Origin: Armatimonadota bacterium
GTDB taxonomy: Bacteria; Sysuimicrobiota; Sysuimicrobiia; Sysuimicrobiales; Kaftiobacteriaceae
NCBI GenBank assembly: GCA_031081675.1
Contig: JAVHLZ010000016.1
Location: 1-56,737 of the forward strand
DNA: 56,737 nucleotides
Direction of reading: 5' to 3'
The notes beneath the pieces were generated by a model. It made no database searches. It saw only the letters and a list, made by a program, of their open reading frames with translations, and was not told the DNA's origin. Of the stretch, positions 1 to 56,737 are shown one piece after another (the stretch's first letter is position 1; each line of letters starts with the position of its first letter). The position numbers and the translations under genes were made by a program.

Positions 1-2
1 CC

Positions 3-1085
3 GGCTACCGGGTGCACCACAGCACGGTCCTGGGGCCCACCAAGGGCGGCATCCGCTACCATCCCGACGTGACCCTCAACGAGGTCCGGGCCCTGGCCAT
101 GTGGATGACCTGGAAGTGCGCCCTGGCCGGCCTGCCTTACGGCGGGGCCAAGGGCGGGGTGGCCTGCGACCCCAAGACTCTGTCCCAGAACGAGCTGGAG
201 CACCTGACCCGCCGGTACGCCACCGAGATTTCGATCCTGATGAGCCCCGAAGGCGACATCCCCGCCCCGGATGTGGGCACCAACCCCCAGGTGATGGCGT
301 GGATCATGGACACCTACAGCATGCACCGGGGCTATTCGGTGCCGGCGGTGGTGACCGGCAAGCCGCTGAGCATCGGCGGCTCCCACGGCCGGGTGGAGGC
401 CACCGGACGGGGGGTCATGCTGTGCGTCCGGGAGGCGGCGCGCCAGATCGATCTGCCTCTGAACGGCGCGCGGGTGGTGGTGCAGGGGTTCGGCAACGTG
501 GGGTCGGTGGCGGCCTACCTGCTGCACGACCTGGGCTGCCGGGTGGTGGCCGTCAGCGACTCCCGGGGCGGAATCTACAACCCGAAGGGACTCGACCCCC
601 GGGAGGTGCTGCGGTACAAACAGACCACCGGATCGGTGGTGGGTTTCCCCGGCGCCGACCGGGTCAGCAACGAGGAACTGCTGGCGCTGCCCTGCGAGGT
701 CCTGATCCCCAGCGCCCTGGAGGGCCAGATTGACGGCCGGATCGCCGAGCGCGTCTCGGCCCGCCTGGTGGCCGAGGGCGCCAACGGGCCCACCACCCCG
801 GACGGAGACGCGGTGCTGGCCGACCGGGGGATCCCGGTCATCCCCGACATCCTGGCCAACGCCGGCGGAGTCATCGTCTCCTACTTCGAGTGGGTGCAGG
901 GGCTGCAGCAGTTCTTCTGGACCGAGGAGGAGGTCAATCACCACCTGGAGCGCATGATGGTCCGGGCCTTCCACAGGGTGTGGCAGGCTGCCGAGGCGCA
1001 CAAGGTGCGGCTGCGGGTGGCGGCCCTCATTCAGGCCATCAGCCGGGTGGCCGACGCCCTCTACACCCGGGGCATCTATCCCTGA
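3..1085 (+). CDS. gdhA: Glutamate dehydrogenase, 5'-truncated by the window edge
   Basis: Oxidative deamination of glutamate to 2-oxoglutarate, or the reverse, with NAD(P). The reading frame is open to the first base of the window, beginning Gly-Tyr-Arg-Val-His-His, which matches the region before the family's substrate-binding segment, so roughly 60 N-terminal residues are missing. Visible signatures are the Gly-rich segment with the catalytic lysine (PYGGAKGGV), the PAPDVGTN segment, and the Rossmann motif [10 protein letters not shown] in the second half. The C-terminus (YTRGIYP) is typical and complete. The gene converges on terC with 36 bp between stops. The GTG at 12 is an internal codon, not a start. 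Family assignment is secure; cofactor preference is not readable here. Confidence 0.95.
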
Positions 1086-1121
1086 CACCCGCGCTGTCGT
1101 CCGGCGGGCGGGCCGGGAGCC

Positions 1122-2111
1122 TCACGACCGCGGGGCATCCGGGTGGGGGACATCCGGAGGCGGGGCGGCGGACGCCCCGCCTCCGGCCGGCGCTCGAACC
1201 TCCGGGCGGACCACCGAGGCAGCCGCCGCTGTACCGATCAGGCCGGCCACCACCAGCAGCGACAGCCCGATGGGGATGGGGGCGACCTCGGCCAGGACCA
1301 TTTTGATCCCCACAAAAACCAGGACCAGCCCCAGTCCCACGTGGAGGTACCGCAGCCGCGCCAGCAGTCCGGCCAGCAGGAAGTACAGGGCGCGCAGGCC
1401 CAGGATGGCGAAGATGTTGGACGTGTAGACGATGAACGGGTCCCGGGTCACGGCGAAGATGGCCGGGATCGAGTCCACCGCGAACAGGATGTCGGAGAGC
1501 TCCACCGTCACCAGGGCCAGCACCAGCGGGGTCGCCCGGAGTCTGCCCGCCTCGCGCACCGCGAATCGCCCCCCGTGGTAGCGGGCCACCAGCGGCAGGC
1601 GGCGCTTCAGCCAGCGGATCACCGGATGGCGTTCGGGATGCACCTCGGGCTCCCGCCCGCGCAGCATGCGGATCCCGGTGATCACCAGGACGGCTCCGAA
1701 CAGGTAGATGGTCCAGTGAAACGCCGCCAGCAGCGCCGCCCCCGCCAGGATGAAGACCATGCGGAAGGCCACGGCGCCCACAATGCCCCAGAACAGGACC
1801 CGGTGCTGGGCCTCGGCGGGCACCCCGAAGTAGCTGAAGATGACCAGGAACACGAAGATGTTGTCGACGCTGAGGGCTTTTTCGATGAGGTAGCCGGTGA
1901 GGTACTCCAGGCCGCGCTCGGGCCCGAAGCGCCACCACACCCCGGCGCCCCACAGGAGGGCCAGCGCGATCCAGACCACGCTCCACGCCAGGGCTTCCCG
2001 GGGGCGGATCTCATGGGCCCGGCGGTGGAAGACGCCGAGGTCCAGCGCCAGCAACCCCGCGATCAGGAGGGAGAAACCCGCCCACAGCCACGGCGTGCCC
2101 ACCGACGACAT
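1122..2111 (-). CDS. TerC-family integral membrane protein (probable Mn2+ exporter)
   Basis: A 329-residue polytopic membrane protein of the TerC/Alx family. Family members protect against excess manganese or metallate. The characteristic acidic membrane motifs are present: SVDNIFVF in the N-terminal half and FAVDSIPAIFAVT in the C-terminal half, each placing an Asp within a helix. About eight hydrophobic segments are separated by an arginine-rich cytoplasmic loop. The start at 2111 is chosen because an SD (GGAGAGG) lies just upstream; a 39-residue in-frame extension would translate the riboswitch expression platform. The 5' leader carries a yybP-ykoY element, which independently supports a manganese-linked role. 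The C-terminal tail is a low-complexity Pro/Ala stretch. Confidence 0.92.
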   Translation of the reverse strand: MSSVGTPWLWAGFSLLIAGLLALDLGVFHRRAHEIRPREALAWSVVWIALALLWGAGVWWRFGPERGLEYLTGYLIEKALSVDNIFVFLVIFSYFGVPAEAQHRVLFWGIVGAVAFRMVFILAGAALLAAFHWTIYLFGAVLVITGIRMLRGREPEVHPERHPVIRWLKRRLPLVARYHGGRFAVREAGRLRATPLVLALVTVELSDILFAVDSIPAIFAVTRDPFIVYTSNIFAILGLRALYFLLAGLLARLRYLHVGLGLVLVFVGIKMVLAEVAPIPIGLSLLVVAGLIGTAAAASVVRPEVRAPAGGGASAAPPPDVPHPDAPRS

Positions 2112-2150
2112 GTCCCCTCTCCTTCCCGGCGGCGGGTCTCCAGACGCATC

Positions 2151-2196
2151 GGGGGCGAGACCTCCGCCGCAATCCTGCAGCGAAGGTCTCGCCCCC
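2151..2196 (-). terminator. Riboswitch expression platform: 13-bp perfect hairpin
   Basis: On the minus strand the 13-mer at 2196-2184 (GGGGGCGAGACCT) is exactly complementary to that at 2163-2151, with a 20-nt loop. The first arm contains the 3' strand of the riboswitch P1 helix (GCGAGACC), so hairpin and ligand-bound P1 exclude each other. No U-tract follows, so attenuation may be Rho-dependent or otherwise non-classical. Expected logic: Mn2+ stabilises P1, breaks the hairpin and lets terC be expressed. Confidence 0.75.
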
Positions 2197-2315
2197 GCGC
2201 GCTCCGGGACGCCCGGGCGTCCCGGCATATCCTGGCGGGAGGCCGGGCCGGATCCCTGCGGATCGTGATGACGGCCCGGCCACGGAGGGGTGCTCCGAGG
2301 CTACTCCCCTTCGGG
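2180..2315 (-). promoter_or_regulatory. yybP-ykoY (Mn2+) riboswitch
   Basis: The minus-strand leader of terC holds the three conserved blocks of this class in order: CGAAGGGGAGTAGCC at its 5' end (2314-2300), GCCGTCATCACG in the middle, and GCGAGACCTTCG at the 3' end (2192-2181). The outer CGAAGG/CCTTCG pair forms P1. yybP-ykoY RNAs bind Mn2+ and commonly precede terC or Mn exporters, exactly as here. Recognition is by eye; a covariance-model search (RF00080) would settle it. Confidence 0.88.
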
Positions 2316-2318
2316 CTT

Positions 2319-2347
2319 ACGATAGGTTACTCCTGGCGGACCGTCAA
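2319..2347 (-). promoter_or_regulatory. Sigma70-type promoter for the Mn riboswitch-terC transcript
   Basis: Minus strand TTGACG (2347-2342), 17-bp spacer, TATCGT (2324-2319). The predicted start, near 2312, falls at the first bases of riboswitch P1. The -35 box lies inside the 3' end of the upstream usp gene, so terC has its own transcript. Confidence 0.75.
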
Positions 2348-2785
2348 GACCGGTACGGGGCTGTGGCGGACCACGTGCTCGGCCACGCTGCCGAAGAAGA
2401 CGTGGGCCAGCCCCGTGCGGCCGTGGGTGCCCACCACGATCAGGTCGGCTCCCACCTCCCGGGCGACGTCCAGGATGGTGGTCCGGGGGCTGCCCTCCCG
2501 CAGCAGGGTCCGGGCCCGGGGGTGGCGGGCCGCCAGCTTGGTCATCTCGCTGCTGGCCTCGCTGCGCAGGCGGTCCATCAGCTGTCCCACCGCCGGCATG
2601 GCCGCCAGTTCCGTGGGCAGCCCCGCCGCCCCGGCCAGGCTGAGGTCCAGGACATGAAGGATGACCAGCTCGGCGCCAAACGCGTCCGCCAGGGTCCGCG
2701 CCCACAGGAGCGCCCGTTCGGCTCCGGGGGAGAAGTCGGTGGCCGCCAGAATGCGCCGGACGTGGATCGGGCCGGTTGGCTGCAT
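2327..2785 (-). CDS. Universal stress protein (UspA family)
   Basis: A 152-residue single-domain Usp of usual length, cytoplasmic. The N-terminal strand ILAATDFS and the C-terminal ATP-binding signature (GTHGRTGLAHVFFGS, i.e. G-2X-G-9X-G-S) are intact, so it belongs to the nucleotide-binding subgroup. Such proteins are induced in stress or growth arrest, but the biochemical output is unknown. An SD (GAGGTG) precedes the ATG at 2785. It lies upstream of terC on the same strand, with terC's own promoter embedded in its last codons. It is one of four Usp genes in the window, three of them within 2.3 kb. Confidence 0.93.
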   Translation of the reverse strand: MQPTGPIHVRRILAATDFSPGAERALLWARTLADAFGAELVILHVLDLSLAGAAGLPTELAAMPAVGQLMDRLRSEASSEMTKLAARHPRARTLLREGSPRTTILDVAREVGADLIVVGTHGRTGLAHVFFGSVAEHVVRHSPVPVLTVRQE

Positions 2786-2883
2786 GCCATCACCTCGTGG
2801 GCCGGTCGTGTCCCTGGGATCTTCGGCGCCGGGGGCCGGTCCTCCGCCCGGCGGGAGGATGGAAGTCCGGGCGGCGGAGGGGT

Positions 2884-2912
2884 TTCCCCGGACGGGGGGG
2901 ACGGGCTATGAT
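2884..2912 (+). promoter_or_regulatory. Candidate promoter of the ferritin-like gene
   Basis: TATGAT at 2907-2912, with a weak -35 (TTCCCC) 17 bp upstream. The predicted start lies about 30 nt before the ATG at 2957. The -10 is good and the -35 poor; no dyad of the window-wide type is present. Confidence 0.45.
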
Positions 2913-2956
2913 CGCACCGGACCCGTCACACTCCACACACATGGGAGGGATCGCGC

Positions 2957-3451
2957 ATGGGTGAAAAAGGGCGCGCCATCGTGGAGGTCAACGTGGACGA
3001 GCTGGTCCAGCAGCTGCGCCGGGCCTACCTGGACGAGCTGCTGGCGTTTTACTCCTACTGGATCACCGCGCAGGTGGCGGAAGGGTTCCACGGGGAGGAG
3101 CTGACCGAGCACTTCAAGGAGGAGGCCATGGACGAGCTGGGCCACGCCGAGAAGCTGGCCCGCCGGATCATCGAGCTCGGGGGCGACCCGGTGGTACACC
3201 CCCGGGAGTGGGAGGCGGGCGCCAACGGGCCCTGGACGGCTCCCCGCCGCGACTGGAGCGACGCCGAGGGGATGGTGGAAGACCAGATCCGGGCCGAGCG
3301 CGCCGCCATCGACGCCTACAACCGTCTGGCCAAGATGACCTTTGGCAAGGACCCCGTGACCTACGCCCTGGCCAGCAGCCTGCTGGCCGACGAGGTCCGC
3401 CACGAGGAGTTTCTGGAGAACCTGGTGGCCCGGCGGCCCGCGCGGGCCTGA
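2957..3451 (+). CDS. Ferritin-like diiron protein (Dps/bacterioferritin-like)
   Basis: A 164-residue soluble four-helix protein. Helix 1 holds an acidic segment (YLDELLAFYSYW), helix 2 EEAMDELGHAEKL, helix 3 AERAAIDAYNRL, and helix 4 ADEVRHEEFLENL. The paired E...ExxH motifs are the usual carboxylate-histidine ligands of a ferritin-like diiron centre. Likely roles are iron oxidation and storage or peroxide protection. An SD (GGAGGG) precedes ATG 2957. It sits among stress genes and next to the Mn-regulated terC, consistent with metal or oxidant homeostasis. Whether it assembles as a 12-mer or 24-mer cannot be told; Dps-like and bacterioferritin-like assignments remain open. Confidence 0.85.
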   Translation: MGEKGRAIVEVNVDELVQQLRRAYLDELLAFYSYWITAQVAEGFHGEELTEHFKEEAMDELGHAEKLARRIIELGGDPVVHPREWEAGANGPWTAPRRDWSDAEGMVEDQIRAERAAIDAYNRLAKMTFGKDPVTYALASSLLADEVRHEEFLENLVARRPARA

Positions 3452-3469
3452 CCGGGTCACGTTTTTGTC

Positions 3470-3503
3470 CCGGCGCGGCGGGCTGGACCGCCCGCCGCGC
3501 CGG
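3470..3503 (+). terminator. Strong GC hairpin after the ferritin-like gene
   Basis: A 14-bp perfect inverted repeat (3470-3483 with 3490-3503) and 6-nt loop, followed by the weak pyrimidine run CCCTTTCT. It ends the ferritin-like transcript before the next promoter at 3559. Confidence 0.7.
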
Positions 3504-3558
3504 CCCTTTCTGGCGTAGCCTCGCCGGACCGGTCCTCGGGCCGGGGACCGAGACCCAA

Positions 3559-3604
3559 TTCGGGCGGGCGTCCGATGGCCGGGCGCCGTGCCGGGACGTA
3601 CCGT
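3559..3604 (+). promoter_or_regulatory. Dyad-class promoter upstream of usp (3637)
   Basis: TTCGG (3559-3563), N8, CCGATGG (3572-3578), exactly 20 bp, then TACCGT (3599-3604). It matches the recurring architecture described in the findings. The predicted start is near 3611, with an SD before ATG 3637. Confidence 0.75.
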
Positions 3605-3636
3605 GGAGGCGGAAGCCCAGACGGGAGGCGACATCC

Positions 3637-4113
3637 ATGGAGCGCGTCCGCCGGGTGCTGGTGGCCACCGACCTCTCCGACACGGCGCCGGTCCTGCTGG
3701 CCCAGGCCGTCGGTCTGGCCGAGCGCTGGCGCGCCGAGCTGGTGGTGGTGCACGTCTTCGACCCCGAGGAGTACGAGAGGCTGCTGGGAGACACCGGGAT
3801 GCCCGTGGACGAGTACGTGGACCACCTGCGGGCGGAGATGCGGGACGCCCTGGCGGAGGCCGGCATCGGCGACACCGACGTGTCGGTGCGCCTGGAGGTC
3901 ATCGAAGACCGCGACGTGGCGGGGGCGATTGTCTCGGCGGCGAACCGCCTGGGCGCCGACCTGGTCGTGGTGGGGGCGCGGCCGCGCCGCGGCCTGCCGG
4001 CGCTGCGGCCCGGGGTGGCGGACGCCGTCCTCCGCCGCGCCGGCCGGCCTGTCCTGGTCGTTCCCCACACGTCCCTCCGGGTCGGCCCGCAGGTCCTGGC
4101 CGCCGCCTCCTGA
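3637..4113 (+). CDS. Universal stress protein family, degenerate nucleotide loop
   Basis: A 158-residue Usp-fold protein that starts at ATG 3637 behind GGGAGG; the longer in-frame reading would cross a promoter. The first strand is VLVATDLS. The region equivalent to the ATP loop reads VVGARPRRGLPALRPGVAD: the usual G-2X-G-9X-G-S/T signature is not intact, so ATP binding may be lost as in UspA-like subtypes. First gene of a probable usp-usp-CBS-deoC operon (13 bp to the next gene). The promoter is of the dyad class. Confidence 0.88.
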   Translation: MERVRRVLVATDLSDTAPVLLAQAVGLAERWRAELVVVHVFDPEEYERLLGDTGMPVDEYVDHLRAEMRDALAEAGIGDTDVSVRLEVIEDRDVAGAIVSAANRLGADLVVVGARPRRGLPALRPGVADAVLRRAGRPVLVVPHTSLRVGPQVLAAAS

Positions 4114-4126
4114 CGGGAGGCCTGCG

Positions 4127-4582
4127 ATGCGGCAGCGGATCCTGGTGCCGGTGGACCTGTCGGCCTTGTCGGACGCGGTGGTGGAGGCGGCAGCAGACCT
4201 GGCGCGTCCGCTGGGGGCGGAACTGCGGATCCTCCACGTCTTCACCCCTGACGACGTGGCCGACGCCCAGAGGGAGAGAGGAGACACCCCGCAGAGGTTT
4301 GTGGAGCGGCTGGAAGAGTCCCTGCGGGATCTCGTTCGGCGGCGCGGTGTCCAGGCGGACGTGGAGGTCTGCCAGGGGTGGTCGGTTCCCGAGCAGATCC
4401 TGGAGACGTCGCGCCGGTGGGGCGCCACCTTCATCGTGATGGGGACCCACGGCCGACGGGGGTGGAGGCGGGTCCTGCTGGGCAGCGTGGCGGAGGAGGT
4501 CTTGCGCCACGCCTCCTGTCCCGTCCTGGTGATTCCCGCCGGCGCACGGCGGGACTCCCGGCCGGCCGCGGTGGCGGGGTGA
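4127..4582 (+). CDS. Universal stress protein (UspA family)
   Basis: A 151-residue Usp with an intact N-terminal ILVPVDLS strand and a complete nucleotide signature, GTHGRRGWRRVLLGS. ATG 4127 follows a GGGAGG SD overlapping the end of the previous gene's leader. Tandem Usp genes often form homo- or heterodimers; here one partner has the ATP motif and the other (3637-4113) does not, which invites a catalytic/regulatory pairing, though that is inference. It is followed 5 bp later by a CBS-BON gene, another energy-sensing module. Confidence 0.92.
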   Translation: MRQRILVPVDLSALSDAVVEAAADLARPLGAELRILHVFTPDDVADAQRERGDTPQRFVERLEESLRDLVRRRGVQADVEVCQGWSVPEQILETSRRWGATFIVMGTHGRRGWRRVLLGSVAEEVLRHASCPVLVIPAGARRDSRPAAVAG

Positions 4583-4587
4583 GACAG

Positions 4588-5307
4588 ATGGACGAGGTCG
4601 GACGGACCGAGCTGGTCCGCGCGGGGCGCATCCGCCTGCGGGCGAAGGACGTGATGACCTCGCCGGTGATCACGGTGCGGCCGGACACGCCGATCAAGGA
4701 TGTGGCCGCGCTGATGGCCGCCCACCACATCAGCGGTGTGCCGGTGGTCACCGACCAGGGGGAGCTGGTGGGCATCATCACCGAGGCCGACCTGCTCCTC
4801 GCCGAAGCCCGCGGGTTCCGGCGGCCGGCGCGCCTGGCGCCGGTGGGGGAGGCCCGGCCGCGCCTGCGGGCCCGGGACCTGATGACCTCCCCGGTGGTGA
4901 CGGTGGACGAGGAGGCGCCGCTGTCCGAGGTGGCGTCCCTGATGGTCCGCCGTCAGATCAACCGGGTGCCGGTGATGCGCGGCGGGCGGCTGGTGGGCAT
5001 CGTCAGCCGCGCCGACATCGTCCGGGCCCTGGCCCGTTCGGACGAGGAGATCGCCGCAGCGGTGCGGGAGAGCTTGCTGCACGACCTGTGGGTGGACACC
5101 AGCCGGCTGACGGTCGAGGTGCGCCAGGGCGTGGTGATCCTCGAGGGCGAGGTAGATCGCTGGTCCGAAAAGCAGCTGGTGGAGCGGTGGGTGGCCGCCG
5201 CCGACGGGGTGGTGGGGGTGGAGAACCGTCTGACCTACCGGTTTGACGACCGTCGGGCCTCCCTGGGCGACCTGTGGCCCGAGCCCCGGGTGGGAGGAGC
5301 GCGATGA
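4588..5307 (+). CDS. Tandem CBS domains plus C-terminal BON domain
   Basis: 239 residues. A first CBS motif (about residues 20-75, starting KDVMTSPVITV), a second (about 95-150, starting RDLMTSPVVTV), then a BON-like segment (about 165-225: LTVEVRQGVVILEGEVDRW ending in GVVGVENRL). CBS pairs bind adenine nucleotides and report energy charge; BON domains bind membranes or phospholipids. ATG 4588 lies 5 bp after the usp stop. The stop overlaps the deoC start in ATGA, so translation is coupled. A paralogue with the same architecture follows malic enzyme at 38971. Target process unknown. Confidence 0.88.
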   Translation: MDEVGRTELVRAGRIRLRAKDVMTSPVITVRPDTPIKDVAALMAAHHISGVPVVTDQGELVGIITEADLLLAEARGFRRPARLAPVGEARPRLRARDLMTSPVVTVDEEAPLSEVASLMVRRQINRVPVMRGGRLVGIVSRADIVRALARSDEEIAAAVRESLLHDLWVDTSRLTVEVRQGVVILEGEVDRWSEKQLVERWVAAADGVVGVENRLTYRFDDRRASLGDLWPEPRVGGAR

Positions 5308-5969
5308 CGCCTGCCGAGCTGGCACGCCGCATCGAGCACGCCGTGCTGGGCCCCCAGACGACCGCCGCCGACGCCGGGGAGGCCGCAGGGCTGGCCCGGC
5401 GGTGGGGCGTCCGGGCCCTCGTGGTCAAACCCTGCTACGTGCCCGTGGCGGTGCGGGCCCTGGAGGGCTCACCCGTCCGGGTGGTCACGGTGGTGGGGTT
5501 CCCCCACGGAGGCCAGACCACGGAGGCCAAGGTGGCCGAGGCGCGCCAGGCGGTCGCCCAGGGCGCGGCCGAGGTGGACATGGTGATCAACATCGGGGCC
5601 CTGCGGGAGCGCGATCTGGGTCGGGTGTTCTACGACATCCGGGCTGTGGTGGAGGCCGCCGGCCGGCCGGTCAAGGTGATCCTGGAAACGGGCTATCTGA
5701 CTGACGCCGAGAAGCGCCTGGGCGCGCGCCTGGCCGCCCGGGCGGGGGCCGCCTACGTCAAGACCAGCACCGGATTCGGCCCGGCGGGGGCGACGGTCGC
5801 CGACGTGGCCCTGCTGCGCCGCATCGTCCCGCGGTCGGTCGGGGTGAAAGCCGCCGGAGGCATCCGGTCCTACCGCGACGCCCTGGCGTTGCTGGACGCG
5901 GGAGCGGACCTTCTGGGCACCAGCGCCACCGAGGCGATCCTTCAGGAGGCCGCGGCGCACGCCGCCTGA
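5304..5969 (+). CDS. deoC: Deoxyribose-phosphate aldolase
   Basis: Cleaves 2-deoxyribose-5-phosphate to acetaldehyde and glyceraldehyde-3-phosphate in deoxynucleoside catabolism. 221 residues, usual for bacterial DeoC. Catalytic landmarks: the Schiff-base lysine in YVKTSTGFGPAGAT, the second lysine in VGVKAAGGIR, and the Asp of EVDMVINIGAL. ATG 5304 follows GGAGGAG and overlaps the stop of the CBS-BON gene. It ends the usp-CBS operon. A ribokinase homologue lies 2 kb downstream, which would fit pentose salvage, although the two are not in one operon. Confidence 0.95.
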   Translation: MTPAELARRIEHAVLGPQTTAADAGEAAGLARRWGVRALVVKPCYVPVAVRALEGSPVRVVTVVGFPHGGQTTEAKVAEARQAVAQGAAEVDMVINIGALRERDLGRVFYDIRAVVEAAGRPVKVILETGYLTDAEKRLGARLAARAGAAYVKTSTGFGPAGATVADVALLRRIVPRSVGVKAAGGIRSYRDALALLDAGADLLGTSATEAILQEAAAHAA

Positions 5970-5993
5970 GACAGCCGGGGATCCGGAATGCGA

Positions 5994-6692
5994 TCAGGCA
6001 TCGGGGGCCGGTGAGCGGGGGCTGCCCGGGGCGGAGGACAGGTGCTGGAGAAACCACTCCGCCGCCAGCCCGGCCACCCGGTCGAGCGCTCCGGGCTCCT
6101 CGAACAGGTGGCCCGCGCCGGGAACGATCTCCAGTCGCGCGGGACCGCCCAGCAGCGCCAGGGCCTGCCGGTTCAGGTCCAGGACCGGCAGGTCCCGCCC
6201 GCCCACGATCAGCAGGGTCGGCGCCGTCACTCGCGGCAGGATGTCGGCCGCCAGGTCGGGCCGACCTCCCCGCGACACCACGGCCGCAACCCGGTCGGGC
6301 CGCTCGGCAGCGGCCCGCAGGGCGGCCGCCGCGCCGGTGCTGGCCCCGAACAACCCCAGGGGCAGGGGCGCAGTCTGCGGATCCCGCTCCACCCACCGCA
6401 CGATGTCCAGCAGGCGGCGGCCCAACAGCGGGATGTCAAAGCGCAGGTGGGCTGTGGCCCGATCCACGTCTTCTTCCTCGGGCGTCAGGAGGTCGATCAG
6501 CAGTGTCGCCAGCCCGGCGTCCTGCAACCGGCGGGCGACGTACCGGTTGCGGGGGCTGTGGCGGCTGCTGCCGCTGCCATGGGCGAAGGCCACCACTCCC
6601 CGGGCGGCGGCGGGGATCGCCAGGTCGCCGTCCAGGGCACCTCCTTCCACGGGGACCCGGACGGAGCGCACCACGACGGCGGCGTCTGTCAT
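5994..6692 (-). CDS. Alpha/beta hydrolase, dienelactone-hydrolase-like
   Basis: A 232-residue cytoplasmic alpha/beta hydrolase. The oxyanion-side HGSGSSRHSPRN motif near residue 40, nucleophile elbow GASTG (Ser about 118), acid VGGRD and His in PGAGHLFEEPG form a complete triad. The overall layout resembles small DLH-type or phosphoribosyltransferase-fused hydrolases that occur next to stress genes. Substrate unknown. It converges with deoC and is transcribed divergently from capA; a CATAAT box 10 nt before the ATG implies a nearly leaderless mRNA. Confidence 0.82.
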   Translation of the reverse strand: MTDAAVVVRSVRVPVEGGALDGDLAIPAAARGVVAFAHGSGSSRHSPRNRYVARRLQDAGLATLLIDLLTPEEEDVDRATAHLRFDIPLLGRRLLDIVRWVERDPQTAPLPLGLFGASTGAAAALRAAAERPDRVAAVVSRGGRPDLAADILPRVTAPTLLIVGGRDLPVLDLNRQALALLGGPARLEIVPGAGHLFEEPGALDRVAGLAAEWFLQHLSSAPGSPRSPAPDA

Positions 6693-6701
6693 TCCACCAC
6701 C

Positions 6702-6717
6702 ATTATGCGCTATTCTC
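6702..6717. promoter_or_regulatory. Back-to-back -10 boxes between hydrolase and capA
   Basis: In only 34 bp between the two start codons lie CATAAT on the minus strand (6707-6702) and TATTCT on the plus strand (6712-6717). Predicted starts are 6695 (minus) and 6724 (plus, a GTG), so both mRNAs would be leaderless or nearly so. No clear -35 on either side. Confidence 0.5.
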
Positions 6718-6726
6718 GGGGCGGTG

Positions 6727-7719
6727 ATGCGCCTGGGACTGGCCGGTGACGTGATGCTGGGACGGCTGGTGGACCGTTATGTCCTGGCCGACCCGGCGGT
6801 GGACCCCGGCTGGGTATGGGGTGATACCCTGGACCTGTGGCGGCGGGTCGACCTGCGCCTGGTGAACCTGGAGTGCGTGATCGCCACGGGCGGGTCCCCC
6901 TGGGTCCCCAAGGTGTTTCACTTCCGGGCGCGGCCGCGGGCCCTGGACGCCCTGCGGGCCGCAGGGATCCACTGCGTGAGCCTGGCCAACAATCACGTGC
7001 TGGACTTCGGGTACGACGCCCTGCGGGAATGCCTGGCGCTGCTGCGCGGCGGCAGCATCCGCTACGCCGGCGCCGGGGAGACCCTGCAGGAGGCCATGGC
7101 GCCGGCGCTCATGGTGGCCGGTGGCCGGACGGTGGCGGTGGTCGCCCTCACCGACAACGAGCCCGACTGGGAGGCGGGGCCGGACCGCCCGGGCGTCTTC
7201 TACGTGGCCGGCGACGATCGCGGCCTGCGGCCGCCGTACCGGGAGCGCGTGCGCCGGGCGCTGGAGCGCGCCCGACGCGAGGCCGGGTTCGTGATCGTCT
7301 CCGGTCACGTGGGCCCGAACTGGGGTCCGCCCACCCCGGCCATGCGGGCTCTGGCGCGCCAGCTGGTGGACCTGGGCGCCGACCTGTACTGGGGGCACTC
7401 CAACCACACGGTGCAGGGCATCGAGTGGTACCGGGGGCGCCCCCTCCTGTACTCCACGGGCGACTTCATCGACGACTATGCGGTGGATCCCGAGGAGCGC
7501 AACGACCTGTCCTGCTTCTTTGAGGTCCTGACCGACGGCGCCCGCGCGGCGCAGATCCGCCTCCATCCGGTGCGCATCGCCACCTTCCGCGCCACTCGGG
7601 CCCGGGGCGAGGACGTGACCTGGCTGCACCGCTGGCTGCGGGCCCGGATGGAGGAGTGCGGCACGCGGATTTTCTTCGACGGCGACGTGGGGGTGGTCGA
7701 GCGGCCCGACAGCAACTAA
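6727..7719 (+). CDS. CapA-family poly-gamma-glutamate/metallophosphatase-like protein
   Basis: 330 residues with the PGA_cap fold: N-terminal GDVMLGR, then LVNLECVI, LANNHVLDFG, VIVSGHVGPNWG and WGHSNHTVQGIEWYRG. These Asp/Asn/His motifs are the metal ligands of the calcineurin-like core. Although named for capsule synthesis, many family members are of unknown function. No signal peptide is seen, so a cytoplasmic location is likely. ATG 6727 is directly preceded by an in-frame GTG (6724) that coincides with the predicted transcription start. Neighbours give no capsule context. Confidence 0.88.
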   Translation: MRLGLAGDVMLGRLVDRYVLADPAVDPGWVWGDTLDLWRRVDLRLVNLECVIATGGSPWVPKVFHFRARPRALDALRAAGIHCVSLANNHVLDFGYDALRECLALLRGGSIRYAGAGETLQEAMAPALMVAGGRTVAVVALTDNEPDWEAGPDRPGVFYVAGDDRGLRPPYRERVRRALERARREAGFVIVSGHVGPNWGPPTPAMRALARQLVDLGADLYWGHSNHTVQGIEWYRGRPLLYSTGDFIDDYAVDPEERNDLSCFFEVLTDGARAAQIRLHPVRIATFRATRARGEDVTWLHRWLRARMEECGTRIFFDGDVGVVERPDSN

Positions 7720-8039
7720 CCTCGGCCACTCGGGGTCGTCATGGGATCGGACCATCGCGCTCGCTGTGGGACCGGATCATGGCCGCTCCGGAGGCGGTTA
7801 CTATCCGGCCTTGGGTGAGCGTTACTGCCCGATCTTACTACTTCCCCAAGTGACCGAGGCACTTTCCAAAGTACCCTGCGGGCCCCCGCCGCGTCAATCC
7901 GGAAGATGTGTTCGAGGTCTGTGGATAGAGAGAGGGAAGATGGCATTGAGCGCCCGGCGCTCTGAGTACGCAGCCGCCGGGGCGCCCGGGATGGGGATCT
8001 CCTCCGGGGCGCGAAGAGGTGAGGGCGGGGGAGGACGGC
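7720..8039 (+). other. Intergenic region, 320 bp, no gene seen
   Basis: No ORF with family features and no convincing promoter. It is slightly less GC-rich than its surroundings. Two imperfect copies of GGGATCGGACCAT/GGGACCGGATCAT occur near 7742 and 7769. The last 20 bp carry the SD of the ribokinase gene. Confidence 0.4.
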
Positions 8040-8975
8040 ATGGTGCGGATTGCGGTGGTGGGCAGCGCCAACATGGACCTGGTGGTGACCGCTCCCCGGC
8101 TGCCCCAGGTGGGGGAGACGGTGATCGGGGGAACCTTTGCCACCTTTCCCGGAGGCAAGGGGGCCAACCAGGCGGTGGCCGCGGCCCGGCTGGGAGCGTC
8201 CGTGGCGATGGTGGGACGGGTGGGCGCAGACGCGTTCGGGCGCGCCCTGCGGGACGGGCTGGCCGCCGAAGGAGTCGACGTCCGCCACCTGCGGGAGGAC
8301 CCGCAGGCCAGCACCGGCGTGGCCCTGATCACCGTGGACCAGGCAGGACGCAACACCATCGTGGTGGCCAGCGGCGCCAACATGCGGGTCAGCGCCGACG
8401 ACGTGGAGGCCGCCCGGGATGTCCTGGCCGCCAGCCAGGTGGTGCTGCTCCAGCTGGAGGTGCCGGTGCCGGTGGTTCTCCACGCGGCGCGGCTTGCGTC
8501 GGAGGCCGGGTGCCGGGTGATCCTGGATCCGGCGCCCGCCCCCGCCGACCCGCTGCCTGAGTCCCTGTACCGGCTGCTGACGGTGATCAACCCCAACGAA
8601 GTGGAAGCCCGGGCGCTGACGGGCGTGGATCCCGCCGACGCCGACGGCGCCCGGCGGGCGGCCGACACGCTGCTGGCGCGCGGCTGCCGGGCTGCGGTGA
8701 TCAAGCTCGGCGAGCGCGGGTCCTATGTGGCCGCGGACGGGGTGCGGGAGCTCGCGCCGGCTGTGCCGGTGCAGGCCGTGGACACGACGGCGGCCGGCGA
8801 CGCCTTTGCGGCGGCGCTGGCGGTGGCGCTCGCCGAAGGGCGGGACCTGCGCGGTGCCGTACGATTTGCCACCGTGGCGGCCGCCGTGTCGGTGACCCGT
8901 GCGGGCGCCCAGCCGTCCATGCCCCGGCGCGAGGAGGTTCTGGCCCTGGCGCGTGAGGCCGGGGTGGTACTGTAG
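8040..8975 (+). CDS. rbsK: Ribokinase (PfkB family)
   Basis: 311 residues, the normal length. Phosphorylates ribose (or a related pentose/nucleoside) at O5 with ATP. N-terminal GSANMDLV, the PfkB signature GGKGANQAVAAARLG (about residues 40-55), and the C-terminal active-site/anion-hole motif DTTAAGDAF with the catalytic Asp are all present. ATG 8040 follows GGAGGACGGC; the upstream in-frame GTG at 8019 lacks this. It stands alone, closed by a hairpin at 8987. With DeoC nearby it suggests pentose salvage. Confidence 0.92.
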   Translation: MVRIAVVGSANMDLVVTAPRLPQVGETVIGGTFATFPGGKGANQAVAAARLGASVAMVGRVGADAFGRALRDGLAAEGVDVRHLREDPQASTGVALITVDQAGRNTIVVASGANMRVSADDVEAARDVLAASQVVLLQLEVPVPVVLHAARLASEAGCRVILDPAPAPADPLPESLYRLLTVINPNEVEARALTGVDPADADGARRAADTLLARGCRAAVIKLGERGSYVAADGVRELAPAVPVQAVDTTAAGDAFAAALAVALAEGRDLRGAVRFATVAAAVSVTRAGAQPSMPRREEVLALAREAGVVL

Positions 8976-8986
8976 GGATGACCCTC

Positions 8987-9011
8987 CCCGCCGCAGGCAA
9001 TCTGCGGCGGG
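8987..9011 (+). terminator. Hairpin after ribokinase
   Basis: A 10-bp perfect stem (CCCGCCGCAG/CTGCGGCGGG) with a 5-nt loop, just after the rbsK stop. No U-tract follows. Confidence 0.6.
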
Positions 9012-9042
9012 CGTGCGGGGGACAGACTCGGGAGGTGGACCG

Positions 9043-9453
9043 ATGGAGGCGCGGGACATCATGACCAAGGATGTGATCACTCTGTCCCCGGACATGAGCG
9101 TCGAGGAGGCGACCGACGTCCTGCTGCGCTACCGGATCCACGGGGCGCCGGTCACCACCCCGGAAGGCCAGCTGCTGGGCATGGTGAGCTTCATGGACCT
9201 GGCGCGCCGGGCCGGGGAAGACGCCCGGGTCGAGGACATCATGACCCCCGACCCGGTGGTGGCCCAGGAGGACACGCCGGTGGAGGAGATCGCGCGGCTG
9301 ATGCTCGACCAGATGGTGCGCCGGATCCCCATTGTGCGGGCGGGCAAGGTGGTGGGTATCGTCAGCGCCAGCGACATCGTCCAGCTCTTCCTCAACCTGC
9401 ACGAGGCTCCCCGACCGCGCGGGCCGGAGAGGGCCGCCCGCACGGGGAGGTGA
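9043..9453 (+). CDS. CBS-domain pair protein
   Basis: 136 residues consisting of two CBS motifs: RDIMTKDVITLSPDMSVEEA at the N-terminus and EDIMTPDPVVAQEDTPVEEI from about residue 65. Stand-alone CBS pairs bind AMP/ATP or SAM and regulate partners. ATG 9043 follows GGGAGGTGGACCG. The stop overlaps the leader of the OsmC gene, so the two form an operon. Partner unknown. Confidence 0.9.
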   Translation: MEARDIMTKDVITLSPDMSVEEATDVLLRYRIHGAPVTTPEGQLLGMVSFMDLARRAGEDARVEDIMTPDPVVAQEDTPVEEIARLMLDQMVRRIPIVRAGKVVGIVSASDIVQLFLNLHEAPRPRGPERAARTGR

Positions 9454-9458
9454 CGGCG

Positions 9459-9908
9459 ATGGCCGAGGTGCGGGTGGAGTGGCGGGCGCCGATGGTCTTC
9501 GTCGGCGGGCCGGCGGGGGCGGCTCCCGTGCTGATGGACGCCTCCCCCGAGGCGGGCGGCACCGGGGTGGCGCCCTCGCCGATGGAAACGGTTCTGGCCG
9601 CCCTGGCGGGCTGCTCGGGGATCGACGTGGTGAGCATCCTGCAGAAGATGCGGGCGCCCCTGGCGGGGCTGCGCATCGACGTGGCGGGGGAGCGGGCGCC
9701 TGAGCCGCCCCGGGTCTTCACCGCGATCCGCATGCGGTATACGGCGTGGGGACCGGGGTTGGATCCGGAGGCGGTGCGGCGGGCGGTGGCTCTCTCCCTG
9801 GATCGCTACTGCTCGGTGGCGGCGATGTTGCGGGCGACGGCGGCCATCACCCACGAGGTGGTCGTCGCCCCGGGCGACGCTGTGGACCGGCCGCCCGTGG
9901 CCTCCTGA
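9459..9908 (+). CDS. OsmC/Ohr family protein
   Basis: 149 residues. OsmC-fold thiol peroxidases reduce organic hydroperoxides with two cysteines. Both expected positions are filled: one in LAGCSGIDVVSIL (about residue 50) and one in DRYCSVAAML (about 110). The longer N-terminal loop and PSPMETVLAAL segment resemble the YhfA-like branch rather than Ohr. ATG 9459 is placed by the SD GGGGAGGTG; the GTG at 9450 is part of that SD. It is translationally linked to the preceding CBS gene. A second OsmC-type gene is at 27077. Confidence 0.88.
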   Translation: MAEVRVEWRAPMVFVGGPAGAAPVLMDASPEAGGTGVAPSPMETVLAALAGCSGIDVVSILQKMRAPLAGLRIDVAGERAPEPPRVFTAIRMRYTAWGPGLDPEAVRRAVALSLDRYCSVAAMLRATAAITHEVVVAPGDAVDRPPVAS

Positions 9909-9948
9909 CGCCGCCGGGGCGCGCCCCTGGCTTCGCGTTGTGGGTGAT

Positions 9949-10230
9949 CTAGGGCGTCTCCGCGGCCCGGCGCGGCGCCAGCAGCCTCTCGGCCAGCGCG
10001 AGGATCCAGCGATTCTGCCGCAGGGCCGTCCGGTGATACCGGCGGCTGCGGGCGACCTCCTCGCGTACCGCCTCCAGCGCCCGCCGGTGCGCTCGCGCCT
10101 CGCGGCGCGTCGCCTCCCGAGCCGCCCGGACCCTCTGCCATTCGCCCTCCAGCATCCGGGCGTGCTCGTCCGGCCGCCCCACGCCCCGAGGCGGGCTCTC
10201 TCCCATCAGGACCTGCTCGTAGCGGGCCAT
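9949..10230 (-). CDS. Small coiled-coil protein, family A member 1
   Basis: 93 residues, unrecognised family. Arg/Glu/Ala-rich and predicted mostly helical coiled coil, ending in a tryptophan-containing motif, RRYHRTALRQNRWILALAERLL. The same pattern (RRYHREAL..NKWLLALVDRLL) ends the neighbouring gene, so the two are paralogues. No membrane segment or signal. ATG 10230 has a GAGAGGG SD and a dyad-class promoter 18-60 bp upstream. Function unknown; a structural or nucleoid/cytoskeletal role is only a guess. Confidence 0.6.
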   Translation of the reverse strand: MARYEQVLMGESPPRGVGRPDEHARMLEGEWQRVRAAREATRREARAHRRALEAVREEVARSRRYHRTALRQNRWILALAERLLAPRRAAETP

Positions 10231-10235
10231 CCCTC

Positions 10236-10634
10236 TCACCCGGCGCCAGGGTAGGGGGCGGCGGAGGGACGTCCCATCGGGCGCGCGCCCGATTTGGCAT
10301 CGGGCGCCGGCTGTATTCGGGCAGGGGGGCGGCCGCCCGCGCGGCGGGGAGGCCCCCACAGGGGCAGCAGGCGGTCCACCAGGGCCAGCAGCCATTTGTT
10401 GGCCGCCAGGGCCTCCCGGTGATAGCGCCGCTCTTCCGCCATCCGGGACCGGACCTGGTCCAGGACCCGCCGGTGCTGGCGCCGGTCCTCCCGCAACCGC
10501 ACCCGGGAGGTGGTCAGCGTCCCGCGCTCCTGCTCCAGGGCGCGGCGGTGCTCGGCCCGGGCCTGCTCCAGAAGGAGCCGGGCGTGTCGCACCTCGGCCA
10601 GGAAACGCCGGCGGTGTTCGGGAATCTCCAGCAT
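10236..10634 (-). CDS. Small coiled-coil protein, family A member 2
   Basis: 132 residues, unrecognised family and paralogous to 9949-10230. Residues 1-95 are a highly charged coiled coil (LLLEQARAEHRRALEQERG...) with the terminal Trp motif NKWLLALVDRLL. The last about 30 residues (including DAKSGARPMGRP) are encoded by DNA that is also the dyad-class promoter of the downstream paralogue, so this tail is probably unselected read-through of non-coding sequence. Start at ATG 10634 (MLEIPEHRRRF), since upstream in-frame sequence looks non-coding. Confidence 0.6.
   Translation of the reverse strand: MLEIPEHRRRFLAEVRHARLLLEQARAEHRRALEQERGTLTTSRVRLREDRRQHRRVLDQVRSRMAEERRYHREALAANKWLLALVDRLLPLWGPPRRAGGRPPARIQPAPDAKSGARPMGRPSAAPYPGAG
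10248..10293 (-). promoter_or_regulatory. Dyad-class promoter of coiled-coil gene 9949-10230
   Basis: Minus strand ATCGG (10293-10289), N8, CCGATGG (10280-10274), 20 bp, TACCCT (10253-10248). The core ATCGGGCGCGCGCCCGAT is an 18-bp perfect palindrome, the best dyad in the window. A further CCGATGC half-site lies just upstream. Confidence 0.8.
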
Positions 10635-10693
10635 CGGTGTTGAGCGTAGGCGCGGCGCGCCCGGGAGCGGATCGGGCGGAAAGCTGATTTTCG

Positions 10694-10779
10694 CTCGGGC
10701 GCCGACCCGATGGCGGGAGCAACCGACCGCCAAATACCGCCTGCGCCCGATGGTTCCGCCCCGGACCGCGGGCTACGGT
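10694..10779 (+). promoter_or_regulatory. Tandem dyad-class sites, promoter of the por operon
   Basis: Distal site CTCGG-N8-CCGATGG (10694-10713). Proximal CCGATGG (10747-10753) followed at 20 bp by TACGGT (10774-10779). The two sites are 40 bp apart, close to four helical turns, hence on one DNA face. The predicted start near 10786 leaves a leader of about 76 nt before porG. Confidence 0.75.
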
Positions 10780-10861
10780 GGGAACAGGGCCGTCCGCGGT
10801 GTGCCGGGCGGGACTCGATGTCTCCGGCATCCGTGCCGGAGGTGGCGCGGGAGGGTACGGG

Positions 10862-11455
10862 ATGGGCGTGGCCATTCCCCGGATGGACATCCGCTGGCAC
10901 GGCCGCGGAGGGTTCGGGGCCAAGACCGCGGCGGCACTGCTGGCGGAGTGGGTGATCGACATGGGCGGCTACGGGCAGGCCGCCCCGGAGTTCGGACCCG
11001 AGCGGCGCGGGGCTCCGGTGCAGGCGTTCACCCGCATCGGCCCGGATCCCATCCGCCGCCGCGGGCCCATCGAGAGGCCGGACGTGCTGGTGGTCCTGGA
11101 TCGCGGGCTGCTGCAGGCTCCCGCCACCACCGCCGGGGTGGACGCCCGCACCTGGGTCCTGGTCAACGCGCCCGGCGCCGTGGAGGTGCCGGGGGTCGCC
11201 GCCGGGCGGGTGGTGGCGGTGGACGCCTCCCGCATCGCCCGCCAGCACCTGGGCCGGGACATCCCCAACGTCCCCATGCTGGCAGCGGTGGTGGCGGTGC
11301 TCCTCCCCGCGCTGCGGGAGCCGTTTGTGACGTGGTTGCCCCGCCGGCTGGCCGCGGAGTTCCGCGAGGAGGTGGTCGCCGCCAACCTGGCGGCGGCCCG
11401 GCAGGCCATGGAGGAGGTGGCCCGTGAGCACGCAGGCATCGTGGCGCGCCCTTGA
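10862..11455 (+). CDS. porG: 2-oxoacid:ferredoxin oxidoreductase, gamma subunit
   Basis: 197 residues. Gamma subunit of a four-subunit pyruvate (or related 2-oxoacid):ferredoxin oxidoreductase, which converts the oxoacid, CoA and oxidised ferredoxin to acyl-CoA, CO2 and reduced ferredoxin. The N-terminal GRGGFGAKTAAALLAEW and the APEFGPERRGAPVQAFTRI segment are typical of the gamma family. ATG 10862 opens the porGDAB operon; porD overlaps its 3' end by 32 bp. Separate gamma/delta subunits are the arrangement of archaea and thermophilic bacteria. Confidence 0.93.
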   Translation: MGVAIPRMDIRWHGRGGFGAKTAAALLAEWVIDMGGYGQAAPEFGPERRGAPVQAFTRIGPDPIRRRGPIERPDVLVVLDRGLLQAPATTAGVDARTWVLVNAPGAVEVPGVAAGRVVAVDASRIARQHLGRDIPNVPMLAAVVAVLLPALREPFVTWLPRRLAAEFREEVVAANLAAARQAMEEVAREHAGIVARP

Positions 11456-11714
11456 CCGCGGCCCGGTCATTGCCGGGGGCACCAGTCGGGCCTTCCTGAC
11501 CGGGACCTGGCGGACCGAGCGGCCGGTCCTGGACCTGGAGCGGTGCATCCACTGCATGCTGTGCTGGCTGTACTGCCCCGATTCGTCGATCCAGGCCCGG
11601 GATGGCCGGGTGGTGGGCATCGACCTGGATCACTGCAAGGGGTGCGGCGTGTGCGCGGCCGTCTGTCCGCCGCGGGCCCACGCCATCGTCATGGTTCCGG
11701 AGGGACAGCCATGA
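11424..11714 (+). CDS. porD: 2-oxoacid:ferredoxin oxidoreductase, delta (ferredoxin) subunit
   Basis: 96 residues with two [4Fe-4S] motifs: CIHCMLCWLYCP and CKGCGVCAAVCP. It relays electrons from the catalytic subunits to soluble ferredoxin. The GTG start at 11424 is supported by GGAGGTGGCCC just upstream and by the family length. It overlaps porG in another frame, and its stop overlaps the porA start (ATGA), so subunit synthesis is coupled. Confidence 0.93.
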   Translation: MSTQASWRALDRGPVIAGGTSRAFLTGTWRTERPVLDLERCIHCMLCWLYCPDSSIQARDGRVVGIDLDHCKGCGVCAAVCPPRAHAIVMVPEGQP

Positions 11715-12895
11715 GCGTCCTGGCGCCCACCCGCCGGCTGGGACTGACCGGCAACGATGCGGTCGCCCTGGCGTGGAAGCAGATCAACCCCGACGTGGTG
11801 GCGGCCTACCCCATCACGCCCAGCACCCAGGTGGTGGAGAAGTTCTCCCAGTACGTGGCCGACGGGGTGGTGCAGACGCAGTTCGTGCCGGTGGAATCCG
11901 AGCACTCGGCCCTGTCGGCGTGCGTGGGGGCCGCCGCCTGCGGCGCCCGGGTCATGACGGCGACATCGTCCCAGGGCCTGGCCCTGATGCACGAGATTCT
12001 CTACATCGCCGCCGGCCTGCGCCTGCCCATCGTCATGGCGGTGGCCAACCGGGCCCTGTCGGCTCCCATCAACATCCACGGCGATCACAGCGACGCCATG
12101 GGGTCCCGCGACAGCGGCTGGCTGCAGCTGTACGCCAAGGATGTGCAGGACGCATACGACCTGACCATCCTGGCCGTCCGGGTGGCGGAGCGGGCGCGGC
12201 TGCCGGTCATGGTGGGGCTGGACGGGTTCACCCTCAGCCACAGCCTGGAGGTGGTGGACGTCTACGGCGACGACGCCGTACGGGCGTTCGTGGGGCCGGG
12301 GCCCGACGACCACTATCACTTCCTGGACAGTCCCGAGCCGATCACCATCGGCCCGCTGGCCCTGCCGGACTCCTACATGGACTTCCGCCGCGCCCTGGCC
12401 GAGGCGGTCGCCCGCTCGGCGGAGATCATCGCCAGGGAGGCGGCGGCGTTCCGCGAGCATTTCGGGCGGTCGCTGCCCGTCTTCGTGGAGCCGGTGGCCA
12501 TGGAGGCGGCCCGGGCCGCCGTCGTCCTGATGGGGTCGTACGCGGGGGTGGTGGAGGAAGCGGTGCTCCGCTGGCGGGAGGCGGGCCGGGCCGTCGGGCT
12601 GGTGCGGCCGGTCGTCTTCCGCCCGTTCCCCGCGGAGGCGCTGCGGGCGGCCCTGGCCGGGGTCGAGCACGTGGTGGTGATGGAACGTGCCGACACCCTG
12701 TCCACCCTCGGCGGTCCCCTGGGGGTGGAGCTCCGCGCCGCCCTCTACGGCGCCGTCCGGCGGCCGGTGGTGACCGACGTGATCTTCGGCCTGGGAGGGC
12801 GCGAACTGCGGGAGGAAGACCTGGAGCAGGTCGGGCGCCTGGTCGAGGAGGCGCCCGGGGGAGTGCGCTACCTGGGCACCGGCGATGGGGTCTGA
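11711..12895 (+). CDS. porA: 2-oxoacid:ferredoxin oxidoreductase, alpha subunit
   Basis: 394 residues. The N-terminal pyrimidine-binding domain includes AYPITPST and the SEHSALSACVGAAACGAR segment (cofactor/substrate side); domain II lies in the last 130 residues. Overall similarity pattern and length fit pyruvate:ferredoxin oxidoreductase alpha rather than the longer 2-oxoglutarate enzymes, though substrate is inferred from neighbours. ATG 11711 overlaps the porD stop. Followed 12 bp later by porB. Confidence 0.93.
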   Translation: MSVLAPTRRLGLTGNDAVALAWKQINPDVVAAYPITPSTQVVEKFSQYVADGVVQTQFVPVESEHSALSACVGAAACGARVMTATSSQGLALMHEILYIAAGLRLPIVMAVANRALSAPINIHGDHSDAMGSRDSGWLQLYAKDVQDAYDLTILAVRVAERARLPVMVGLDGFTLSHSLEVVDVYGDDAVRAFVGPGPDDHYHFLDSPEPITIGPLALPDSYMDFRRALAEAVARSAEIIAREAAAFREHFGRSLPVFVEPVAMEAARAAVVLMGSYAGVVEEAVLRWREAGRAVGLVRPVVFRPFPAEALRAALAGVEHVVVMERADTLSTLGGPLGVELRAALYGAVRRPVVTDVIFGLGGRELREEDLEQVGRLVEEAPGGVRYLGTGDGV

Positions 12896-12907
12896 GGAGG
12901 GGACGCG

Positions 12908-13846
12908 ATGGCGCTGAACCTGCGGGAGCTGTCCAAGCGGGCCGAGGGGCTGGCCCCGGGGCACCGGGCGTGCGCCGGGTGCGGGTTCCCCATGATCATC
13001 CGGCTCCTGCTGGCCACCGCCCCGGAACCGGTGGTGGTGGTCAACGCCACCGGCTGCCTGGAGGTGGTGTCCACCATCTACCCGTACTCGGCGTGGCCGG
13101 TGCCGTGGCTGCACAACGCCTTCGAGAACGCGGCGGCCACTGCGTCCGGGGTGGAGGCGGCAGCCCGGGCGCTGCAGGCCCGCGGCCGCCTGGCGCGCCG
13201 GCCCAAGGTGGTGGCCATCGGCGGCGACGGGGGCACCTACGACATCGGCCTGCAGAGCCTGTCGGGGGCCGCGGAGAGAGGCCACGACTTCCTGTACATC
13301 TGCTACAACAACGAAGGCTACATGAACACCGGCATCCAGCGCAGCAGCGCCACCCCTCAGGGCGCCCGCACCACCACCTCTCCCGCGGGCGCCGTGCTGC
13401 CGGGCAAGGTGCAGCCCCGCAAGGACCTGACGGAGATCATGGCGGCCCACCGCATGCCCTATGTGGCCCAGGCCAGCATCAGCCACTGGGGCGACCTGGC
13501 CAAGAAGCTGCGCCGGGCCCTGACCACCTCCGGCCCGACCTTCATCAACGTCCTGACCCCCTGCCAGCCCGGGTGGGACTACCCGCCCGACCAGCTGGTG
13601 GAGATCGCCCGCCTGGCCGTGGAGACCCGCTACTGGCCCCTGTACGAGGTCGAGGACGGCGCGCGCTACCGGCTCACCTACATCCCCCGGGAGCCTCTGC
13701 CCGTCCGCGCGTGGCTGGAGAGACAGGGCCGGTTCAAGCACCTGCTGGCGGATGAGGCCCGGGTGGCGGAGCTCCAGGCGTGGGTGGACGACAACTGGGC
13801 CCGCCTGACGTCCCGGGCGGCGGCGTCCGGAGAGCGGGTGTCCTGA
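12908..13846 (+). CDS. porB: 2-oxoacid:ferredoxin oxidoreductase, beta (TPP) subunit
   Basis: 312 residues. Carries the thiamine diphosphate motif GGDGGTYDIG ... NNEGYMNTG and the proximal [4Fe-4S] cysteines: CAGC near residues 22-25, NATGC near 51 and one in LTPCQPGW near 220. This four-Cys arrangement is that of pyruvate:ferredoxin oxidoreductase beta. ATG 12908 follows GAGGGG. It completes porGDAB; 30 bp later begins the acetyl-CoA synthetase-like fusion gene, which could use the acetyl-CoA made here. Confidence 0.93.
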   Translation: MALNLRELSKRAEGLAPGHRACAGCGFPMIIRLLLATAPEPVVVVNATGCLEVVSTIYPYSAWPVPWLHNAFENAAATASGVEAAARALQARGRLARRPKVVAIGGDGGTYDIGLQSLSGAAERGHDFLYICYNNEGYMNTGIQRSSATPQGARTTTSPAGAVLPGKVQPRKDLTEIMAAHRMPYVAQASISHWGDLAKKLRRALTTSGPTFINVLTPCQPGWDYPPDQLVEIARLAVETRYWPLYEVEDGARYRLTYIPREPLPVRAWLERQGRFKHLLADEARVAELQAWVDDNWARLTSRAAASGERVS

Positions 13847-13876
13847 CCACCGGCAGTCGCCCCCGGCCAGCACGCG

Positions 13877-16600
13877 ATGGCCTCGGACCCCCTCCCCTCC
13901 CAGCCCACCGCCCGCCGGGCGGTGGACGTGGTTCTGCGGGACGGGACCACGGTCCGGGTACGCCCCGTCCGCAGCGATGACGCCGTGCCCCTGCTGCAGT
14001 TCTTCCGGGGGCTCAGCCCGGCCTCGCGCGCCCAGCGGTTCTTCGCCGACGTCTCCGACGACTTCCTGGCCGAGGCCGCCCGGCGCGAGGCCGCCGCCGA
14101 CGGGGTGCGGCGCGTGGGCCTGGTGGCCACCACGGGCTCGCCCGAGCGCATCATCGGCCACGGCGTGTACGCGCTGGTGGACGGCGACCGGGCCGAGGTG
14201 GCGTTCGTGGTGGCCGACGACTATCAGGGCCGCGGGGTGGGGACGATCCTGCTGGCCGAACTGGCGGAGGCGGCGGCCGCCAGCGGCGTCCAGGTCTTCG
14301 AGGCCTACGTACTGCCGGCCAACCACCAGATGATCGCCGTCTTCCGGGACTCGGGCTTCCCCATCGAGGTCCGGGCCGGGACGGGAGAGCTGGTGGTCAC
14401 GTTCCCCACCCAGCTGTCGCCGGAGGCCCTGGAGCGGTTCCGGGAGCGCGACCGCATCGCCGCCATCAACGCGGTGCGCTGGTTCTTCCGGCCCCGCTCC
14501 ATCGCCGTCATCGGGGCCTCCCGCCAGCGGGGGACCATCAGCGGGGAGGTGTTTCACAACCTGCTCACCAGCGGTTTCCCCGGACCCGTCTATCCGGTGA
14601 ACCCGGCCGCGGCGGTGGTGCAGTCGGTGCCGGCGTACCGCTCGGTGGAACTGATTCCCGGCCCCGTGGACCTGGCGGTGATCACCGTCCCGGCGGAGCA
14701 CGTCCTGGAGGTGGCCCGGCAGTGCGCCCGCAAAGGGGTGCGGGCCCTGGTGGTGATCTCGGCCGGCTTCGCCGAGATCGGGGAGGAGGGGCGGCAGAGG
14801 CAGCGCCAGTTGGTGGAGATCTGCCGGGCGGCCGGCATGCGCCTGGTGGGACCCAACTGCATGGGGATCCTCAGCACCGACCCGGAGTGCCCCCTCAACG
14901 CGACCTTCTCCCCGGTGATGCCCCCGCCGGGGAAGATCGGGTTCTACTCCCAGAGCGGGGCCCTGGGGCTGGCCGTGATCGACTACGCGGCGTCCCTGGG
15001 GCTGGGGATGTCGGGTTTCGTCAGCATCGGCAACAAGGCCGACATCTCCGGCAACGACCTGCTGGAGTACTGGGAGGCCGACCCGCGGACGACGGTCATC
15101 CTCATGTACCTGGAGTCCTTTGGCAACCCCCGCAAGTTCTCGCGCATCGCCCGCCGGGTGGGGCGCTCCAAGCCCATCGTGGTGGTCAAGAGCGGACGCT
15201 CCCCGGCCGGGGCCCGCGCCACCTCCTCCCACACGGGGGCGCTGCTGGCAGCCTCGGATATCACCGTGGACGCGCTGTTCCGACAGGCGGGGGTCATCCG
15301 GACCGACACCCTCGAGGAGATGTTTGACGTGGCAGCGCTGCTCGCCACCCAGCCTCCGCCCCGGGGGCGGCGGGTGGCGATCGTCACCAACGCCGGCGGG
15401 CCGGGCATCCTGTGCGCCGACGCCTGCGAGGCCGAGGGCCTGGTGGTGCCGGTGCTGGAGGAGCGGACCCAATCGCGCCTGCGGGAGATCCTGCCTCCCG
15501 AAGCCAGCACCGCCAACCCCGTGGATTTGATCGCCTCGGCCACCCCCGATCAGTACCGGCAGGCGATCCGCATCGTGGCCGACGATCCCCAGGTTGATGC
15601 GGTGATCGTGATCTTCATCCCGCCCCTGGTGACCCGCGCCGAGGACGTGGCCGAGGCCATCGTGGCCGCCGCCCGGGAGATCAACGGGCGGACGACGCTG
15701 CTGACCGTGTTCATGTCGTCGCGGGGGGTGCCCGAGATCCTGCGCCGCCCCGACGTCGGCCTGCCGTCGTACGCCTTTCCCGAAAGCGCCGCCATCGCCC
15801 TCGCCCGGGTGGCCCGCTACGGCGAGTGGCGCGGCCGGCCCCCGGCCGCGCCGGTGGAGCTGGAGGGCCTGCGGCGCGACGAGGCGGCGGCGGTGGTGGC
15901 GCAGGCGCTGGGGCGGGGGGAGGGGTGGCTGACCCCCCGGGAGGTGGAGGCGGTGCTGGCTGCCTACGGGCTGCCCCTCGCCCGCCAGCGGGTCGTGGCC
16001 AGCCCCGCCGACGCCGCCGCGGCGGCGGAGGAGCTGGGCTGTCCCGTCGCCCTGAAGGCGGTGGCGCCGGGCGTGGTCCACAAGACCGACCTGGGAGGCG
16101 TGCGCCTGCGCCTGGAGGGCGCGGAGGCGGTGCGGCGCGCGGCCGAGGAGATGACGCGGGCGCTGGCCGCCGCCGGACACCGGGTGGAGGGGTTCGTGGT
16201 CCAGGAGATGGTGCCGGAAGGCGTGGAGATGCTGGTGGGCGTGGTCTCCGACCTCCACTTCGGCCCGGTGGTGGCCTGCGGGGCCGGCGGCGTCATGGTC
16301 GAGGTCCTGCGGGACGTCTCGGTGCGCCTGACCCCTCTGGGGCGGGACGACGCCCGCAGCATGATCGAGGAACTGAAGATCGCTCCCGTGCTGCGGGGGT
16401 TCCGGGGCCGCCCGCCGATGGACGTGGCGGCCCTGGAGGACGCCATCCTGCGGGTGGCGGCCCTGGTGGAGGACCTGCCCCAGGTGGTGGAGCTGGACTG
16501 CAACCCCATCATCGTCCACCCCCACGGCGCCGCGGTGGTGGACGCCCGCATCCGGGTGGCCTCGGTGACGCCCCCGCCGCCGTTCGGATTCGTGCGGTAG
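13877..16600 (+). CDS. GNAT acetyltransferase fused to NDP-forming acetyl-CoA synthetase
   Basis: 907 residues. Residues about 25-185 are a GNAT domain with the acetyl-CoA loop QGRGVGTIL. From about 200 comes a CoA-binding Rossmann domain (RSIAVIGASRQRG), then succinyl-CoA-ligase-like domains with the phosphorylatable His in SSHTGAL (about residue 451), and from about 685 an ATP-grasp domain. In Pat-type protein acetyltransferases the synthetase part is regulatory and may lack the His; here the His is kept, so substrate-level phosphorylation (acetyl-CoA plus NDP and Pi to acetate plus NTP) is plausible. Position 30 bp after porB favours a role in that pathway or its acetylation control. No good SD precedes ATG 13877. 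Confidence 0.85.
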   Translation: MASDPLPSQPTARRAVDVVLRDGTTVRVRPVRSDDAVPLLQFFRGLSPASRAQRFFADVSDDFLAEAARREAAADGVRRVGLVATTGSPERIIGHGVYALVDGDRAEVAFVVADDYQGRGVGTILLAELAEAAAASGVQVFEAYVLPANHQMIAVFRDSGFPIEVRAGTGELVVTFPTQLSPEALERFRERDRIAAINAVRWFFRPRSIAVIGASRQRGTISGEVFHNLLTSGFPGPVYPVNPAAAVVQSVPAYRSVELIPGPVDLAVITVPAEHVLEVARQCARKGVRALVVISAGFAEIGEEGRQRQRQLVEICRAAGMRLVGPNCMGILSTDPECPLNATFSPVMPPPGKIGFYSQSGALGLAVIDYAASLGLGMSGFVSIGNKADISGNDLLEYWEADPRTTVILMYLESFGNPRKFSRIARRVGRSKPIVVVKSGRSPAGARATSSHTGALLAASDITVDALFRQAGVIRTDTLEEMFDVAALLATQPPPRGRRVAIVTNAGGPGILCADACEAEGLVVPVLEERTQSRLREILPPEASTANPVDLIASATPDQYRQAIRIVADDPQVDAVIVIFIPPLVTRAEDVAEAIVAAAREINGRTTLLTVFMSSRGVPEILRRPDVGLPSYAFPESAAIALARVARYGEWRGRPPAAPVELEGLRRDEAAAVVAQALGRGEGWLTPREVEAVLAAYGLPLARQRVVASPADAAAAAEELGCPVALKAVAPGVVHKTDLGGVRLRLEGAEAVRRAAEEMTRALAAAGHRVEGFVVQEMVPEGVEMLVGVVSDLHFGPVVACGAGGVMVEVLRDVSVRLTPLGRDDARSMIEELKIAPVLRGFRGRPPMDVAALEDAILRVAALVEDLPQVVELDCNPIIVHPHGAAVVDARIRVASVTPPPPFGFVR

Positions 16601-16609
16601 CCCGATCAG

Positions 16610-16623
16610 GACTCCCGGGAGTC
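16610..16623. promoter_or_regulatory. 14-bp perfect palindrome before the PTS operon
   Basis: GACTCCCGGGAGTC, self-complementary over its whole length, 115 bp before the IIC start and 10 bp after the previous stop. It could be an operator or the core of a terminator. No -10 box is obvious in the remaining leader. Confidence 0.35.
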
Positions 16624-16737
16624 GCGGGCGGCTCCCGGCGCGCGCGGGCGGCCATACCCCAGGGGAGGGTGCCGCCGCCGTCGAATCACCGGGCGGGCGA
16701 GGTGAGGCAGGCAGACCACACCGAAGGGGGCGATCGC

Positions 16738-18039
16738 ATGCAGTGGTTATCCCAGCTGCTGACGTGGATCGCGAACAACCTCTTCAACCAGGTCGCGATC
16801 CTCATCGGGCTGATTGCCCTGGTGGGCTACGCCCTGCAACGGCGGCGCACCGAAGAGGTGGTGGCGGGAGCTCTGCGCGCCACCATCGGCGTCCTCATCC
16901 TCTTTGTGGGCATTGACGTCTTCGTCGGCGGCCTGGTGTCCTTTCAGACCATCCTGTCCAGCGCCTTCGGCCTGCGGCCTCCCCAGGCGGCCAAGACCCT
17001 GGGGGATTTTCTCCAGGAGCGCGGCGGGTCGGTGGCCCTGATCATCGCCATCGGCTTCCTCATCCACGTGGTGCTGGTGCGGCTTGTCCCCGCCTTTCGC
17101 TACGTGTACCTCACCGGCCACCTGATGTTCTGGATCAGCGTGGTGGTGGCCGCGGTGCTGATTGAGGCGTTTCCCGGCATCAGTGCCACGGCCCTGGTGC
17201 TGTGGGGCAGCGTCATCGTGGCCTTGTACTGGTCGGTGCAGCCCATGTACATCGCCCGGTACATGCGCCAGGTGATCGGGTCCGACGACTGGGGGTTCGG
17301 CCACACCAGTTCGGCCGGGTGCTTCCTGGCGGCGTGGCTGGGCCGCTACGTGGGCAGCCGGGAGACACACGACACCGAGCGGGTGCAGCTGCCCGGGAGG
17401 CTGTCGGTGTTCAAGGACATCAACGCCGCCAACGGCATCGTCATCGGGGCCATCATGCTGCTGGGGATTGCCTTTGCCGACAAGGCGCTGGTGCTCGAGC
17501 AGGCGCGCAAGTTCAGCCAGACCATTGATCCCTGGGTGTGGGGGATCGTGGTGGGCCTGCGGTTCGCAGCCGGCATCGCCATCCTGCTGTTCGGCGTGCG
17601 CATGTTCCTGGCCGAGATCGTGCCGGCGTTCAAGGGCATCAGCGACCGGATCATCCCGGGCAGCAAGCCGGCCCTGGACGTGCCCACGGTCTTTCCCATG
17701 GCTCCCACGGCGGTCCTGATCGGCTTCCTGTCGGGGACGGTGGTGTTCCTGATCCTGATGGGTGTCTTCGGCGCCCTGGGGTGGTTCACGCTGGTGCCGC
17801 CCATGATCATGCTGTTCTTCCCCGGAGGAGGCGCCGGCGTGTTCGGCAACGCCTTCGGAGGGTGGAGGGGTGCGGTGCTGGGCGGGGTGATCAACGGGCT
17901 GTTCCTGGCCATCGGCCAGGCCACCGCCTGGGGGTTGCTGTCCCACACCGCGCCCGAACTGGCGACTCTGGGCGACCCGGACTGGTACATCCTCATCTGG
18001 GTGCTGCGCCTGGTCCTGGCGCCGTTTGCGGGGTCGTGA
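16738..18039 (+). CDS. PTS system IIC, ascorbate (UlaA/SgaT) family
   Basis: 433 residues, about ten hydrophobic segments. SgaT/UlaA-type permease that moves and phosphorylates its sugar together with IIB. Typical features: GIDVFVGGL near the N-terminus, the conserved HTSSAGCFLAAWLGRYVG segment, and MLFFPGGGAGVFGNAFGG. ATG 16738 is preceded by an AGGGGG SD; the long upstream extension is antisense-like. It heads a five-gene operon in which IIB, a SIS protein, NagA and a GlmS-like SIS protein follow, so the true substrate is more likely an amino sugar than ascorbate. No IIA, HPr or EI gene is in the window. Confidence 0.88.
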   Translation: MQWLSQLLTWIANNLFNQVAILIGLIALVGYALQRRRTEEVVAGALRATIGVLILFVGIDVFVGGLVSFQTILSSAFGLRPPQAAKTLGDFLQERGGSVALIIAIGFLIHVVLVRLVPAFRYVYLTGHLMFWISVVVAAVLIEAFPGISATALVLWGSVIVALYWSVQPMYIARYMRQVIGSDDWGFGHTSSAGCFLAAWLGRYVGSRETHDTERVQLPGRLSVFKDINAANGIVIGAIMLLGIAFADKALVLEQARKFSQTIDPWVWGIVVGLRFAAGIAILLFGVRMFLAEIVPAFKGISDRIIPGSKPALDVPTVFPMAPTAVLIGFLSGTVVFLILMGVFGALGWFTLVPPMIMLFFPGGGAGVFGNAFGGWRGAVLGGVINGLFLAIGQATAWGLLSHTAPELATLGDPDWYILIWVLRLVLAPFAGS

Positions 18040-18042
18040 CAG

Positions 18043-18348
18043 GTGCGCGTGACCCGTGACCGTCCGCTGAAGGTCCTGACCGTGTGCGGGGTCGGCATGG
18101 GCAGCAGCCTGATCCTGAAGATGACCGCCGAGAAGGCCCTCGCCGAGCTGGGCATCCCCGCCCGGGTGGAGCACGCCGACCTGTCGTCCGCCCGCGGCAT
18201 GGGTGCCGACGTCATTCTGGCTCAGGGGTTGCACGTGGCCGAGCTGGCGGGGGCGGCTCCGGTGGTCATCGAGGTCCGCAACTTCCTGGACAGCGCCGGG
18301 CTGAAGGAGACACTGGCCCGGCGGCTGCGGGAACAGGGATGGCTGTAG
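18043..18348 (+). CDS. PTS system IIB, lactose/ascorbate (UlaB-like)
   Basis: 101 residues. Small soluble phosphocarrier with the IIB active-site loop VCGVGMGSSLI; the Cys near residue 15 accepts the phosphoryl group from IIA. GTG 18043, three bases after the IIC stop; an in-frame GTG at 18049 is an alternative. The next gene overlaps its end (ATG 18339). Separately encoded IIB with SgaT-type IIC is the standard Ula layout. Confidence 0.88.
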   Translation: MRVTRDRPLKVLTVCGVGMGSSLILKMTAEKALAELGIPARVEHADLSSARGMGADVILAQGLHVAELAGAAPVVIEVRNFLDSAGLKETLARRLREQGWL

Positions 18349-19070
18349 CGTCCCCGCCCGCCGGCTCGCGGATGCGGGGTCACCTGGCCCGCGTGGAAGA
18401 GACCAACCGGGACGCGGTGGAGCAGGTGGCCCGGGCGATGCTTCAGGTGGTGCGGGCGGATGGGCTGATCTTTCTCGGCGGCACGGGGCATTCGGTGGCC
18501 CTGGTCCTGGAAGGGTTTTACCGGGCCGGAGGGCTGGCGTGCGTGTACCCGGTGTACCACCCGGCCCTCCTGCCCCTGGAGGGGGCTGCGGCCAGCACCC
18601 AGCTGGAGCGGACGGCGGGGTTGGGTCGGACGCTGGTGCGGCGGGTCGGCCCGACGCCGGCCGACCTGGCGGTGATCTTCTCCCACTCGGGCATCAACCC
18701 CGTGCCCGTGGAGATGGCCGAAGAGTTCCGTGCCGCGGGGACCCCCACGGTGGGGGTGGTGTCCCGGGAGCACATGGGCCGGGCCCCCGCCCGCCATCCC
18801 TGCCGCCTGGGCGATGTGGTTGACCATCTCCTGGACACCCTCGTCCCGTACGGGGACGCGGCCCTCGACCCGGGCACCGGAACGCCCACCATGCCTCTGT
18901 CCACGCTGGCAGGGGTCTTCCTGTGGAACCTGCTGCTGGTCCGGCTGGGCGAACTGGCCGCCGCGTCGGGTGTCGCCCTGCCGGTGTGGGTCAGCGCCAA
19001 CGTGGAGGGCGGGCAGGAGCGCAACGCCGCCCTCCTGGAGCGGTACCGCAGGCGCGTGCCCCTGCTGTAG
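18339..19070 (+). CDS. SIS-domain protein, UPF0309-like
   Basis: 243 residues with a single phosphosugar-binding SIS domain: FLGGTGHSVALVLEGFYRAGG then LAVIFSHSGINPVPVEMAEE with the Ser-rich loop. The family is usually found in sugar-phosphate operons as an isomerase/deaminase-like or regulatory protein of uncertain activity. ATG 18339 lies inside the last codons of IIB, so translation is coupled. Only 5 bp separate it from nagA. Confidence 0.82.
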   Translation: MAVASPPAGSRMRGHLARVEETNRDAVEQVARAMLQVVRADGLIFLGGTGHSVALVLEGFYRAGGLACVYPVYHPALLPLEGAAASTQLERTAGLGRTLVRRVGPTPADLAVIFSHSGINPVPVEMAEEFRAAGTPTVGVVSREHMGRAPARHPCRLGDVVDHLLDTLVPYGDAALDPGTGTPTMPLSTLAGVFLWNLLLVRLGELAAASGVALPVWVSANVEGGQERNAALLERYRRRVPLL

Positions 19071-19075
19071 CCCGC

Positions 19076-20221
19076 ATGCAGACTCCGCCGGTCCAGGTCA
19101 TCTCCGCCGGCCGGGTCGTCACTCCCTCGGGAGACCTGACCCCCGGCACCGTGGAGGTCCGCCACGGCCGGATCGCCGCGGTCCGCCGGGGATCGTCGGG
19201 CCGGGCGGACGTGGCGGCGCCGGATGGGATCCTGGCTCCGGGCCTGATCGACCTGCAGGTCAACGGCGCCGCCGGGGCCGACTTCCTGACCTGCCGGCGG
19301 CCCGCCGACGTGGACCGGGCGCGGCGCTATCTGGCCTCCTGCGGGGTCACCACGTTCCTGCCCACGCTGATCACCTCTCCCCCTGCCGCGCTGGCGGCGG
19401 CCCTGGACCGCTGGGAGCGGTGGAGCCGGCTGTCCGGCGGTCCCCGGGTGGGCGGCCTCCACCTGGAAGGGCCGTACCTCAACCCTCAGTACCGGGGCGC
19501 GCACCCCGCGCGGTACCTCCGCCCCCCGGACCGCGGCCAGCTGGCCGCCCTGCTGGACCGCCATCCCGGCCTGGTACGCCTGGTCACCCTGGCGCCGGAG
19601 CTGCCCGGCGCCGGGGCGCTGATCGGCCTGCTGCGGGAGCGCGGGGTGGCCGTGGCCGCCGGGCATACCGGGGCCACCTACGATCAGGCCCGGGAGGCGT
19701 TCGCGGCGGGCGTGAGTCTGGTCACGCACCTCTTCAACGGCATGCGGGCGGTCCACCACCGGGACCCGGGCATCGTCGTCGCCGCGCTGGAGCACGAGGA
19801 GGTGGCGGTCAGCCTCATCGCCGACTTCGTGCACGTCCACCCGGCGGTGCTGCGCCTGGCGGCGCGGCTCAAGGGGCCCCGGCGGACGGTCCTGGTGACG
19901 GACGCGGTGGCGGCGGCCGGCCTGCGGGGCGGGAGGGCCCGCCTGGGAAGCCGCCGCGTCCGGGTGACCGACGTGCCGCGCCTGGCGGATGGCACCATCG
20001 CCGGCAGCGTGCTGGCTCTGGACCAGGCGGTGCGCAACATGGTGGCCCTGGGCTTTCCCCTGCGGGACGTCATCGCCATGGCGTCGTCCACCCCCGCGCG
20101 GATTCTGGGCCGGCCCGACCTGGGGCGGATCGCGGTGGGCGGGATCGCCGACCTGGTCCTGTTCGACGCCGGCCTGCGGGTGCGGGCGGTCTGGGTGGGC
20201 GGCGAGCGGATCGTGGGATGA
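19076..20221 (+). CDS. nagA: N-acetylglucosamine-6-phosphate deacetylase
   Basis: 381 residues, amidohydrolase fold. Removes the acetyl group from GlcNAc-6-P. Metal and substrate motifs are intact: HLEGPY, AGHTGAT, THLFNGM, FVHVHP and LVTDAVAA with the catalytic Asp. ATG 19076 follows the SIS gene by 5 bp, and its stop overlaps the next ATG (ATGA). This is the best substrate clue for the PTS operon: the imported sugar is probably an N-acetylated amino sugar. Confidence 0.94.
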   Translation: MQTPPVQVISAGRVVTPSGDLTPGTVEVRHGRIAAVRRGSSGRADVAAPDGILAPGLIDLQVNGAAGADFLTCRRPADVDRARRYLASCGVTTFLPTLITSPPAALAAALDRWERWSRLSGGPRVGGLHLEGPYLNPQYRGAHPARYLRPPDRGQLAALLDRHPGLVRLVTLAPELPGAGALIGLLRERGVAVAAGHTGATYDQAREAFAAGVSLVTHLFNGMRAVHHRDPGIVVAALEHEEVAVSLIADFVHVHPAVLRLAARLKGPRRTVLVTDAVAAAGLRGGRARLGSRRVRVTDVPRLADGTIAGSVLALDQAVRNMVALGFPLRDVIAMASSTPARILGRPDLGRIAVGGIADLVLFDAGLRVRAVWVGGERIVG

Positions 20222-21276
20222 CGGCGCGGCGACCTCCGGGCGGCTGGATGCTCCGGGAGATCCGCGAGCAGCCCGACGTGTTCGCCCGCCTCGCCCGGCG
20301 GGAAGGGGGGACCCTCGCGGCCCTGGGCGCGCGCCTGCGGCGGCGTCCTCCACCCCTGGTGATTCTGGCCGCCCGCGGCACCTCCGACAACGCCGCTCTC
20401 TACGGGCGGTACCTCATCGAGACCCGGTTGGGGATTCCGGTGTCCCTGGCGGCACCGTCGGTGGTGACGCTGTACGGGCGGCGCCTGCGGGTGCGGGGAG
20501 CGCTGGTGGTGGGTCTGTCCCAGTCCGGCCGGTCTGTGGACGTGGTGGAGTTCGTCCGGGCGGCCCGCTCCGCAGGAGCGCTGACGGTGGCGCTGACCAA
20601 CGACACCCGCTCACCCCTGGCGCGCGCCGCCCACGAAGTGGTGGGCCTGCAGGCGGGGCCGGAGCGCAGCGTCGCCGCCACCAAGACCTACACGGCCCAG
20701 CTCATGTGCCTGAGCCTGCTGGTCGCCCACGCCGCCGCCGACCGCGTCCTGCTCCGGGCCCACGGGGAGCTGCCGGACCTGGCGGCCCGCTCCCTGGGGA
20801 CCGAGCCGGCGGTGGAGGAGGTGGCCCACCACCTGGCGCGGGCGGGGGAGTGCATCGTCACCTCCCGAGGGTACAACTTCGCCACCGCCCTGGAGGCGGC
20901 CCTCAAGCTCAAGGAGGGCGCCCGGGTGGTGGCCGAGGCGCTGTCCTCGGCCGATCTCCTGCACGGTCCCATCGCGGTGGTGAGGCGCGGCTTTCCCGTG
21001 CTGGTGATCGCGCCTCCGGGGCGGGTGGCCGCGCACCTGCGGGGCGTCCTGCGGCGCCTGCGGGCGCGGCGCGCCCGGACGGTGGTCCTGTCCTCGGAGG
21101 CGGCCCTGCTGGCGGAAGGCACGCAGGCCGTGGCGCTGCCCCCGGTGAGCGAGGAGGCGCTCACCCCGCACGTGTACATCCTCCCCCTGCAGCTGCTGGC
21201 CTATCACGTGGCCCGGCGGCGGGGGCTGGACCCCGACCGGCCGCGGGGTCTGCGCAAGGTGACGGCCGTCCTCTGA
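20218..21276 (+). CDS. SIS-domain aminosugar isomerase/deaminase (GlmS-C/NagB-II-like)
   Basis: 352 residues with two SIS domains like the isomerase half of GlmS but without the glutaminase domain. Motifs: LAARGTSDNAALYGRYLIE, GLSQSGRSVDVVEFV, SVAATKTYTAQL and the second-domain GYNFATALEAALKLKEGARV. Such proteins convert glucosamine-6-P to fructose-6-P and ammonia (NagB-II) or act on galactosamine (AgaS). After NagA this would complete entry to glycolysis. The start overlaps the nagA stop. Last gene of the operon. Confidence 0.88.
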   Translation: MTARRPPGGWMLREIREQPDVFARLARREGGTLAALGARLRRRPPPLVILAARGTSDNAALYGRYLIETRLGIPVSLAAPSVVTLYGRRLRVRGALVVGLSQSGRSVDVVEFVRAARSAGALTVALTNDTRSPLARAAHEVVGLQAGPERSVAATKTYTAQLMCLSLLVAHAAADRVLLRAHGELPDLAARSLGTEPAVEEVAHHLARAGECIVTSRGYNFATALEAALKLKEGARVVAEALSSADLLHGPIAVVRRGFPVLVIAPPGRVAAHLRGVLRRLRARRARTVVLSSEAALLAEGTQAVALPPVSEEALTPHVYILPLQLLAYHVARRRGLDPDRPRGLRKVTAVL

Positions 21277-21378
21277 GATGTCGTTACCGGTTCGTGACAG
21301 GAGGCCGTCACCGTTATCCCGAGTTTGCGGTACTCACCGACCCGGCCGGGGGCCGGGATCCTGCGGGGGGAGGACGCG

Positions 21379-21867
21379 ATGACGACAGCCGCCCGTGTGA
21401 TGGTGCTGGTGGCCCTGGTCGGAGTGCTGGCAGGCCCGGCTCCGGCCCAGGCGCCGCGCGCCCACTTCAGCGCCCTGCTCAGCGGCAGCGAGCAGGTGCC
21501 GCCGAACAGCTCGCCCGGATACGGGGTGGCGCTGTTCGAGGTCCAGCCGGGAGGCGCCGCGGTGCGTTACCGGCTCAGCGTGTTCGAGACCACCGACGTG
21601 ATGATGGCCCACATCCACATCGCCCCGCCCGGCCAGAACGGGCCGGTGGTGGTCTGGCTGTACCCGGCGGCGCCGCCGCCGCGGCTGATTCCGGGCGTCA
21701 CCAACGGGGTGCTGGGGGAGGGGACGTTCACGGCGGCCAGCTTCATGGGACCTCTGGCGGGCCAGCCCATGAGCGCGCTGCTCACCGCCCTGGCCCAGGG
21801 CACCGCCTACGTCAACGTCCACACCCGGGCGAATCCGGGCGGGGAGATCCGGGGGCAGATCCGCTAG
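21379..21867 (+). CDS. Secreted CHRD-domain protein
   Basis: 162 residues: a Sec signal peptide (residues about 1-25, ending PAPAQA) and one CHRD domain, with its usual starting phrase FSALLSGSEQVPP and ending GEIRGQIR, and the H-I-H-I strand in between. The domain is named from chordin; in bacteria its role is unknown, and it is often cell-surface. ATG 21379 follows GGGGGAGGACGCG. Single gene; upstream lies GTGAC-N8-GTCAC (21293-21310 region), a possible operator. Confidence 0.88.
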   Translation: MTTAARVMVLVALVGVLAGPAPAQAPRAHFSALLSGSEQVPPNSSPGYGVALFEVQPGGAAVRYRLSVFETTDVMMAHIHIAPPGQNGPVVVWLYPAAPPPRLIPGVTNGVLGEGTFTAASFMGPLAGQPMSALLTALAQGTAYVNVHTRANPGGEIRGQIR

Positions 21868-21929
21868 GGCGTTCCTTCCGATCGCCGCCTCGGCTCCGCG
21901 CCGTCGGCGGGAGGGCGGGCCAGCCTGAC

Positions 21930-22478
21930 TTACCGGTAGGCGCCGTTGTGGTCCAGGCTGTACCGGCCGGGTTGCGGCACGCAGGCGAGGCCGTGCGGCC
22001 CCACGCCGACGGAGACCCGGGCCAGCACACGGCCGTCGGCCGTGGAGACCACCGACACGGTGCGGTCAAAGCGGTTGCTGACCCACAGCTCCCGCCCGTC
22101 GGGGGACACCTGCATCATGTCGGGGCTGCCCCCCACCCGCCAGGTGGCGACCACCCGGCGCGCGGCGAGGCCGACCACGGAGATCGTCCCCTCCAGGCGG
22201 TTGCTGACGTACAGCCACCGCGTGTCGCGGCTGACGTGCAGGCCGTGGGCGCCCCGCCCGGTCGGCAGACAGGCCACCTCCGCCAGGCGCCGGGTGTCCA
22301 CCAGCGAGATGCCGTGGCGGCCTTGGTCCCGTCGGGCGTGAAGGATAAATTATACGGGTCGCGGACGGACAGGGTCTGGACGGGCGTTCCGCTGCGGGGA
22401 TCGACGGTCGTCAGGGTGTTGCCGGCGGTGTCGCCCACGTAGACGTTCAGCTGCCCCGGCCAGCCAGCTGCATTTCAT
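21930..22478 (-). pseudogene. Frameshifted YVTN-type beta-propeller, pseudogene or sequencing error
   Basis: Two minus-strand frames together encode one short YVTN/40-residue-repeat propeller. The N-terminal part (VGDTAGNTLTTVDPRSG..., to FTPDGTKA at about 22325) continues in another frame as HGISLVDTRRLAEV, RWLYVSNRLEGTISVV and LWVSNRFDRTVSVVST to the stop at 21930. The break near 22315-22325 needs one added base. A possible start MKCSWLAG (22478) is again in a different frame from the body. At about 180 residues it would also be very short for a propeller, so decay is likelier than two read errors. Confidence 0.7.
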
Positions 22479-22728
22479 CGGCGCGCCTCGTTCGGGCACA
22501 AGGATCCCCCCGGACGTATACCCGGCCGGAGGAGTCCCCAGGGCCTGTCGGTCGGAGAGAGGACGGGGTCGAGATCCGGGGCGCACCGCAGTCGCTGGCG
22601 GGCGGGAAGGCGCGTGGCCGGCGGGGAGGGCGGTGCGCACGGCGCCTTCCGGGACAGCACCGGGAAGGGAGATCCGACCGTTCCGGCGTCGACGGTCTGG
22701 TCGCCCTCCGCCGCCGGCACGCATCCCC

Positions 22729-22774
22729 ATCATGGGCTGCGCCGCCGGCGGCGCCCATCGGGCGGGCGCCGGAT
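22729..22774 (-). promoter_or_regulatory. Dyad-class promoter pointing at the propeller pseudogene
   Basis: Minus strand ATCCG (22774-22770), N8, CCGATGG (22761-22755), 20 bp, CATGAT (22734-22729). The predicted start near 22722 leaves about 245 nt before the remnant start codon, which suggests lost 5' sequence. Part of the 387-bp gene-poor stretch 22479-22865. Confidence 0.6.
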
Positions 22775-22810
22775 TTTGCCTCCCCCGGTGGCGCCGGCCG
22801 GGCGGTCGGA

Positions 22811-22857
22811 ATCGGTCCGGCGGCCGATGCCCACCCGCCGAGGCGATCTGGTACGGT
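22811..22857 (+). promoter_or_regulatory. Dyad-class promoter of the receiver gene at 22866
   Basis: ATCGG (22811-22815), N8, CCGATGC (22824-22830), 21 bp, TACGGT (22852-22857). The predicted start is near 22864, so the mRNA would be leaderless at GTG 22863/ATG 22866. Confidence 0.75.
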
Positions 22858-22865
22858 TTCCGGTG

Positions 22866-23255
22866 ATGGATGCCGGTACGCGTCCGCTGCGGGTCCTGGT
22901 GGCCGACGCCCAGAAGGTGACCCGGGACGCCCTTGCCGCCGTCCTGCGGTCCCTTCCCGACGTGGAAGTGGTGGGCTGCGCCGCCACGATGGAAGAGACG
23001 CTGCGCCTGGTGCGGGATGTGTCCCCCGACGTGCTGGTGGTGGACCCCTGGCTGTTCGGCCCCGGCGGTCCCCCCGCCTGCCTGGTCGCCAAACGGCTGC
23101 GGCCGGGGATGGTGGTGGTGGCCCTGGTGCCCGACGCGTGGGAGGAGTACCCGCGGGCCGCCCGCGCCGTGGGCGTGGACGCGTGGGTTCCCAAGGACTC
23201 CGCGGGACGGGACCTGCCTTCCGTCCTGCGGGCAGCAGCCAGTTCTCCCCGGTGA
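22866..23255 (+). CDS. Stand-alone response-regulator receiver domain
   Basis: 129 residues, a CheY-like receiver with no output domain. LRVLVADAQKVTRDALAAVLR gives the acidic pocket (AD), VLVVDPWLFGPGG the phosphoacceptor Asp position, and AWVPKDS the conserved Lys. The acidic pocket has Ala-Asp where two acids are usual. No kinase adjoins it. Predicted leaderless mRNA from the dyad-class promoter. Possibly a phosphate sink or an adaptor; unknown. Confidence 0.8.
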   Translation: MDAGTRPLRVLVADAQKVTRDALAAVLRSLPDVEVVGCAATMEETLRLVRDVSPDVLVVDPWLFGPGGPPACLVAKRLRPGMVVVALVPDAWEEYPRAARAVGVDAWVPKDSAGRDLPSVLRAAASSPR

Positions 23256-23384
23256 CTCCGCTGCTCTGCGGGACGAGGGGGACGACACTCGCCTCGCACC
23301 CCCGCACATGCTGCGCGGGCTGCGCTGTATACTGGTAGAGCGTGACACTCGACGGCCCTATGGCTGTCACCCAGGAGGATGACC

Positions 23385-26096
23385 GTGGGTGCTGACCTGC
23401 GCGCCGCCCGGGCGCAGCTGACCGTGGATGATCGGACGTGGACGTACGCCCCCCTGGAGGCCCTGGCCGCAGATCTGGCCCTCCCGCTGGACAGGCTGCC
23501 GATGACGGTCAAGATCCTGCTGGAGAACGTGCTGCGCCACTGCGGCAGGCCGCCGTTTTCCGAGGACGACGTCCGCGCCCTGGCGGCCTGGCAGCCGGCG
23601 GTGTCCGATCGCCGGGAGGTTCCCTTCCTGCCGGCCCGGGTCCTGATGCAGGACTTCACCGGGGTGCCGGTGGTGGTGGACCTGGCCGCCATGCGGGATG
23701 CCCTGGCGGAACTCGGAGGAGACCCCCGGCGGGTCACCCCGGTGGTCCCCGCCCACCTGGTGATCGACCACTCGGTGCAGGTGGATGTCTTCGGGACGCC
23801 CCAGGCGTTTGCGGCCAACGTCCGGTACGAGTACCAGCGGAACCGGGAGCGCTACCAGCTCCTGCGGTGGGCGCAGCAGGCGTTTGAGAACTTGCGGGTG
23901 GTGCCGCCGGGCACAGGCATCGTGCACCAGGTCAACCTGGAGTACCTGGCGCAGGTGGTGTGGACCGAGGAGGAGGCCGGCGCCGCCGTGGCCTATCCCG
24001 ATACGGTGGTGGGCACCGACTCGCACACCACCATGGTCAACGGGCTGGGCGTGCTGGGGTGGGGGGTGGGGGGCATCGAGGCGGAGGCCGTGCTGCTGGG
24101 CCAGCCTCTGTACCTGCCGATGCCCGAGGTGGTCGGCGTCCGCCTGACCGGCCGGCTGCCGGAGGGCGCGACGGCCACCGACCTGGTCCTCACGGTCACC
24201 CAGCTGCTGCGGGCCGTGGGCGTGGTGGGCAAGTTCGTGGAGTTCTTCGGCCCCGGGCTGGACGCTCTGGCCCTTCCGGACCGGGCCACCGTCGCCAACA
24301 TGGCTCCCGAGTATGGCGCCACCGCCGCCCTGTTCCCCGTCGACGGCGAGACCCTGGCCTACCTGCGGCTGACGGGCCGGCCTGACCCTCAGGTGGCGCT
24401 GGTGGAGGCCTACGCGCGGGCCCAGAGGCTGTTCCGCACCCCGGCGGCGCCGGAGCCGGTCTTTGACCAGGTGGTGGAGCTCGACCTCGGGACGGTGCAG
24501 CCCAGCGTGGCCGGCCCCCGCCGCCCGCAGGACCGGGTGCCGCTGTCGGACCTGGGCCGGGCCTTCCGCACGGCGTTCGCCGACCGGATGGCCCCGGCCC
24601 CGCGGGGAGGCGGGGCCACGGCGGTGGCCGAGCGGCCCCCGGTGGTCCGGGTCCGCGTCGAGGGCGAGGAGGTCGACCTCACCCACGGCTCGGTGGTGAT
24701 CGCCGCCATCACCAGCTGCACCAACACCAGCAATCCGGAGGTCATGGTGACGGCCGGACTGCTGGCCCGCAACGCCGTCCAGCGGGGCCTGCGCCGCCAC
24801 CCGGCCGTCAAGACCAGCCTGGCGCCGGGGTCGAGGGTGGTGACGGCGTACCTGGAGCGGGCCGGGCTGCTGCCGGCGCTGGAGGCCCTGGGGTTCCACC
24901 TGGTGGGCTACGGGTGCACCACGTGCATCGGCAACAGCGGGCCGCTGCCTCCGCCGGTGGCTCAGGCCATCCAGGAGCACGACCTGGTGGCGGTGGCCGT
25001 GCTCAGCGGGAACCGGAATTTCGACGGCCGCATTCACCCCCTGGTGCGCGCCAGCTACCTGGCCTCGCCGCCCCTGGTGGTGGCGTTTGCGCTGGCCGGG
25101 ACCGTGGAGGTCGACCTGCTGGCCGATCCCCTCGGCATCGGTCGGGACGGCCGGCCGGTGTACCTGCGGGAGATCTGGCCTACCCGGGAGGAGGTGGCGG
25201 AGGTCATCGCCCGGGCGGTGACCCCCGACCTCTTTGCGGACCGCTACCGGGATGTCTACGCCGGAGACGACACCTGGCGGTCCCTTCTAACCGGCGGGGG
25301 GGACCGGTACCGGTGGGACCCCGAGTCCACCTACGTGCGCCGGCCCCCGTTCTTCGATGGCCTGACTCCGCAGCCGGGCCCGCTGGCCGACATCGTCGGG
25401 GCGCGGGTGCTGGTGTGGGTGGGCGACTCCATCACCACCGACCACATCTCGCCGGCCGGGAGCATCCCTCCCGACAGCCCCGCGGGGCGGTACCTGATCG
25501 AGCACGGCGTACAGCCGGCGGATTTCAACACCTACGGCGCCCGGAGAGGCAACCACGAGGTGCTGGTCCGCGGCACGTTCGCCAACGTCCGCCTGCGCAA
25601 TCGCCTGGCCGGCGGGAGGGAAGGGGGGTGGACCACCCACATCCCCTCCGGCGAGCTGATGACGGTGTACGAGGCTGCCCAGCGGTACCGGAACGAGGGT
25701 GTCCCCCTGCTGGTCCTGGCCGGCCGGGAGTACGGCGCCGGGAGTTCGCGGGACTGGGCCGCCAAGGGTCCGGCGCTGCTGGGCGTGCGCGCGGTCCTGG
25801 CCGAAAGCTACGAGCGCATCCACCGCAGCAACCTGATCGGCATGGGTATTCTGCCCCTGCAGTTCCTGCCCGGCCAGTCCGCCCAGACCCTGGGGCTGGA
25901 CGGGACGGAGCTGTACGACATCACCGGTCTGGCCGGGGTGCGGCCGGGCCAGACGCTGCCGGTGCGGGCCCGGCGCGCCGACGGGGGGGAGGTCGCCTTC
26001 GAGGTGGTGGCCCGGCTGGACATCCCCGTGGAGGTGGAGTACTTCCGGCACGGGGGCATCCTGCCGTACGTGGCGCGGTTGTTCCTGCGCGACTGA
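23385..26096 (+). CDS. acnA: Aconitate hydratase A
   Basis: 903 residues, full length for AcnA. Isomerises citrate to isocitrate through a [4Fe-4S] cluster. Seen: SDSHTTMVNGLGVLGWGVGG, cluster cysteines in TSCTNTSNPEVM and GCTTCIGNSG, and the swivel-domain GAGSSRDWAAKG. The AGGAGG SD (23373-23378) abuts an ATG at 23379, too close to use; GTG 23385 is 6 bp further and is taken as the start. A TATACT box (23328-23333) and a 5'-leader inverted repeat GTGACA/TGTCAC (23342-23347, 23365-23370) lie upstream. Monocistronic. With citrate synthase and malic enzyme it shows TCA-type carbon flow. Confidence 0.96.
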   Translation: MGADLRAARAQLTVDDRTWTYAPLEALAADLALPLDRLPMTVKILLENVLRHCGRPPFSEDDVRALAAWQPAVSDRREVPFLPARVLMQDFTGVPVVVDLAAMRDALAELGGDPRRVTPVVPAHLVIDHSVQVDVFGTPQAFAANVRYEYQRNRERYQLLRWAQQAFENLRVVPPGTGIVHQVNLEYLAQVVWTEEEAGAAVAYPDTVVGTDSHTTMVNGLGVLGWGVGGIEAEAVLLGQPLYLPMPEVVGVRLTGRLPEGATATDLVLTVTQLLRAVGVVGKFVEFFGPGLDALALPDRATVANMAPEYGATAALFPVDGETLAYLRLTGRPDPQVALVEAYARAQRLFRTPAAPEPVFDQVVELDLGTVQPSVAGPRRPQDRVPLSDLGRAFRTAFADRMAPAPRGGGATAVAERPPVVRVRVEGEEVDLTHGSVVIAAITSCTNTSNPEVMVTAGLLARNAVQRGLRRHPAVKTSLAPGSRVVTAYLERAGLLPALEALGFHLVGYGCTTCIGNSGPLPPPVAQAIQEHDLVAVAVLSGNRNFDGRIHPLVRASYLASPPLVVAFALAGTVEVDLLADPLGIGRDGRPVYLREIWPTREEVAEVIARAVTPDLFADRYRDVYAGDDTWRSLLTGGGDRYRWDPESTYVRRPPFFDGLTPQPGPLADIVGARVLVWVGDSITTDHISPAGSIPPDSPAGRYLIEHGVQPADFNTYGARRGNHEVLVRGTFANVRLRNRLAGGREGGWTTHIPSGELMTVYEAAQRYRNEGVPLLVLAGREYGAGSSRDWAAKGPALLGVRAVLAESYERIHRSNLIGMGILPLQFLPGQSAQTLGLDGTELYDITGLAGVRPGQTLPVRARRADGGEVAFEVVARLDIPVEVEYFRHGGILPYVARLFLRD

Positions 26097-26125
26097 CAGG
26101 CGCGGCACGACGAGCCGCACGGGGA

Positions 26126-26145
26126 CGGCGGGCTCTCGCCCGCCG
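26126..26145 (+). terminator. Hairpin after acnA
   Basis: An 8-bp perfect stem (CGGCGGGC/GCCCGCCG) with a TCTC tetraloop, 30 bp after the aconitase stop. Confidence 0.55.
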
Positions 26146-26254
26146 GAGGGGCGGACCCTTCACCCAGGTCGTCAGCGAGCTGCCGCCGGCGGTCCCGCAC
26201 CTGCGGGGGCGGGATCGGCCGCGGGCACCCTGGTCCTCTGAGCCCCCCTGCCCC

Positions 26255-26283
26255 TTGACATACCATAGGGGGTATGGTATAAG
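26255..26283 (+). promoter_or_regulatory. Sigma70 promoter with embedded ATACC-type operator (hsp20)
   Basis: TTGACA (26255-26260), 17 bp, TATAAG (26278-26283), near consensus. The spacer is filled by the perfect palindrome ATACCATA-GGGGG-TATGGTAT (26260-26280), which resembles operators of the CsoR/CstR family. A repressor bound there would block RNA polymerase. The likely regulator is encoded at 28762. Confidence 0.85.
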
Positions 26284-26304
26284 CCCGGTGGGGAGGTGAT
26301 GGCC

Positions 26305-26769
26305 ATGGCGCTGCTGAGGATCCGGCGCGGGGAGCGCCTGTGGGACCCCTGGAGGGAGCTGGAGGAGCTTCGGCGCGAGGTGGAGCGGCTGTGGGGTGTC
26401 GGGCGGACCGGCCGCAGGTCCACTCCCGAGGCCGAAGCTCTCGTGCCCGCGGTGGACCTCTATGACGCGGGGGACTCCCTGGTGGCCCGGGTGGACCTGC
26501 CCGGGGTGCGGCCCGAGGACGTGGAGGTGACGGTGGACGAGGGGCGCCTGCTGTCCGTCAGGGCGTCCCGGAAGGCCGACGACGTACGCGAAGACGCCTA
26601 CCTGTGCTGCGAGCGTCCGGCCGGCAGGTTTGCCCGCACCATCGAACTGCCCGTGGAGGTCGACGCCGATCGGGTGAAGGCGTCCCTGAAGATGGGCGTG
26701 CTGGAGATCGTCCTGCCCAAGAGCCGGGAGCCGGCCCCGCGGAAGATCGCGGTGGCGGTGGAGCAGTGA
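26305..26769 (+). CDS. Small heat-shock protein (Hsp20/alpha-crystallin)
   Basis: 154 residues. N-terminal WDPWRELEELRREVERL, alpha-crystallin domain from about residue 45 (VPAVDLYDAGDSLVARVDLPGV) to KMGVLEIVLPK near 140. An ATP-independent holdase. ATG 26305 is set by the SD GGGAGGTG; GTG 26296 and ATG 26299 lie in or too near that SD. It begins a run with DUF2892, OsmC, methyltransferase and Usp genes. Its control by a CsoR/CstR-type operator, rather than a heat-shock element, is unusual and suggests induction by sulfur or thiol stress. Confidence 0.93.
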   Translation: MALLRIRRGERLWDPWRELEELRREVERLWGVGRTGRRSTPEAEALVPAVDLYDAGDSLVARVDLPGVRPEDVEVTVDEGRLLSVRASRKADDVREDAYLCCERPAGRFARTIELPVEVDADRVKASLKMGVLEIVLPKSREPAPRKIAVAVEQ

Positions 26770-26795
26770 CGTCGGGGGAGGGAGGAGGTGACGCC

Positions 26796-27017
26796 ATGCG
26801 CGGCTGTGTGGGCACCACCGACCGGGTGCTGCGGGTCCTGATCGGCATCGCGGCCCTGATCTGGGCGCTGGTCACGCGCGGCCAGATGGCGGCCGGGTGG
26901 ACCTACGTCCTGTACCTCATCGCAGCCATCGGCCTCATCACGGGCCTGGCCGGCCGCTGCCCGCTGTACGTGGCGCTGGGGGTCCAGACCTGCGGGACGG
27001 CCAGGAAGCAGACGTAG
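26796..27017 (+). CDS. DUF2892 small membrane protein
   Basis: 73 residues with two transmembrane helices and the family's pattern: N-terminal GTTDRVLRVLIGIAAL, then the helix ending ITGLAGRCPLY, and a second Cys in VQTCG. DUF2892 occurs alone or fused to rhodanese (as in YgaP) and is common in sulfur-handling loci, which matches this island. ATG 26796 follows GGAGGAGGTGACGCC. Likely co-transcribed with hsp20. Confidence 0.85.
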   Translation: MRGCVGTTDRVLRVLIGIAALIWALVTRGQMAAGWTYVLYLIAAIGLITGLAGRCPLYVALGVQTCGTARKQT

Positions 27018-27031
27018 ACGTGGGTGAGCAT

Positions 27032-27062
27032 CGCGGGGGCGAGCAACGGGCTCGCCCCCGCG
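27032..27062 (+). terminator. Intra-operon hairpin upstream of the OsmC gene
   Basis: A 13-bp perfect stem (CGCGGGGGCGAGC/GCTCGCCCCCGCG) with a 5-nt loop, directly before the SD of the gene at 27077. It may act as partial terminator, processing site or mRNA stabiliser between hsp20-DUF2892 and the downstream genes. Confidence 0.6.
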
Positions 27063-27076
27063 GGGAGGCAGCAGCC

Positions 27077-27562
27077 GTGAGCGAGCTCATGCGCGCGACC
27101 GTCCGCCTGCGGCAGGAAGACGGATACAGATTTCGGGCGGAGTACGACAGTCCCGCCCAGGGCGTGGTGGTCGACGAACCTCCTCCCCTGGGAGGCGGAG
27201 CCGGTCCCAACCCCGCCCGGATGCTGGCCACCGCGGTGGGCCACTGCCTGTCCAGCAGCCTGCTGTACTGCCTGCGCCGGGCGCGGGTCCCCGACCCGCG
27301 CGTGGAGACCACCGTGGACGTCGAGATCCGGCGCACCGAGAGCGGCCGCTGGAGGATCGCCGGCATTCGGGCCGCGCTGGACCTTTCATCGGTGCCCGCC
27401 GCCTGGCGGGCGGCGGTGGAGCGCTGCCGGGAGCTGTTTGAAGACTTCTGCATCGTCACGGCCAGCGTGCGCCGGGGAATTCCCGTGGACGTGACCGTGC
27501 GGGCAGGGGAGGCTGTTGTGGCCCCTGCTCCCGAGCCGGACACCCGGCCCGGGTCTCGGTGA
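27077..27562 (+). CDS. OsmC-like protein
   Basis: 161 residues. OsmC fold with N-terminal RLRQEDGYRFRAEYDS, the segment PNPARMLATAVGHCLSSSLLYCL carrying the first reactive Cys (plus one more), and FEDFCIVTASV with the second. This resembles the OsmC branch found with sulfur-transfer genes. GTG 27077 follows GGGGAGGCAGCAGCC. It sits between the DUF2892 gene and a methyltransferase; the next gene starts 6 bp after its stop. Probable hydroperoxide or persulfide reduction. Confidence 0.83.
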   Translation: MSELMRATVRLRQEDGYRFRAEYDSPAQGVVVDEPPPLGGGAGPNPARMLATAVGHCLSSSLLYCLRRARVPDPRVETTVDVEIRRTESGRWRIAGIRAALDLSSVPAAWRAAVERCRELFEDFCIVTASVRRGIPVDVTVRAGEAVVAPAPEPDTRPGSR

Positions 27563-27568
27563 AGGCGC

Positions 27569-28300
27569 ATGGGGCACGGTCTCCGCGGGGTCCGCGCCGG
27601 CAGGGACGCGGGGGATGTTCTGGCGACGCGGGGCGCCGGGGCCGCGGTGTTTGACGAGCTGGCCGAGCGCTATGACGCCTGGTACGACGGTCCGGTGGGC
27701 CGGGTCGTCTTTCCCCTGGAGGTGGAGGTCCTGCGGAGGCTGCTGGAGGGCCAGCCGCGCCCCTGGCTGGAGATAGGCGTGGGCAGTGGTCGGTTTGCCC
27801 GTGCGCTGGGTGTCGAGGTAGGGGTGGACCCGGCGCGGAGGCCGCTGCGGCGCGCCCGCCGTCGCGGCATCCGCGTCGTGCGAGCGGTCGGCGAGCGCCT
27901 TCCCTTCCCGGCGGCCACCTTCGGGGCCGTGCTGGCCGTCGTGACCCTCTGCTTTGTGGAGAAGCCTGTGGAAGTGCTGCGGGAGGCTCGACGGGTCCTG
28001 CGGCCGGACGGCGCGCTGGTTCTGGGGATGGTGTTCGCCGACAGCCCCTGGGGCGACTACTACCGGAGGCGCGGAGCGGCCGGGCACCCCTTTTACTCCG
28101 TGGCCCGGTTCCTGTCCCGGTCCGACCTCGCCGCTCTTCTCCGCCGGGCCGGATTTACCGTCGTGGCGGCGGCGTCCACCCTGCGGCAGCCCCCGACGGA
28201 GGCACCCCGACCCGAGCCCGTGGTGGAGGGAGACCCCCAGGACGCCGGCTTCTCGGGGTGGAAGGCCCTTCCCGTGCGCGTCACCGCGAACACTGGGTGA
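27569..28300 (+). CDS. Class I SAM-dependent methyltransferase
   Basis: 243 residues. An N-terminal helix (FDELAERYDAWYDGPVGR) typical of the Methyltransf_11 group, motif I LEIGVGSGRFARALG (about residue 68), the acidic end of strand 2 in VGVDPARR, and VLREARRVLRPDGALVLG as post-I region. Substrate not evident. ATG 27569 lies 6 bp after the OsmC stop; a Usp gene follows 17 bp later. UbiE-like quinone methylation is possible but not demonstrated. Confidence 0.85.
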   Translation: MGHGLRGVRAGRDAGDVLATRGAGAAVFDELAERYDAWYDGPVGRVVFPLEVEVLRRLLEGQPRPWLEIGVGSGRFARALGVEVGVDPARRPLRRARRRGIRVVRAVGERLPFPAATFGAVLAVVTLCFVEKPVEVLREARRVLRPDGALVLGMVFADSPWGDYYRRRGAAGHPFYSVARFLSRSDLAALLRRAGFTVVAAASTLRQPPTEAPRPEPVVEGDPQDAGFSGWKALPVRVTANTG

Positions 28301-28317
28301 GGGCGAGGAGGCCGGAG

Positions 28318-28737
28318 ATGCTGGCGACCATCCTGCTGGCCACGGACGGCTCGGCCCACGCCCGGCGGGCGACCCGCCTGGCGGCGGACCTGGCGCGCCG
28401 CTACGGAGCCCGGGTCATCGTGGTCACGGCCTTCGACCCCATCCCCCGGGACCTGGGCAGCCCCTACCAGGAGGACCTGATGGCGCGGCGGACGGCCTCC
28501 GCGGAGGCCGTCGCCAAAGACGCCGGGCGGGTGCTGGACGAGGTCGGGGTGAGCCACGAGGAGGAGGTCCTGGAGGGGCCGGCGGCCGACGCCATCCTGC
28601 GGGTCGCGCGGGTCCGGGGGTGCGACCTCATCGTCATGGGGTCCCGGGGTCTCAGCCCCCTGCGGGCCGCGATCCTGGGGTCGGTGAGTCAGCGGGTGGT
28701 GGCGGAAGCCCCCTGTCCCGTCCTGATCGTACACTGA
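28318..28737 (+). CDS. Universal stress protein (UspA family)
   Basis: 139 residues. N-terminal ILLATDGS and a complete ATP-loop signature, GSRGLSPLRAAILGS. ATG 28318 follows GAGGAGGCCGGAG. It is the last gene of the run starting at hsp20 and converges with the CstR-like gene. Slightly shorter than the three other Usp genes here. Confidence 0.92.
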   Translation: MLATILLATDGSAHARRATRLAADLARRYGARVIVVTAFDPIPRDLGSPYQEDLMARRTASAEAVAKDAGRVLDEVGVSHEEEVLEGPAADAILRVARVRGCDLIVMGSRGLSPLRAAILGSVSQRVVAEAPCPVLIVH

Positions 28738-28761
28738 CCCCCTCGCCCCGGGGCAGGAGTT

Positions 28762-29046
28762 CTACCGGAGCATGAGGAACGTCCGCTGGAGCTTGCGCAG
28801 CGCGCCCTGGGCCTGAGGCTTGCCGGCCACCTCCATCCGTACGCACTGCTCCAGGCCGGCGGCGATCAGGTCCATGGCCACCCGGTCCAGGGCCGCCCGG
28901 GTGGCCGCCACCTGCTGGGCGATGTCGGCGCAGTCGCGCCCTTCTTCCAGCATCCGCTGCAGTCCCCGGATCTGGCCCTCGATCCGGCGCAGCCGGGTCA
29001 GGATGGACGCGCGGGCCTCCGCGTCGATCTGCAGGGTCGCGGCCAT
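28762..29046 (-). CDS. cstR: CsoR/CstR-family repressor, CstR-like (persulfide sensing)
   Basis: 94 residues, DUF156 all-helical fold: LTRLRRIEGQIRGLQRMLEEGRDCADIAQQVAATRAAL... The two family cysteines are at about 39 and 68, spaced 29 as in CsoR and CstR. CsoR's Cu(I)-binding His four residues before the second Cys is Gly here, so Cu(I) sensing is unlikely, and a two-Cys CstR-type persulfide sensor fits. ATG 29046 is chosen because AGGAGG directly abuts the earlier ATG 29052. Downstream of the disulfide oxidoreductase in one operon. Candidate operators are at 26260, 29787 and 29922. Confidence 0.85.
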   Translation of the reverse strand: MAATLQIDAEARASILTRLRRIEGQIRGLQRMLEEGRDCADIAQQVAATRAALDRVAMDLIAAGLEQCVRMEVAGKPQAQGALRKLQRTFLMLR

Positions 29047-29057
29047 GGGCATCCTCC

Positions 29058-29759
29058 TCAGGACGTGACGTCGGCGGGCTCCGCCGGGTGCCCGCCGGCG
29101 GCGGCCAGCACGTAGTGGAGGAAGGCCTCTTCCGGAAGCGCCCCCTCAAAGCTCCACTCCTCGTTGATGACCACCTTGGGCACGCCGTACACGCCGTAGC
29201 GTTCGGCAAGGGCGGGGAATTCGTTGGCCTCGATGACGTCCGCCCGCACCCGGCGCGACTCCTGGGCCATGGCGTGGGCCAGCCGGGCCGTCCGGGGGCA
29301 GTAGGGGCAGGTGGGGGTCACAAAGACCTGGATGTGGACGTCCCCGGGCAGGTCCCGCAGCGCCTGCCGGGTCTGCGGCCGCAGACCGCTGTCGGCTCTC
29401 GACGCGGCCACGATGTCCTCGATCAGCACCCCGAATTCCAGTCCCGCCGGGATGCCGAAGTACCGCATCCGCGCCTGCCCGTCCCCGCCGATGAGGATGG
29501 CCGGGACCCGGTCCACCCCCGCGGCGGCCGCCTCGGCGGCGTCGGTGACGATGCTGCGGACCTGCAACCGGATGCGGGGGTCCAGGGCGGCCACCTCCTC
29601 CAGCAGGCGCTGGGTGGTCTCGCAGTACGGGCAGTCGGCGCCGGGCAGCGCCAGTCCGGCGGGCGAGGTGGTGAACAGGGTCACGGTCACCTCTCCGGCC
29701 AGGTCCCGGGCGAACCGGTCCCGCAGGGCCTGGACATCGCGGGCCTTCAGCAGGGGCAT
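29058..29759 (-). CDS. Protein disulfide oxidoreductase, tandem thioredoxin folds
   Basis: 233 residues: two glutaredoxin/thioredoxin units, each with a CPYC active site (Cys 43/46 in the first, 151/154 in the second) and a cis-Pro segment (VDRVPAILI; YGVPKVVIN). This is the PDO architecture of thermophilic archaea and bacteria, cytoplasmic and usually linked to thioredoxin reductase. No signal peptide. ATG 29759 follows GAGGAGGGAGACC. First gene of the operon with the CstR-like repressor; a role in reducing protein persulfides is inferred from that. Confidence 0.9.
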   Translation of the reverse strand: MPLLKARDVQALRDRFARDLAGEVTVTLFTTSPAGLALPGADCPYCETTQRLLEEVAALDPRIRLQVRSIVTDAAEAAAAGVDRVPAILIGGDGQARMRYFGIPAGLEFGVLIEDIVAASRADSGLRPQTRQALRDLPGDVHIQVFVTPTCPYCPRTARLAHAMAQESRRVRADVIEANEFPALAERYGVYGVPKVVINEEWSFEGALPEEAFLHYVLAAAGGHPAEPADVTS

Positions 29760-29786
29760 GATGGTCTCCCTCCTCTGGGTTGATAC

Positions 29787-29830
29787 AATACTCCGTAGGG
29801 TATTATGCCTCGGGGGGAGGCCGCCGTCAA
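29787..29830 (-). promoter_or_regulatory. Sigma70 promoter plus CstR-like operator (PDO-cstR operon)
   Basis: Minus strand TTGACG (29830-29825), 17 bp, CATAAT (29807-29802). Overlapping the -10 and extending to 29787 is the imperfect palindrome AATACCCTACGGAGTATT, of the same ATACC/GGTAT type as at hsp20. This implies autoregulation. Confidence 0.8.
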
Positions 29831-29869
29831 TCCCGGGGTGCCCCCTCGGGCAGCCGCCCGAGGGAGCCC

Positions 29870-29941
29870 ATCCGGCGCGGGCCCGATTGCCCGCGGGTCG
29901 GCCGCCCCCTACAGTGAAGGTGGATACCCTCCAGGGTATCC
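29870..29941 (+). promoter_or_regulatory. Dyad-class promoter plus CstR-like operator (dsrE operon)
   Basis: ATCCG (29870-29874), N8, CCGATTG (29883-29889), 20 bp, TACAGT (29910-29915). Read as -35/-10 it is TTGCCC-17-TACAGT. The perfect palindrome GGATACCCTCCAGGGTATCC (29922-29941) covers the predicted start. Global activation and local repression thus meet at one promoter. Confidence 0.8.
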
Positions 29942-29959
29942 GTCGCGGAGGTGACGGCG

Positions 29960-30382
29960 ATGGCGGACCGCCTGTCGATGATCGTGTTCTCGGGCACGGT
30001 GGACAAGCTGTTCCCGGTGGCCATCCTGGCCTCGGGGGCGGTGGCGATGGAGCAGGAGGTGGACATCTTCCTGACCTTCTGGGGTCTGGAGGCGTTCCGG
30101 CGGGGGGCGCCCCAGCAGAACATGCGGTTCAGCAAGGACTTCGAAGACAAGGCCCCGGCCATGCTGGCGCTGATGCAGCAGAAGCAGGTGCCGTCGTGGT
30201 ACGAGACCCTGCGCAAGGCCAAGGAGCTGGGCAACGGCAAGCTGCGCATCCACGCCTGCGCCATGACCATGGACCTGATGGGTCTGACCAAGGACGACCT
30301 GGACCCCATCGTGGACGACGTGGTGGGCGTGGGCGAGTTCGTGGAGGAAGCCCAGAAGGGGAAGATCACCCTGTTCATCTGA
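29960..30382 (+). CDS. DsrE2-like sulfur carrier protein
   Basis: 140 residues. DsrE/DsrF/DrsH-like (DsrE2 type) with N-terminal MIVFSGTVDKLFPVAILASGA and the conserved Cys in IHACAMTMDLMG near residue 100. Members bind and pass on persulfide sulfur in the cytoplasm, working with TusA and rhodanese. ATG 29960 follows GGAGGTGACGGCG. First gene of the dsrE-tusA-SQR-tusA-like operon. Confidence 0.88.
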   Translation: MADRLSMIVFSGTVDKLFPVAILASGAVAMEQEVDIFLTFWGLEAFRRGAPQQNMRFSKDFEDKAPAMLALMQQKQVPSWYETLRKAKELGNGKLRIHACAMTMDLMGLTKDDLDPIVDDVVGVGEFVEEAQKGKITLFI

Positions 30383-30401
30383 CGGGGCGGGAGGGAGACC
30401 G

Positions 30402-30644
30402 ATGGCGGTGGAGCTGAAGGTCGATCGCACCATCGACGCCCGGGGCAGCTACTGCCCGGGGCCGCTGATGGAGCTGATCCGGGCCATCCGGGAGGCGCGG
30501 GTGGGCGAGGTCATCGAGGTCCTCAGCAGCGACAGCGGCAGCAAGCGCGACATCCCCAAGTGGTGCCAGAAGGCGGGCCACGAGCTGCTGCGGGTCGTGG
30601 ACGAGCAGGGCTTCGCCCGCTTCATCGTGCGCAAGGCCCGGTAG
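30402..30644 (+). CDS. tusA: TusA sulfur carrier
   Basis: 80 residues of the TusA fold. The persulfide-carrying Cys is in the signature YCPGPLMEL (CPxP); a second Cys is in IPKWCQKAG. ATG 30402 follows GGGAGGGAGACCG, 19 bp after dsrE. TusA, DsrE and a flavoprotein in this order are the classic cytoplasmic sulfur-trafficking set of sulfur oxidisers and of detoxification loci. Confidence 0.93.
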   Translation: MAVELKVDRTIDARGSYCPGPLMELIRAIREARVGEVIEVLSSDSGSKRDIPKWCQKAGHELLRVVDEQGFARFIVRKAR

Positions 30645-30656
30645 GGAGGGAGCGCC

Positions 30657-31772
30657 GTGAGCCGGCGGGTCCTGGTGGTGGGCGGAGGAACCGGCGGGAG
30701 CATCGTCGCCAACCTGCTCGCCCGGCGGCCGGACATGGAGGTGACGCTGGTCAGCCGGGAGGCCACGCACCTCTACCAGCCGGGGCTGCTGTACGTGCCG
30801 TTCGGGTGGGTGTCGCCCGAGCAGCTGGTCCGGCCCCAGCGGCCGCTGCTGCACCCGCGGATCCGCTTCCTCCACGACGAGGTCCGGGAGATCGATCCGG
30901 TCCGGCGTGTCGCCCGGCTGTCCGCCGGCGAGCTGGCCGCCGACGCCGTGGTCCTGGCCACCGGCGCCCGCCTGGCGCCCGAGGAGGTCCCGGGGATGGA
31001 AGACGCCCACCACTTCTACAGCCCGGAGGCGGCGGTGCGCCTGCGGGAAACCCTGGCCCGCTTGGAGGGCGGCCACATCGTGGTGGGGGTGGCCGGCGTC
31101 CCCTACAAGTGCCCGCCGGCCCCTCTGGAGTTCGCGCTGCTGCTGGAGTGGGAGCTCCGGCGCACCGGCCGCCGCAGCCGCACCCGCATCACCTACGTCT
31201 CGCCCCTGCCCCGGGCCTTCCCCATCGAGTCGGTGGCCGACGTGGTGGAACCGATCATGGCCAGGCGCGGGATCGAGCTGGTGACCTTCTTCAACGTGGA
31301 GCGGGTGGACCCGGCCCGGAAGACGGTCTCTTCCCTGGAGGGGGAGGAGATTCCCTACGATGTGCTGGTCCTGATCCCGCCGCACCGGGGCACCGCGCCG
31401 GTCGCCCTGGACGGCATCGCCGACCGGGGAGGGTGGATCCGCACCGACCGGGAGACCCTGCAGGTCGCCGGCTACGACCACGTCTACGCCATCGGTGACG
31501 CCACCGACCTGCCGGTGAGCAAGAGCGGCTCGGCGGCCCACTACCAGGCCCGGACGGTGGCCGAGCGCATCGCCGCGGGTAACCCCGGCCGCGACATCCG
31601 GTACACGGGGAAGGTGATGTGCTTCCTGGAGACCGGTGAGCGCCGGGCCACCCTGCTGCGCTTTGACTACCAGCACCCCCCGCGCCCGGCTCCTCCCAAC
31701 CCGGTGGCCTTCGCCCTCAAGCGGTTGTTCAACCGGGTCTACTGGGCGCTGGTTCCGACAGGACGCGTGTAA
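30657..31772 (+). CDS. Sulfide:quinone oxidoreductase-like flavoprotein
   Basis: 371 residues. FAD-binding VVGGGTGGSIVANLLARR at the N-terminus, ATGARL near 100, and the second FAD segment YAIGDATDLP near 280. Cys 152 (PYKCPPAPLE) and Cys 322 (KVMCFLETG) occupy the positions of the redox pair of SQR/flavocytochrome-like proteins. The C-terminus (FNRVYWALVPTGRV) is hydrophobic enough for monotopic membrane contact. GTG 30657 has a GGGAGGGAGCGCC SD. Most likely oxidises sulfide or persulfide to the quinone pool. Confidence 0.85.
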   Translation: MSRRVLVVGGGTGGSIVANLLARRPDMEVTLVSREATHLYQPGLLYVPFGWVSPEQLVRPQRPLLHPRIRFLHDEVREIDPVRRVARLSAGELAADAVVLATGARLAPEEVPGMEDAHHFYSPEAAVRLRETLARLEGGHIVVGVAGVPYKCPPAPLEFALLLEWELRRTGRRSRTRITYVSPLPRAFPIESVADVVEPIMARRGIELVTFFNVERVDPARKTVSSLEGEEIPYDVLVLIPPHRGTAPVALDGIADRGGWIRTDRETLQVAGYDHVYAIGDATDLPVSKSGSAAHYQARTVAERIAAGNPGRDIRYTGKVMCFLETGERRATLLRFDYQHPPRPAPPNPVAFALKRLFNRVYWALVPTGRV

Positions 31773-31785
31773 AGGAGGACCCGCC

Positions 31786-32040
31786 GTGACCACGTCGCCG
31801 CCTGCCCCCTCCGGGGAGACCTGGGTTGTGGATGCCACCGTGGGGACCTGCGGTCCGTTCTGGGACCTGTTGCGGGTGATGGACCTGTCCAAGCCCGGCG
31901 ACATCATCGACCTGCGGTGCCGTCAGGTGGAAGAGGTGATGCGCTACGCCTACCTGCTGGTGCGCGCCGCCGGGGGCGAGCTGGTCCGCCTGGAGGTGGA
32001 GGACGGAGTCGCCCACCTGGTGATCCGCAAGGTGCGGTAA
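31786..32040 (+). CDS. TusA-like protein lacking the CPxP motif
   Basis: 84 residues. VVDATVGTCGPFWDLLRVM aligns with the TusA strand-helix start, but CPxP is replaced by CGPF; the Cys is kept. The remainder (VRLEVEDGVAHLVIRKVR) follows the TusA pattern. A second internal Cys is in IDLRCRQVEE. GTG 31786 follows AAAGGAGGACCCGCC. Last gene of the sulfur operon. Either a divergent sulfur carrier or an SQR accessory protein. Confidence 0.7.
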   Translation: MTTSPPAPSGETWVVDATVGTCGPFWDLLRVMDLSKPGDIIDLRCRQVEEVMRYAYLLVRAAGGELVRLEVEDGVAHLVIRKVR

Positions 32041-32054
32041 TCCGGCCGGCATGA

Positions 32055-32086
32055 GGCGGGGACCCGGATCCACCCGGGTCCCCGCC
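32055..32086. terminator. Bidirectional hairpin between convergent operons
   Basis: A 13-bp perfect stem (GGCGGGGACCCGG/CCGGGTCCCCGCC) with a 6-nt loop, between the TusA-like stop (32040) and the rhodanese stop (32105). Confidence 0.75.
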
Positions 32087-32104
32087 GCCGAGCGCACCCG
32101 ACGG

Positions 32105-32542
32105 CTACTTCTCCATCGGGAAGTTCTGCCGCTCCCACTCGTACATCCCGAAGGCCAGGTCCTTGACGTTGGTCCACCCCAGGATGCCCAGGGCCATGGT
32201 CACGTACGCGGCCCGCATGCCCGACCGGCACACCACCACGATCAGCGCGTCCTTCGCCGGCAGCCTGCCCAGGTTCTGGGCGATGGTGCGGATGGGGATG
32301 TTCACGGCGCCGGGGATGTGGCCGGCGGCGAACTCCTCGGGCTGGCGGACGTCGAGGATGAACGGCTTCTCCCCGGCGTCCAGCCGGGCCTTCAGGGCCG
32401 GGGCGGCGATGGCGTTGTAGTCCGCCGCGATGTTGGTCAGGTAGTCCAGCACGGCCTGCTGGACGGCGGGCGCCTGGGCGACCGCCGGCGCCGTGGACGC
32501 CAGCGTCACCGCCACCAGCACGGCCAGAGCGAGCCTCGTCAT
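32105..32542 (-). CDS. Secreted rhodanese-domain protein
   Basis: 145 residues: Sec signal peptide (about 1-23, ending PAVAQA), then one rhodanese domain with FILDVRQPEEFAAGHIPGAVN and the active-site loop VVCRSGMRA, whose Cys carries persulfide. Periplasmic sulfurtransfer. It follows the 11-heme cytochrome by 13 bp on the same strand, so both products act outside the membrane. Its position opposite the cytoplasmic sulfur operon suggests a matching periplasmic arm. Confidence 0.9.
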   Translation of the reverse strand: MTRLALAVLVAVTLASTAPAVAQAPAVQQAVLDYLTNIAADYNAIAAPALKARLDAGEKPFILDVRQPEEFAAGHIPGAVNIPIRTIAQNLGRLPAKDALIVVVCRSGMRAAYVTMALGILGWTNVKDLAFGMYEWERQNFPMEK

Positions 32543-32555
32543 GTTCCTCCCCCCT

Positions 32556-33848
32556 TTATCGGTCCGGCAACGGCAGGGGCGGCCCGGTCACCACCCGGCC
32601 GTTGGCCTGGGAATCCTGTGGGTCCAGATCCTGCAGGCGCAGGAACAGCGACGGGGTGTTGTGGCAGCTCCCGCACGTCCGGCTGCGAGCCGTCACCCGC
32701 TGGATGGTGTGCGGGGTCGCCGCCTTCCACGTAGGGATGCGGTCGAAGTTGGCCAGCGCGCCGGCCAGGCCCGTCGGCCGGTCCAGCATCTCCCGGGTGG
32801 TGGGCACGTGGCGGAGCAGGACGTAGGCGGAGGGCAGCTCCGGCCGGACGTTGCGACCGATCTTCAGCATCGGCCTCGACGTCGCCCCGCGCCCAGGGTG
32901 ACAGCCGAAGCAGCTCTTGGCGATGCCTCCGTGGCAGACCTGGCAGGCCAGCCGGGTGCCGTGGACGGTGTGGACCCGCAGCCCGCGTGCGCCCGGAGCC
33001 GCCGAGGGATGGCACGACGTGCACGCCGGGCGGGTGGAGACCGCGTAGCGGGTGGCCGCGGTGGCCTCCCCCTGGCCGTGCAGCTGCGCGCCCGTGTGGC
33101 AGGACAGGCACGTCATCTTCGCCCTGCTGAAGTGGACGTCCGCCGGGAATCCCTCGTACTGGCCGGTGAACTCCGGCCAGACCCGCCCGCTGTGACAGCC
33201 TGCGCAGGTGGCCTCCACGGGAGGGGTGCGGACGAACAGGTGTCCGGCCAGCAACCCGCCCAGCAGGGTGGGCGGCTGGGGCCGGTAGGGAGGACGGCTC
33301 ACATGGCAGTCTCCGCAGGTGGCGTGGCAGGACCGGCACGACGCCCGGAAGGCAGGTGTCACCGGGCCCCACCGCACGGGTCCGGTCAGGGCGCGCAGGC
33401 CGGTCTCCATGCCCCGGGCGGTGAAGTGCAGGCTGCGGGTGAAGGTCGCCGCGACATCCGGGTGGCAGCCTCCACACGGTTTCAGCGGATCGTCGGACGG
33501 GCGGGAGATCAGGCCGCGGTGGGCCAGCGCCGGATCGGACGCCGACGGATCGCCCCCGTGGCAGGTGACGCACCCCAGGCGGCCGTGGGTGGTCTGAAGA
33601 AACCGCCGGTCCACCAGCTTCCGCTCGTAGTCCGCCCCCGCCGGGGGCAGGGGGACGGCTCAGCCCTCGCCCTCAGCGGGCGGCGGCGGCAGTGGCCGGA
33701 CCAGCGGTTCCAGCGCCTGCCGGCTGGTGTGGCAGCTCACGCAGGAACTGCCGTCAGCGGAAGCGGCCGGTGACGCGGGACGCAGCCCCGTCATGCCCAG
33801 CGCCAGCCCCGCCGCGGCCAGCCCACCGACGATCAGGAGCCTCCTCAT
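32556..33848 (-). CDS. 11-heme c-type cytochrome, interrupted by an in-frame TGA
   Basis: One continuous frame of 431 codons apart from TGA at 33662-33660. Before it: signal peptide-like MRRLLIVGGLAAAG... and one CxxCH (CVSCH). After it: LPPAGADYERKLVDRRF and ten more CxxCH motifs. Both halves are in the same frame and join at a Pro-rich linker, so this is a single gene; the part after the stop has no good SD of its own (GTG 33614 is the only start offered). Nonsense mutation, base error or TGA recoding are possible. Periplasmic electron transfer is expected. ATG 33848 is nearly leaderless behind its promoter. Confidence 0.75.
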
Positions 33849-33858
33849 CCCGCCCCGA

Positions 33859-33904
33859 TGGTAGGAAGAGGAGTTCCCGGGCGGTATCCGCCGGGCCGCC
33901 GATC
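33859..33904 (-). promoter_or_regulatory. Dyad-class promoter of the 11-heme cytochrome
   Basis: Minus strand ATCGG (33904-33900), N8, CGGATAC (33891-33885), 20 bp, TACCAT (33864-33859). The predicted start near 33852 leaves a leader of about 4 nt. Confidence 0.7.
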
Positions 33905-33978
33905 CGGTCCTGGCTCTTTCAGGCTACCCCGGGCCCGGCCGGGAGGGTGCCGGGCGGCAGCCACCGGGAGGGTCGGAT

Positions 33979-34461
33979 TTACAACTTGTAGCCGAACCGC
34001 CGCAGGAGTTCCTTGCGCTGGGCGATCTCGGCCTCGCCCTCGACCCCCCGGGACCGGAGGCCGTCGATCACCCCCAGGATGCCCCGCCCCTGGTCGGTCT
34101 CGGCCAGCACCACCTCCACAGGATTGGCCGTGGCGCAGTAGATCCCGCAGACCTCGGGTACGGCCTTGACCGCGTTGAGAACGTTGATGGGGTAGGCGTC
34201 CCGCAGGAGGATGAGAAAGCAGTGTCCGGCCCCCAGCGCCAGCGCGTTGCGCCGGGCCAGGTCCACCAGTGCGGGATCGGTGCCGCTCCACCGGACCAGG
34301 GCGGGCCCGGACGACTCGCAGAAGGCCACGCCGAACTTCAGCCCCGGCACCGCTCCGGCCAGGGCTTCGTGCAGGTCCTCCACGGTCTTGATGAAGTGCG
34401 CCTGCCCCAGGATCAGGTTGATCTCCGGGGGCTTCTCGATGGCCACGGTGATGAGGTTCAT
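33979..34461 (-). CDS. Adenosine-specific kinase (PF04008 family)
   Basis: 160 residues of a family described from archaea and thermophiles as adenosine-specific kinase. Recognised by its start MNLITVAIEKPPEINLILGQAHFIKT (to about residue 26), FGVAFCESSGPALVRWSG and the conserved GIYCATANPVEVV near 120, which includes the family Cys. Cytoplasmic nucleoside salvage or AMP sensing. ATG 34461 follows GGGAGGTCGGC. A dyad-class promoter lies 214-260 bp upstream and a TAAAAT box near 34497 could be a second, closer start. Confidence 0.85.
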   Translation of the reverse strand: MNLITVAIEKPPEINLILGQAHFIKTVEDLHEALAGAVPGLKFGVAFCESSGPALVRWSGTDPALVDLARRNALALGAGHCFLILLRDAYPINVLNAVKAVPEVCGIYCATANPVEVVLAETDQGRGILGVIDGLRSRGVEGEAEIAQRKELLRRFGYKL

Positions 34462-34674
34462 GCCGACCTCCCGTCCGCACACGTCCTGTTCGATTTTACG
34501 GCGCGGCGGAGGGCAGTTCCTGGGGAACCCACGGAGGTGCGAGCCCTGTGCGGCCTCCCCGGCAGGCCGGTCGCGGCAGGTCGGCGCGCCGGGCGGGGTG
34601 GGTGAGGAGATGGCAGGCAGGCGGGCTGTTGGCTGCAGTGCCCGCTGGCGCAGCACCCCCGCCCGGCGACTGAC

Positions 34675-34720
34675 ATTGTGGCCGGGAGTCCCGCCCGGCA
34701 CCATCGGGGCGCCGACGGAT
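34675..34720 (-). promoter_or_regulatory. Dyad-class promoter upstream of the adenosine-specific kinase
   Basis: Minus strand ATCCG (34720-34716), N8, CCGATGG (34707-34701), 20 bp, CACAAT (34680-34675). It lies in the 312-bp gene-free stretch 34462-34773 and would give a leader of about 207 nt, with no recognised RNA element in it. Confidence 0.65.
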
Positions 34721-34773
34721 TGACGATAGTCCTCTTCGGCTAGGGGCGCATCCAGGGGGGATGGGAGCGGCCG

Positions 34774-34995
34774 TCAGTTCCTGACCTTCTCGGCCGGGGC
34801 CGCGTACCGTTGCAGATGGGCCAGCAGATCGGCGTCGGCCAGTTCCTGCAGAGCAGCGCTCACCTCTTCCACCGACAGGCCGTGGTGGGGCGAACTGCGG
34901 AGCAGGTGGTACCAGAGGATGCGCGCCTGCGGGCTGAGGGAGGCGTACCGCGGATCGGAGAACAACCGGGGATCGATCTCCCAGGATGGAGGCAC
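34774..34995 (-). CDS. Small predicted winged-helix-like protein
   Basis: 73 residues, family not recognised. WEIDPRLFSDPRYASLSPQARILWYHLLRSSPHHGLSVEEVSAAL (quoted in part: DPRLF..., ARILWYHLL) reads like the N-terminal helical domain of DnaD/replication-initiator or phage wHTH proteins. GTG 34995 is preferred to ATG 35001 because the GGAGGTG SD then has normal spacing. Upstream TATCCT may be its -10. Standalone gene; function unknown. Confidence 0.5.
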   Translation of the reverse strand: MPPSWEIDPRLFSDPRYASLSPQARILWYHLLRSSPHHGLSVEEVSAALQELADADLLAHLQRYAAPAEKVRN

Positions 34996-35062
34996 GGCCA
35001 TCACCTCCGCAGGATCCTGGTTACAGGATAGCACGGCGCTCCCGCGGGCGGGAACCGCTTCT

Positions 35063-36460
35063 CTACGGGCGGGCGGCCGGAACCGCGCTGCGCAGGTAGC
35101 GGTCGATGGTCTCGGCCACCCTCCTACCGTCGGCCAGGGCCGTGACCACCAGGTCGGGCCCGCGGACGGCGTCGCCACCGGCGAACACGCCCGGCAAGTC
35201 GGTGGACCCGTCAGGGTTCACCACGTAGGTGCCCGTCGGCGTGGTCCGCGGCCCGTCGGCCGCGGGGACGGGCGTGCCGTCAAAGCCGAACGCCAGCACC
35301 GCCACGTCAGCCGGGATGGTGAACTCGCTTCCCGGTACCGGCACCGGCCGGCGCCGCCCGTCGGCGTCGGGGGGACCCAACTCCATCCGGATGCACTCGA
35401 TGGCGGCCAGCCGTCCCGTGCCGTCGTCGAGAAAGCGGGACGGCGCGGCCAGCCACACAAATTCCACGCCCTCCTCCCGGGCCGCCTTCACCTCGCGGCG
35501 GCTTCCGGGCATGTTGGCCTCGTCGCGGCGGTACACGCACGTCACCCGGGACGCCCCCAGCCGCACCGCGGTGCGCAGGCAGTCCATCGCCGTATCCCCG
35601 CCGCCGAGGACCACCACCCGCCGGCCGGACAGGTCGTCCCGCCGGGCGGGGTCGGCGGTGTTGCGGAGGAGAAACGGCAGCGCGTCGACGACCCCTTCCC
35701 GATCGATGCCCGGCAGGCTCGGCCGCTTGGGCGTGGTGGCGCCGGTGGCCAGAAAGACGGCGTCGTAGCGGCGGCGCAGGTCCTCCAGCGGGACATCCTG
35801 GCCGACCCGGGTTCCGCAGATGAACCGGATACCCAGGCGGCGCAGGTAGTCGACCCGCCGGTCCACCACCGCCGGGTCGAGCTTGAAGCCCGGGATGCCA
35901 AACCGCAGCAGTCCCCCTGGCTGCGGGTGGGTATCGTAGACCTCCACCACGTGCCCCCGTCGCGCCAGCGCCTCCGCGCAGGCCAGGCCGGCGGGACCCG
36001 CCCCCACCACCGCCACCCGGTACCCGGTGAGCGGGACCGCCGGAGGGACCGGGAGCCCGTCGCGGGCGATGGCGTACTCGTTGATGAACCGTTCCACGGC
36101 GCCGATGGCCACCGGGTCCTGCTTGACCCCGAGCACGCAGGCGCCCTCGCACAGCCGGTCCTGCGGGCACACCCGGCCGCAGATCTCGGGCATGGGGTTG
36201 GTCGTGCGCGACAGGTGCGCCGCCTCCACGAACCGGCCCTGGGCGGTCAGGATCAGCCACTCCCGGATGCGGTTGTGCAGGGGGCACGCCTCGATGCACG
36301 GGGCCTTGCCGCACTCCAGGCACCGGCTGGCCTCGGCCATCGCCTGCTCGGGGGTGTAGGTCAGCGTCACCTCGCAGAAGTCCCGCCTCCGCTCCTCGGG
36401 CGGGCGGCGGGGTACGGGAATGTGGGGCAGCTTGAGGCGCTCGCTCTTGGGAACCGGCAT
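35063..36460 (-). CDS. gltD: Glutamate synthase small-subunit-like NADPH oxidoreductase
   Basis: 465 residues. Two N-terminal [4Fe-4S] cysteine groups (CLECGKAPCIEACP; CGRVCPQDRLCEGACV), FAD site GAGPAGLACAEALARRG near 150 and NAD(P)H site GGGDTAMDCLRTA near 290, closing with FAGGDAVRGPDLVV. This matches GltD and the related NfnB-type subunit. No large glutamate synthase subunit is adjacent, so the partner and even the reaction (NADPH supply to GltB, or ferredoxin-linked transhydrogenation) are open. ATG 36460 follows GGGAGGGTGAGGTC. Promoter candidate at 36499-36530. Confidence 0.88.
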   Translation of the reverse strand: MPVPKSERLKLPHIPVPRRPPEERRRDFCEVTLTYTPEQAMAEASRCLECGKAPCIEACPLHNRIREWLILTAQGRFVEAAHLSRTTNPMPEICGRVCPQDRLCEGACVLGVKQDPVAIGAVERFINEYAIARDGLPVPPAVPLTGYRVAVVGAGPAGLACAEALARRGHVVEVYDTHPQPGGLLRFGIPGFKLDPAVVDRRVDYLRRLGIRFICGTRVGQDVPLEDLRRRYDAVFLATGATTPKRPSLPGIDREGVVDALPFLLRNTADPARRDDLSGRRVVVLGGGDTAMDCLRTAVRLGASRVTCVYRRDEANMPGSRREVKAAREEGVEFVWLAAPSRFLDDGTGRLAAIECIRMELGPPDADGRRRPVPVPGSEFTIPADVAVLAFGFDGTPVPAADGPRTTPTGTYVVNPDGSTDLPGVFAGGDAVRGPDLVVTALADGRRVAETIDRYLRSAVPAARP

Positions 36461-36498
36461 GACCTCACCCTCCCGGCGCCGGCGTGGCTCCGCCTGCC

Positions 36499-36530
36499 AG
36501 TATACGGGCCTCGCCCGCGGGGCCCATCGG
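36499..36530 (-). promoter_or_regulatory. Variant dyad-class promoter of gltD-like gene
   Basis: Minus strand CCGATGG (36530-36524), 19 bp, TATACT (36504-36499). Only the proximal half-site is conserved; the distal arm reads ACCCT. The strong -10 may compensate. Confidence 0.55.
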
Positions 36531-36548
36531 GTCGGCAGAGGGTCCGGA

Positions 36549-36648
36549 ATCGGGCGCCGGTCCGATGGGAAAGGGGAAGGTCCCCAGGCGGCCCGAGGAC
36601 AAATCGGTTGTCAGACCGATGGGGAGTTTTCCGGAGGACCGGTACCGT
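36549..36648 (+). promoter_or_regulatory. Tandem dyad-class sites, promoter of malic enzyme
   Basis: Distal ATCGG-N8-CCGATGG (36549-36568) and proximal ATCGG-N8-CCGATGG (36603-36622), 54 bp apart. The proximal one is followed at 20 bp by TACCGT (36643-36648); the distal one has no -10. Predicted start near 36655, then SD and GTG 36681. Confidence 0.8.
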
Positions 36649-36680
36649 GGTGACAGAGGCCGTCGGAGAGGGGGAGACCT

Positions 36681-38957
<2,277 letters not shown>

Positions 38958-38970
38958 GGAGGGGAAGGGG

Positions 38971-39642
38971 ATGACCGCCAGGGACATCATGACGAGCCCG
39001 GTGGTGACCGTCCGGCCGACCACCCCGGTCCGGGAGGCGGTGGCCCTGATGCTGGAGCACCGCATCAGCGGCCTCCCGGTGGTGAACGAGGTCGGAGAAC
39101 TGGTGGGCATCGTCACCGAGGCGGACCTGCTGCCCAAGGAGCTCGTGCCCCGGCCCCAGCCCCCGGTGGTGGACTGGATCGGCCCGTCCCTGTGGGTGGA
39201 GCGGTGGCTGAGCGCCTACCGCAAAGCCGAAGGCCGCACCGTGGGCGAGGTGATGACCCACCACGTGATCACGGCCACCGAGGACACGCCGGTGCGCGAG
39301 ATCGCCGCCCGGATGATGCGCCACCAGATCAACCGGGTGCCCATCGTCAGGGGCCGCCGGGTGGTGGGTATCGTCACCCGTGCCGATATCCTGCGGGTGT
39401 TCCTGCGCAGCGATCAGGCCCTGGAGGACGAGGCCCGGGCCATCCTGGAGGAAGTCCTCCTGCCCGACGAGGACGTGCGGGTCGAGGCCCAGGAGGGGGT
39501 TCTCACCCTGCGCGGTCGCGTAGCCTCTCCCGGCCGCCGGGCGCTCCTGCGGGCGCGCCTGGAGCAGATCGACGGCGTCATCGGCATCGACGACACCGAG
39601 CTGCGCCACGACTTTCCCCTGATCACCGCCAGCTGGGAGTGA
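38971..39642 (+). CDS. Tandem CBS domains plus BON domain
   Basis: 223 residues, same architecture as 4588-5307. CBS1 RDIMTSPVVTVRPTTPVREA at the start, CBS2 GEVMTHHVITATEDTPVREI from about 92, BON-like EDVRVEAQEGVLTLRGRVASP from about 165 (quoted in segments), ending GVIGIDDTELRHDF. A hydrophobic insert with Trp residues between the CBS motifs (VVDWIGPSLWVERWL) may mediate binding. ATG 38971 follows GGGAGGGGAAGGGG, 13 bp after maeB; an adenylate-sensing partner of malic enzyme is plausible. Confidence 0.88.
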   Translation: MTARDIMTSPVVTVRPTTPVREAVALMLEHRISGLPVVNEVGELVGIVTEADLLPKELVPRPQPPVVDWIGPSLWVERWLSAYRKAEGRTVGEVMTHHVITATEDTPVREIAARMMRHQINRVPIVRGRRVVGIVTRADILRVFLRSDQALEDEARAILEEVLLPDEDVRVEAQEGVLTLRGRVASPGRRALLRARLEQIDGVIGIDDTELRHDFPLITASWE

Positions 39643-39691
39643 ACATCCCCGCGCCCTTCCATCGCTCCGGCGCGGCCGCTGTGGTGTTCTG

Positions 39692-40570
39692 TCACCGCAG
39701 GGTCCACCGGTGGGGGACGTGGCAGGAGGTGCAGGCCGCAAAGTCCCGGGCGGCGGCGGCCACCACGGCCGCGGGGTGCACGGCCGGCGCCGGCGCGGGG
39801 TGGCACGAGACGCAGGTCACGACCGGACGGGCCTGCTCGTGGGGCTTGTGGCAGGTGCTGCAGGCGAAGCCGGTGTGGGGTGCCCCACCCGGAAAGCCGG
39901 CGGTGCGCCGCGGCGGCAGCCCCTGGTGGCACTGCAGGCAGGTCTGGCGGGTCGGCCGCAGGGGGCTGTCCGGGCGCAGGTACTGGTGGCAGTCCACGCA
40001 GTGGAAGTCGGCCATCTGGGCGATCTTGACGGCCCGGGCGCCGACGGCCTGGGCTTCGTGGCAGCGGGCGCAGACATCCGCGACCGCCCGGATGCGGTGA
40101 ATGCCTGTCGAGTGGCAGGTCACGCACTCGATCTGCCGGCGCTCGGCGTGCACCTGATGGCCGGCGGTGCGGGCCACCTGGATCCACGCCGGGTCGCCGC
40201 TGGCGTGGCAGGTGCGGCAGCGGGCCGCCGGCACCTCGGCGTGGCGGCCCACCCGCTGGGGCTGGCGGACCACGAAGACGATCACCTGGCGGGCGGACTC
40301 GACGATGCTCTGCTGGTGGCAGGCGTGGCAGTCGACCGCGCGGTGCTCGCTGGCGGCCCACCGGTCCCAGGCGGCTTCCATGATGTGGCAGGACCGGCAG
40401 AACGCCGGGTTGTTCATCGTGTAGTCGTACAGGGTGTATCCGGCGGTGATCAGCGCGGCGGCCGCGGCGGCCATCCCGACCACCGCCGCCGCCAGCCAGG
40501 GGCGGGGAAGGCGCCCCGGGATGTCCCGGAGCGCCCCCCGCCGGTCGCGGGGAGGACGGTCCTCACCCAC
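39692..40570 (-). CDS. 10-heme membrane-anchored c-type cytochrome
   Basis: 292 residues. One N-terminal transmembrane anchor (WLAAAVVGMAAAAAALITAG, about residues 25-44) followed by FCRSCHIMEAAWDRW, as in NapC/NirT quinol dehydrogenases. Ten CxxCH motifs in total, more than the four or five of NapC, so it resembles a NapC-like anchor extended by six hemes. Likely accepts electrons from quinol and passes them to periplasmic cytochromes. GTG 40570 follows GGGAGGTCTGCC. Downstream of citrate synthase (83 bp) with no promoter seen between, so possibly co-transcribed. Confidence 0.9.
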   Translation of the reverse strand: MGEDRPPRDRRGALRDIPGRLPRPWLAAAVVGMAAAAAALITAGYTLYDYTMNNPAFCRSCHIMEAAWDRWAASEHRAVDCHACHQQSIVESARQVIVFVVRQPQRVGRHAEVPAARCRTCHASGDPAWIQVARTAGHQVHAERRQIECVTCHSTGIHRIRAVADVCARCHEAQAVGARAVKIAQMADFHCVDCHQYLRPDSPLRPTRQTCLQCHQGLPPRRTAGFPGGAPHTGFACSTCHKPHEQARPVVTCVSCHPAPAPAVHPAAVVAAAARDFAACTSCHVPHRWTLR

Positions 40571-40653
40571 GGCAGACCTCCCGGGGCGGCAGAGGGCCTC
40601 GGGTCCGGGCCTGGTGGCCCCCGGCCCGGCGTCCTCGCGCCCCGGTCATGCTC

Positions 40654-41979
<1,326 letters not shown>

Positions 41980-42028
41980 GGGATGCCTCCCACAGTCAGG
42001 GTGCGGGCAGCCTGCCCGTCTCGCCTCG

Positions 42029-42073
42029 ATTCTACGCTCCCCGCCGGGGCGGGTCATCAGGCTGGGGCCGGAT
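42029..42073 (-). promoter_or_regulatory. Dyad-class promoter of citrate synthase
   Basis: Minus strand ATC (42073-42071), N12, GAT (42058-42056) within CTGATGA (42060-42054), 19 bp, TAGAAT (42034-42029). A less conserved dyad but the same geometry. Predicted start near 42022, leader about 43 nt. Confidence 0.6.
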
Positions 42074-42077
42074 TCCC

Positions 42078-42123
42078 ATCGGGTGCGTGGCCGATGGCAG
42101 ACGTGGCTCTCCGCGCCTAGGAT
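42078..42123 (+). promoter_or_regulatory. Dyad-class promoter of the sensor kinase at 42131
   Basis: ATCGG (42078-42082), N8, CCGATGG (42091-42097), 20 bp, TAGGAT (42118-42123). The predicted start is at 42130 or 42131, so the kinase mRNA is leaderless at GTG 42131; the ATG at 42122 is inside the -10 box. Confidence 0.75.
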
Positions 42124-42130
42124 GGAACGG

Positions 42131-43768
42131 GTGATCGGGGTGGCGGTCCCCCGGCTGGTCCTGGTCTTCTTCGTCTACGGCCTGGCCTTCTTCGCCATGG
42201 GCCTGGCCATCGCCCTGGAGGCCCGCCGATCCAGCGAGCTGCGCCTGGCCCGCAGCCTGGGCTACCTGGCCGCTTTCGGCCTCCTGCACGCCGGGGTGGA
42301 GTGGATCGACATGTGGCTGCTGCTGCCCCTGACCCTGTCACCGGCCACCGTCACGGCCCTGCGGATGGGCCGCCTGTCGCTGTTCGCGGCCGGCACCCTG
42401 CTCCTGGCCGCGTTCGGCACCTCCCTGATCGGCCACCTGGCTCCGCGGTACCGGTGGGTGCGGTGGATTCCCCCGCTCCTGTTCGCCTTCTGGCTGGGGT
42501 ACTGGGCCGTGGGCCCCCACGTGAACGTGCTGGCCGCCCCGGGGCGGTCCCCCTGGGGGCCGTCGTGCCTGCGCTGCCACGACGGCGTCGCCCTGCCCTC
42601 GCGGACCGAGGCGTGGGCACCGTCGGTGGCGGTGGCGGACATCTGGGCGCGGTACCTGATCTACCTGCCCGGCTCGCTGTTTGCGGCGGCCGGCCTCGCC
42701 CTGCAGGCGCGCCGGTTCGAGCAGGGAGGGTACGCCCGCATCGCCCGGGACTGCCGGTGGATGGCCGGGGCGTTCGTCGCCAACGGGGCCGTGGCCGGGC
42801 TGATCGTCCCCCCCGCCGCGTTTCCGCCCGCCTCGTGGCTGAACTACGACCGCTTCCTCTCGGTGGTGGGGGTTCCGCCCCAGGTCTTCCGCGCCGCGCT
42901 GGCGGGCGTCATTGCCTTCTTCGGGGTACGGGTGCTGCGGGTGTTCGACCTGGAGTACGCGCGCCGGCTGGCCGAGGCTCAGGAGGGCCGCCTGCGGGCC
43001 CAGGCCGAGGCGCTGGAGATCGCCCGGAAGGCGGCCGCCGACGCCGCCGCGTGGAGCCGGGAACTGGAAGCCAAGGTCAGGGAACGGACCGAGGAGTTGT
43101 TCGAGCAGGTCCGCCGCCTGGCCATCCTGGAAGAGAGGGACCGGCTGGCCCGGGAGCTCCACGACAGCCTGGGACAGGTCCTGGGGTTCGTCAACCTCAA
43201 GGCCAAGGTGGCCGAGGCCCTGATCGCGCGGGGGCGGGCCGCCGAGGCGGGCGAGGAACTGAGCCAGATGCGGACGGCGGTGCAGGAAGCGTACGAGGAG
43301 GTGCGCCAGGCGATCCTGAGCCTGCGCACGGCTCCGCAGCCCCGGGGGCTGGTGGCCGCCCTGCGGGAGTACGTGGAACGGATGCGGGAGCAGACCGGGC
43401 TGGACATCCGTCTGGAGGCCCCCGGGGAGATCCGCCTCTCCCCGGCCGCCGAGACCCAGGTGATCCGCATCGTGCAGGAGGCCCTCACCAACGTCCGCAA
43501 GCACGCCCGGGCCACCCGGGTATGGGTGCGGTTTGCCCGGGAGGGGACGGGCACCCTGGTCACGGTGAGCGACGACGGCCAGGGGTTCGATCTGGCGCAG
43601 GTCCAGAGCGCCCCGGGAGCGCGCTTCGGCCTGGTGACCATGCGCGAGCGGGCCGAGAGCGTGGGCGGCACGCTGACGGTGGACACGGCGCCGGGCCGGG
43701 GGACCACGGTGCGGGTGTTCATCCCGGGAGGGGAGACCGATGGAACGCATTCGGGTTCTGGTGGCTGA
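42131..43768 (+). CDS. Membrane histidine kinase with a heme-c motif (NarL-type partner)
   Basis: 545 residues. About seven hydrophobic segments up to residue 270, with CLRCH (residues 146-150) in a loop between them: a c-type heme site in the sensor region. Then a coiled coil, a HisKA_3 box (RDRLARELHDSLGQVLGF, phospho-His about 340) and HATPase_c (NVRKHARATRVW; DDGQGFDL; FGLVTMRERAESVGG). Overlaps its response regulator by 29 bp. Probably reads heme redox state or ligand (O2, NO). The start is fixed by the promoter rather than by an SD. Confidence 0.88.
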   Translation: MIGVAVPRLVLVFFVYGLAFFAMGLAIALEARRSSELRLARSLGYLAAFGLLHAGVEWIDMWLLLPLTLSPATVTALRMGRLSLFAAGTLLLAAFGTSLIGHLAPRYRWVRWIPPLLFAFWLGYWAVGPHVNVLAAPGRSPWGPSCLRCHDGVALPSRTEAWAPSVAVADIWARYLIYLPGSLFAAAGLALQARRFEQGGYARIARDCRWMAGAFVANGAVAGLIVPPAAFPPASWLNYDRFLSVVGVPPQVFRAALAGVIAFFGVRVLRVFDLEYARRLAEAQEGRLRAQAEALEIARKAAADAAAWSRELEAKVRERTEELFEQVRRLAILEERDRLARELHDSLGQVLGFVNLKAKVAEALIARGRAAEAGEELSQMRTAVQEAYEEVRQAILSLRTAPQPRGLVAALREYVERMREQTGLDIRLEAPGEIRLSPAAETQVIRIVQEALTNVRKHARATRVWVRFAREGTGTLVTVSDDGQGFDLAQVQSAPGARFGLVTMRERAESVGGTLTVDTAPGRGTTVRVFIPGGETDGTHSGSGG

Positions 43769-44402
43769 CGACCACGCCCTGTTCCGCCGGGGCGTCACGG
43801 CCCTGCTGGCCGGGCGGGAGGACATGGAGGTGGTGGGGGAGGCAGCCGACGGGGAGGAGGCCATCGAGCGCGCCCGGGAACTGATGCCCGACGTCATCCT
43901 CATGGACATCAAGATGCCGGGCGTGGATGGGCTGGCCGCCACCCGCCGGATCAAGGCCGAGATGCCCTACGTGAAGATCCTCATGCTGACGGTCTCCGAG
44001 ACCGACGAGGACCTGTTTGAGGCCATCAAGGCCGGGGCGTCGGGGTACCTGCTGAAGAACGTCGATCCCGAGTACCTGGTGGCCTGCCTGCGGCAGGCCC
44101 AGCGGGGAGAAGTCCCCATCGCCCCCACCATGGCCAGCAAGATCCTGCGGGAACTGGCCGCTCCCCCCGAGCCGGCCCCGCCGCTCACGGCGCGGGAGCG
44201 ACAGGTGCTGGAGCTGCTGGCCGCCGGCAAGTCCAACAAGGAGATCGCCCTGGACCTGAAGATCTCCGAAAACACCGTCAAGAACCACCTGCGCAACATC
44301 CTGGAAAAGCTCCACCTGCAGAACCGGGTTCAGGCGGCCCTGTACGCCGTCCGCATGGGCCTGGTGCCCCCTCCCGGCGAGCCCCCCCAGCCGTCCTCCT
44401 AG
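43740..44402 (+). CDS. NarL/FixJ-family response regulator
   Basis: 220 residues. Receiver with acidic DD in VLVADDHALFRRG, phospho-Asp in VILMDIKMPGVDG and Lys in YLLKNVDPEY; C-terminal LuxR-type HTH (LTARERQVLELLAAGKSNKEIALDLKISENTVKNHLRNILEKL, seen in segments). ATG 43740 overlaps the kinase 3' end, so the pair is translationally coupled. Transcriptional regulator; target sites unknown. Confidence 0.95.
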   Translation: MERIRVLVADDHALFRRGVTALLAGREDMEVVGEAADGEEAIERARELMPDVILMDIKMPGVDGLAATRRIKAEMPYVKILMLTVSETDEDLFEAIKAGASGYLLKNVDPEYLVACLRQAQRGEVPIAPTMASKILRELAAPPEPAPPLTARERQVLELLAAGKSNKEIALDLKISENTVKNHLRNILEKLHLQNRVQAALYAVRMGLVPPPGEPPQPSS

Positions 44403-44540
44403 TCCGTCCGGGCGGGGCCGCCTGACCACCCCTGGCGGCGCGCCCCGGTCCGCAGCCTGATCTGCGGGCGCTGGAGAGGAGGGGCCCGCGCCCATCCAGG
44501 CGTGGGACACGGGGGCGCCCGACGGGTCTGCGCCCGCCCC

Positions 44541-44556
44541 GTCCCGGAGGCGGGAC
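44541..44556 (+). terminator. Short hairpin after the kinase-regulator pair
   Basis: GTCCCG-GAGG-CGGGAC in the 244-bp gap 44403-44646; 6-bp stem, no U-tract. The rest of the gap holds only the next promoter. Confidence 0.35.
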
Positions 44557-44583
44557 GTTCCCCGCCCACACTGACGCTCTCAA

Positions 44584-44629
44584 ATCACCCCGTCACTCGA
44601 TAGGCCAAAGACGCCGGCGGCCGTACGGT
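44584..44629 (+). promoter_or_regulatory. Dyad-class promoter of the gene at 44647
   Basis: ATC (44584-44586), N12, GAT (44599-44601), then AG and 20 bp, TACGGT (44624-44629). The CGG arms are degenerate but the geometry is exact. Confidence 0.6.
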
Positions 44630-44646
44630 CGAGGTGGAGGTGGGCC

Positions 44647-45009
44647 GTGCGGCCGCGGGTGTTCATCTGGTACAGCCATCCCCTGTTTGCCAGCGCCATC
44701 GAGTCGCTGCTGCACCGGCAGGGGATGGAGTGTGCCGGGGCGGCCTCCCACCCCGAGCAGGTCCTCCCGGCCATTGCCCGGACGCGGCCAGACGTGGTGG
44801 TGGCCGACCCGGTGGTGGAGCGGGAGCACGCGCACGCCGTGGCCGAGCTCATCCGCACCTGCGAGCCGATCCGGGTGCTGGTCCTGGATCCGCTGGACGA
44901 TGTGATGCGCATCTACGACAGCCGCGGGTGCGGCGCGACGCGCCTGGATGCAGTGGTCCGGGCGATTGAGGAAGCCGCGGGGCGGGCGGCGTCGTCCGCC
45001 TCGGGATGA
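44647..45009 (+). CDS. Receiver-like domain protein, degenerate
   Basis: 120 residues. RVFIWYSHPLFASAIESLLHRQGM has the receiver start but lacks the acidic pair (Tyr-Ser instead), while DVVVADPVVEREHAHAV keeps an Asp at the phosphoacceptor position. No output domain. Resembles a pseudo-receiver that interacts with kinases without normal phosphotransfer. GTG 44647 follows GGTGGAGGTGGGCC. Starts a run with two tiny membrane proteins. Confidence 0.65.
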   Translation: MRPRVFIWYSHPLFASAIESLLHRQGMECAGAASHPEQVLPAIARTRPDVVVADPVVEREHAHAVAELIRTCEPIRVLVLDPLDDVMRIYDSRGCGATRLDAVVRAIEEAAGRAASSASG

Positions 45010-45023
45010 AAGGGGGGAGAACG

Positions 45024-45266
45024 GTGCACCCGGTGGGCATTGCCCTGGCGTTCCTGGTGTTCTGGTCGCTGGTGGCCGCCGGCGCCTTCCTGTGCACGGC
45101 GTGCCTGCGGCGGCTGGTGCGCTGGCAGCAGGCCCTGGCGGGAAGCGGCCGGGTGGCTCTGACCGAGGGTGTGGGAGTTGTCCTGCACCTGGTGGGTCTG
45201 GCCACCGGGGCGACCCTGGTGGCCGCCGGCCTGTACGCCACCTACGTGGTGCTGATGGCCCGGTAG
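45024..45266 (+). CDS. Small two-helix membrane protein
   Basis: 80 residues, unrecognised. Helix 1 about 5-27 (VGIALAFLVFWSLVAAGAFL), then an Arg-rich loop with CTAC, and helix 2 about 52-75. GTG 45024 lies well placed after AAAGGGGGGAGAACG; ATG 45006, 18 bp earlier, is an alternative. Between a pseudo-receiver and a tiny membrane peptide, upstream of cytochrome genes; may be a subunit or assembly factor of that respiratory module. Confidence 0.6.
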   Translation: MHPVGIALAFLVFWSLVAAGAFLCTACLRRLVRWQQALAGSGRVALTEGVGVVLHLVGLATGATLVAAGLYATYVVLMAR

Positions 45267-45360
45267 ATCGCCCCGGAGGCGCCGGGCGACCGGGGGCGGT
45301 CCCCCGGCCTCGACGCCGCCTCGATGACGGCCGGGCCAGCCCTCAGGGGAGGTGAGCACT

Positions 45361-45471
45361 GTGGAGGAACGCAACCCCACGCTGGAGATCGTCGCCACGC
45401 TGGCCGTGGTTCTGGCCACGGCGTTTGTGGCTACATTCCTGGTTTCCCTGATCAATACCGTCTGCCGCTAG
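45361..45471 (+). CDS. 36-residue single-helix membrane peptide
   Basis: GTG 45361 behind GGGGAGGTGAGCACT encodes EERNPTLEIVATLAVVL followed by ATAFVATFLVSLINTVCR: a short acidic N-terminus and one transmembrane helix. A perfect SD, correct codon use and a compact stop make it a likely real gene. Size and position recall the small subunits of respiratory complexes. No family name can be given. Confidence 0.6.
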   Translation: MEERNPTLEIVATLAVVLATAFVATFLVSLINTVCR

Positions 45472-45600
45472 GATCTCCGCAGCCGCCAGGCGATCCCGGG
45501 GACTCACGAGGCTCTGACCGCGCGGCGGACAGGCACTGCCACACACCCGCTGGAGTGCGCGAGACCTCCTCCCCATTCTAGGTCTGCGGGCGGACCCCGG

Positions 45601-45646
45601 ATCCAGTAACCGCCCGATGGCTCTCCCCTGCGATGCCCCCTATGGT
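45601..45646 (+). promoter_or_regulatory. Dyad-class promoter of the 7-heme cytochrome
   Basis: ATC (45601-45603), N12, GAT within CCGATGG (45614-45620), 20 bp, TATGGT (45641-45646). It overlaps the apparent longer reading of the cytochrome ORF and so fixes the start downstream (45662). Confidence 0.7.
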
Positions 45647-45661
45647 GGAAGGGGATCACGG

Positions 45662-46555
45662 GTGAGTGACGCGCGCTGGGTTCCGCTCGCGGTGGCGGTG
45701 GTCCTGGCGGCCGCCGGGCCAGTTTTCTCCCAGGATGCGGACGTCTGCCTGAGCTGCCACGGGGCCGAGGGGCTGGTCCTGACGCTGCCCGGCGGGGAGA
45801 CCCTGCCTGCGACCGTCGATCGCGCGGTCGTCGACCGCTCGGTGCACGGAGGCCTGGGATGCGCGTCGTGCCACCCTGCCCAGACCTCCTATCCCCACCC
45901 GCCGGTGACCGCCCGCACCCGCCGGGACTTCACCGCCCGGGCCGCTCAGGTGTGCGCCACCTGCCACCCTGACCCCGCCGGCCAGTTCGACAGCAGCGTC
46001 CACGGCCGCGCCCAGGTCCTGGGCCTGGCCGACGCGCCGACCTGCGTCTCCTGCCACGGAGCTCACGAGGTGGTCCGGGCGCGGACCCCCGAGTTCCGGA
46101 ACAACACGCCGCAGCTGTGCGGCAGCTGCCACGCCCGTCCGGAGATCATGGCCAAGTACGGCCTGCGGGCGGTGTACGAAACCTACATCAGCGAGTTCCA
46201 CGGGGTGACCACCACCCTGTACCGGATCACCACGCCGGTGAGTCCCTCTCCGGCCGCCACCTGCTACGACTGCCACGGGGTGCACGACATCCGGGCAGCC
46301 GACGACCCTGCCTCCCGGGTGCACCCGTCCAACATCCTGGCCACCTGCCGGACCTGCCACCCGCAGGCCGGCCAGTACTTCGCCACCGCCTGGACCGAGC
46401 ACCGGGCCCCGGGACCTGACGCGGCTCCCCTGGTCTACTACGTGCAGCTGTTTTACCGGGTCCTTATTCCGTCGGTGGTGGGGTTCCTGACGGTGCTCAC
46501 GGTGCTGGACCTCGGCCGGTGGGCGGGCGACCAGCTGCGGAGGAACCGCCGATGA
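45662..46555 (+). CDS. 7-heme c-type cytochrome with C-terminal anchor
   Basis: 297 residues: signal peptide (residues about 1-24, WVPLAVAVVLAAAGPVFSQ), seven CxxCH motifs (CLSCH, CASCH, CATCH, CVSCH, CGSCH, CYDCH, CRTCH), and a transmembrane helix near the C-terminus (IPSVVGFLTVLTVLDLG). GTG 45662 follows GGAAGGGG and lies 16 bp after the -10. Its stop overlaps the cytochrome b start (ATGA), so the two form a membrane quinol:cytochrome module. Confidence 0.9.
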   Translation: MSDARWVPLAVAVVLAAAGPVFSQDADVCLSCHGAEGLVLTLPGGETLPATVDRAVVDRSVHGGLGCASCHPAQTSYPHPPVTARTRRDFTARAAQVCATCHPDPAGQFDSSVHGRAQVLGLADAPTCVSCHGAHEVVRARTPEFRNNTPQLCGSCHARPEIMAKYGLRAVYETYISEFHGVTTTLYRITTPVSPSPAATCYDCHGVHDIRAADDPASRVHPSNILATCRTCHPQAGQYFATAWTEHRAPGPDAAPLVYYVQLFYRVLIPSVVGFLTVLTVLDLGRWAGDQLRRNRR

Positions 46556-47283
46556 GCGCCGGGGGTCGACCGGAGGTGGAGCGGTTCACCCTGGCCCAGC
46601 GGGTCGAGCACTTCGTGCTGATCATCACCTTCAACGTGCTGGCCTTCACGGGCCTGCCCCAGAAGTACTTCTGGACTCCCTGGGCCCAGGCCATCATCCG
46701 CGCCCTGGGCGGGATCGAGCGGACCCGGCTGATCCACCGGACGTTCGCCGTGGTGCTCATCCTGGAAGGCCTGTACCACCTGGGGGCCGTGCTGCGGGCG
46801 CGGCGGGCCGGCCGGGAGCGGGGACCGGCGGGCATGGGCGTGACGTTCCAGGATGTCCGAAACGTGGTCGCCGATATCGCCTATCTGCTGGGCCTGCGGG
46901 CCGAGCGGCCGGCCTTTGACCGGTACGACTATCGCCAGAAGTTCGAGTACTGGGCCGTGGTGTGGGGCACGGTGATCATGGCCACCACCGGCCTGATCAT
47001 GTGGTTCCCCGAGGTCATCACCCGGTGGGTGCCGGGGGTGGTGGTGCCGGCCGCCCGGGTGGCCCACGGGGGCGAGGCCCTGCTGGCGGTCCTGGCGGTC
47101 ATCCTCTGGCACTTCTACAACGCGCACTTCCGCCCCGAGGTCTTCCCCATGGACCCCGCCATGTGGACTGGCCGCATCGACCTGGAACGCCTGCGGCGGG
47201 AGCACCGGGCTGAGTACGAGCGCCTGGTGGAGCAGGGGGTGCGTCCCTCCGGGCCGCCCGACTCCTCAGGCGGCGCCGGTTGA
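46552..47283 (+). CDS. Di-heme cytochrome b subunit (FdnI/cytochrome b561-like)
   Basis: 243 residues, four to five transmembrane helices with conserved His: QRVEHFVLIITFNVLAFTG, RLIHRTFAVVLILEGLYHLG, YWAVVWGTVIMATTGLIMWF and VAHGGEALLAVLAVILWHFYNAHF. This is the pattern of formate-dehydrogenase gamma-like and related b-type quinone reactors. It probably exchanges electrons between quinone and the linked 7-heme cytochrome. ATG 46552 overlaps the previous stop. Convergent with the response regulator gene, 4 bp between stops. Confidence 0.88.
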   Translation: MSAGGRPEVERFTLAQRVEHFVLIITFNVLAFTGLPQKYFWTPWAQAIIRALGGIERTRLIHRTFAVVLILEGLYHLGAVLRARRAGRERGPAGMGVTFQDVRNVVADIAYLLGLRAERPAFDRYDYRQKFEYWAVVWGTVIMATTGLIMWFPEVITRWVPGVVVPAARVAHGGEALLAVLAVILWHFYNAHFRPEVFPMDPAMWTGRIDLERLRREHRAEYERLVEQGVRPSGPPDSSGGAG

Positions 47284-47287
47284 CGCC

Positions 47288-47965
47288 CTAGCCCGGGGGG
47301 GTCGGGGACGGCCCCTCGGGCTCCACAAGTCCCTTGCGGACGGCGTAGGCGATCAGCTGGGCGGGGCGGTGCAGGTCCAATTTTTCCATGATCCGCTGGC
47401 GGTACGCCTGCACCGTCTTCACCGACAGATGGAGCAGCCGGCCGATCTCGGCGCTGGTGTAGCCTTCGGCGACCAGTTTGAGGATCTCCCGCTCCCGCGG
47501 GGTGAGGGTCTCGTAGGCTCCGGCGTCCTCGCCGCTTTCGACCCGGCGGAGGTAGTCGGTGACCAGCGCCGTGGCCATGGAGGGGTACAGGTACGTTTCC
47601 CCCCGGGCGGCGGCCTCGATGGCCTCCACCAGCTCGGCCGGACGGGCTTTCTTCAGCACGTACCCGCACGCCCCGGCCCGCAGCATCTGGAAGAAGTACT
47701 CCTCGTTCTCGTGGACGGTCAGGCCCAGGACCGCCACATCGGGAAACTCCTCCTTGATCCTCCGGGTGGCCTCCACCCCGCCCATCCGCGGCATGGCCAC
47801 GTCCATCAGGACCACGTCGGGGCGCAGCGTCCGGACCAGGTCCAGGGCGGCCAGGCCGTCCTCGGCCTCACCCACCACTTCCACGGCGGGGGAGGACTGC
47901 AGCAGGGACCGGATGCCGGCCCGGACCAGGGTGTGGTCATCCACGATGAGCACGCGCAGCGGCAC
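47288..47965 (-). CDS. NarL/FixJ-family response regulator
   Basis: 225 residues. Receiver (LIVDDHTLVRAG; phospho-Asp in VVLMDVAMPRMGG; YVLKKARP) and LuxR-type HTH (LTPREREILKLVAEGYTSAEIGRLLHLSVKTVQAYRQRI in pieces). GTG 47965 overlaps the kinase gene by 29 bp, the same overlap as in the other kinase-regulator pair. Last gene of the five-gene HybA/NrfD operon. Confidence 0.95.
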   Translation of the reverse strand: MPLRVLIVDDHTLVRAGIRSLLQSSPAVEVVGEAEDGLAALDLVRTLRPDVVLMDVAMPRMGGVEATRRIKEEFPDVAVLGLTVHENEEYFFQMLRAGACGYVLKKARPAELVEAIEAAARGETYLYPSMATALVTDYLRRVESGEDAGAYETLTPREREILKLVAEGYTSAEIGRLLHLSVKTVQAYRQRIMEKLDLHRPAQLIAYAVRKGLVEPEGPSPTPPG

Positions 47966-49856
47966 GGGCGTCCTCCTCCGCCGGCGGGGGCGGGACCGGG
48001 ATGTCCGCGCGCACCACGGTCCCTCCTCCCGGCCGGGAGTCGATGCTCAGCGTTCCCCCCACCAGGGCCACGCGCTCCTGCATGCCCAGCAGTCCCAGCC
48101 GGCGCCGGCTGGGGTCGGCCAGGGAGGCGGCCACGTCGAACCCGACCCCGTCGTCGTGTATCTCCAGCCGCACCGCCGTCCCGGTGAACTCCAGGGACAC
48201 GGCCGCGTGCCGGGCGCGGCTGTGCCGGGCGATGTTGGTGATGGCCTCCTGGGCGATGCGGAAGACCGTGGTTTCCACCTCGCGGGGCAGCCGCCGGGCT
48301 CCGAATCCGGTGGCGTGGATGTGCACCTGCACCCCGGCGGGCTCCAGGAGGTTCCTGGCGTAGTACCTCACCGCCGGGATCAGGCCCAGGTCATCCAGCA
48401 GGGTCGGGCGCAGGGCGAAGATGATCTTGCGCACGTCCTCCAGGGTCTGCTCCACCACCGACCGGATCCCCGCCAGGGCACCCCGGGTTTCCTGATGTTC
48501 CGGCAGGGCCTCCTCGGCGGCGTGGATCCGCATCATGAGGCTGGTGAGCGACTGGCTCACCTCGTCGTGCAGTTCCCGGGCGATGCGGGAGCGCTCCTCC
48601 TCGTGGGCCCGGAGCAGGCGGGCCACCAGCTCCCGACGCAACTGGTCCTGGGCGCGGACCTGGGCGAACAGGCTCACGTTGTCCATGGCGACCGCCAGCT
48701 GGGTGGCCACCGTCTGGAGCAGGAGGACATCCGACGCCTGGAAGGGCCGCGGGTCGCGGCGGACGACGACCATCGCTCCCAGCTCCCGGTCGCGAGTCCG
48801 CAGGGGGATTGTCACCGTGGCCCCCAGGCCCCGGATCCCCGGAAGGGCGGCAGGCGGCCCGCTCCCGGTGGCGGCCCGGGCCAGGGCGGTGCCCCACGGG
48901 TCGACGAGATCCGTGGCCCCGGCGCCGGCGACGGGGACTGCCGCCTCTCCCTCCCACCCGTAAATCCGACAGGCGTCGGCACCCACGGCATCGCGCATGG
49001 CCTCGGCGGCCTCGGCCAGCGCCGACTGAAGGTCCTCGGCGGCGGTGAGGGCCCGGCTGAAGACCGTCAGGGTGGACAGCCGCCGGGTCAGGTCGGCGAC
49101 CTGCGCGTGCAGGCTGGAGGTGGACTGCTCGATGCGGGCGCTCATGTCGTTGAACGCGGCGGCCAGCAACCCCAGCTCGTCCGCGGACTGGACCGACGCC
49201 CGGGCGGTGAAGTTTCCGCGGGTGACCTCCCGCACGGCCGCGACGATGGTGGACAGGGGCTCCAGGACGAACCGGCCCAGCAGGACGCTGAGGGTCCCCA
49301 GGGCGAGCAGGAAGGTGAATCCCACCAGGCCCGCGAGCATCCGGGCGGTGGACCGCAGGTGCTCGGCCACCTGCCCGGTTCCCAGGGTCACGCCGATGGC
49401 TCCCAGGATCGGGCGGCCCGCCGGGTGGCAGGCGTGGCACTCGCGGCGGTTGGGGATGGGGACCAGCACCAGCAGCTCGCCGGCGGCCGGGTACTCCGCG
49501 GTCGCCGGCCGGCCCGTGGCGATCACCTGAGCCAGCAGCGCCGACGGCCGCGGGGCCCCGACCTCGCCGGTGTGGGAGGACGCCCAGATGCGTCCTCCGG
49601 GCGAGAAGACGGTCACCCGGTGCACCACTGGCACTTCCTCGATGTGCCGGATGATCTGCTTGGTTTCGTCGGGGTTGTTGTTGATCATGGTGGTCATCAG
49701 GCTGTGCAGCACGGTCCCCGCCACCGTCTGGGCCATGACCTCGAACTGGCGCAGGGCGGCCCGGCGCTGAAACACCACCAGGGCGTAAATGGAAAACCCC
49801 CCGACCACCACAACGAGGGTAACAATCCACAGGGTGATCTTCAGGTGGAGCCGCAG
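47937..49856 (-). CDS. Sensor histidine kinase with periplasmic heme-c motif; probable CTG start
   Basis: About 639 residues. N-terminal helix (LHLKITLWIVTLVVVVGGF), periplasmic sensor with ECHACHPAGRP (CxxCH near 139-143), second helix, HAMP, GAF-like region (about 270-420), HisKA_3 (RIARELHDEVSQSLTSLMMR) and HATPase_c. The first canonical start, GTG 49811, would cut the first helix in half. CTG 49856 directly after the nrfD TAG, with GGGGGG before it, restores the helix and is preferred. Likely senses periplasmic redox or a heme ligand. Confidence 0.85.
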   Translation of the reverse strand: MRLHLKITLWIVTLVVVVGGFSIYALVVFQRRAALRQFEVMAQTVAGTVLHSLMTTMINNNPDETKQIIRHIEEVPVVHRVTVFSPGGRIWASSHTGEVGAPRPSALLAQVIATGRPATAEYPAAGELLVLVPIPNRRECHACHPAGRPILGAIGVTLGTGQVAEHLRSTARMLAGLVGFTFLLALGTLSVLLGRFVLEPLSTIVAAVREVTRGNFTARASVQSADELGLLAAAFNDMSARIEQSTSSLHAQVADLTRRLSTLTVFSRALTAAEDLQSALAEAAEAMRDAVGADACRIYGWEGEAAVPVAGAGATDLVDPWGTALARAATGSGPPAALPGIRGLGATVTIPLRTRDRELGAMVVVRRDPRPFQASDVLLLQTVATQLAVAMDNVSLFAQVRAQDQLRRELVARLLRAHEEERSRIARELHDEVSQSLTSLMMRIHAAEEALPEHQETRGALAGIRSVVEQTLEDVRKIIFALRPTLLDDLGLIPAVRYYARNLLEPAGVQVHIHATGFGARRLPREVETTVFRIAQEAITNIARHSRARHAAVSLEFTGTAVRLEIHDDGVGFDVAASLADPSRRRLGLLGMQERVALVGGTLSIDSRPGGGTVVRADIPVPPPPAEEDARAAARAHRG

Positions 49857-49859
49857 CGG

Positions 49860-50981
49860 CTATCCCCCCGCGTATTCCTCCGATCGCTCCACGAAGACGG
49901 GAAGGTGCTCGGCAATCCACAGGTAGGCCAGCACGCCGGCGGACACGATGCCCAGGGTGACTGTCACCTCCATCCACGAGGGCACGTACGTGGCGCCGCT
50001 GCCCGCCCACATGCCGGTGATGGCCACGTTGAGCCTGTTGAGGACGACACCGCTGACCACCAGGGCCGCGGCGGTGACTACCGTGCCCGGCCTCAGTGCG
50101 ACCGGCAGGGCCAGCAGGATCAGGGGCAGGATCACCCCGACCGCCATCTCCACCCAGAACAGGGTCCCTTCCACCGTGCGGGGAGTCGCCAGGGAAAGTG
50201 CATCCCGGAGGACCAGATCCACCACCCGCACGCCCAGGTACAGGGTGAGGACCACCGCCATGGCCCGTCCCAGGTCCGCGAGCAGAGGAAATTCCAGGGG
50301 GCGGCGGAAGGCCCGGGCGCTGAGGGCGGCCTCCACGGTCACCATGGCCGGCCCGACCGCCACCGCCGACAGGAAGAACAGGACCGGCAGCAGCGGCGTG
50401 TACCACAGGGGGTGCAATTTCCCGGGGACGATCAGGAACAACGATCCCAGGGAGGACTGGTGCAGGGTGGAGAGGATGACCCCGGCCACCACCAGCGGGG
50501 GCAGCGACGCCCGGGCGATGGACAGCAGGGTGGTCCACCCCAGCCGCTCCAGGACCATGATGCCGAACTCCAGGGCCAGGACCAGCGTGTACAGCATCAC
50601 GCACCACGCGACCTCGAACATGACCGAGTGGGGGTTCCACATGATCAAGGGGTGCCAGATGCGGTACGGCCGGCCCAGGTCCACCAGCAGGGCCGCGATC
50701 ACCAGCAGGTAACCCAGGAACCCCGTCACGATGGCGGGGCGCAGCAGCGGGCGGTAGCGCTCGTTGTGCAGGACGTACACCGTGGCCGCCATGGTGAACC
50801 CTCCGGCGGCCAGGGCCACCCCGCACAGGACGTCAAACCCCACCCACAGTCCCCAGGGGAAGCGGTCGGACAGGCGGGTCACCGCGCCCAGCCCGCGGGC
50901 GTAGCGGACACCGCTGATGAGTGCGGCAGCCGCCACCAGGATCCACAGGATCGTCCGGCCGGGCGTGAGCCGTCGGGCCAT
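49860..50981 (-). CDS. nrfD: NrfD/PsrC/HybB-family quinone-interacting membrane protein
   Basis: 373 residues, about ten transmembrane helices. NrfD family features: RFPWGLWVGFDVLCGVALAAGGF, LIMWNPHSVMFEVAWCVMLY and LHQSSLGSLFLIVPGKLHPLWY, the last carrying the conserved His/Gln loop. Transfers electrons between quinol and the partner iron-sulfur protein. ATG 50981 overlaps the hybA-like stop. No catalytic molybdopterin or hydrogenase subunit is present, so the electron partner is unknown, perhaps the multiheme cytochromes. Confidence 0.93.
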   Translation of the reverse strand: MARRLTPGRTILWILVAAAALISGVRYARGLGAVTRLSDRFPWGLWVGFDVLCGVALAAGGFTMAATVYVLHNERYRPLLRPAIVTGFLGYLLVIAALLVDLGRPYRIWHPLIMWNPHSVMFEVAWCVMLYTLVLALEFGIMVLERLGWTTLLSIARASLPPLVVAGVILSTLHQSSLGSLFLIVPGKLHPLWYTPLLPVLFFLSAVAVGPAMVTVEAALSARAFRRPLEFPLLADLGRAMAVVLTLYLGVRVVDLVLRDALSLATPRTVEGTLFWVEMAVGVILPLILLALPVALRPGTVVTAAALVVSGVVLNRLNVAITGMWAGSGATYVPSWMEVTVTLGIVSAGVLAYLWIAEHLPVFVERSEEYAGG

Positions 50982-51856
50982 CAGTGGCCACCTCCGTTCA
51001 GGTTAATGCGCCGGCGCAGGAAGAACTCCAGAGCGCTGAGGGTGGCGCCGATGACGATCACCAGGGTCGGCACCTTGCCCAGCGCCTTCCAGGTGTAGGC
51101 GGGCAGCGGCTCCCGGACCACGACCGGGAACCCCAGCTCCTCGAAGGGGACGTCGCTCACGTACAGCCACGAGGTCCCCCCGGCCTCCTCGGCGCCGTAG
51201 ATGGCGGGCACGTAGCGGTCGGGCGACTCGGCGATCCGGCGGGCGGCCTCGGCCAGGATCGCCTCCCGCGGCCCGACCTGGAGCGCCCGCATCGGACACG
51301 CCTCCACGCAGGCGGGGGGCTCCCCCCGGGCCAGCCGCTCCGCGCACAGGTTGCACTTCTGGATGCGCGGCAGAGGCCGGTCCCACTCAAAGCGGGGCAC
51401 CTGAAAGGGACAGGCCAGCATGCAGTACCGGCATCCCAGGCAGCGGCTGGCGTCGTAGACCACCGGCCCCTCGGGCGTCTTGCGCAGGGCGGCCACGGGA
51501 CAGGCCGAGGCGCACGCCGGTTCCAGGCAGTGCATGCACTGTACCTTATAGGTGCGCCGGTCGGCTCCCGCATCGCCCAGGTTCAGGTGGCTGCGCGGCT
51601 GCCGCAGGGGGCGGACCCGGATGTAGGTCCAGGCGGTGGGGCCCAGGTCAGACGACTCCCGCTCGGGGAATCCGTGGTAGCGCTTGCACGCCATCTCGCA
51701 GGACCGGCACCCCACGCACCGGGCCACGTCCACCAGGACGCCGACGGCGGGCGCGGCCCGCCGCCGGGCGGTGGCCGGGCGCGTCGGAGACAGCACGGTC
51801 ACCCCCACGGCGCTGGCCGCCGCCAGGTGCAGGAACTGACGTCGGGTCAGCGCCAT
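50981..51856 (-). CDS. HybA/DmsB-type four-cluster ferredoxin protein, TAT-exported
   Basis: 291 residues. Twin-arginine signal (TRRQFLHLAAASAVGVTVL), then four cysteine groups: CVGCRSCEMAC, CMHCLEPACASACP, CLGCRYCMLACP, and CNLC...CVEACP, giving up to four [4Fe-4S] clusters. A C-terminal transmembrane helix (VPTLVIVIGATLSALEFFL) anchors it, as in HybA. Electron-transfer partner of NrfD on the periplasmic side. ATG 51856 follows TAGGAGCTGACCCGGG. Confidence 0.94.
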   Translation of the reverse strand: MALTRRQFLHLAAASAVGVTVLSPTRPATARRRAAPAVGVLVDVARCVGCRSCEMACKRYHGFPERESSDLGPTAWTYIRVRPLRQPRSHLNLGDAGADRRTYKVQCMHCLEPACASACPVAALRKTPEGPVVYDASRCLGCRYCMLACPFQVPRFEWDRPLPRIQKCNLCAERLARGEPPACVEACPMRALQVGPREAILAEAARRIAESPDRYVPAIYGAEEAGGTSWLYVSDVPFEELGFPVVVREPLPAYTWKALGKVPTLVIVIGATLSALEFFLRRRINLNGGGH

Positions 51857-51869
51857 CCCGGGTCAGCTC

Positions 51870-52163
51870 CTACCGCCAGCTGGCGACCAGGGCCGAGATG
51901 AAGAAGACCGACAGCCCCACGACCACGGCCCCCAGGACCACGCCGGAGATCGCCTCTTCCACCCCCGCCAGGGTGCCCCGACTGCGGGCGATCATCACAA
52001 GACCCGTGATTCCCAGCAGCAGGGCCGCGGCCCCCAGCACGCAGTTGACCCCTGGCAGCCAGCACAGCCGCAGGCCGGTCAGGCCCAGGGTGAAGCTCAG
52101 GGCGGCCACCGGGCAGACCGGACACTCCTGCCGCCTCCGGACCAGGTCGCGGACGGACAGCAT
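51870..52163 (-). CDS. Small membrane protein heading the HybA/NrfD operon
   Basis: 97 residues. An N-terminal CPVC pair in a short polar segment (VRRRQECPVCPVAALSF), then three hydrophobic helices; DUF4190-like. ATG 52163 follows GGAGGTGAGTGCC; the GTG at 52172 lies within that SD. Stops 13 bp before the hybA-like ATG. Its role in the module is unknown; the CPVC could bind metal or assist in heme/cluster assembly. Confidence 0.6.
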   Translation of the reverse strand: MLSVRDLVRRRQECPVCPVAALSFTLGLTGLRLCWLPGVNCVLGAAALLLGITGLVMIARSRGTLAGVEEAISGVVLGAVVVGLSVFFISALVASWR

Positions 52164-52182
52164 GGCACTCACCTCCGCCCCG

Positions 52183-52224
52183 ACCGTACGCGGAGAGAGT
52201 GCCGGCCGCAGTGGGAGATCTCCC
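52183..52224 (-). promoter_or_regulatory. Promoter of the HybA/NrfD operon with its own palindrome
   Basis: TACGGT (52188-52183) with a 12-bp perfect palindrome GGGAGATCTCCC (52224-52213) centred at about -42.5. Position is as in the dyad-class promoters but the sequence is different, which suggests a separate activator, for instance one of the NarL-type regulators. In the 289-bp gap 52164-52452. Confidence 0.55.
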
Positions 52225-52413
52225 GGGAGCCGGCGGGGAGGGCTCCCGGATCCGGAGCGTGCGCCTCCCGGACATGGCCGTCTTCATCTCCCATACTAGA
52301 TGGGGGCGCGTTCCGGCCCCAGCAGGCCGCCTGCGGATTGTGGCTAGTCCGTTCTGGCTAGGAAGACTCGGGGCCGGCGGAACCTTGCGCCTGGCTTGGG
52401 CTCGAGCAGTGCC

Positions 52414-52434
52414 CGCGGAGAGGAGGTCTCCGCG
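52414..52434 (-). terminator. Hairpin downstream of the 53-residue zinc-ribbon gene
   Basis: CGCGGAGA-GGAGG-TCTCCGCG, an 8-bp perfect stem 19 bp after the stop at 52453. Confidence 0.5.
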
Positions 52435-52452
52435 CAGCGGACCGGGGGACAC

Positions 52453-52614
52453 TCACGCGGAGGGTTCGGTCTCCTCCGGGGAGGGTTCGCGGCCCCAGTA
52501 ACAGTCGTCGCACAGACGCACCCGGATTCCCCGGGTCTCCAGTTCCCGGGTCGCCCGGCGCAGGCCGCACCGGGCGCAGGTGTCGGTGGGGTGGATCTCG
52601 CGCTCTGCCGCCAT
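52453..52614 (-). CDS. 53-residue zinc-ribbon-like protein
   Basis: ATG 52614, SD GGGAGGTGCGCC. The sequence has DTCARCGLRRATRELE and, 20 residues later, RLCDDCYWG: two CxxC pairs forming a probable zinc ribbon, with an acidic tail (PSPEETEPSA). No other domain. Codon use matches its neighbours and it has its own dyad-class promoter, so it is likely real though shorter than usual ORF cut-offs. Possibly an adaptor or nucleic-acid binder. Confidence 0.7.
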   Translation of the reverse strand: MAAEREIHPTDTCARCGLRRATRELETRGIRVRLCDDCYWGREPSPEETEPSA

Positions 52615-52651
52615 GGCGCACCTCCCGTCTGCCGGTCAGGCCGGCACCTCC

Positions 52652-52697
52652 ATGGTCGAACTGCCGGAGGCGGCCGTCCATCGGGCGGGAGGCCGAT
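52652..52697 (-). promoter_or_regulatory. Dyad-class promoter of the 53-residue zinc-ribbon gene
   Basis: Minus strand ATCGG (52697-52693), N8, CCGATGG (52684-52678), 20 bp, GACCAT (52657-52652). The dyad is perfect, the -10 weak. Confidence 0.65.
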
Positions 52698-52725
52698 CGC
52701 ACCCCGGTGTCCACCCGAGGGCCGC

Positions 52726-52743
52726 CTCCGGCCGGCGCCGGAG
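52726..52743 (-). terminator. Hairpin downstream of the gene at 52764
   Basis: CTCCGGC-CGGC-GCCGGAG, a 7-bp stem just after the stop codon and before the next promoter. Confidence 0.45.
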
Positions 52744-52763
52744 TGGGGGCGGGTGGCTGTCCG

Positions 52764-53105
52764 TCAGGCGGAACGCGCGGTGGAGGCGGCGGACTGCCGG
52801 CGGCGCAGGCGCAGCAGAGCCTGCAACGGGCTTTCCACGGAGATCAGGCACACCCCGTAAAACCCCGCGCCCAGCCGGACCAGGATCAGTTCCCCCTCCC
52901 GCTGCAGCGCCCCCAGGGCCGGGGACCACTCGTCCGCGACGAAATCGTAGGGGACCTCCGGGATCTCCTCAAAGGCGCGGAAGCAGCTGTGGCAGTAGTA
53001 GATGCGCGGCTGGCGGGCGCGGGAGGTATAGCGGGAACCGCACCACGGGCACCGGGGGAGGTCCGGCAGGCGGTGAATGGACGGCCGGAAGAACACCTCG
53101 GGCAT
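52764..53105 (-). CDS. Zinc-ribbon protein, unknown function
   Basis: 113 residues. PRCPWCGSRYTSRARQP and YYCHSCFRAFEE make a four-Cys zinc ribbon in the first 50 residues; the rest (about 60-113) is a mixed domain with EGELILVRLGAGFYGVCLISVE and a basic end. ATG 53105 is preferred to the upstream codon at 53123 because the promoter places transcription start near 53121, after which GGAGGGG serves as SD. Confidence 0.7.
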   Translation of the reverse strand: MPEVFFRPSIHRLPDLPRCPWCGSRYTSRARQPRIYYCHSCFRAFEEIPEVPYDFVADEWSPALGALQREGELILVRLGAGFYGVCLISVESPLQALLRLRRRQSAASTARSA

Positions 53106-53127
53106 CGCAGCCCGCCCCTCCACCTGT

Positions 53128-53173
53128 AGCGTACCGCGCCGTCAGCCGGGATGCCATCGGGCGGCGGGCCGAT
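53128..53173 (-). promoter_or_regulatory. Dyad-class promoter of the zinc-ribbon gene at 52764
   Basis: Minus strand ATCGG (53173-53169), N8, CCGATGG (53160-53154), 20 bp, TACGCT (53133-53128). Confidence 0.75.
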
Positions 53174-53191
53174 TCCTCCGTCAGGCTGAAC

Positions 53192-53223
53192 GAAGGCGGG
53201 CGGCCGGACGGCCGCCCGCCTTC
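53192..53223 (-). terminator. Strong hairpin after the 5-heme cytochrome
   Basis: A 14-bp perfect stem (53192-53205 with 53210-53223), 4-nt loop, 22 bp after the cytochrome stop. It separates that gene from the next promoter. Confidence 0.75.
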
Positions 53224-53244
53224 CGAACGAGGGCGCCTGCCCGG

Positions 53245-54381
53245 TCAGCGCAGGGCGTCCAGCGTGGCCAGCAGGACCGTGCGGGCAAAGCGGGGGTTGT
53301 GCACGCCGAAGCTGTCGTCTCCCTCGATCAAGAAGTAGTTCCAGCCTGCCCGCACGATGGGATCGCTGGTCGGGAAGACCGGCTTGCCGGCGGCATCCAG
53401 CACGCTGCCCAGCTGGCTGTACCAGGCTCCGCCGTCGCGCAGGGTGAACTTCAGCCCCTGCTGCCCGTGGATCTCCACCGGCTCCACCGACACGATCAGG
53501 GCCGGGTTGACCTTGAAGTTGTCCGTGTACCGGTCGGTCTGGGGGTCCCAGTTGCGGATGACGGCGATCTGGTCCTTGCGGGCCATCACCCGGGCGGCGA
53601 TGGCCTTCTCCACCTCGTGCAGGAGCGTCTTGATGCCGGCCTGCACGCGCTCCACGGTGACCTCGGGCCCGTGGCAGCGGATGCAGATGCCCTCCGGCGC
53701 CCTGAAGGTGTGGCTCTCCTTGCTGAAGCGCATGTGGCACGTCACGCAGGCGTCCCCGATGAAGGTGGCGTGGGGCGAGATGGTGGCTTCCGCCGGGGGG
53801 ACGAAGAAGGCGTTCTTGCCCATCAGCACGTCGGCCTGGGCCGCCGTGTGGGGCGCGGTCCAGCGCCTGGGGTCGTCGGCGTTCCAGGCGATGGCCCCGT
53901 TGCGGGTGTTGTGGCAGGTCATGCACTGGGCGCCCAGACCCACCCCGATGGCCCGGAAGCCTGACGGCAGGACCGGCGTCGTCTGTGTCACGCGGATGCT
54001 GAAGTCAGGCTTGTGGCACGCGGCGCAGGTCACCGGCCGCACCGAGAACCGGTTCAACCCCAGCATGGACAGATAGGGCACGTCGGCCGGGCTGCCGTCG
54101 GGCTTGGTGATCAGGCCGGGGTTGCCCTTCTCCAGCTGCGGCAGCCAGGCCAGGTAGCCCTGCTCGGCGTGGCAGCGGGCGCAGTGCGCCGCCGTCGCGC
54201 CCCGGCGTTCCACTGTGGCCTCGTCGCGGGCCAGCTCCCGGTTGGCGTGCCCGCTGCGCAGCCACTGGGCGCGCTGATCCGCCTGGGCCCGGACCGCCGC
54301 CGTTGTCCCCGCGAACACCAGGACGGCCGCCAGCAACCCCACCGCAGCCGCCCGCAGCATGACGCGCACCCGTCCGTTCAT
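53245..54381 (-). CDS. 5-heme periplasmic c-type cytochrome
   Basis: 378 residues: signal peptide (MLRAAAVGLLAAVLVFAGTT, cleaved near AVRAQA) and five CxxCH (CARCH, CAACH, CMTCH, CVTCH, CIRCH), then a long heme-free C-terminal domain (about residues 240-378; IRNWDPQTDRYTDNFKVNP, DGGAWYSQLG). Heme pattern plus helical tail recall ammonia-forming nitrite reductase or octaheme relatives, but the CxxCK motif is missing, so an enzymatic role is not claimed. ATG 54381 follows GGAGGAAGCCATCC. Preceded by an HTH gene 46 bp upstream. Confidence 0.85.
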   Translation of the reverse strand: MNGRVRVMLRAAAVGLLAAVLVFAGTTAAVRAQADQRAQWLRSGHANRELARDEATVERRGATAAHCARCHAEQGYLAWLPQLEKGNPGLITKPDGSPADVPYLSMLGLNRFSVRPVTCAACHKPDFSIRVTQTTPVLPSGFRAIGVGLGAQCMTCHNTRNGAIAWNADDPRRWTAPHTAAQADVLMGKNAFFVPPAEATISPHATFIGDACVTCHMRFSKESHTFRAPEGICIRCHGPEVTVERVQAGIKTLLHEVEKAIAARVMARKDQIAVIRNWDPQTDRYTDNFKVNPALIVSVEPVEIHGQQGLKFTLRDGGAWYSQLGSVLDAAGKPVFPTSDPIVRAGWNYFLIEGDDSFGVHNPRFARTVLLATLDALR

Positions 54382-54427
54382 GGATGGCTTCCTCCTTGTC
54401 CTCCACTGTTGTCCGGGCTGCCCGCGA

Positions 54428-54655
54428 TCATCCCGCCCGGCGGGCCGGGTGGACGCGCAACCACGCCTCGGCAATGCGCTCCACCTCCTCCCGCGGATAG
54501 CGCCGGCGGCCGCCCGGCGTCAGCACGTAGGGGAGCCGTCCCTCCCGCGTCCACCGGTAGATGGTGTGGGGCGAGACGTCGAACAACCGGGCGACCTCCG
54601 CCCGGGACAGGTAACGCCGGTCCGAGCCGGCGGGATTCTCCAGGGCCCCAGACAT
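54428..54655 (-). CDS. Small MerR/excisionase-type DNA-binding protein (BldC-like)
   Basis: 75 residues. One winged helix-turn-helix: RYLSRAEVARLFDVSPHTIYRWTREGRLPYVLTPGGRRRYPREEVERI (seen in segments), typical of the HTH_17/BldC group. No effector domain. Located just upstream of the 5-heme cytochrome on the same strand, so it may regulate or be co-transcribed with it. ATG 54655; SD weak (GGAGAG). The 260 bp before it hold no recognised promoter. Confidence 0.85.
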   Translation of the reverse strand: MSGALENPAGSDRRYLSRAEVARLFDVSPHTIYRWTREGRLPYVLTPGGRRRYPREEVERIAEAWLRVHPARRAG

Positions 54656-54915
54656 GTCCGCTCTCCGCGTCCCGCGCTCATCCTATGCGCGGGGCGCGCG
54701 CACCGTACATAATGCAACCGACCCAATCTTCCCCCGGGGCGCATCAGACCGTCTGGGGGGGGAGGGGTCGGGTCCGGACTGGAGGGCTCGGCCTTGCCCC
54801 CGGCGGCCAGGTGACCATCCCCCCGTCCCCGGGCGTGGCCGGGGCGCCCGACGCGGCCGCGACACCGCCGCTCCGGCTCCCCCGGGGTCCCTGCGACCGG
54901 AAGAGGTGCAGAAGC

Positions 54916-56133
54916 TCAGTAGATGAACTCGTCGATGTCGTAGCGGGCGACTTTGGGGCCCCGCAGCCGGGGGAACCGTAGCCCCTCCCGCAGCCGGCGG
55001 ATCTGCTCCCGCATCTGCTGGGGGGTCAGGGGCTCCAGCCCGCGAGCCCGGGCGACGGCGGCGTAGTCGGAGTGGGGGCGCTCGACGAACGCCGAGAGGT
55101 AGATCAGGTCGCCCTCATCCAGCGGCAGGGCGTTGAGCAGCTGGAGCGTGCGATCCACGTGGCTGTCGGCGAACCTCCGCCCGCCCACGCCCGCCATGAC
55201 GATCACCCCCACCTGCAGGCCCGCGGCCTTCAGTGTCCGGACCAGATCCAGGGCGTCCCGGGCCTGCTGGGGTTTGTTGAGCAGCCGCAGCAGATCGTCG
55301 TCACCCGTCTCCACCCCCAGGTACACCCGCCGCAGGCCGAGCTGGCGCAGCGCCCCGTAGTCCTCGGCAGACTTCTTCCGCCCCGTGAAGATGTCCAGGA
55401 AGGACACCACCGGCCGGGTGCCGTCGTCCGACAGACGGGAGCGGATGAGGTCGAGACGCTCCGCCAGGTCGGAGGTGGGCAGGACCAGGGCGTTGGCCTC
55501 GCCCAGGAAGATGGCCCGCCGCAGGGACAGTCCCTCCCCGAAGAACTGCCGGACCCCCTCCAGGTGGGCGCGCAGCTCGTCCGGAGTCTTGATGTGGAAG
55601 GGCACGCTCCGGTAGAAGGTGCAGAAGGTGCACCGGTTCCAGTGGCACCCTTCGGTCACCTGCACCACCACCGCCAGGTACTGGTCGGGCGGGAGGATGC
55701 CCACCGGTCGGTACACGGCCTGAAAGCGGGCGGCGTCCCGGCGGGCGGCGGAGGCGTCGAACGCGGCCGCGGCGGCCACCAGCCGCAGCGCGTCTGCTAC
55801 CGAGGGGCGTCCCCGGGCCGTCCACAACAACTCGGCCTCCCCCCGCGCCAGGGCTGTCTGGGCCGCCGCAGCCGTTTCCGCCGCCCGGTCCAGGAACCGG
55901 TCCCGCTCGTCGGGAGGGAGCTCCCGGCGCATCGGCGTGCGCAGGCCGTCGAGGATCACGGTGTGCTTTTCCACCACGCGGTTATCCAGGGCCCGACGGT
56001 ACAGACGCTGGTGGATCCAGGCGGCGAACAGGCGTCCGGAGCGGTCATAGGTATGGATGGCTTCGCCGCCGTCGCACGCTGTGATGACCAGGGAGCTGTC
56101 CTTGACGGTGACAACGTATGCCGGCCCGCCCAC
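54916..56133 (-). CDS. Radical SAM protein with CX4CX2C cluster motif
   Basis: 405 residues. TIM-barrel radical SAM: cluster motif GCHWNRCTFC (about residue 190; spacing CX4CX2C instead of CX3CX2C), then FLGEANALVLP, GVETGDDDLLRLLNKP and VIVMAGVGG. The N-terminal 150 residues (HTYDRSGRLFAAWIHQRLYRRALDNR) are an extra domain. COG1032-like proteins with this variant are known but uncharacterised. GTG 56133 coincides with the predicted transcription start, so the mRNA is leaderless. Reaction unknown. Confidence 0.82.
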   Translation of the reverse strand: MGGPAYVVTVKDSSLVITACDGGEAIHTYDRSGRLFAAWIHQRLYRRALDNRVVEKHTVILDGLRTPMRRELPPDERDRFLDRAAETAAAAQTALARGEAELLWTARGRPSVADALRLVAAAAAFDASAARRDAARFQAVYRPVGILPPDQYLAVVVQVTEGCHWNRCTFCTFYRSVPFHIKTPDELRAHLEGVRQFFGEGLSLRRAIFLGEANALVLPTSDLAERLDLIRSRLSDDGTRPVVSFLDIFTGRKKSAEDYGALRQLGLRRVYLGVETGDDDLLRLLNKPQQARDALDLVRTLKAAGLQVGVIVMAGVGGRRFADSHVDRTLQLLNALPLDEGDLIYLSAFVERPHSDYAAVARARGLEPLTPQQMREQIRRLREGLRFPRLRGPKVARYDIDEFIY

Positions 56134-56139
56134 AGGACC

Positions 56140-56186
56140 AGCATGCCAGAAGCCCTCGGCACAGAGCCATCGGGTCCCTGCCCGAG
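56140..56186 (-). promoter_or_regulatory. Dyad-class promoter of the radical SAM gene
   Basis: Minus strand CTCGG (56186-56182), N8, CCGATGG (56173-56167), 21 bp, CATGCT (56145-56140). The predicted +1 is 56133, the first base of the GTG start. Confidence 0.7.
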
Positions 56187-56218
56187 GCCCGCAGGCATGG
56201 GCGAGGGCTGGACCCGTG

Positions 56219-56572
56219 TCAGGCGGCCCGGCGCAGTTCCGCCTCCCGGCGGAGGTGTCCGCCGACCAGCTGCAGGAGAGCCGGATGGCGCTCGATGAAG
56301 CGCAGCAACTTCCGGCCGTCTTCCCGGGCCCGGGCCCACACGATCAGGTATTCGGCGGCCGCGGCTCGCGCCCGTTCGCGCTCCTGCTGGTATGTCCGCA
56401 GGGCGTCAGCAGTGCGCTCGCGCTCCTGTTGCAGGATCCGGCGGGCCACCTGCACGGCACGGCGGTTGGCCTCCTGCTGGTCCCGCAGGATCTCCCGGTG
56501 CAGGGTGAGGTCCCGGCGGGCCAGAGTGCGCGCGCTGTGCAGGGCCTGACGGTGGACAGGCGGCGTGAACAC
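56219..56572 (-). CDS. Coiled-coil protein, family A member 3
   Basis: 117 residues. Arg/Glu/Gln-rich coiled coil (LTLHREILRDQQEANRRA; RRILQQERERTADALRTYQQ) ending in a non-polar, Trp/Leu-containing segment; composition and heptad pattern resemble the pair at 9949-10634, though the terminal motif is less alike. Start moved to GTG 56572 (V-F-T-P-P-V-H), since the longer reading to 56593 overlaps the -10 box; GGGGGGTGG then serves as SD. Function unknown. Confidence 0.55.
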   Translation of the reverse strand: MFTPPVHRQALHSARTLARRDLTLHREILRDQQEANRRAVQVARRILQQERERTADALRTYQQERERARAAAAEYLIVWARAREDGRKLLRFIERHPALLQLVGGHLRREAELRRAA

Positions 56573-56591
56573 CCGATACCACCCCCCGCCC

Positions 56592-56637
56592 ACGGTAGGG
56601 GAGGGGCGGATCCGGTCCCATCGGACGGCGCCGGCAT
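56592..56637 (-). promoter_or_regulatory. Dyad-class promoter of coiled-coil gene at 56219
   Basis: Minus strand ATGCC (56637-56633), N8, CCGATGG (56624-56618), 20 bp, TACCGT (56597-56592). A further CGGATGG lies near 56690 without a clear -10. Confidence 0.7.
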
Positions 56638-56737
56638 CGCGGGTGGCGCTTTGGAATCAGGACGATCTGGTCCGAACGGGGGAGAGCCCATCCGGGGCGG
56701 GATCGGAACACCCCGGAGGCTCGGGGACGGTGGGGGG

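Follow-up and report, generated by a model that had tools for sequence, protein, structure and literature searches.

A DUF156 protein encoded in the window, by which we mean the whole 56,737-nucleotide stretch of DNA that was analysed, is probably a CstR-type repressor of three operators at its own locus, from which persulfide or polysulfide would release it. DNA binding, repression and effector chemistry are inferred here from the behavior of relatives. The type of switch is already known (CstR, ScCsoR, YrkD), and the window protein appears, from its sequence and those around it, to be a well-supported new case, one in which the operator is modified and Hsp20/OsmC is an unusual target. The sequence-only reading had proposed operators, repressor and genes as one persulfide-type regulon, and this unit is supported both by phylogenetic footprinting and by genome-wide co-occurrence.

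Genes and predicted operators of the locus

The intergenic gaps are short, which suggests three operons, each with one predicted operator ahead of it (Table 1). Concerning the genes expected to be regulated, namely those for DsrE, TusA, an SQR-like protein and a disulfide oxidoreductase, domain matches agree with the first assignment and all are of persulfide-handling types. Genes of the cstA/cstB type were not seen.

Table 1. Predicted operators, promoters and genes of the locus (positions in the window).
Feature	Position	Strand	Details
Hsp20-operon promoter (predicted)	26255-26283	+	TTGACA 26255-26260, 17 nt, TATAAG 26278-26283; by eye
Operator 1	26260-26280	+	ATACCATAGGGGGTATGGTAT; 19-bp core 26261-26279, TAC-CA-TAG-GGG-GTA-TG-GTA; fills -35/-10 spacer
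hsp20, small heat-shock protein, leads five-gene operon	26299-26769	+	PF00011 E 3.6e-18; start uncertain: 26296/26299/26305
YgaP-like TM protein (DUF2892)	26796-27017	+	PF11127 E 3.8e-15
OsmC-family protein	27077-27562	+	PF02566 E 7e-12
Class I SAM methyltransferase	27569-28300	+	PF08241 E 3.4e-17
Universal stress protein (usp)	28321-28737	+	PF00582 E 4.4e-36
CstR-like DUF156 repressor (putative), Cys-Gly-Cys	28762-29052	-	PF02583 E 2.8e-24; orthologs, tree
Protein disulfide oxidoreductase (PDO), all-Cys form	29058-29759	-	TIGR02187 241.8 bits, cut-off 185; co-directional with cstR
Operator 2	29783-29804	-	19-bp core 29784-29802, TAC-CC-TAC-GGA-GTA-TT-GTA on minus strand; predicted autoregulatory
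pdo-cstR promoter	29802-29830	-	TTGACG-17-CATAAT; 1 found vs 0.1 expected
Operator 3	29922-29941	+	GGATACCCTCCAGGGTATCC; core ATACCCTCCAGGGTAT at 29924-29939; only two half-sites
DsrE2-like sulfur carrier	29960-30382	+	PF13686 E 1.5e-25; NF047629 50 bits, below cut-off 210
TusA sulfur carrier	30402-30644	+	PF01206 E 2e-24
SQR-like flavoprotein, type III-like	30657-31772	+	PF07992, PF21706; NF049943 322 bits, under cut-off 525
Second small protein, possibly TusA-like	31786-32040	+	no family match; kept after SQR in G012; tblastn 77% in L173

Three palindromes had been described, at 26260-26280, 29787-29804 (minus strand AATACCCTACGGAGTATT) and 29922-29941, and their letters match exactly. The first was placed between the -35 and -10 of hsp20, where TTGACA and TATAAG do bracket it; these boxes were read by eye because the promoter scanner requires a T ending the -10, and the same layout, TTGAC-operator-TATAA, is found also in G028, G031 and G025. 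The second was placed over the -10 of PDO-cstR, and the minus-strand promoter TTGACG-17-CATAAT (29830-29802) overlaps the site as claimed, while its far end has to be moved, since the full site reaches 29783 and includes an extra GTA half-site that had been overlooked. Operator 3 lies immediately 5' of the ribosome-binding site of dsrE, and the dsrE promoter there is weak. As for the 8-5-8 palindrome proposed as the operator unit of hsp20, the palindrome exists, but we accept it as the unit only in part, since the last half-site runs into the -10 box: the conserved core is 16 bp plus a fourth half-site, and the latter is kept independently in pdo-class and in some dsrE-class operators.

Pattern searches over the 2.29 Mb host genome returned three sites for ATACCN6GGTAT, two of them at this locus, and none for the reversed-pattern control; with one mismatch allowed there were 12 sites, operator 2 among them, versus 2 in the control. 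The only perfect matches to ATACYCYNNRGRGTAT are operators 2 and 3, and operator 1 is one of two sites with a single mismatch to it. Some candidates were left out of the operator set: a fourth genome site at C15:6231 (ATACCGGTCACGGTAT), which does not fit the G-tract consensus; the palindrome ATACCCTTGCGGGTAT, recurrent in family f7, because it is found also in repressor-less genomes; and the L296 site (G024), which adjoins a doubtful composite ORF.

The probable repressor and its copper paralog

Against PF02583 the DUF156 protein scores 85.7 bits (curated cut-off 22.8), which places it in the CsoR/RcnR (DUF156) family. Its motif is RDC...AAGLEQC, with Gly at the position of the copper-ligand His, so that the Cys-His-Cys ligand set of Cu(I)-CsoR is not present in it. 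Both Cys and this Gly had been recognized from the start, and the arrangement is kept in orthologs: Cys-(Gly/Ser/Asn)-Cys occurs in 18/18 relatives inspected and the Cu-binding His in 0/18. Sixteen further genomes of the order carry an ortholog, at 51-81% identity (one fragment 89%), and three genomes, one of them also with an ortholog, carry a distant sister group that lacks the His. The second DUF156 protein of the host genome, on contig C9, is a Cys-His-Cys CsoR with a CopA-like HMA P-type ATPase encoded after it, and no site of the ATAC-N8-GTAT type was found at this CsoR/copA locus. In the tree the window orthologs (98/86) stand apart from the C-H-C clade holding the host's own CsoR, and their clade joins CstR 7mq1 at 76/73 only, with a long branch and a short protein. 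The closest solved structure is again 7mq1 (53 bits, low sequence similarity), whose sequence is the same as that of 7mq2, given as CstR (PMC9774590). Assigning the copper role to the separate C-H-C paralog beside copA, and not to the window protein, is supported by these sequences.

Conservation of the operators across relatives

An operator was found upstream of the Cys-PDO gene in 7/9 orthologs, at 34-44 nt from the gene (seven genomes including that of the window), ahead of the hsp20/ygaP/osmC operon (or ygaP/osmC) in 8/9 cases at a score of at least 12, the ninth, G011, scoring 11, and ahead of dsrE for 9/11 DsrE homologs of CstR-bearing genomes. Distances given for hsp20 and dsrE are off by just 3 nt, as their queries start at the second codon. 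None of 31 control regions of CstR-less genomes has an operator, some of the out-of-order control genomes being classed as CstR-less solely by absence of a detected ortholog. The region upstream of PDO paralogs with an in-frame TGA, including those of CstR-bearing genomes, has none either, and the same holds for osmC of G023 (58% identity; a genome without CstR). Outside the cstR locus, an operator lies about 90 bp 5' of an SQR-like gene in G022, an arrangement repeated in G025, G028 and G031, and in G012 one precedes ygaP, a second DUF156 protein (C-L-C) and a CoA-disulfide reductase homolog.

The alignment of 28 sites gave the operator TAC-NN-TA(C/G)-NNN-GTA-NN-GTA. No site departs from the outer TAC or the inner GTA, although this core was the basis on which sites had been chosen. 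The fourth half-site had no part in that choice; it matches exactly at 10/10 sites of the hsp class, 7/8 of the pdo class and 3/9 of the dsrE class, while composition predicts about 1% per site. Since the hsp-class one coincides with the -10, cleaner evidence comes from the pdo class.

The 19-bp motif TACNNTANNNNGTANNGTA occurs in 15/44 whole genomes, that is, in 15/19 with CstR versus 0/25 without it (Fisher 1.7e-8, to be read as descriptive only, since related genomes do not count as independent, and with a consensus refined partly on sites later counted in the scan). Each of the 15 has an ortholog or close relative of the window protein, and matches to the reversed-motif control were scattered. 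Four CstR-bearing genomes are without the full motif; two-half-site operators are kept there before dsrE. A four-base centre, which is the spacing of Thermus TTHA1953, was found in five genomes, just one of them CstR-bearing, with no listed place on a cstR contig. The TTHA1953-type operator TACNNTAC-N4-GTANNGTA was therefore rejected, the centre being 3 bp here and the gap-4 pattern unlinked to the repressor.

Proposed switch and alternative explanations

According to our model, the reduced repressor would bind operators in which TACNNTAC half-sites are repeated in inverted orientation around a 3-bp centre, and would shut off hsp20-ygaP-osmC-methyltransferase-usp, its own operon with PDO, and dsrE-tusA-SQR with the small gene downstream. 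Because operators 1 and 2 overlap the promoter and operator 3 the probable start region, the bound protein would block RNA polymerase. Sulfide oxidation would then raise persulfide and polysulfide, di- or polysulfide bridges would form between protomers via Cys41 and Cys70 (96-aa reading), and DNA affinity would drop, so that both carriers, DsrE and TusA, would be made together with the SQR-like enzyme, with the thiol-disulfide reductase and with the products of the protein-protection genes for as long as there is sulfane sulfur to remove. Having Hsp20 and OsmC among the targets would agree with a need to shield proteins from persulfidation. Ohr is a member of the OsmC family. Sulfane sulfur induces ohr, a thiol peroxidase gene, in Pseudomonas (PMC9495516). 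An even chance, in our opinion, should be given to a wider proposal, a lineage-wide persulfide-stress regulon with the four-half-site operator TACNNTAC-N3-GTANNGTA, in which a CstR-like protein would control a protein-protection module (Hsp20, OsmC, YgaP-TM, Usp) in addition to sulfur-transfer enzymes, and persulfidation would be answered as a proteotoxic stress.

Persulfide is the effector that we infer, over disulfide stress or copper. Repressor, operators and regulon would be unchanged if the signal were instead general thiol oxidation, with a disulfide between the two Cys. This idea comes from TTHA1953, which has two Cys and the site TACNNTACNNNNGTANNGTA and loses DNA upon disulfide formation, not with NaHS (PMC10318464), and a disulfide oxidoreductase, OsmC and Hsp20 among the targets would suit oxidative stress. 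However, NaHS does not donate sulfane sulfur, which makes the negative Thermus result a weak argument, and we place the effector at sulfane sulfur because of the DsrE2, TusA and SQR-like targets here and of SQR and CoA-disulfide reductase in relatives; thiol oxidation as the inducer therefore seems unlikely. A copper sensor, with either the window protein binding Cu(I) or the canonical CsoR of C9 acting at these operators, is much less probable still. Cu-CsoR operators are likewise TAC/GTA pseudopalindromes with G-tracts (PMC3902906), and the S. aureus copA operator is ATACCtataGGGGGTAC (PMC5947656); the resemblance of all three sites to CsoR/CstR operators, as first claimed, is real, but by itself it does not tell copper from persulfide sensors. 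The TAC..GTA gap is 8 bp here, as in the sulfane-sulfur sensor ScCsoR (PMC7533328), and not 9 bp as in Cu-CsoR sites (PMC3902906). Moreover, the His ligand is missing in all 18 relatives inspected, copA lies next to the CsoR gene, where no operator of the window type occurs, the regulon is without any copper gene, and the 19-bp motif is absent from genomes with only a C-H-C CsoR (e.g. G023, G005, G015). Copper regulation by either protein was thus rejected.

It could also be argued that the palindromes are a coincidence of promoter sequence or the sites of another regulator. Part of the symmetry of operator 1 may indeed be promoter, since its last half-site overlaps the -10 box; but the fourth half-site is retained 3' of the -10 in 7/8 pdo promoters, and the presence of the motif follows the repressor across the 44 genomes, so we give this explanation almost no credit.

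With a persulfide-responsive repressor as the preferred reading, CsoR-family control of this kind would now extend to an uncultured, poorly studied lineage, which we take to be CSP1-3/Sysuimicrobiota. In CSP1-3/Sysuimicrobiota sqr is nearly universal (PMC11604079). A contig of the relative G007, from the same family as the genome of the window, is identical to one from Armatimonadetes bacterium RBG_19FT_COMBO_69_19. The computed operator can be used for annotating sulfur regulons in genomes of the lineage. A small heat-shock protein and OsmC would be tied to persulfide sensing, a link of which no earlier report was found in the literature searched. The paralog pair (CsoR by copA, CstR-like by dsrE-tusA) is also suited for asking how 1 bp of spacing and the loss of a His part copper from sulfur signalling.

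Comparison with known systems

In Streptomyces coelicolor, ScCsoR (SCO0620) recognizes ATACCn6GGTAT, and polysulfide releases it through Cys37/Cys66 (PMC7533328). The likeness includes the DUF156 family, two Cys, needed for sensing in ScCsoR, the TAC-N8-GTA core and, as predicted for the window protein, control of itself and of sulfane-sulfur genes (PMC7533328), but its targets are a persulfide dioxygenase, a rhodanese and a sulfite exporter, whereas here they would be DsrE, TusA, the SQR-like protein, the disulfide oxidoreductase, Hsp20 and OsmC, and many operators here have four half-sites.

CstR of Staphylococcus aureus, Enterococcus faecalis and Streptococcus pneumoniae (PDB 7mq1-3) also has two Cys and no Cu-binding His, a Cu-CsoR paralog in the same genome, and sulfurtransferase/SQR/CoA-persulfide-reductase targets (PMC5480029, PMC9405070), the CoA-persulfide reductase being controlled by CstR in Enterococcus (PMC9405070). 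It differs in acting on a single cst operon, against three promoters here, and in its low sequence similarity (53 bits).

TTHA1953 of Thermus thermophilus shares the TACNNTAC / GTANNGTA half-site syntax, the two Cys and sulfur-oxidation targets (PMC10318464), but its operator has a 4-bp centre versus 3 bp here, its targets are sox genes, and its regulon is far from its own gene while this one is local. YrkD of Bacillus licheniformis is CstR-like and autoregulated, in a cluster with DsrE, TusA, rhodanese, a thioredoxin-like protein and SQR (PMC9918477); it represses DsrE/TusA/rhodanese/SQR/PDO genes and its DNA binding is ended by elemental sulfur (PMC9918477). That system has an extra NreBC control and is without the Hsp20/OsmC operon which the window repressor is predicted to govern.

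Operator 2 and a palindrome of family f7

The sequence-only reading had placed the sequence of operator 2, in the pdo-cstR promoter, correctly, but had drawn the site too short, as a fourth GTA half-site (window 29783-29787) reaches further. A palindrome, ATACCCTTGCGGGTAT (or ATACCCTCACGGGTAT), is conserved among genomes of family f7 (e.g. G035:C1:27448 and G033:C45:126314), and is found also where the genome has no CstR-like protein.

Gene content of the probable regulon and its neighborhood

No operator of their own was seen for the rhodanese and the CxxCH-rich protein (see table); a rhodanese homolog near cstR is also present in three other genomes (G017, G004 and G010). Since osmC directly precedes cstR in several relatives, the methyltransferase may be a local addition. 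The second DUF156 protein of genome G012 lacks the His and has a C-L-C residue pattern; the operon that holds it may be another persulfide operon, controlled by a repressor of its own.

Features adjoining or within the regulon, and a possible further persulfide operon
Feature	Position	Strand	Context
Single-domain rhodanese with signal-like N-terminus; protein rich in CxxCH haem motifs	window 32105-33614	-	adjoins regulon
Methyltransferase	window 27569-28300		within hsp20-osmC operon
ygaP-TM, second DUF156 protein, CoA-disulfide reductase homolog	G012:C98, L297 2368-4442		operator upstream

Forms of PDO

In most of the order's genomes a PDO gene is interrupted by an in-frame TGA, likely a selenocysteine codon (e.g. 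G000:C20:20086-20766; loci L243-L261); the protein family is TIGR02187 (PDO_seleno_TRX). The window's PDO, the one linked to CstR, is of the all-Cys form.
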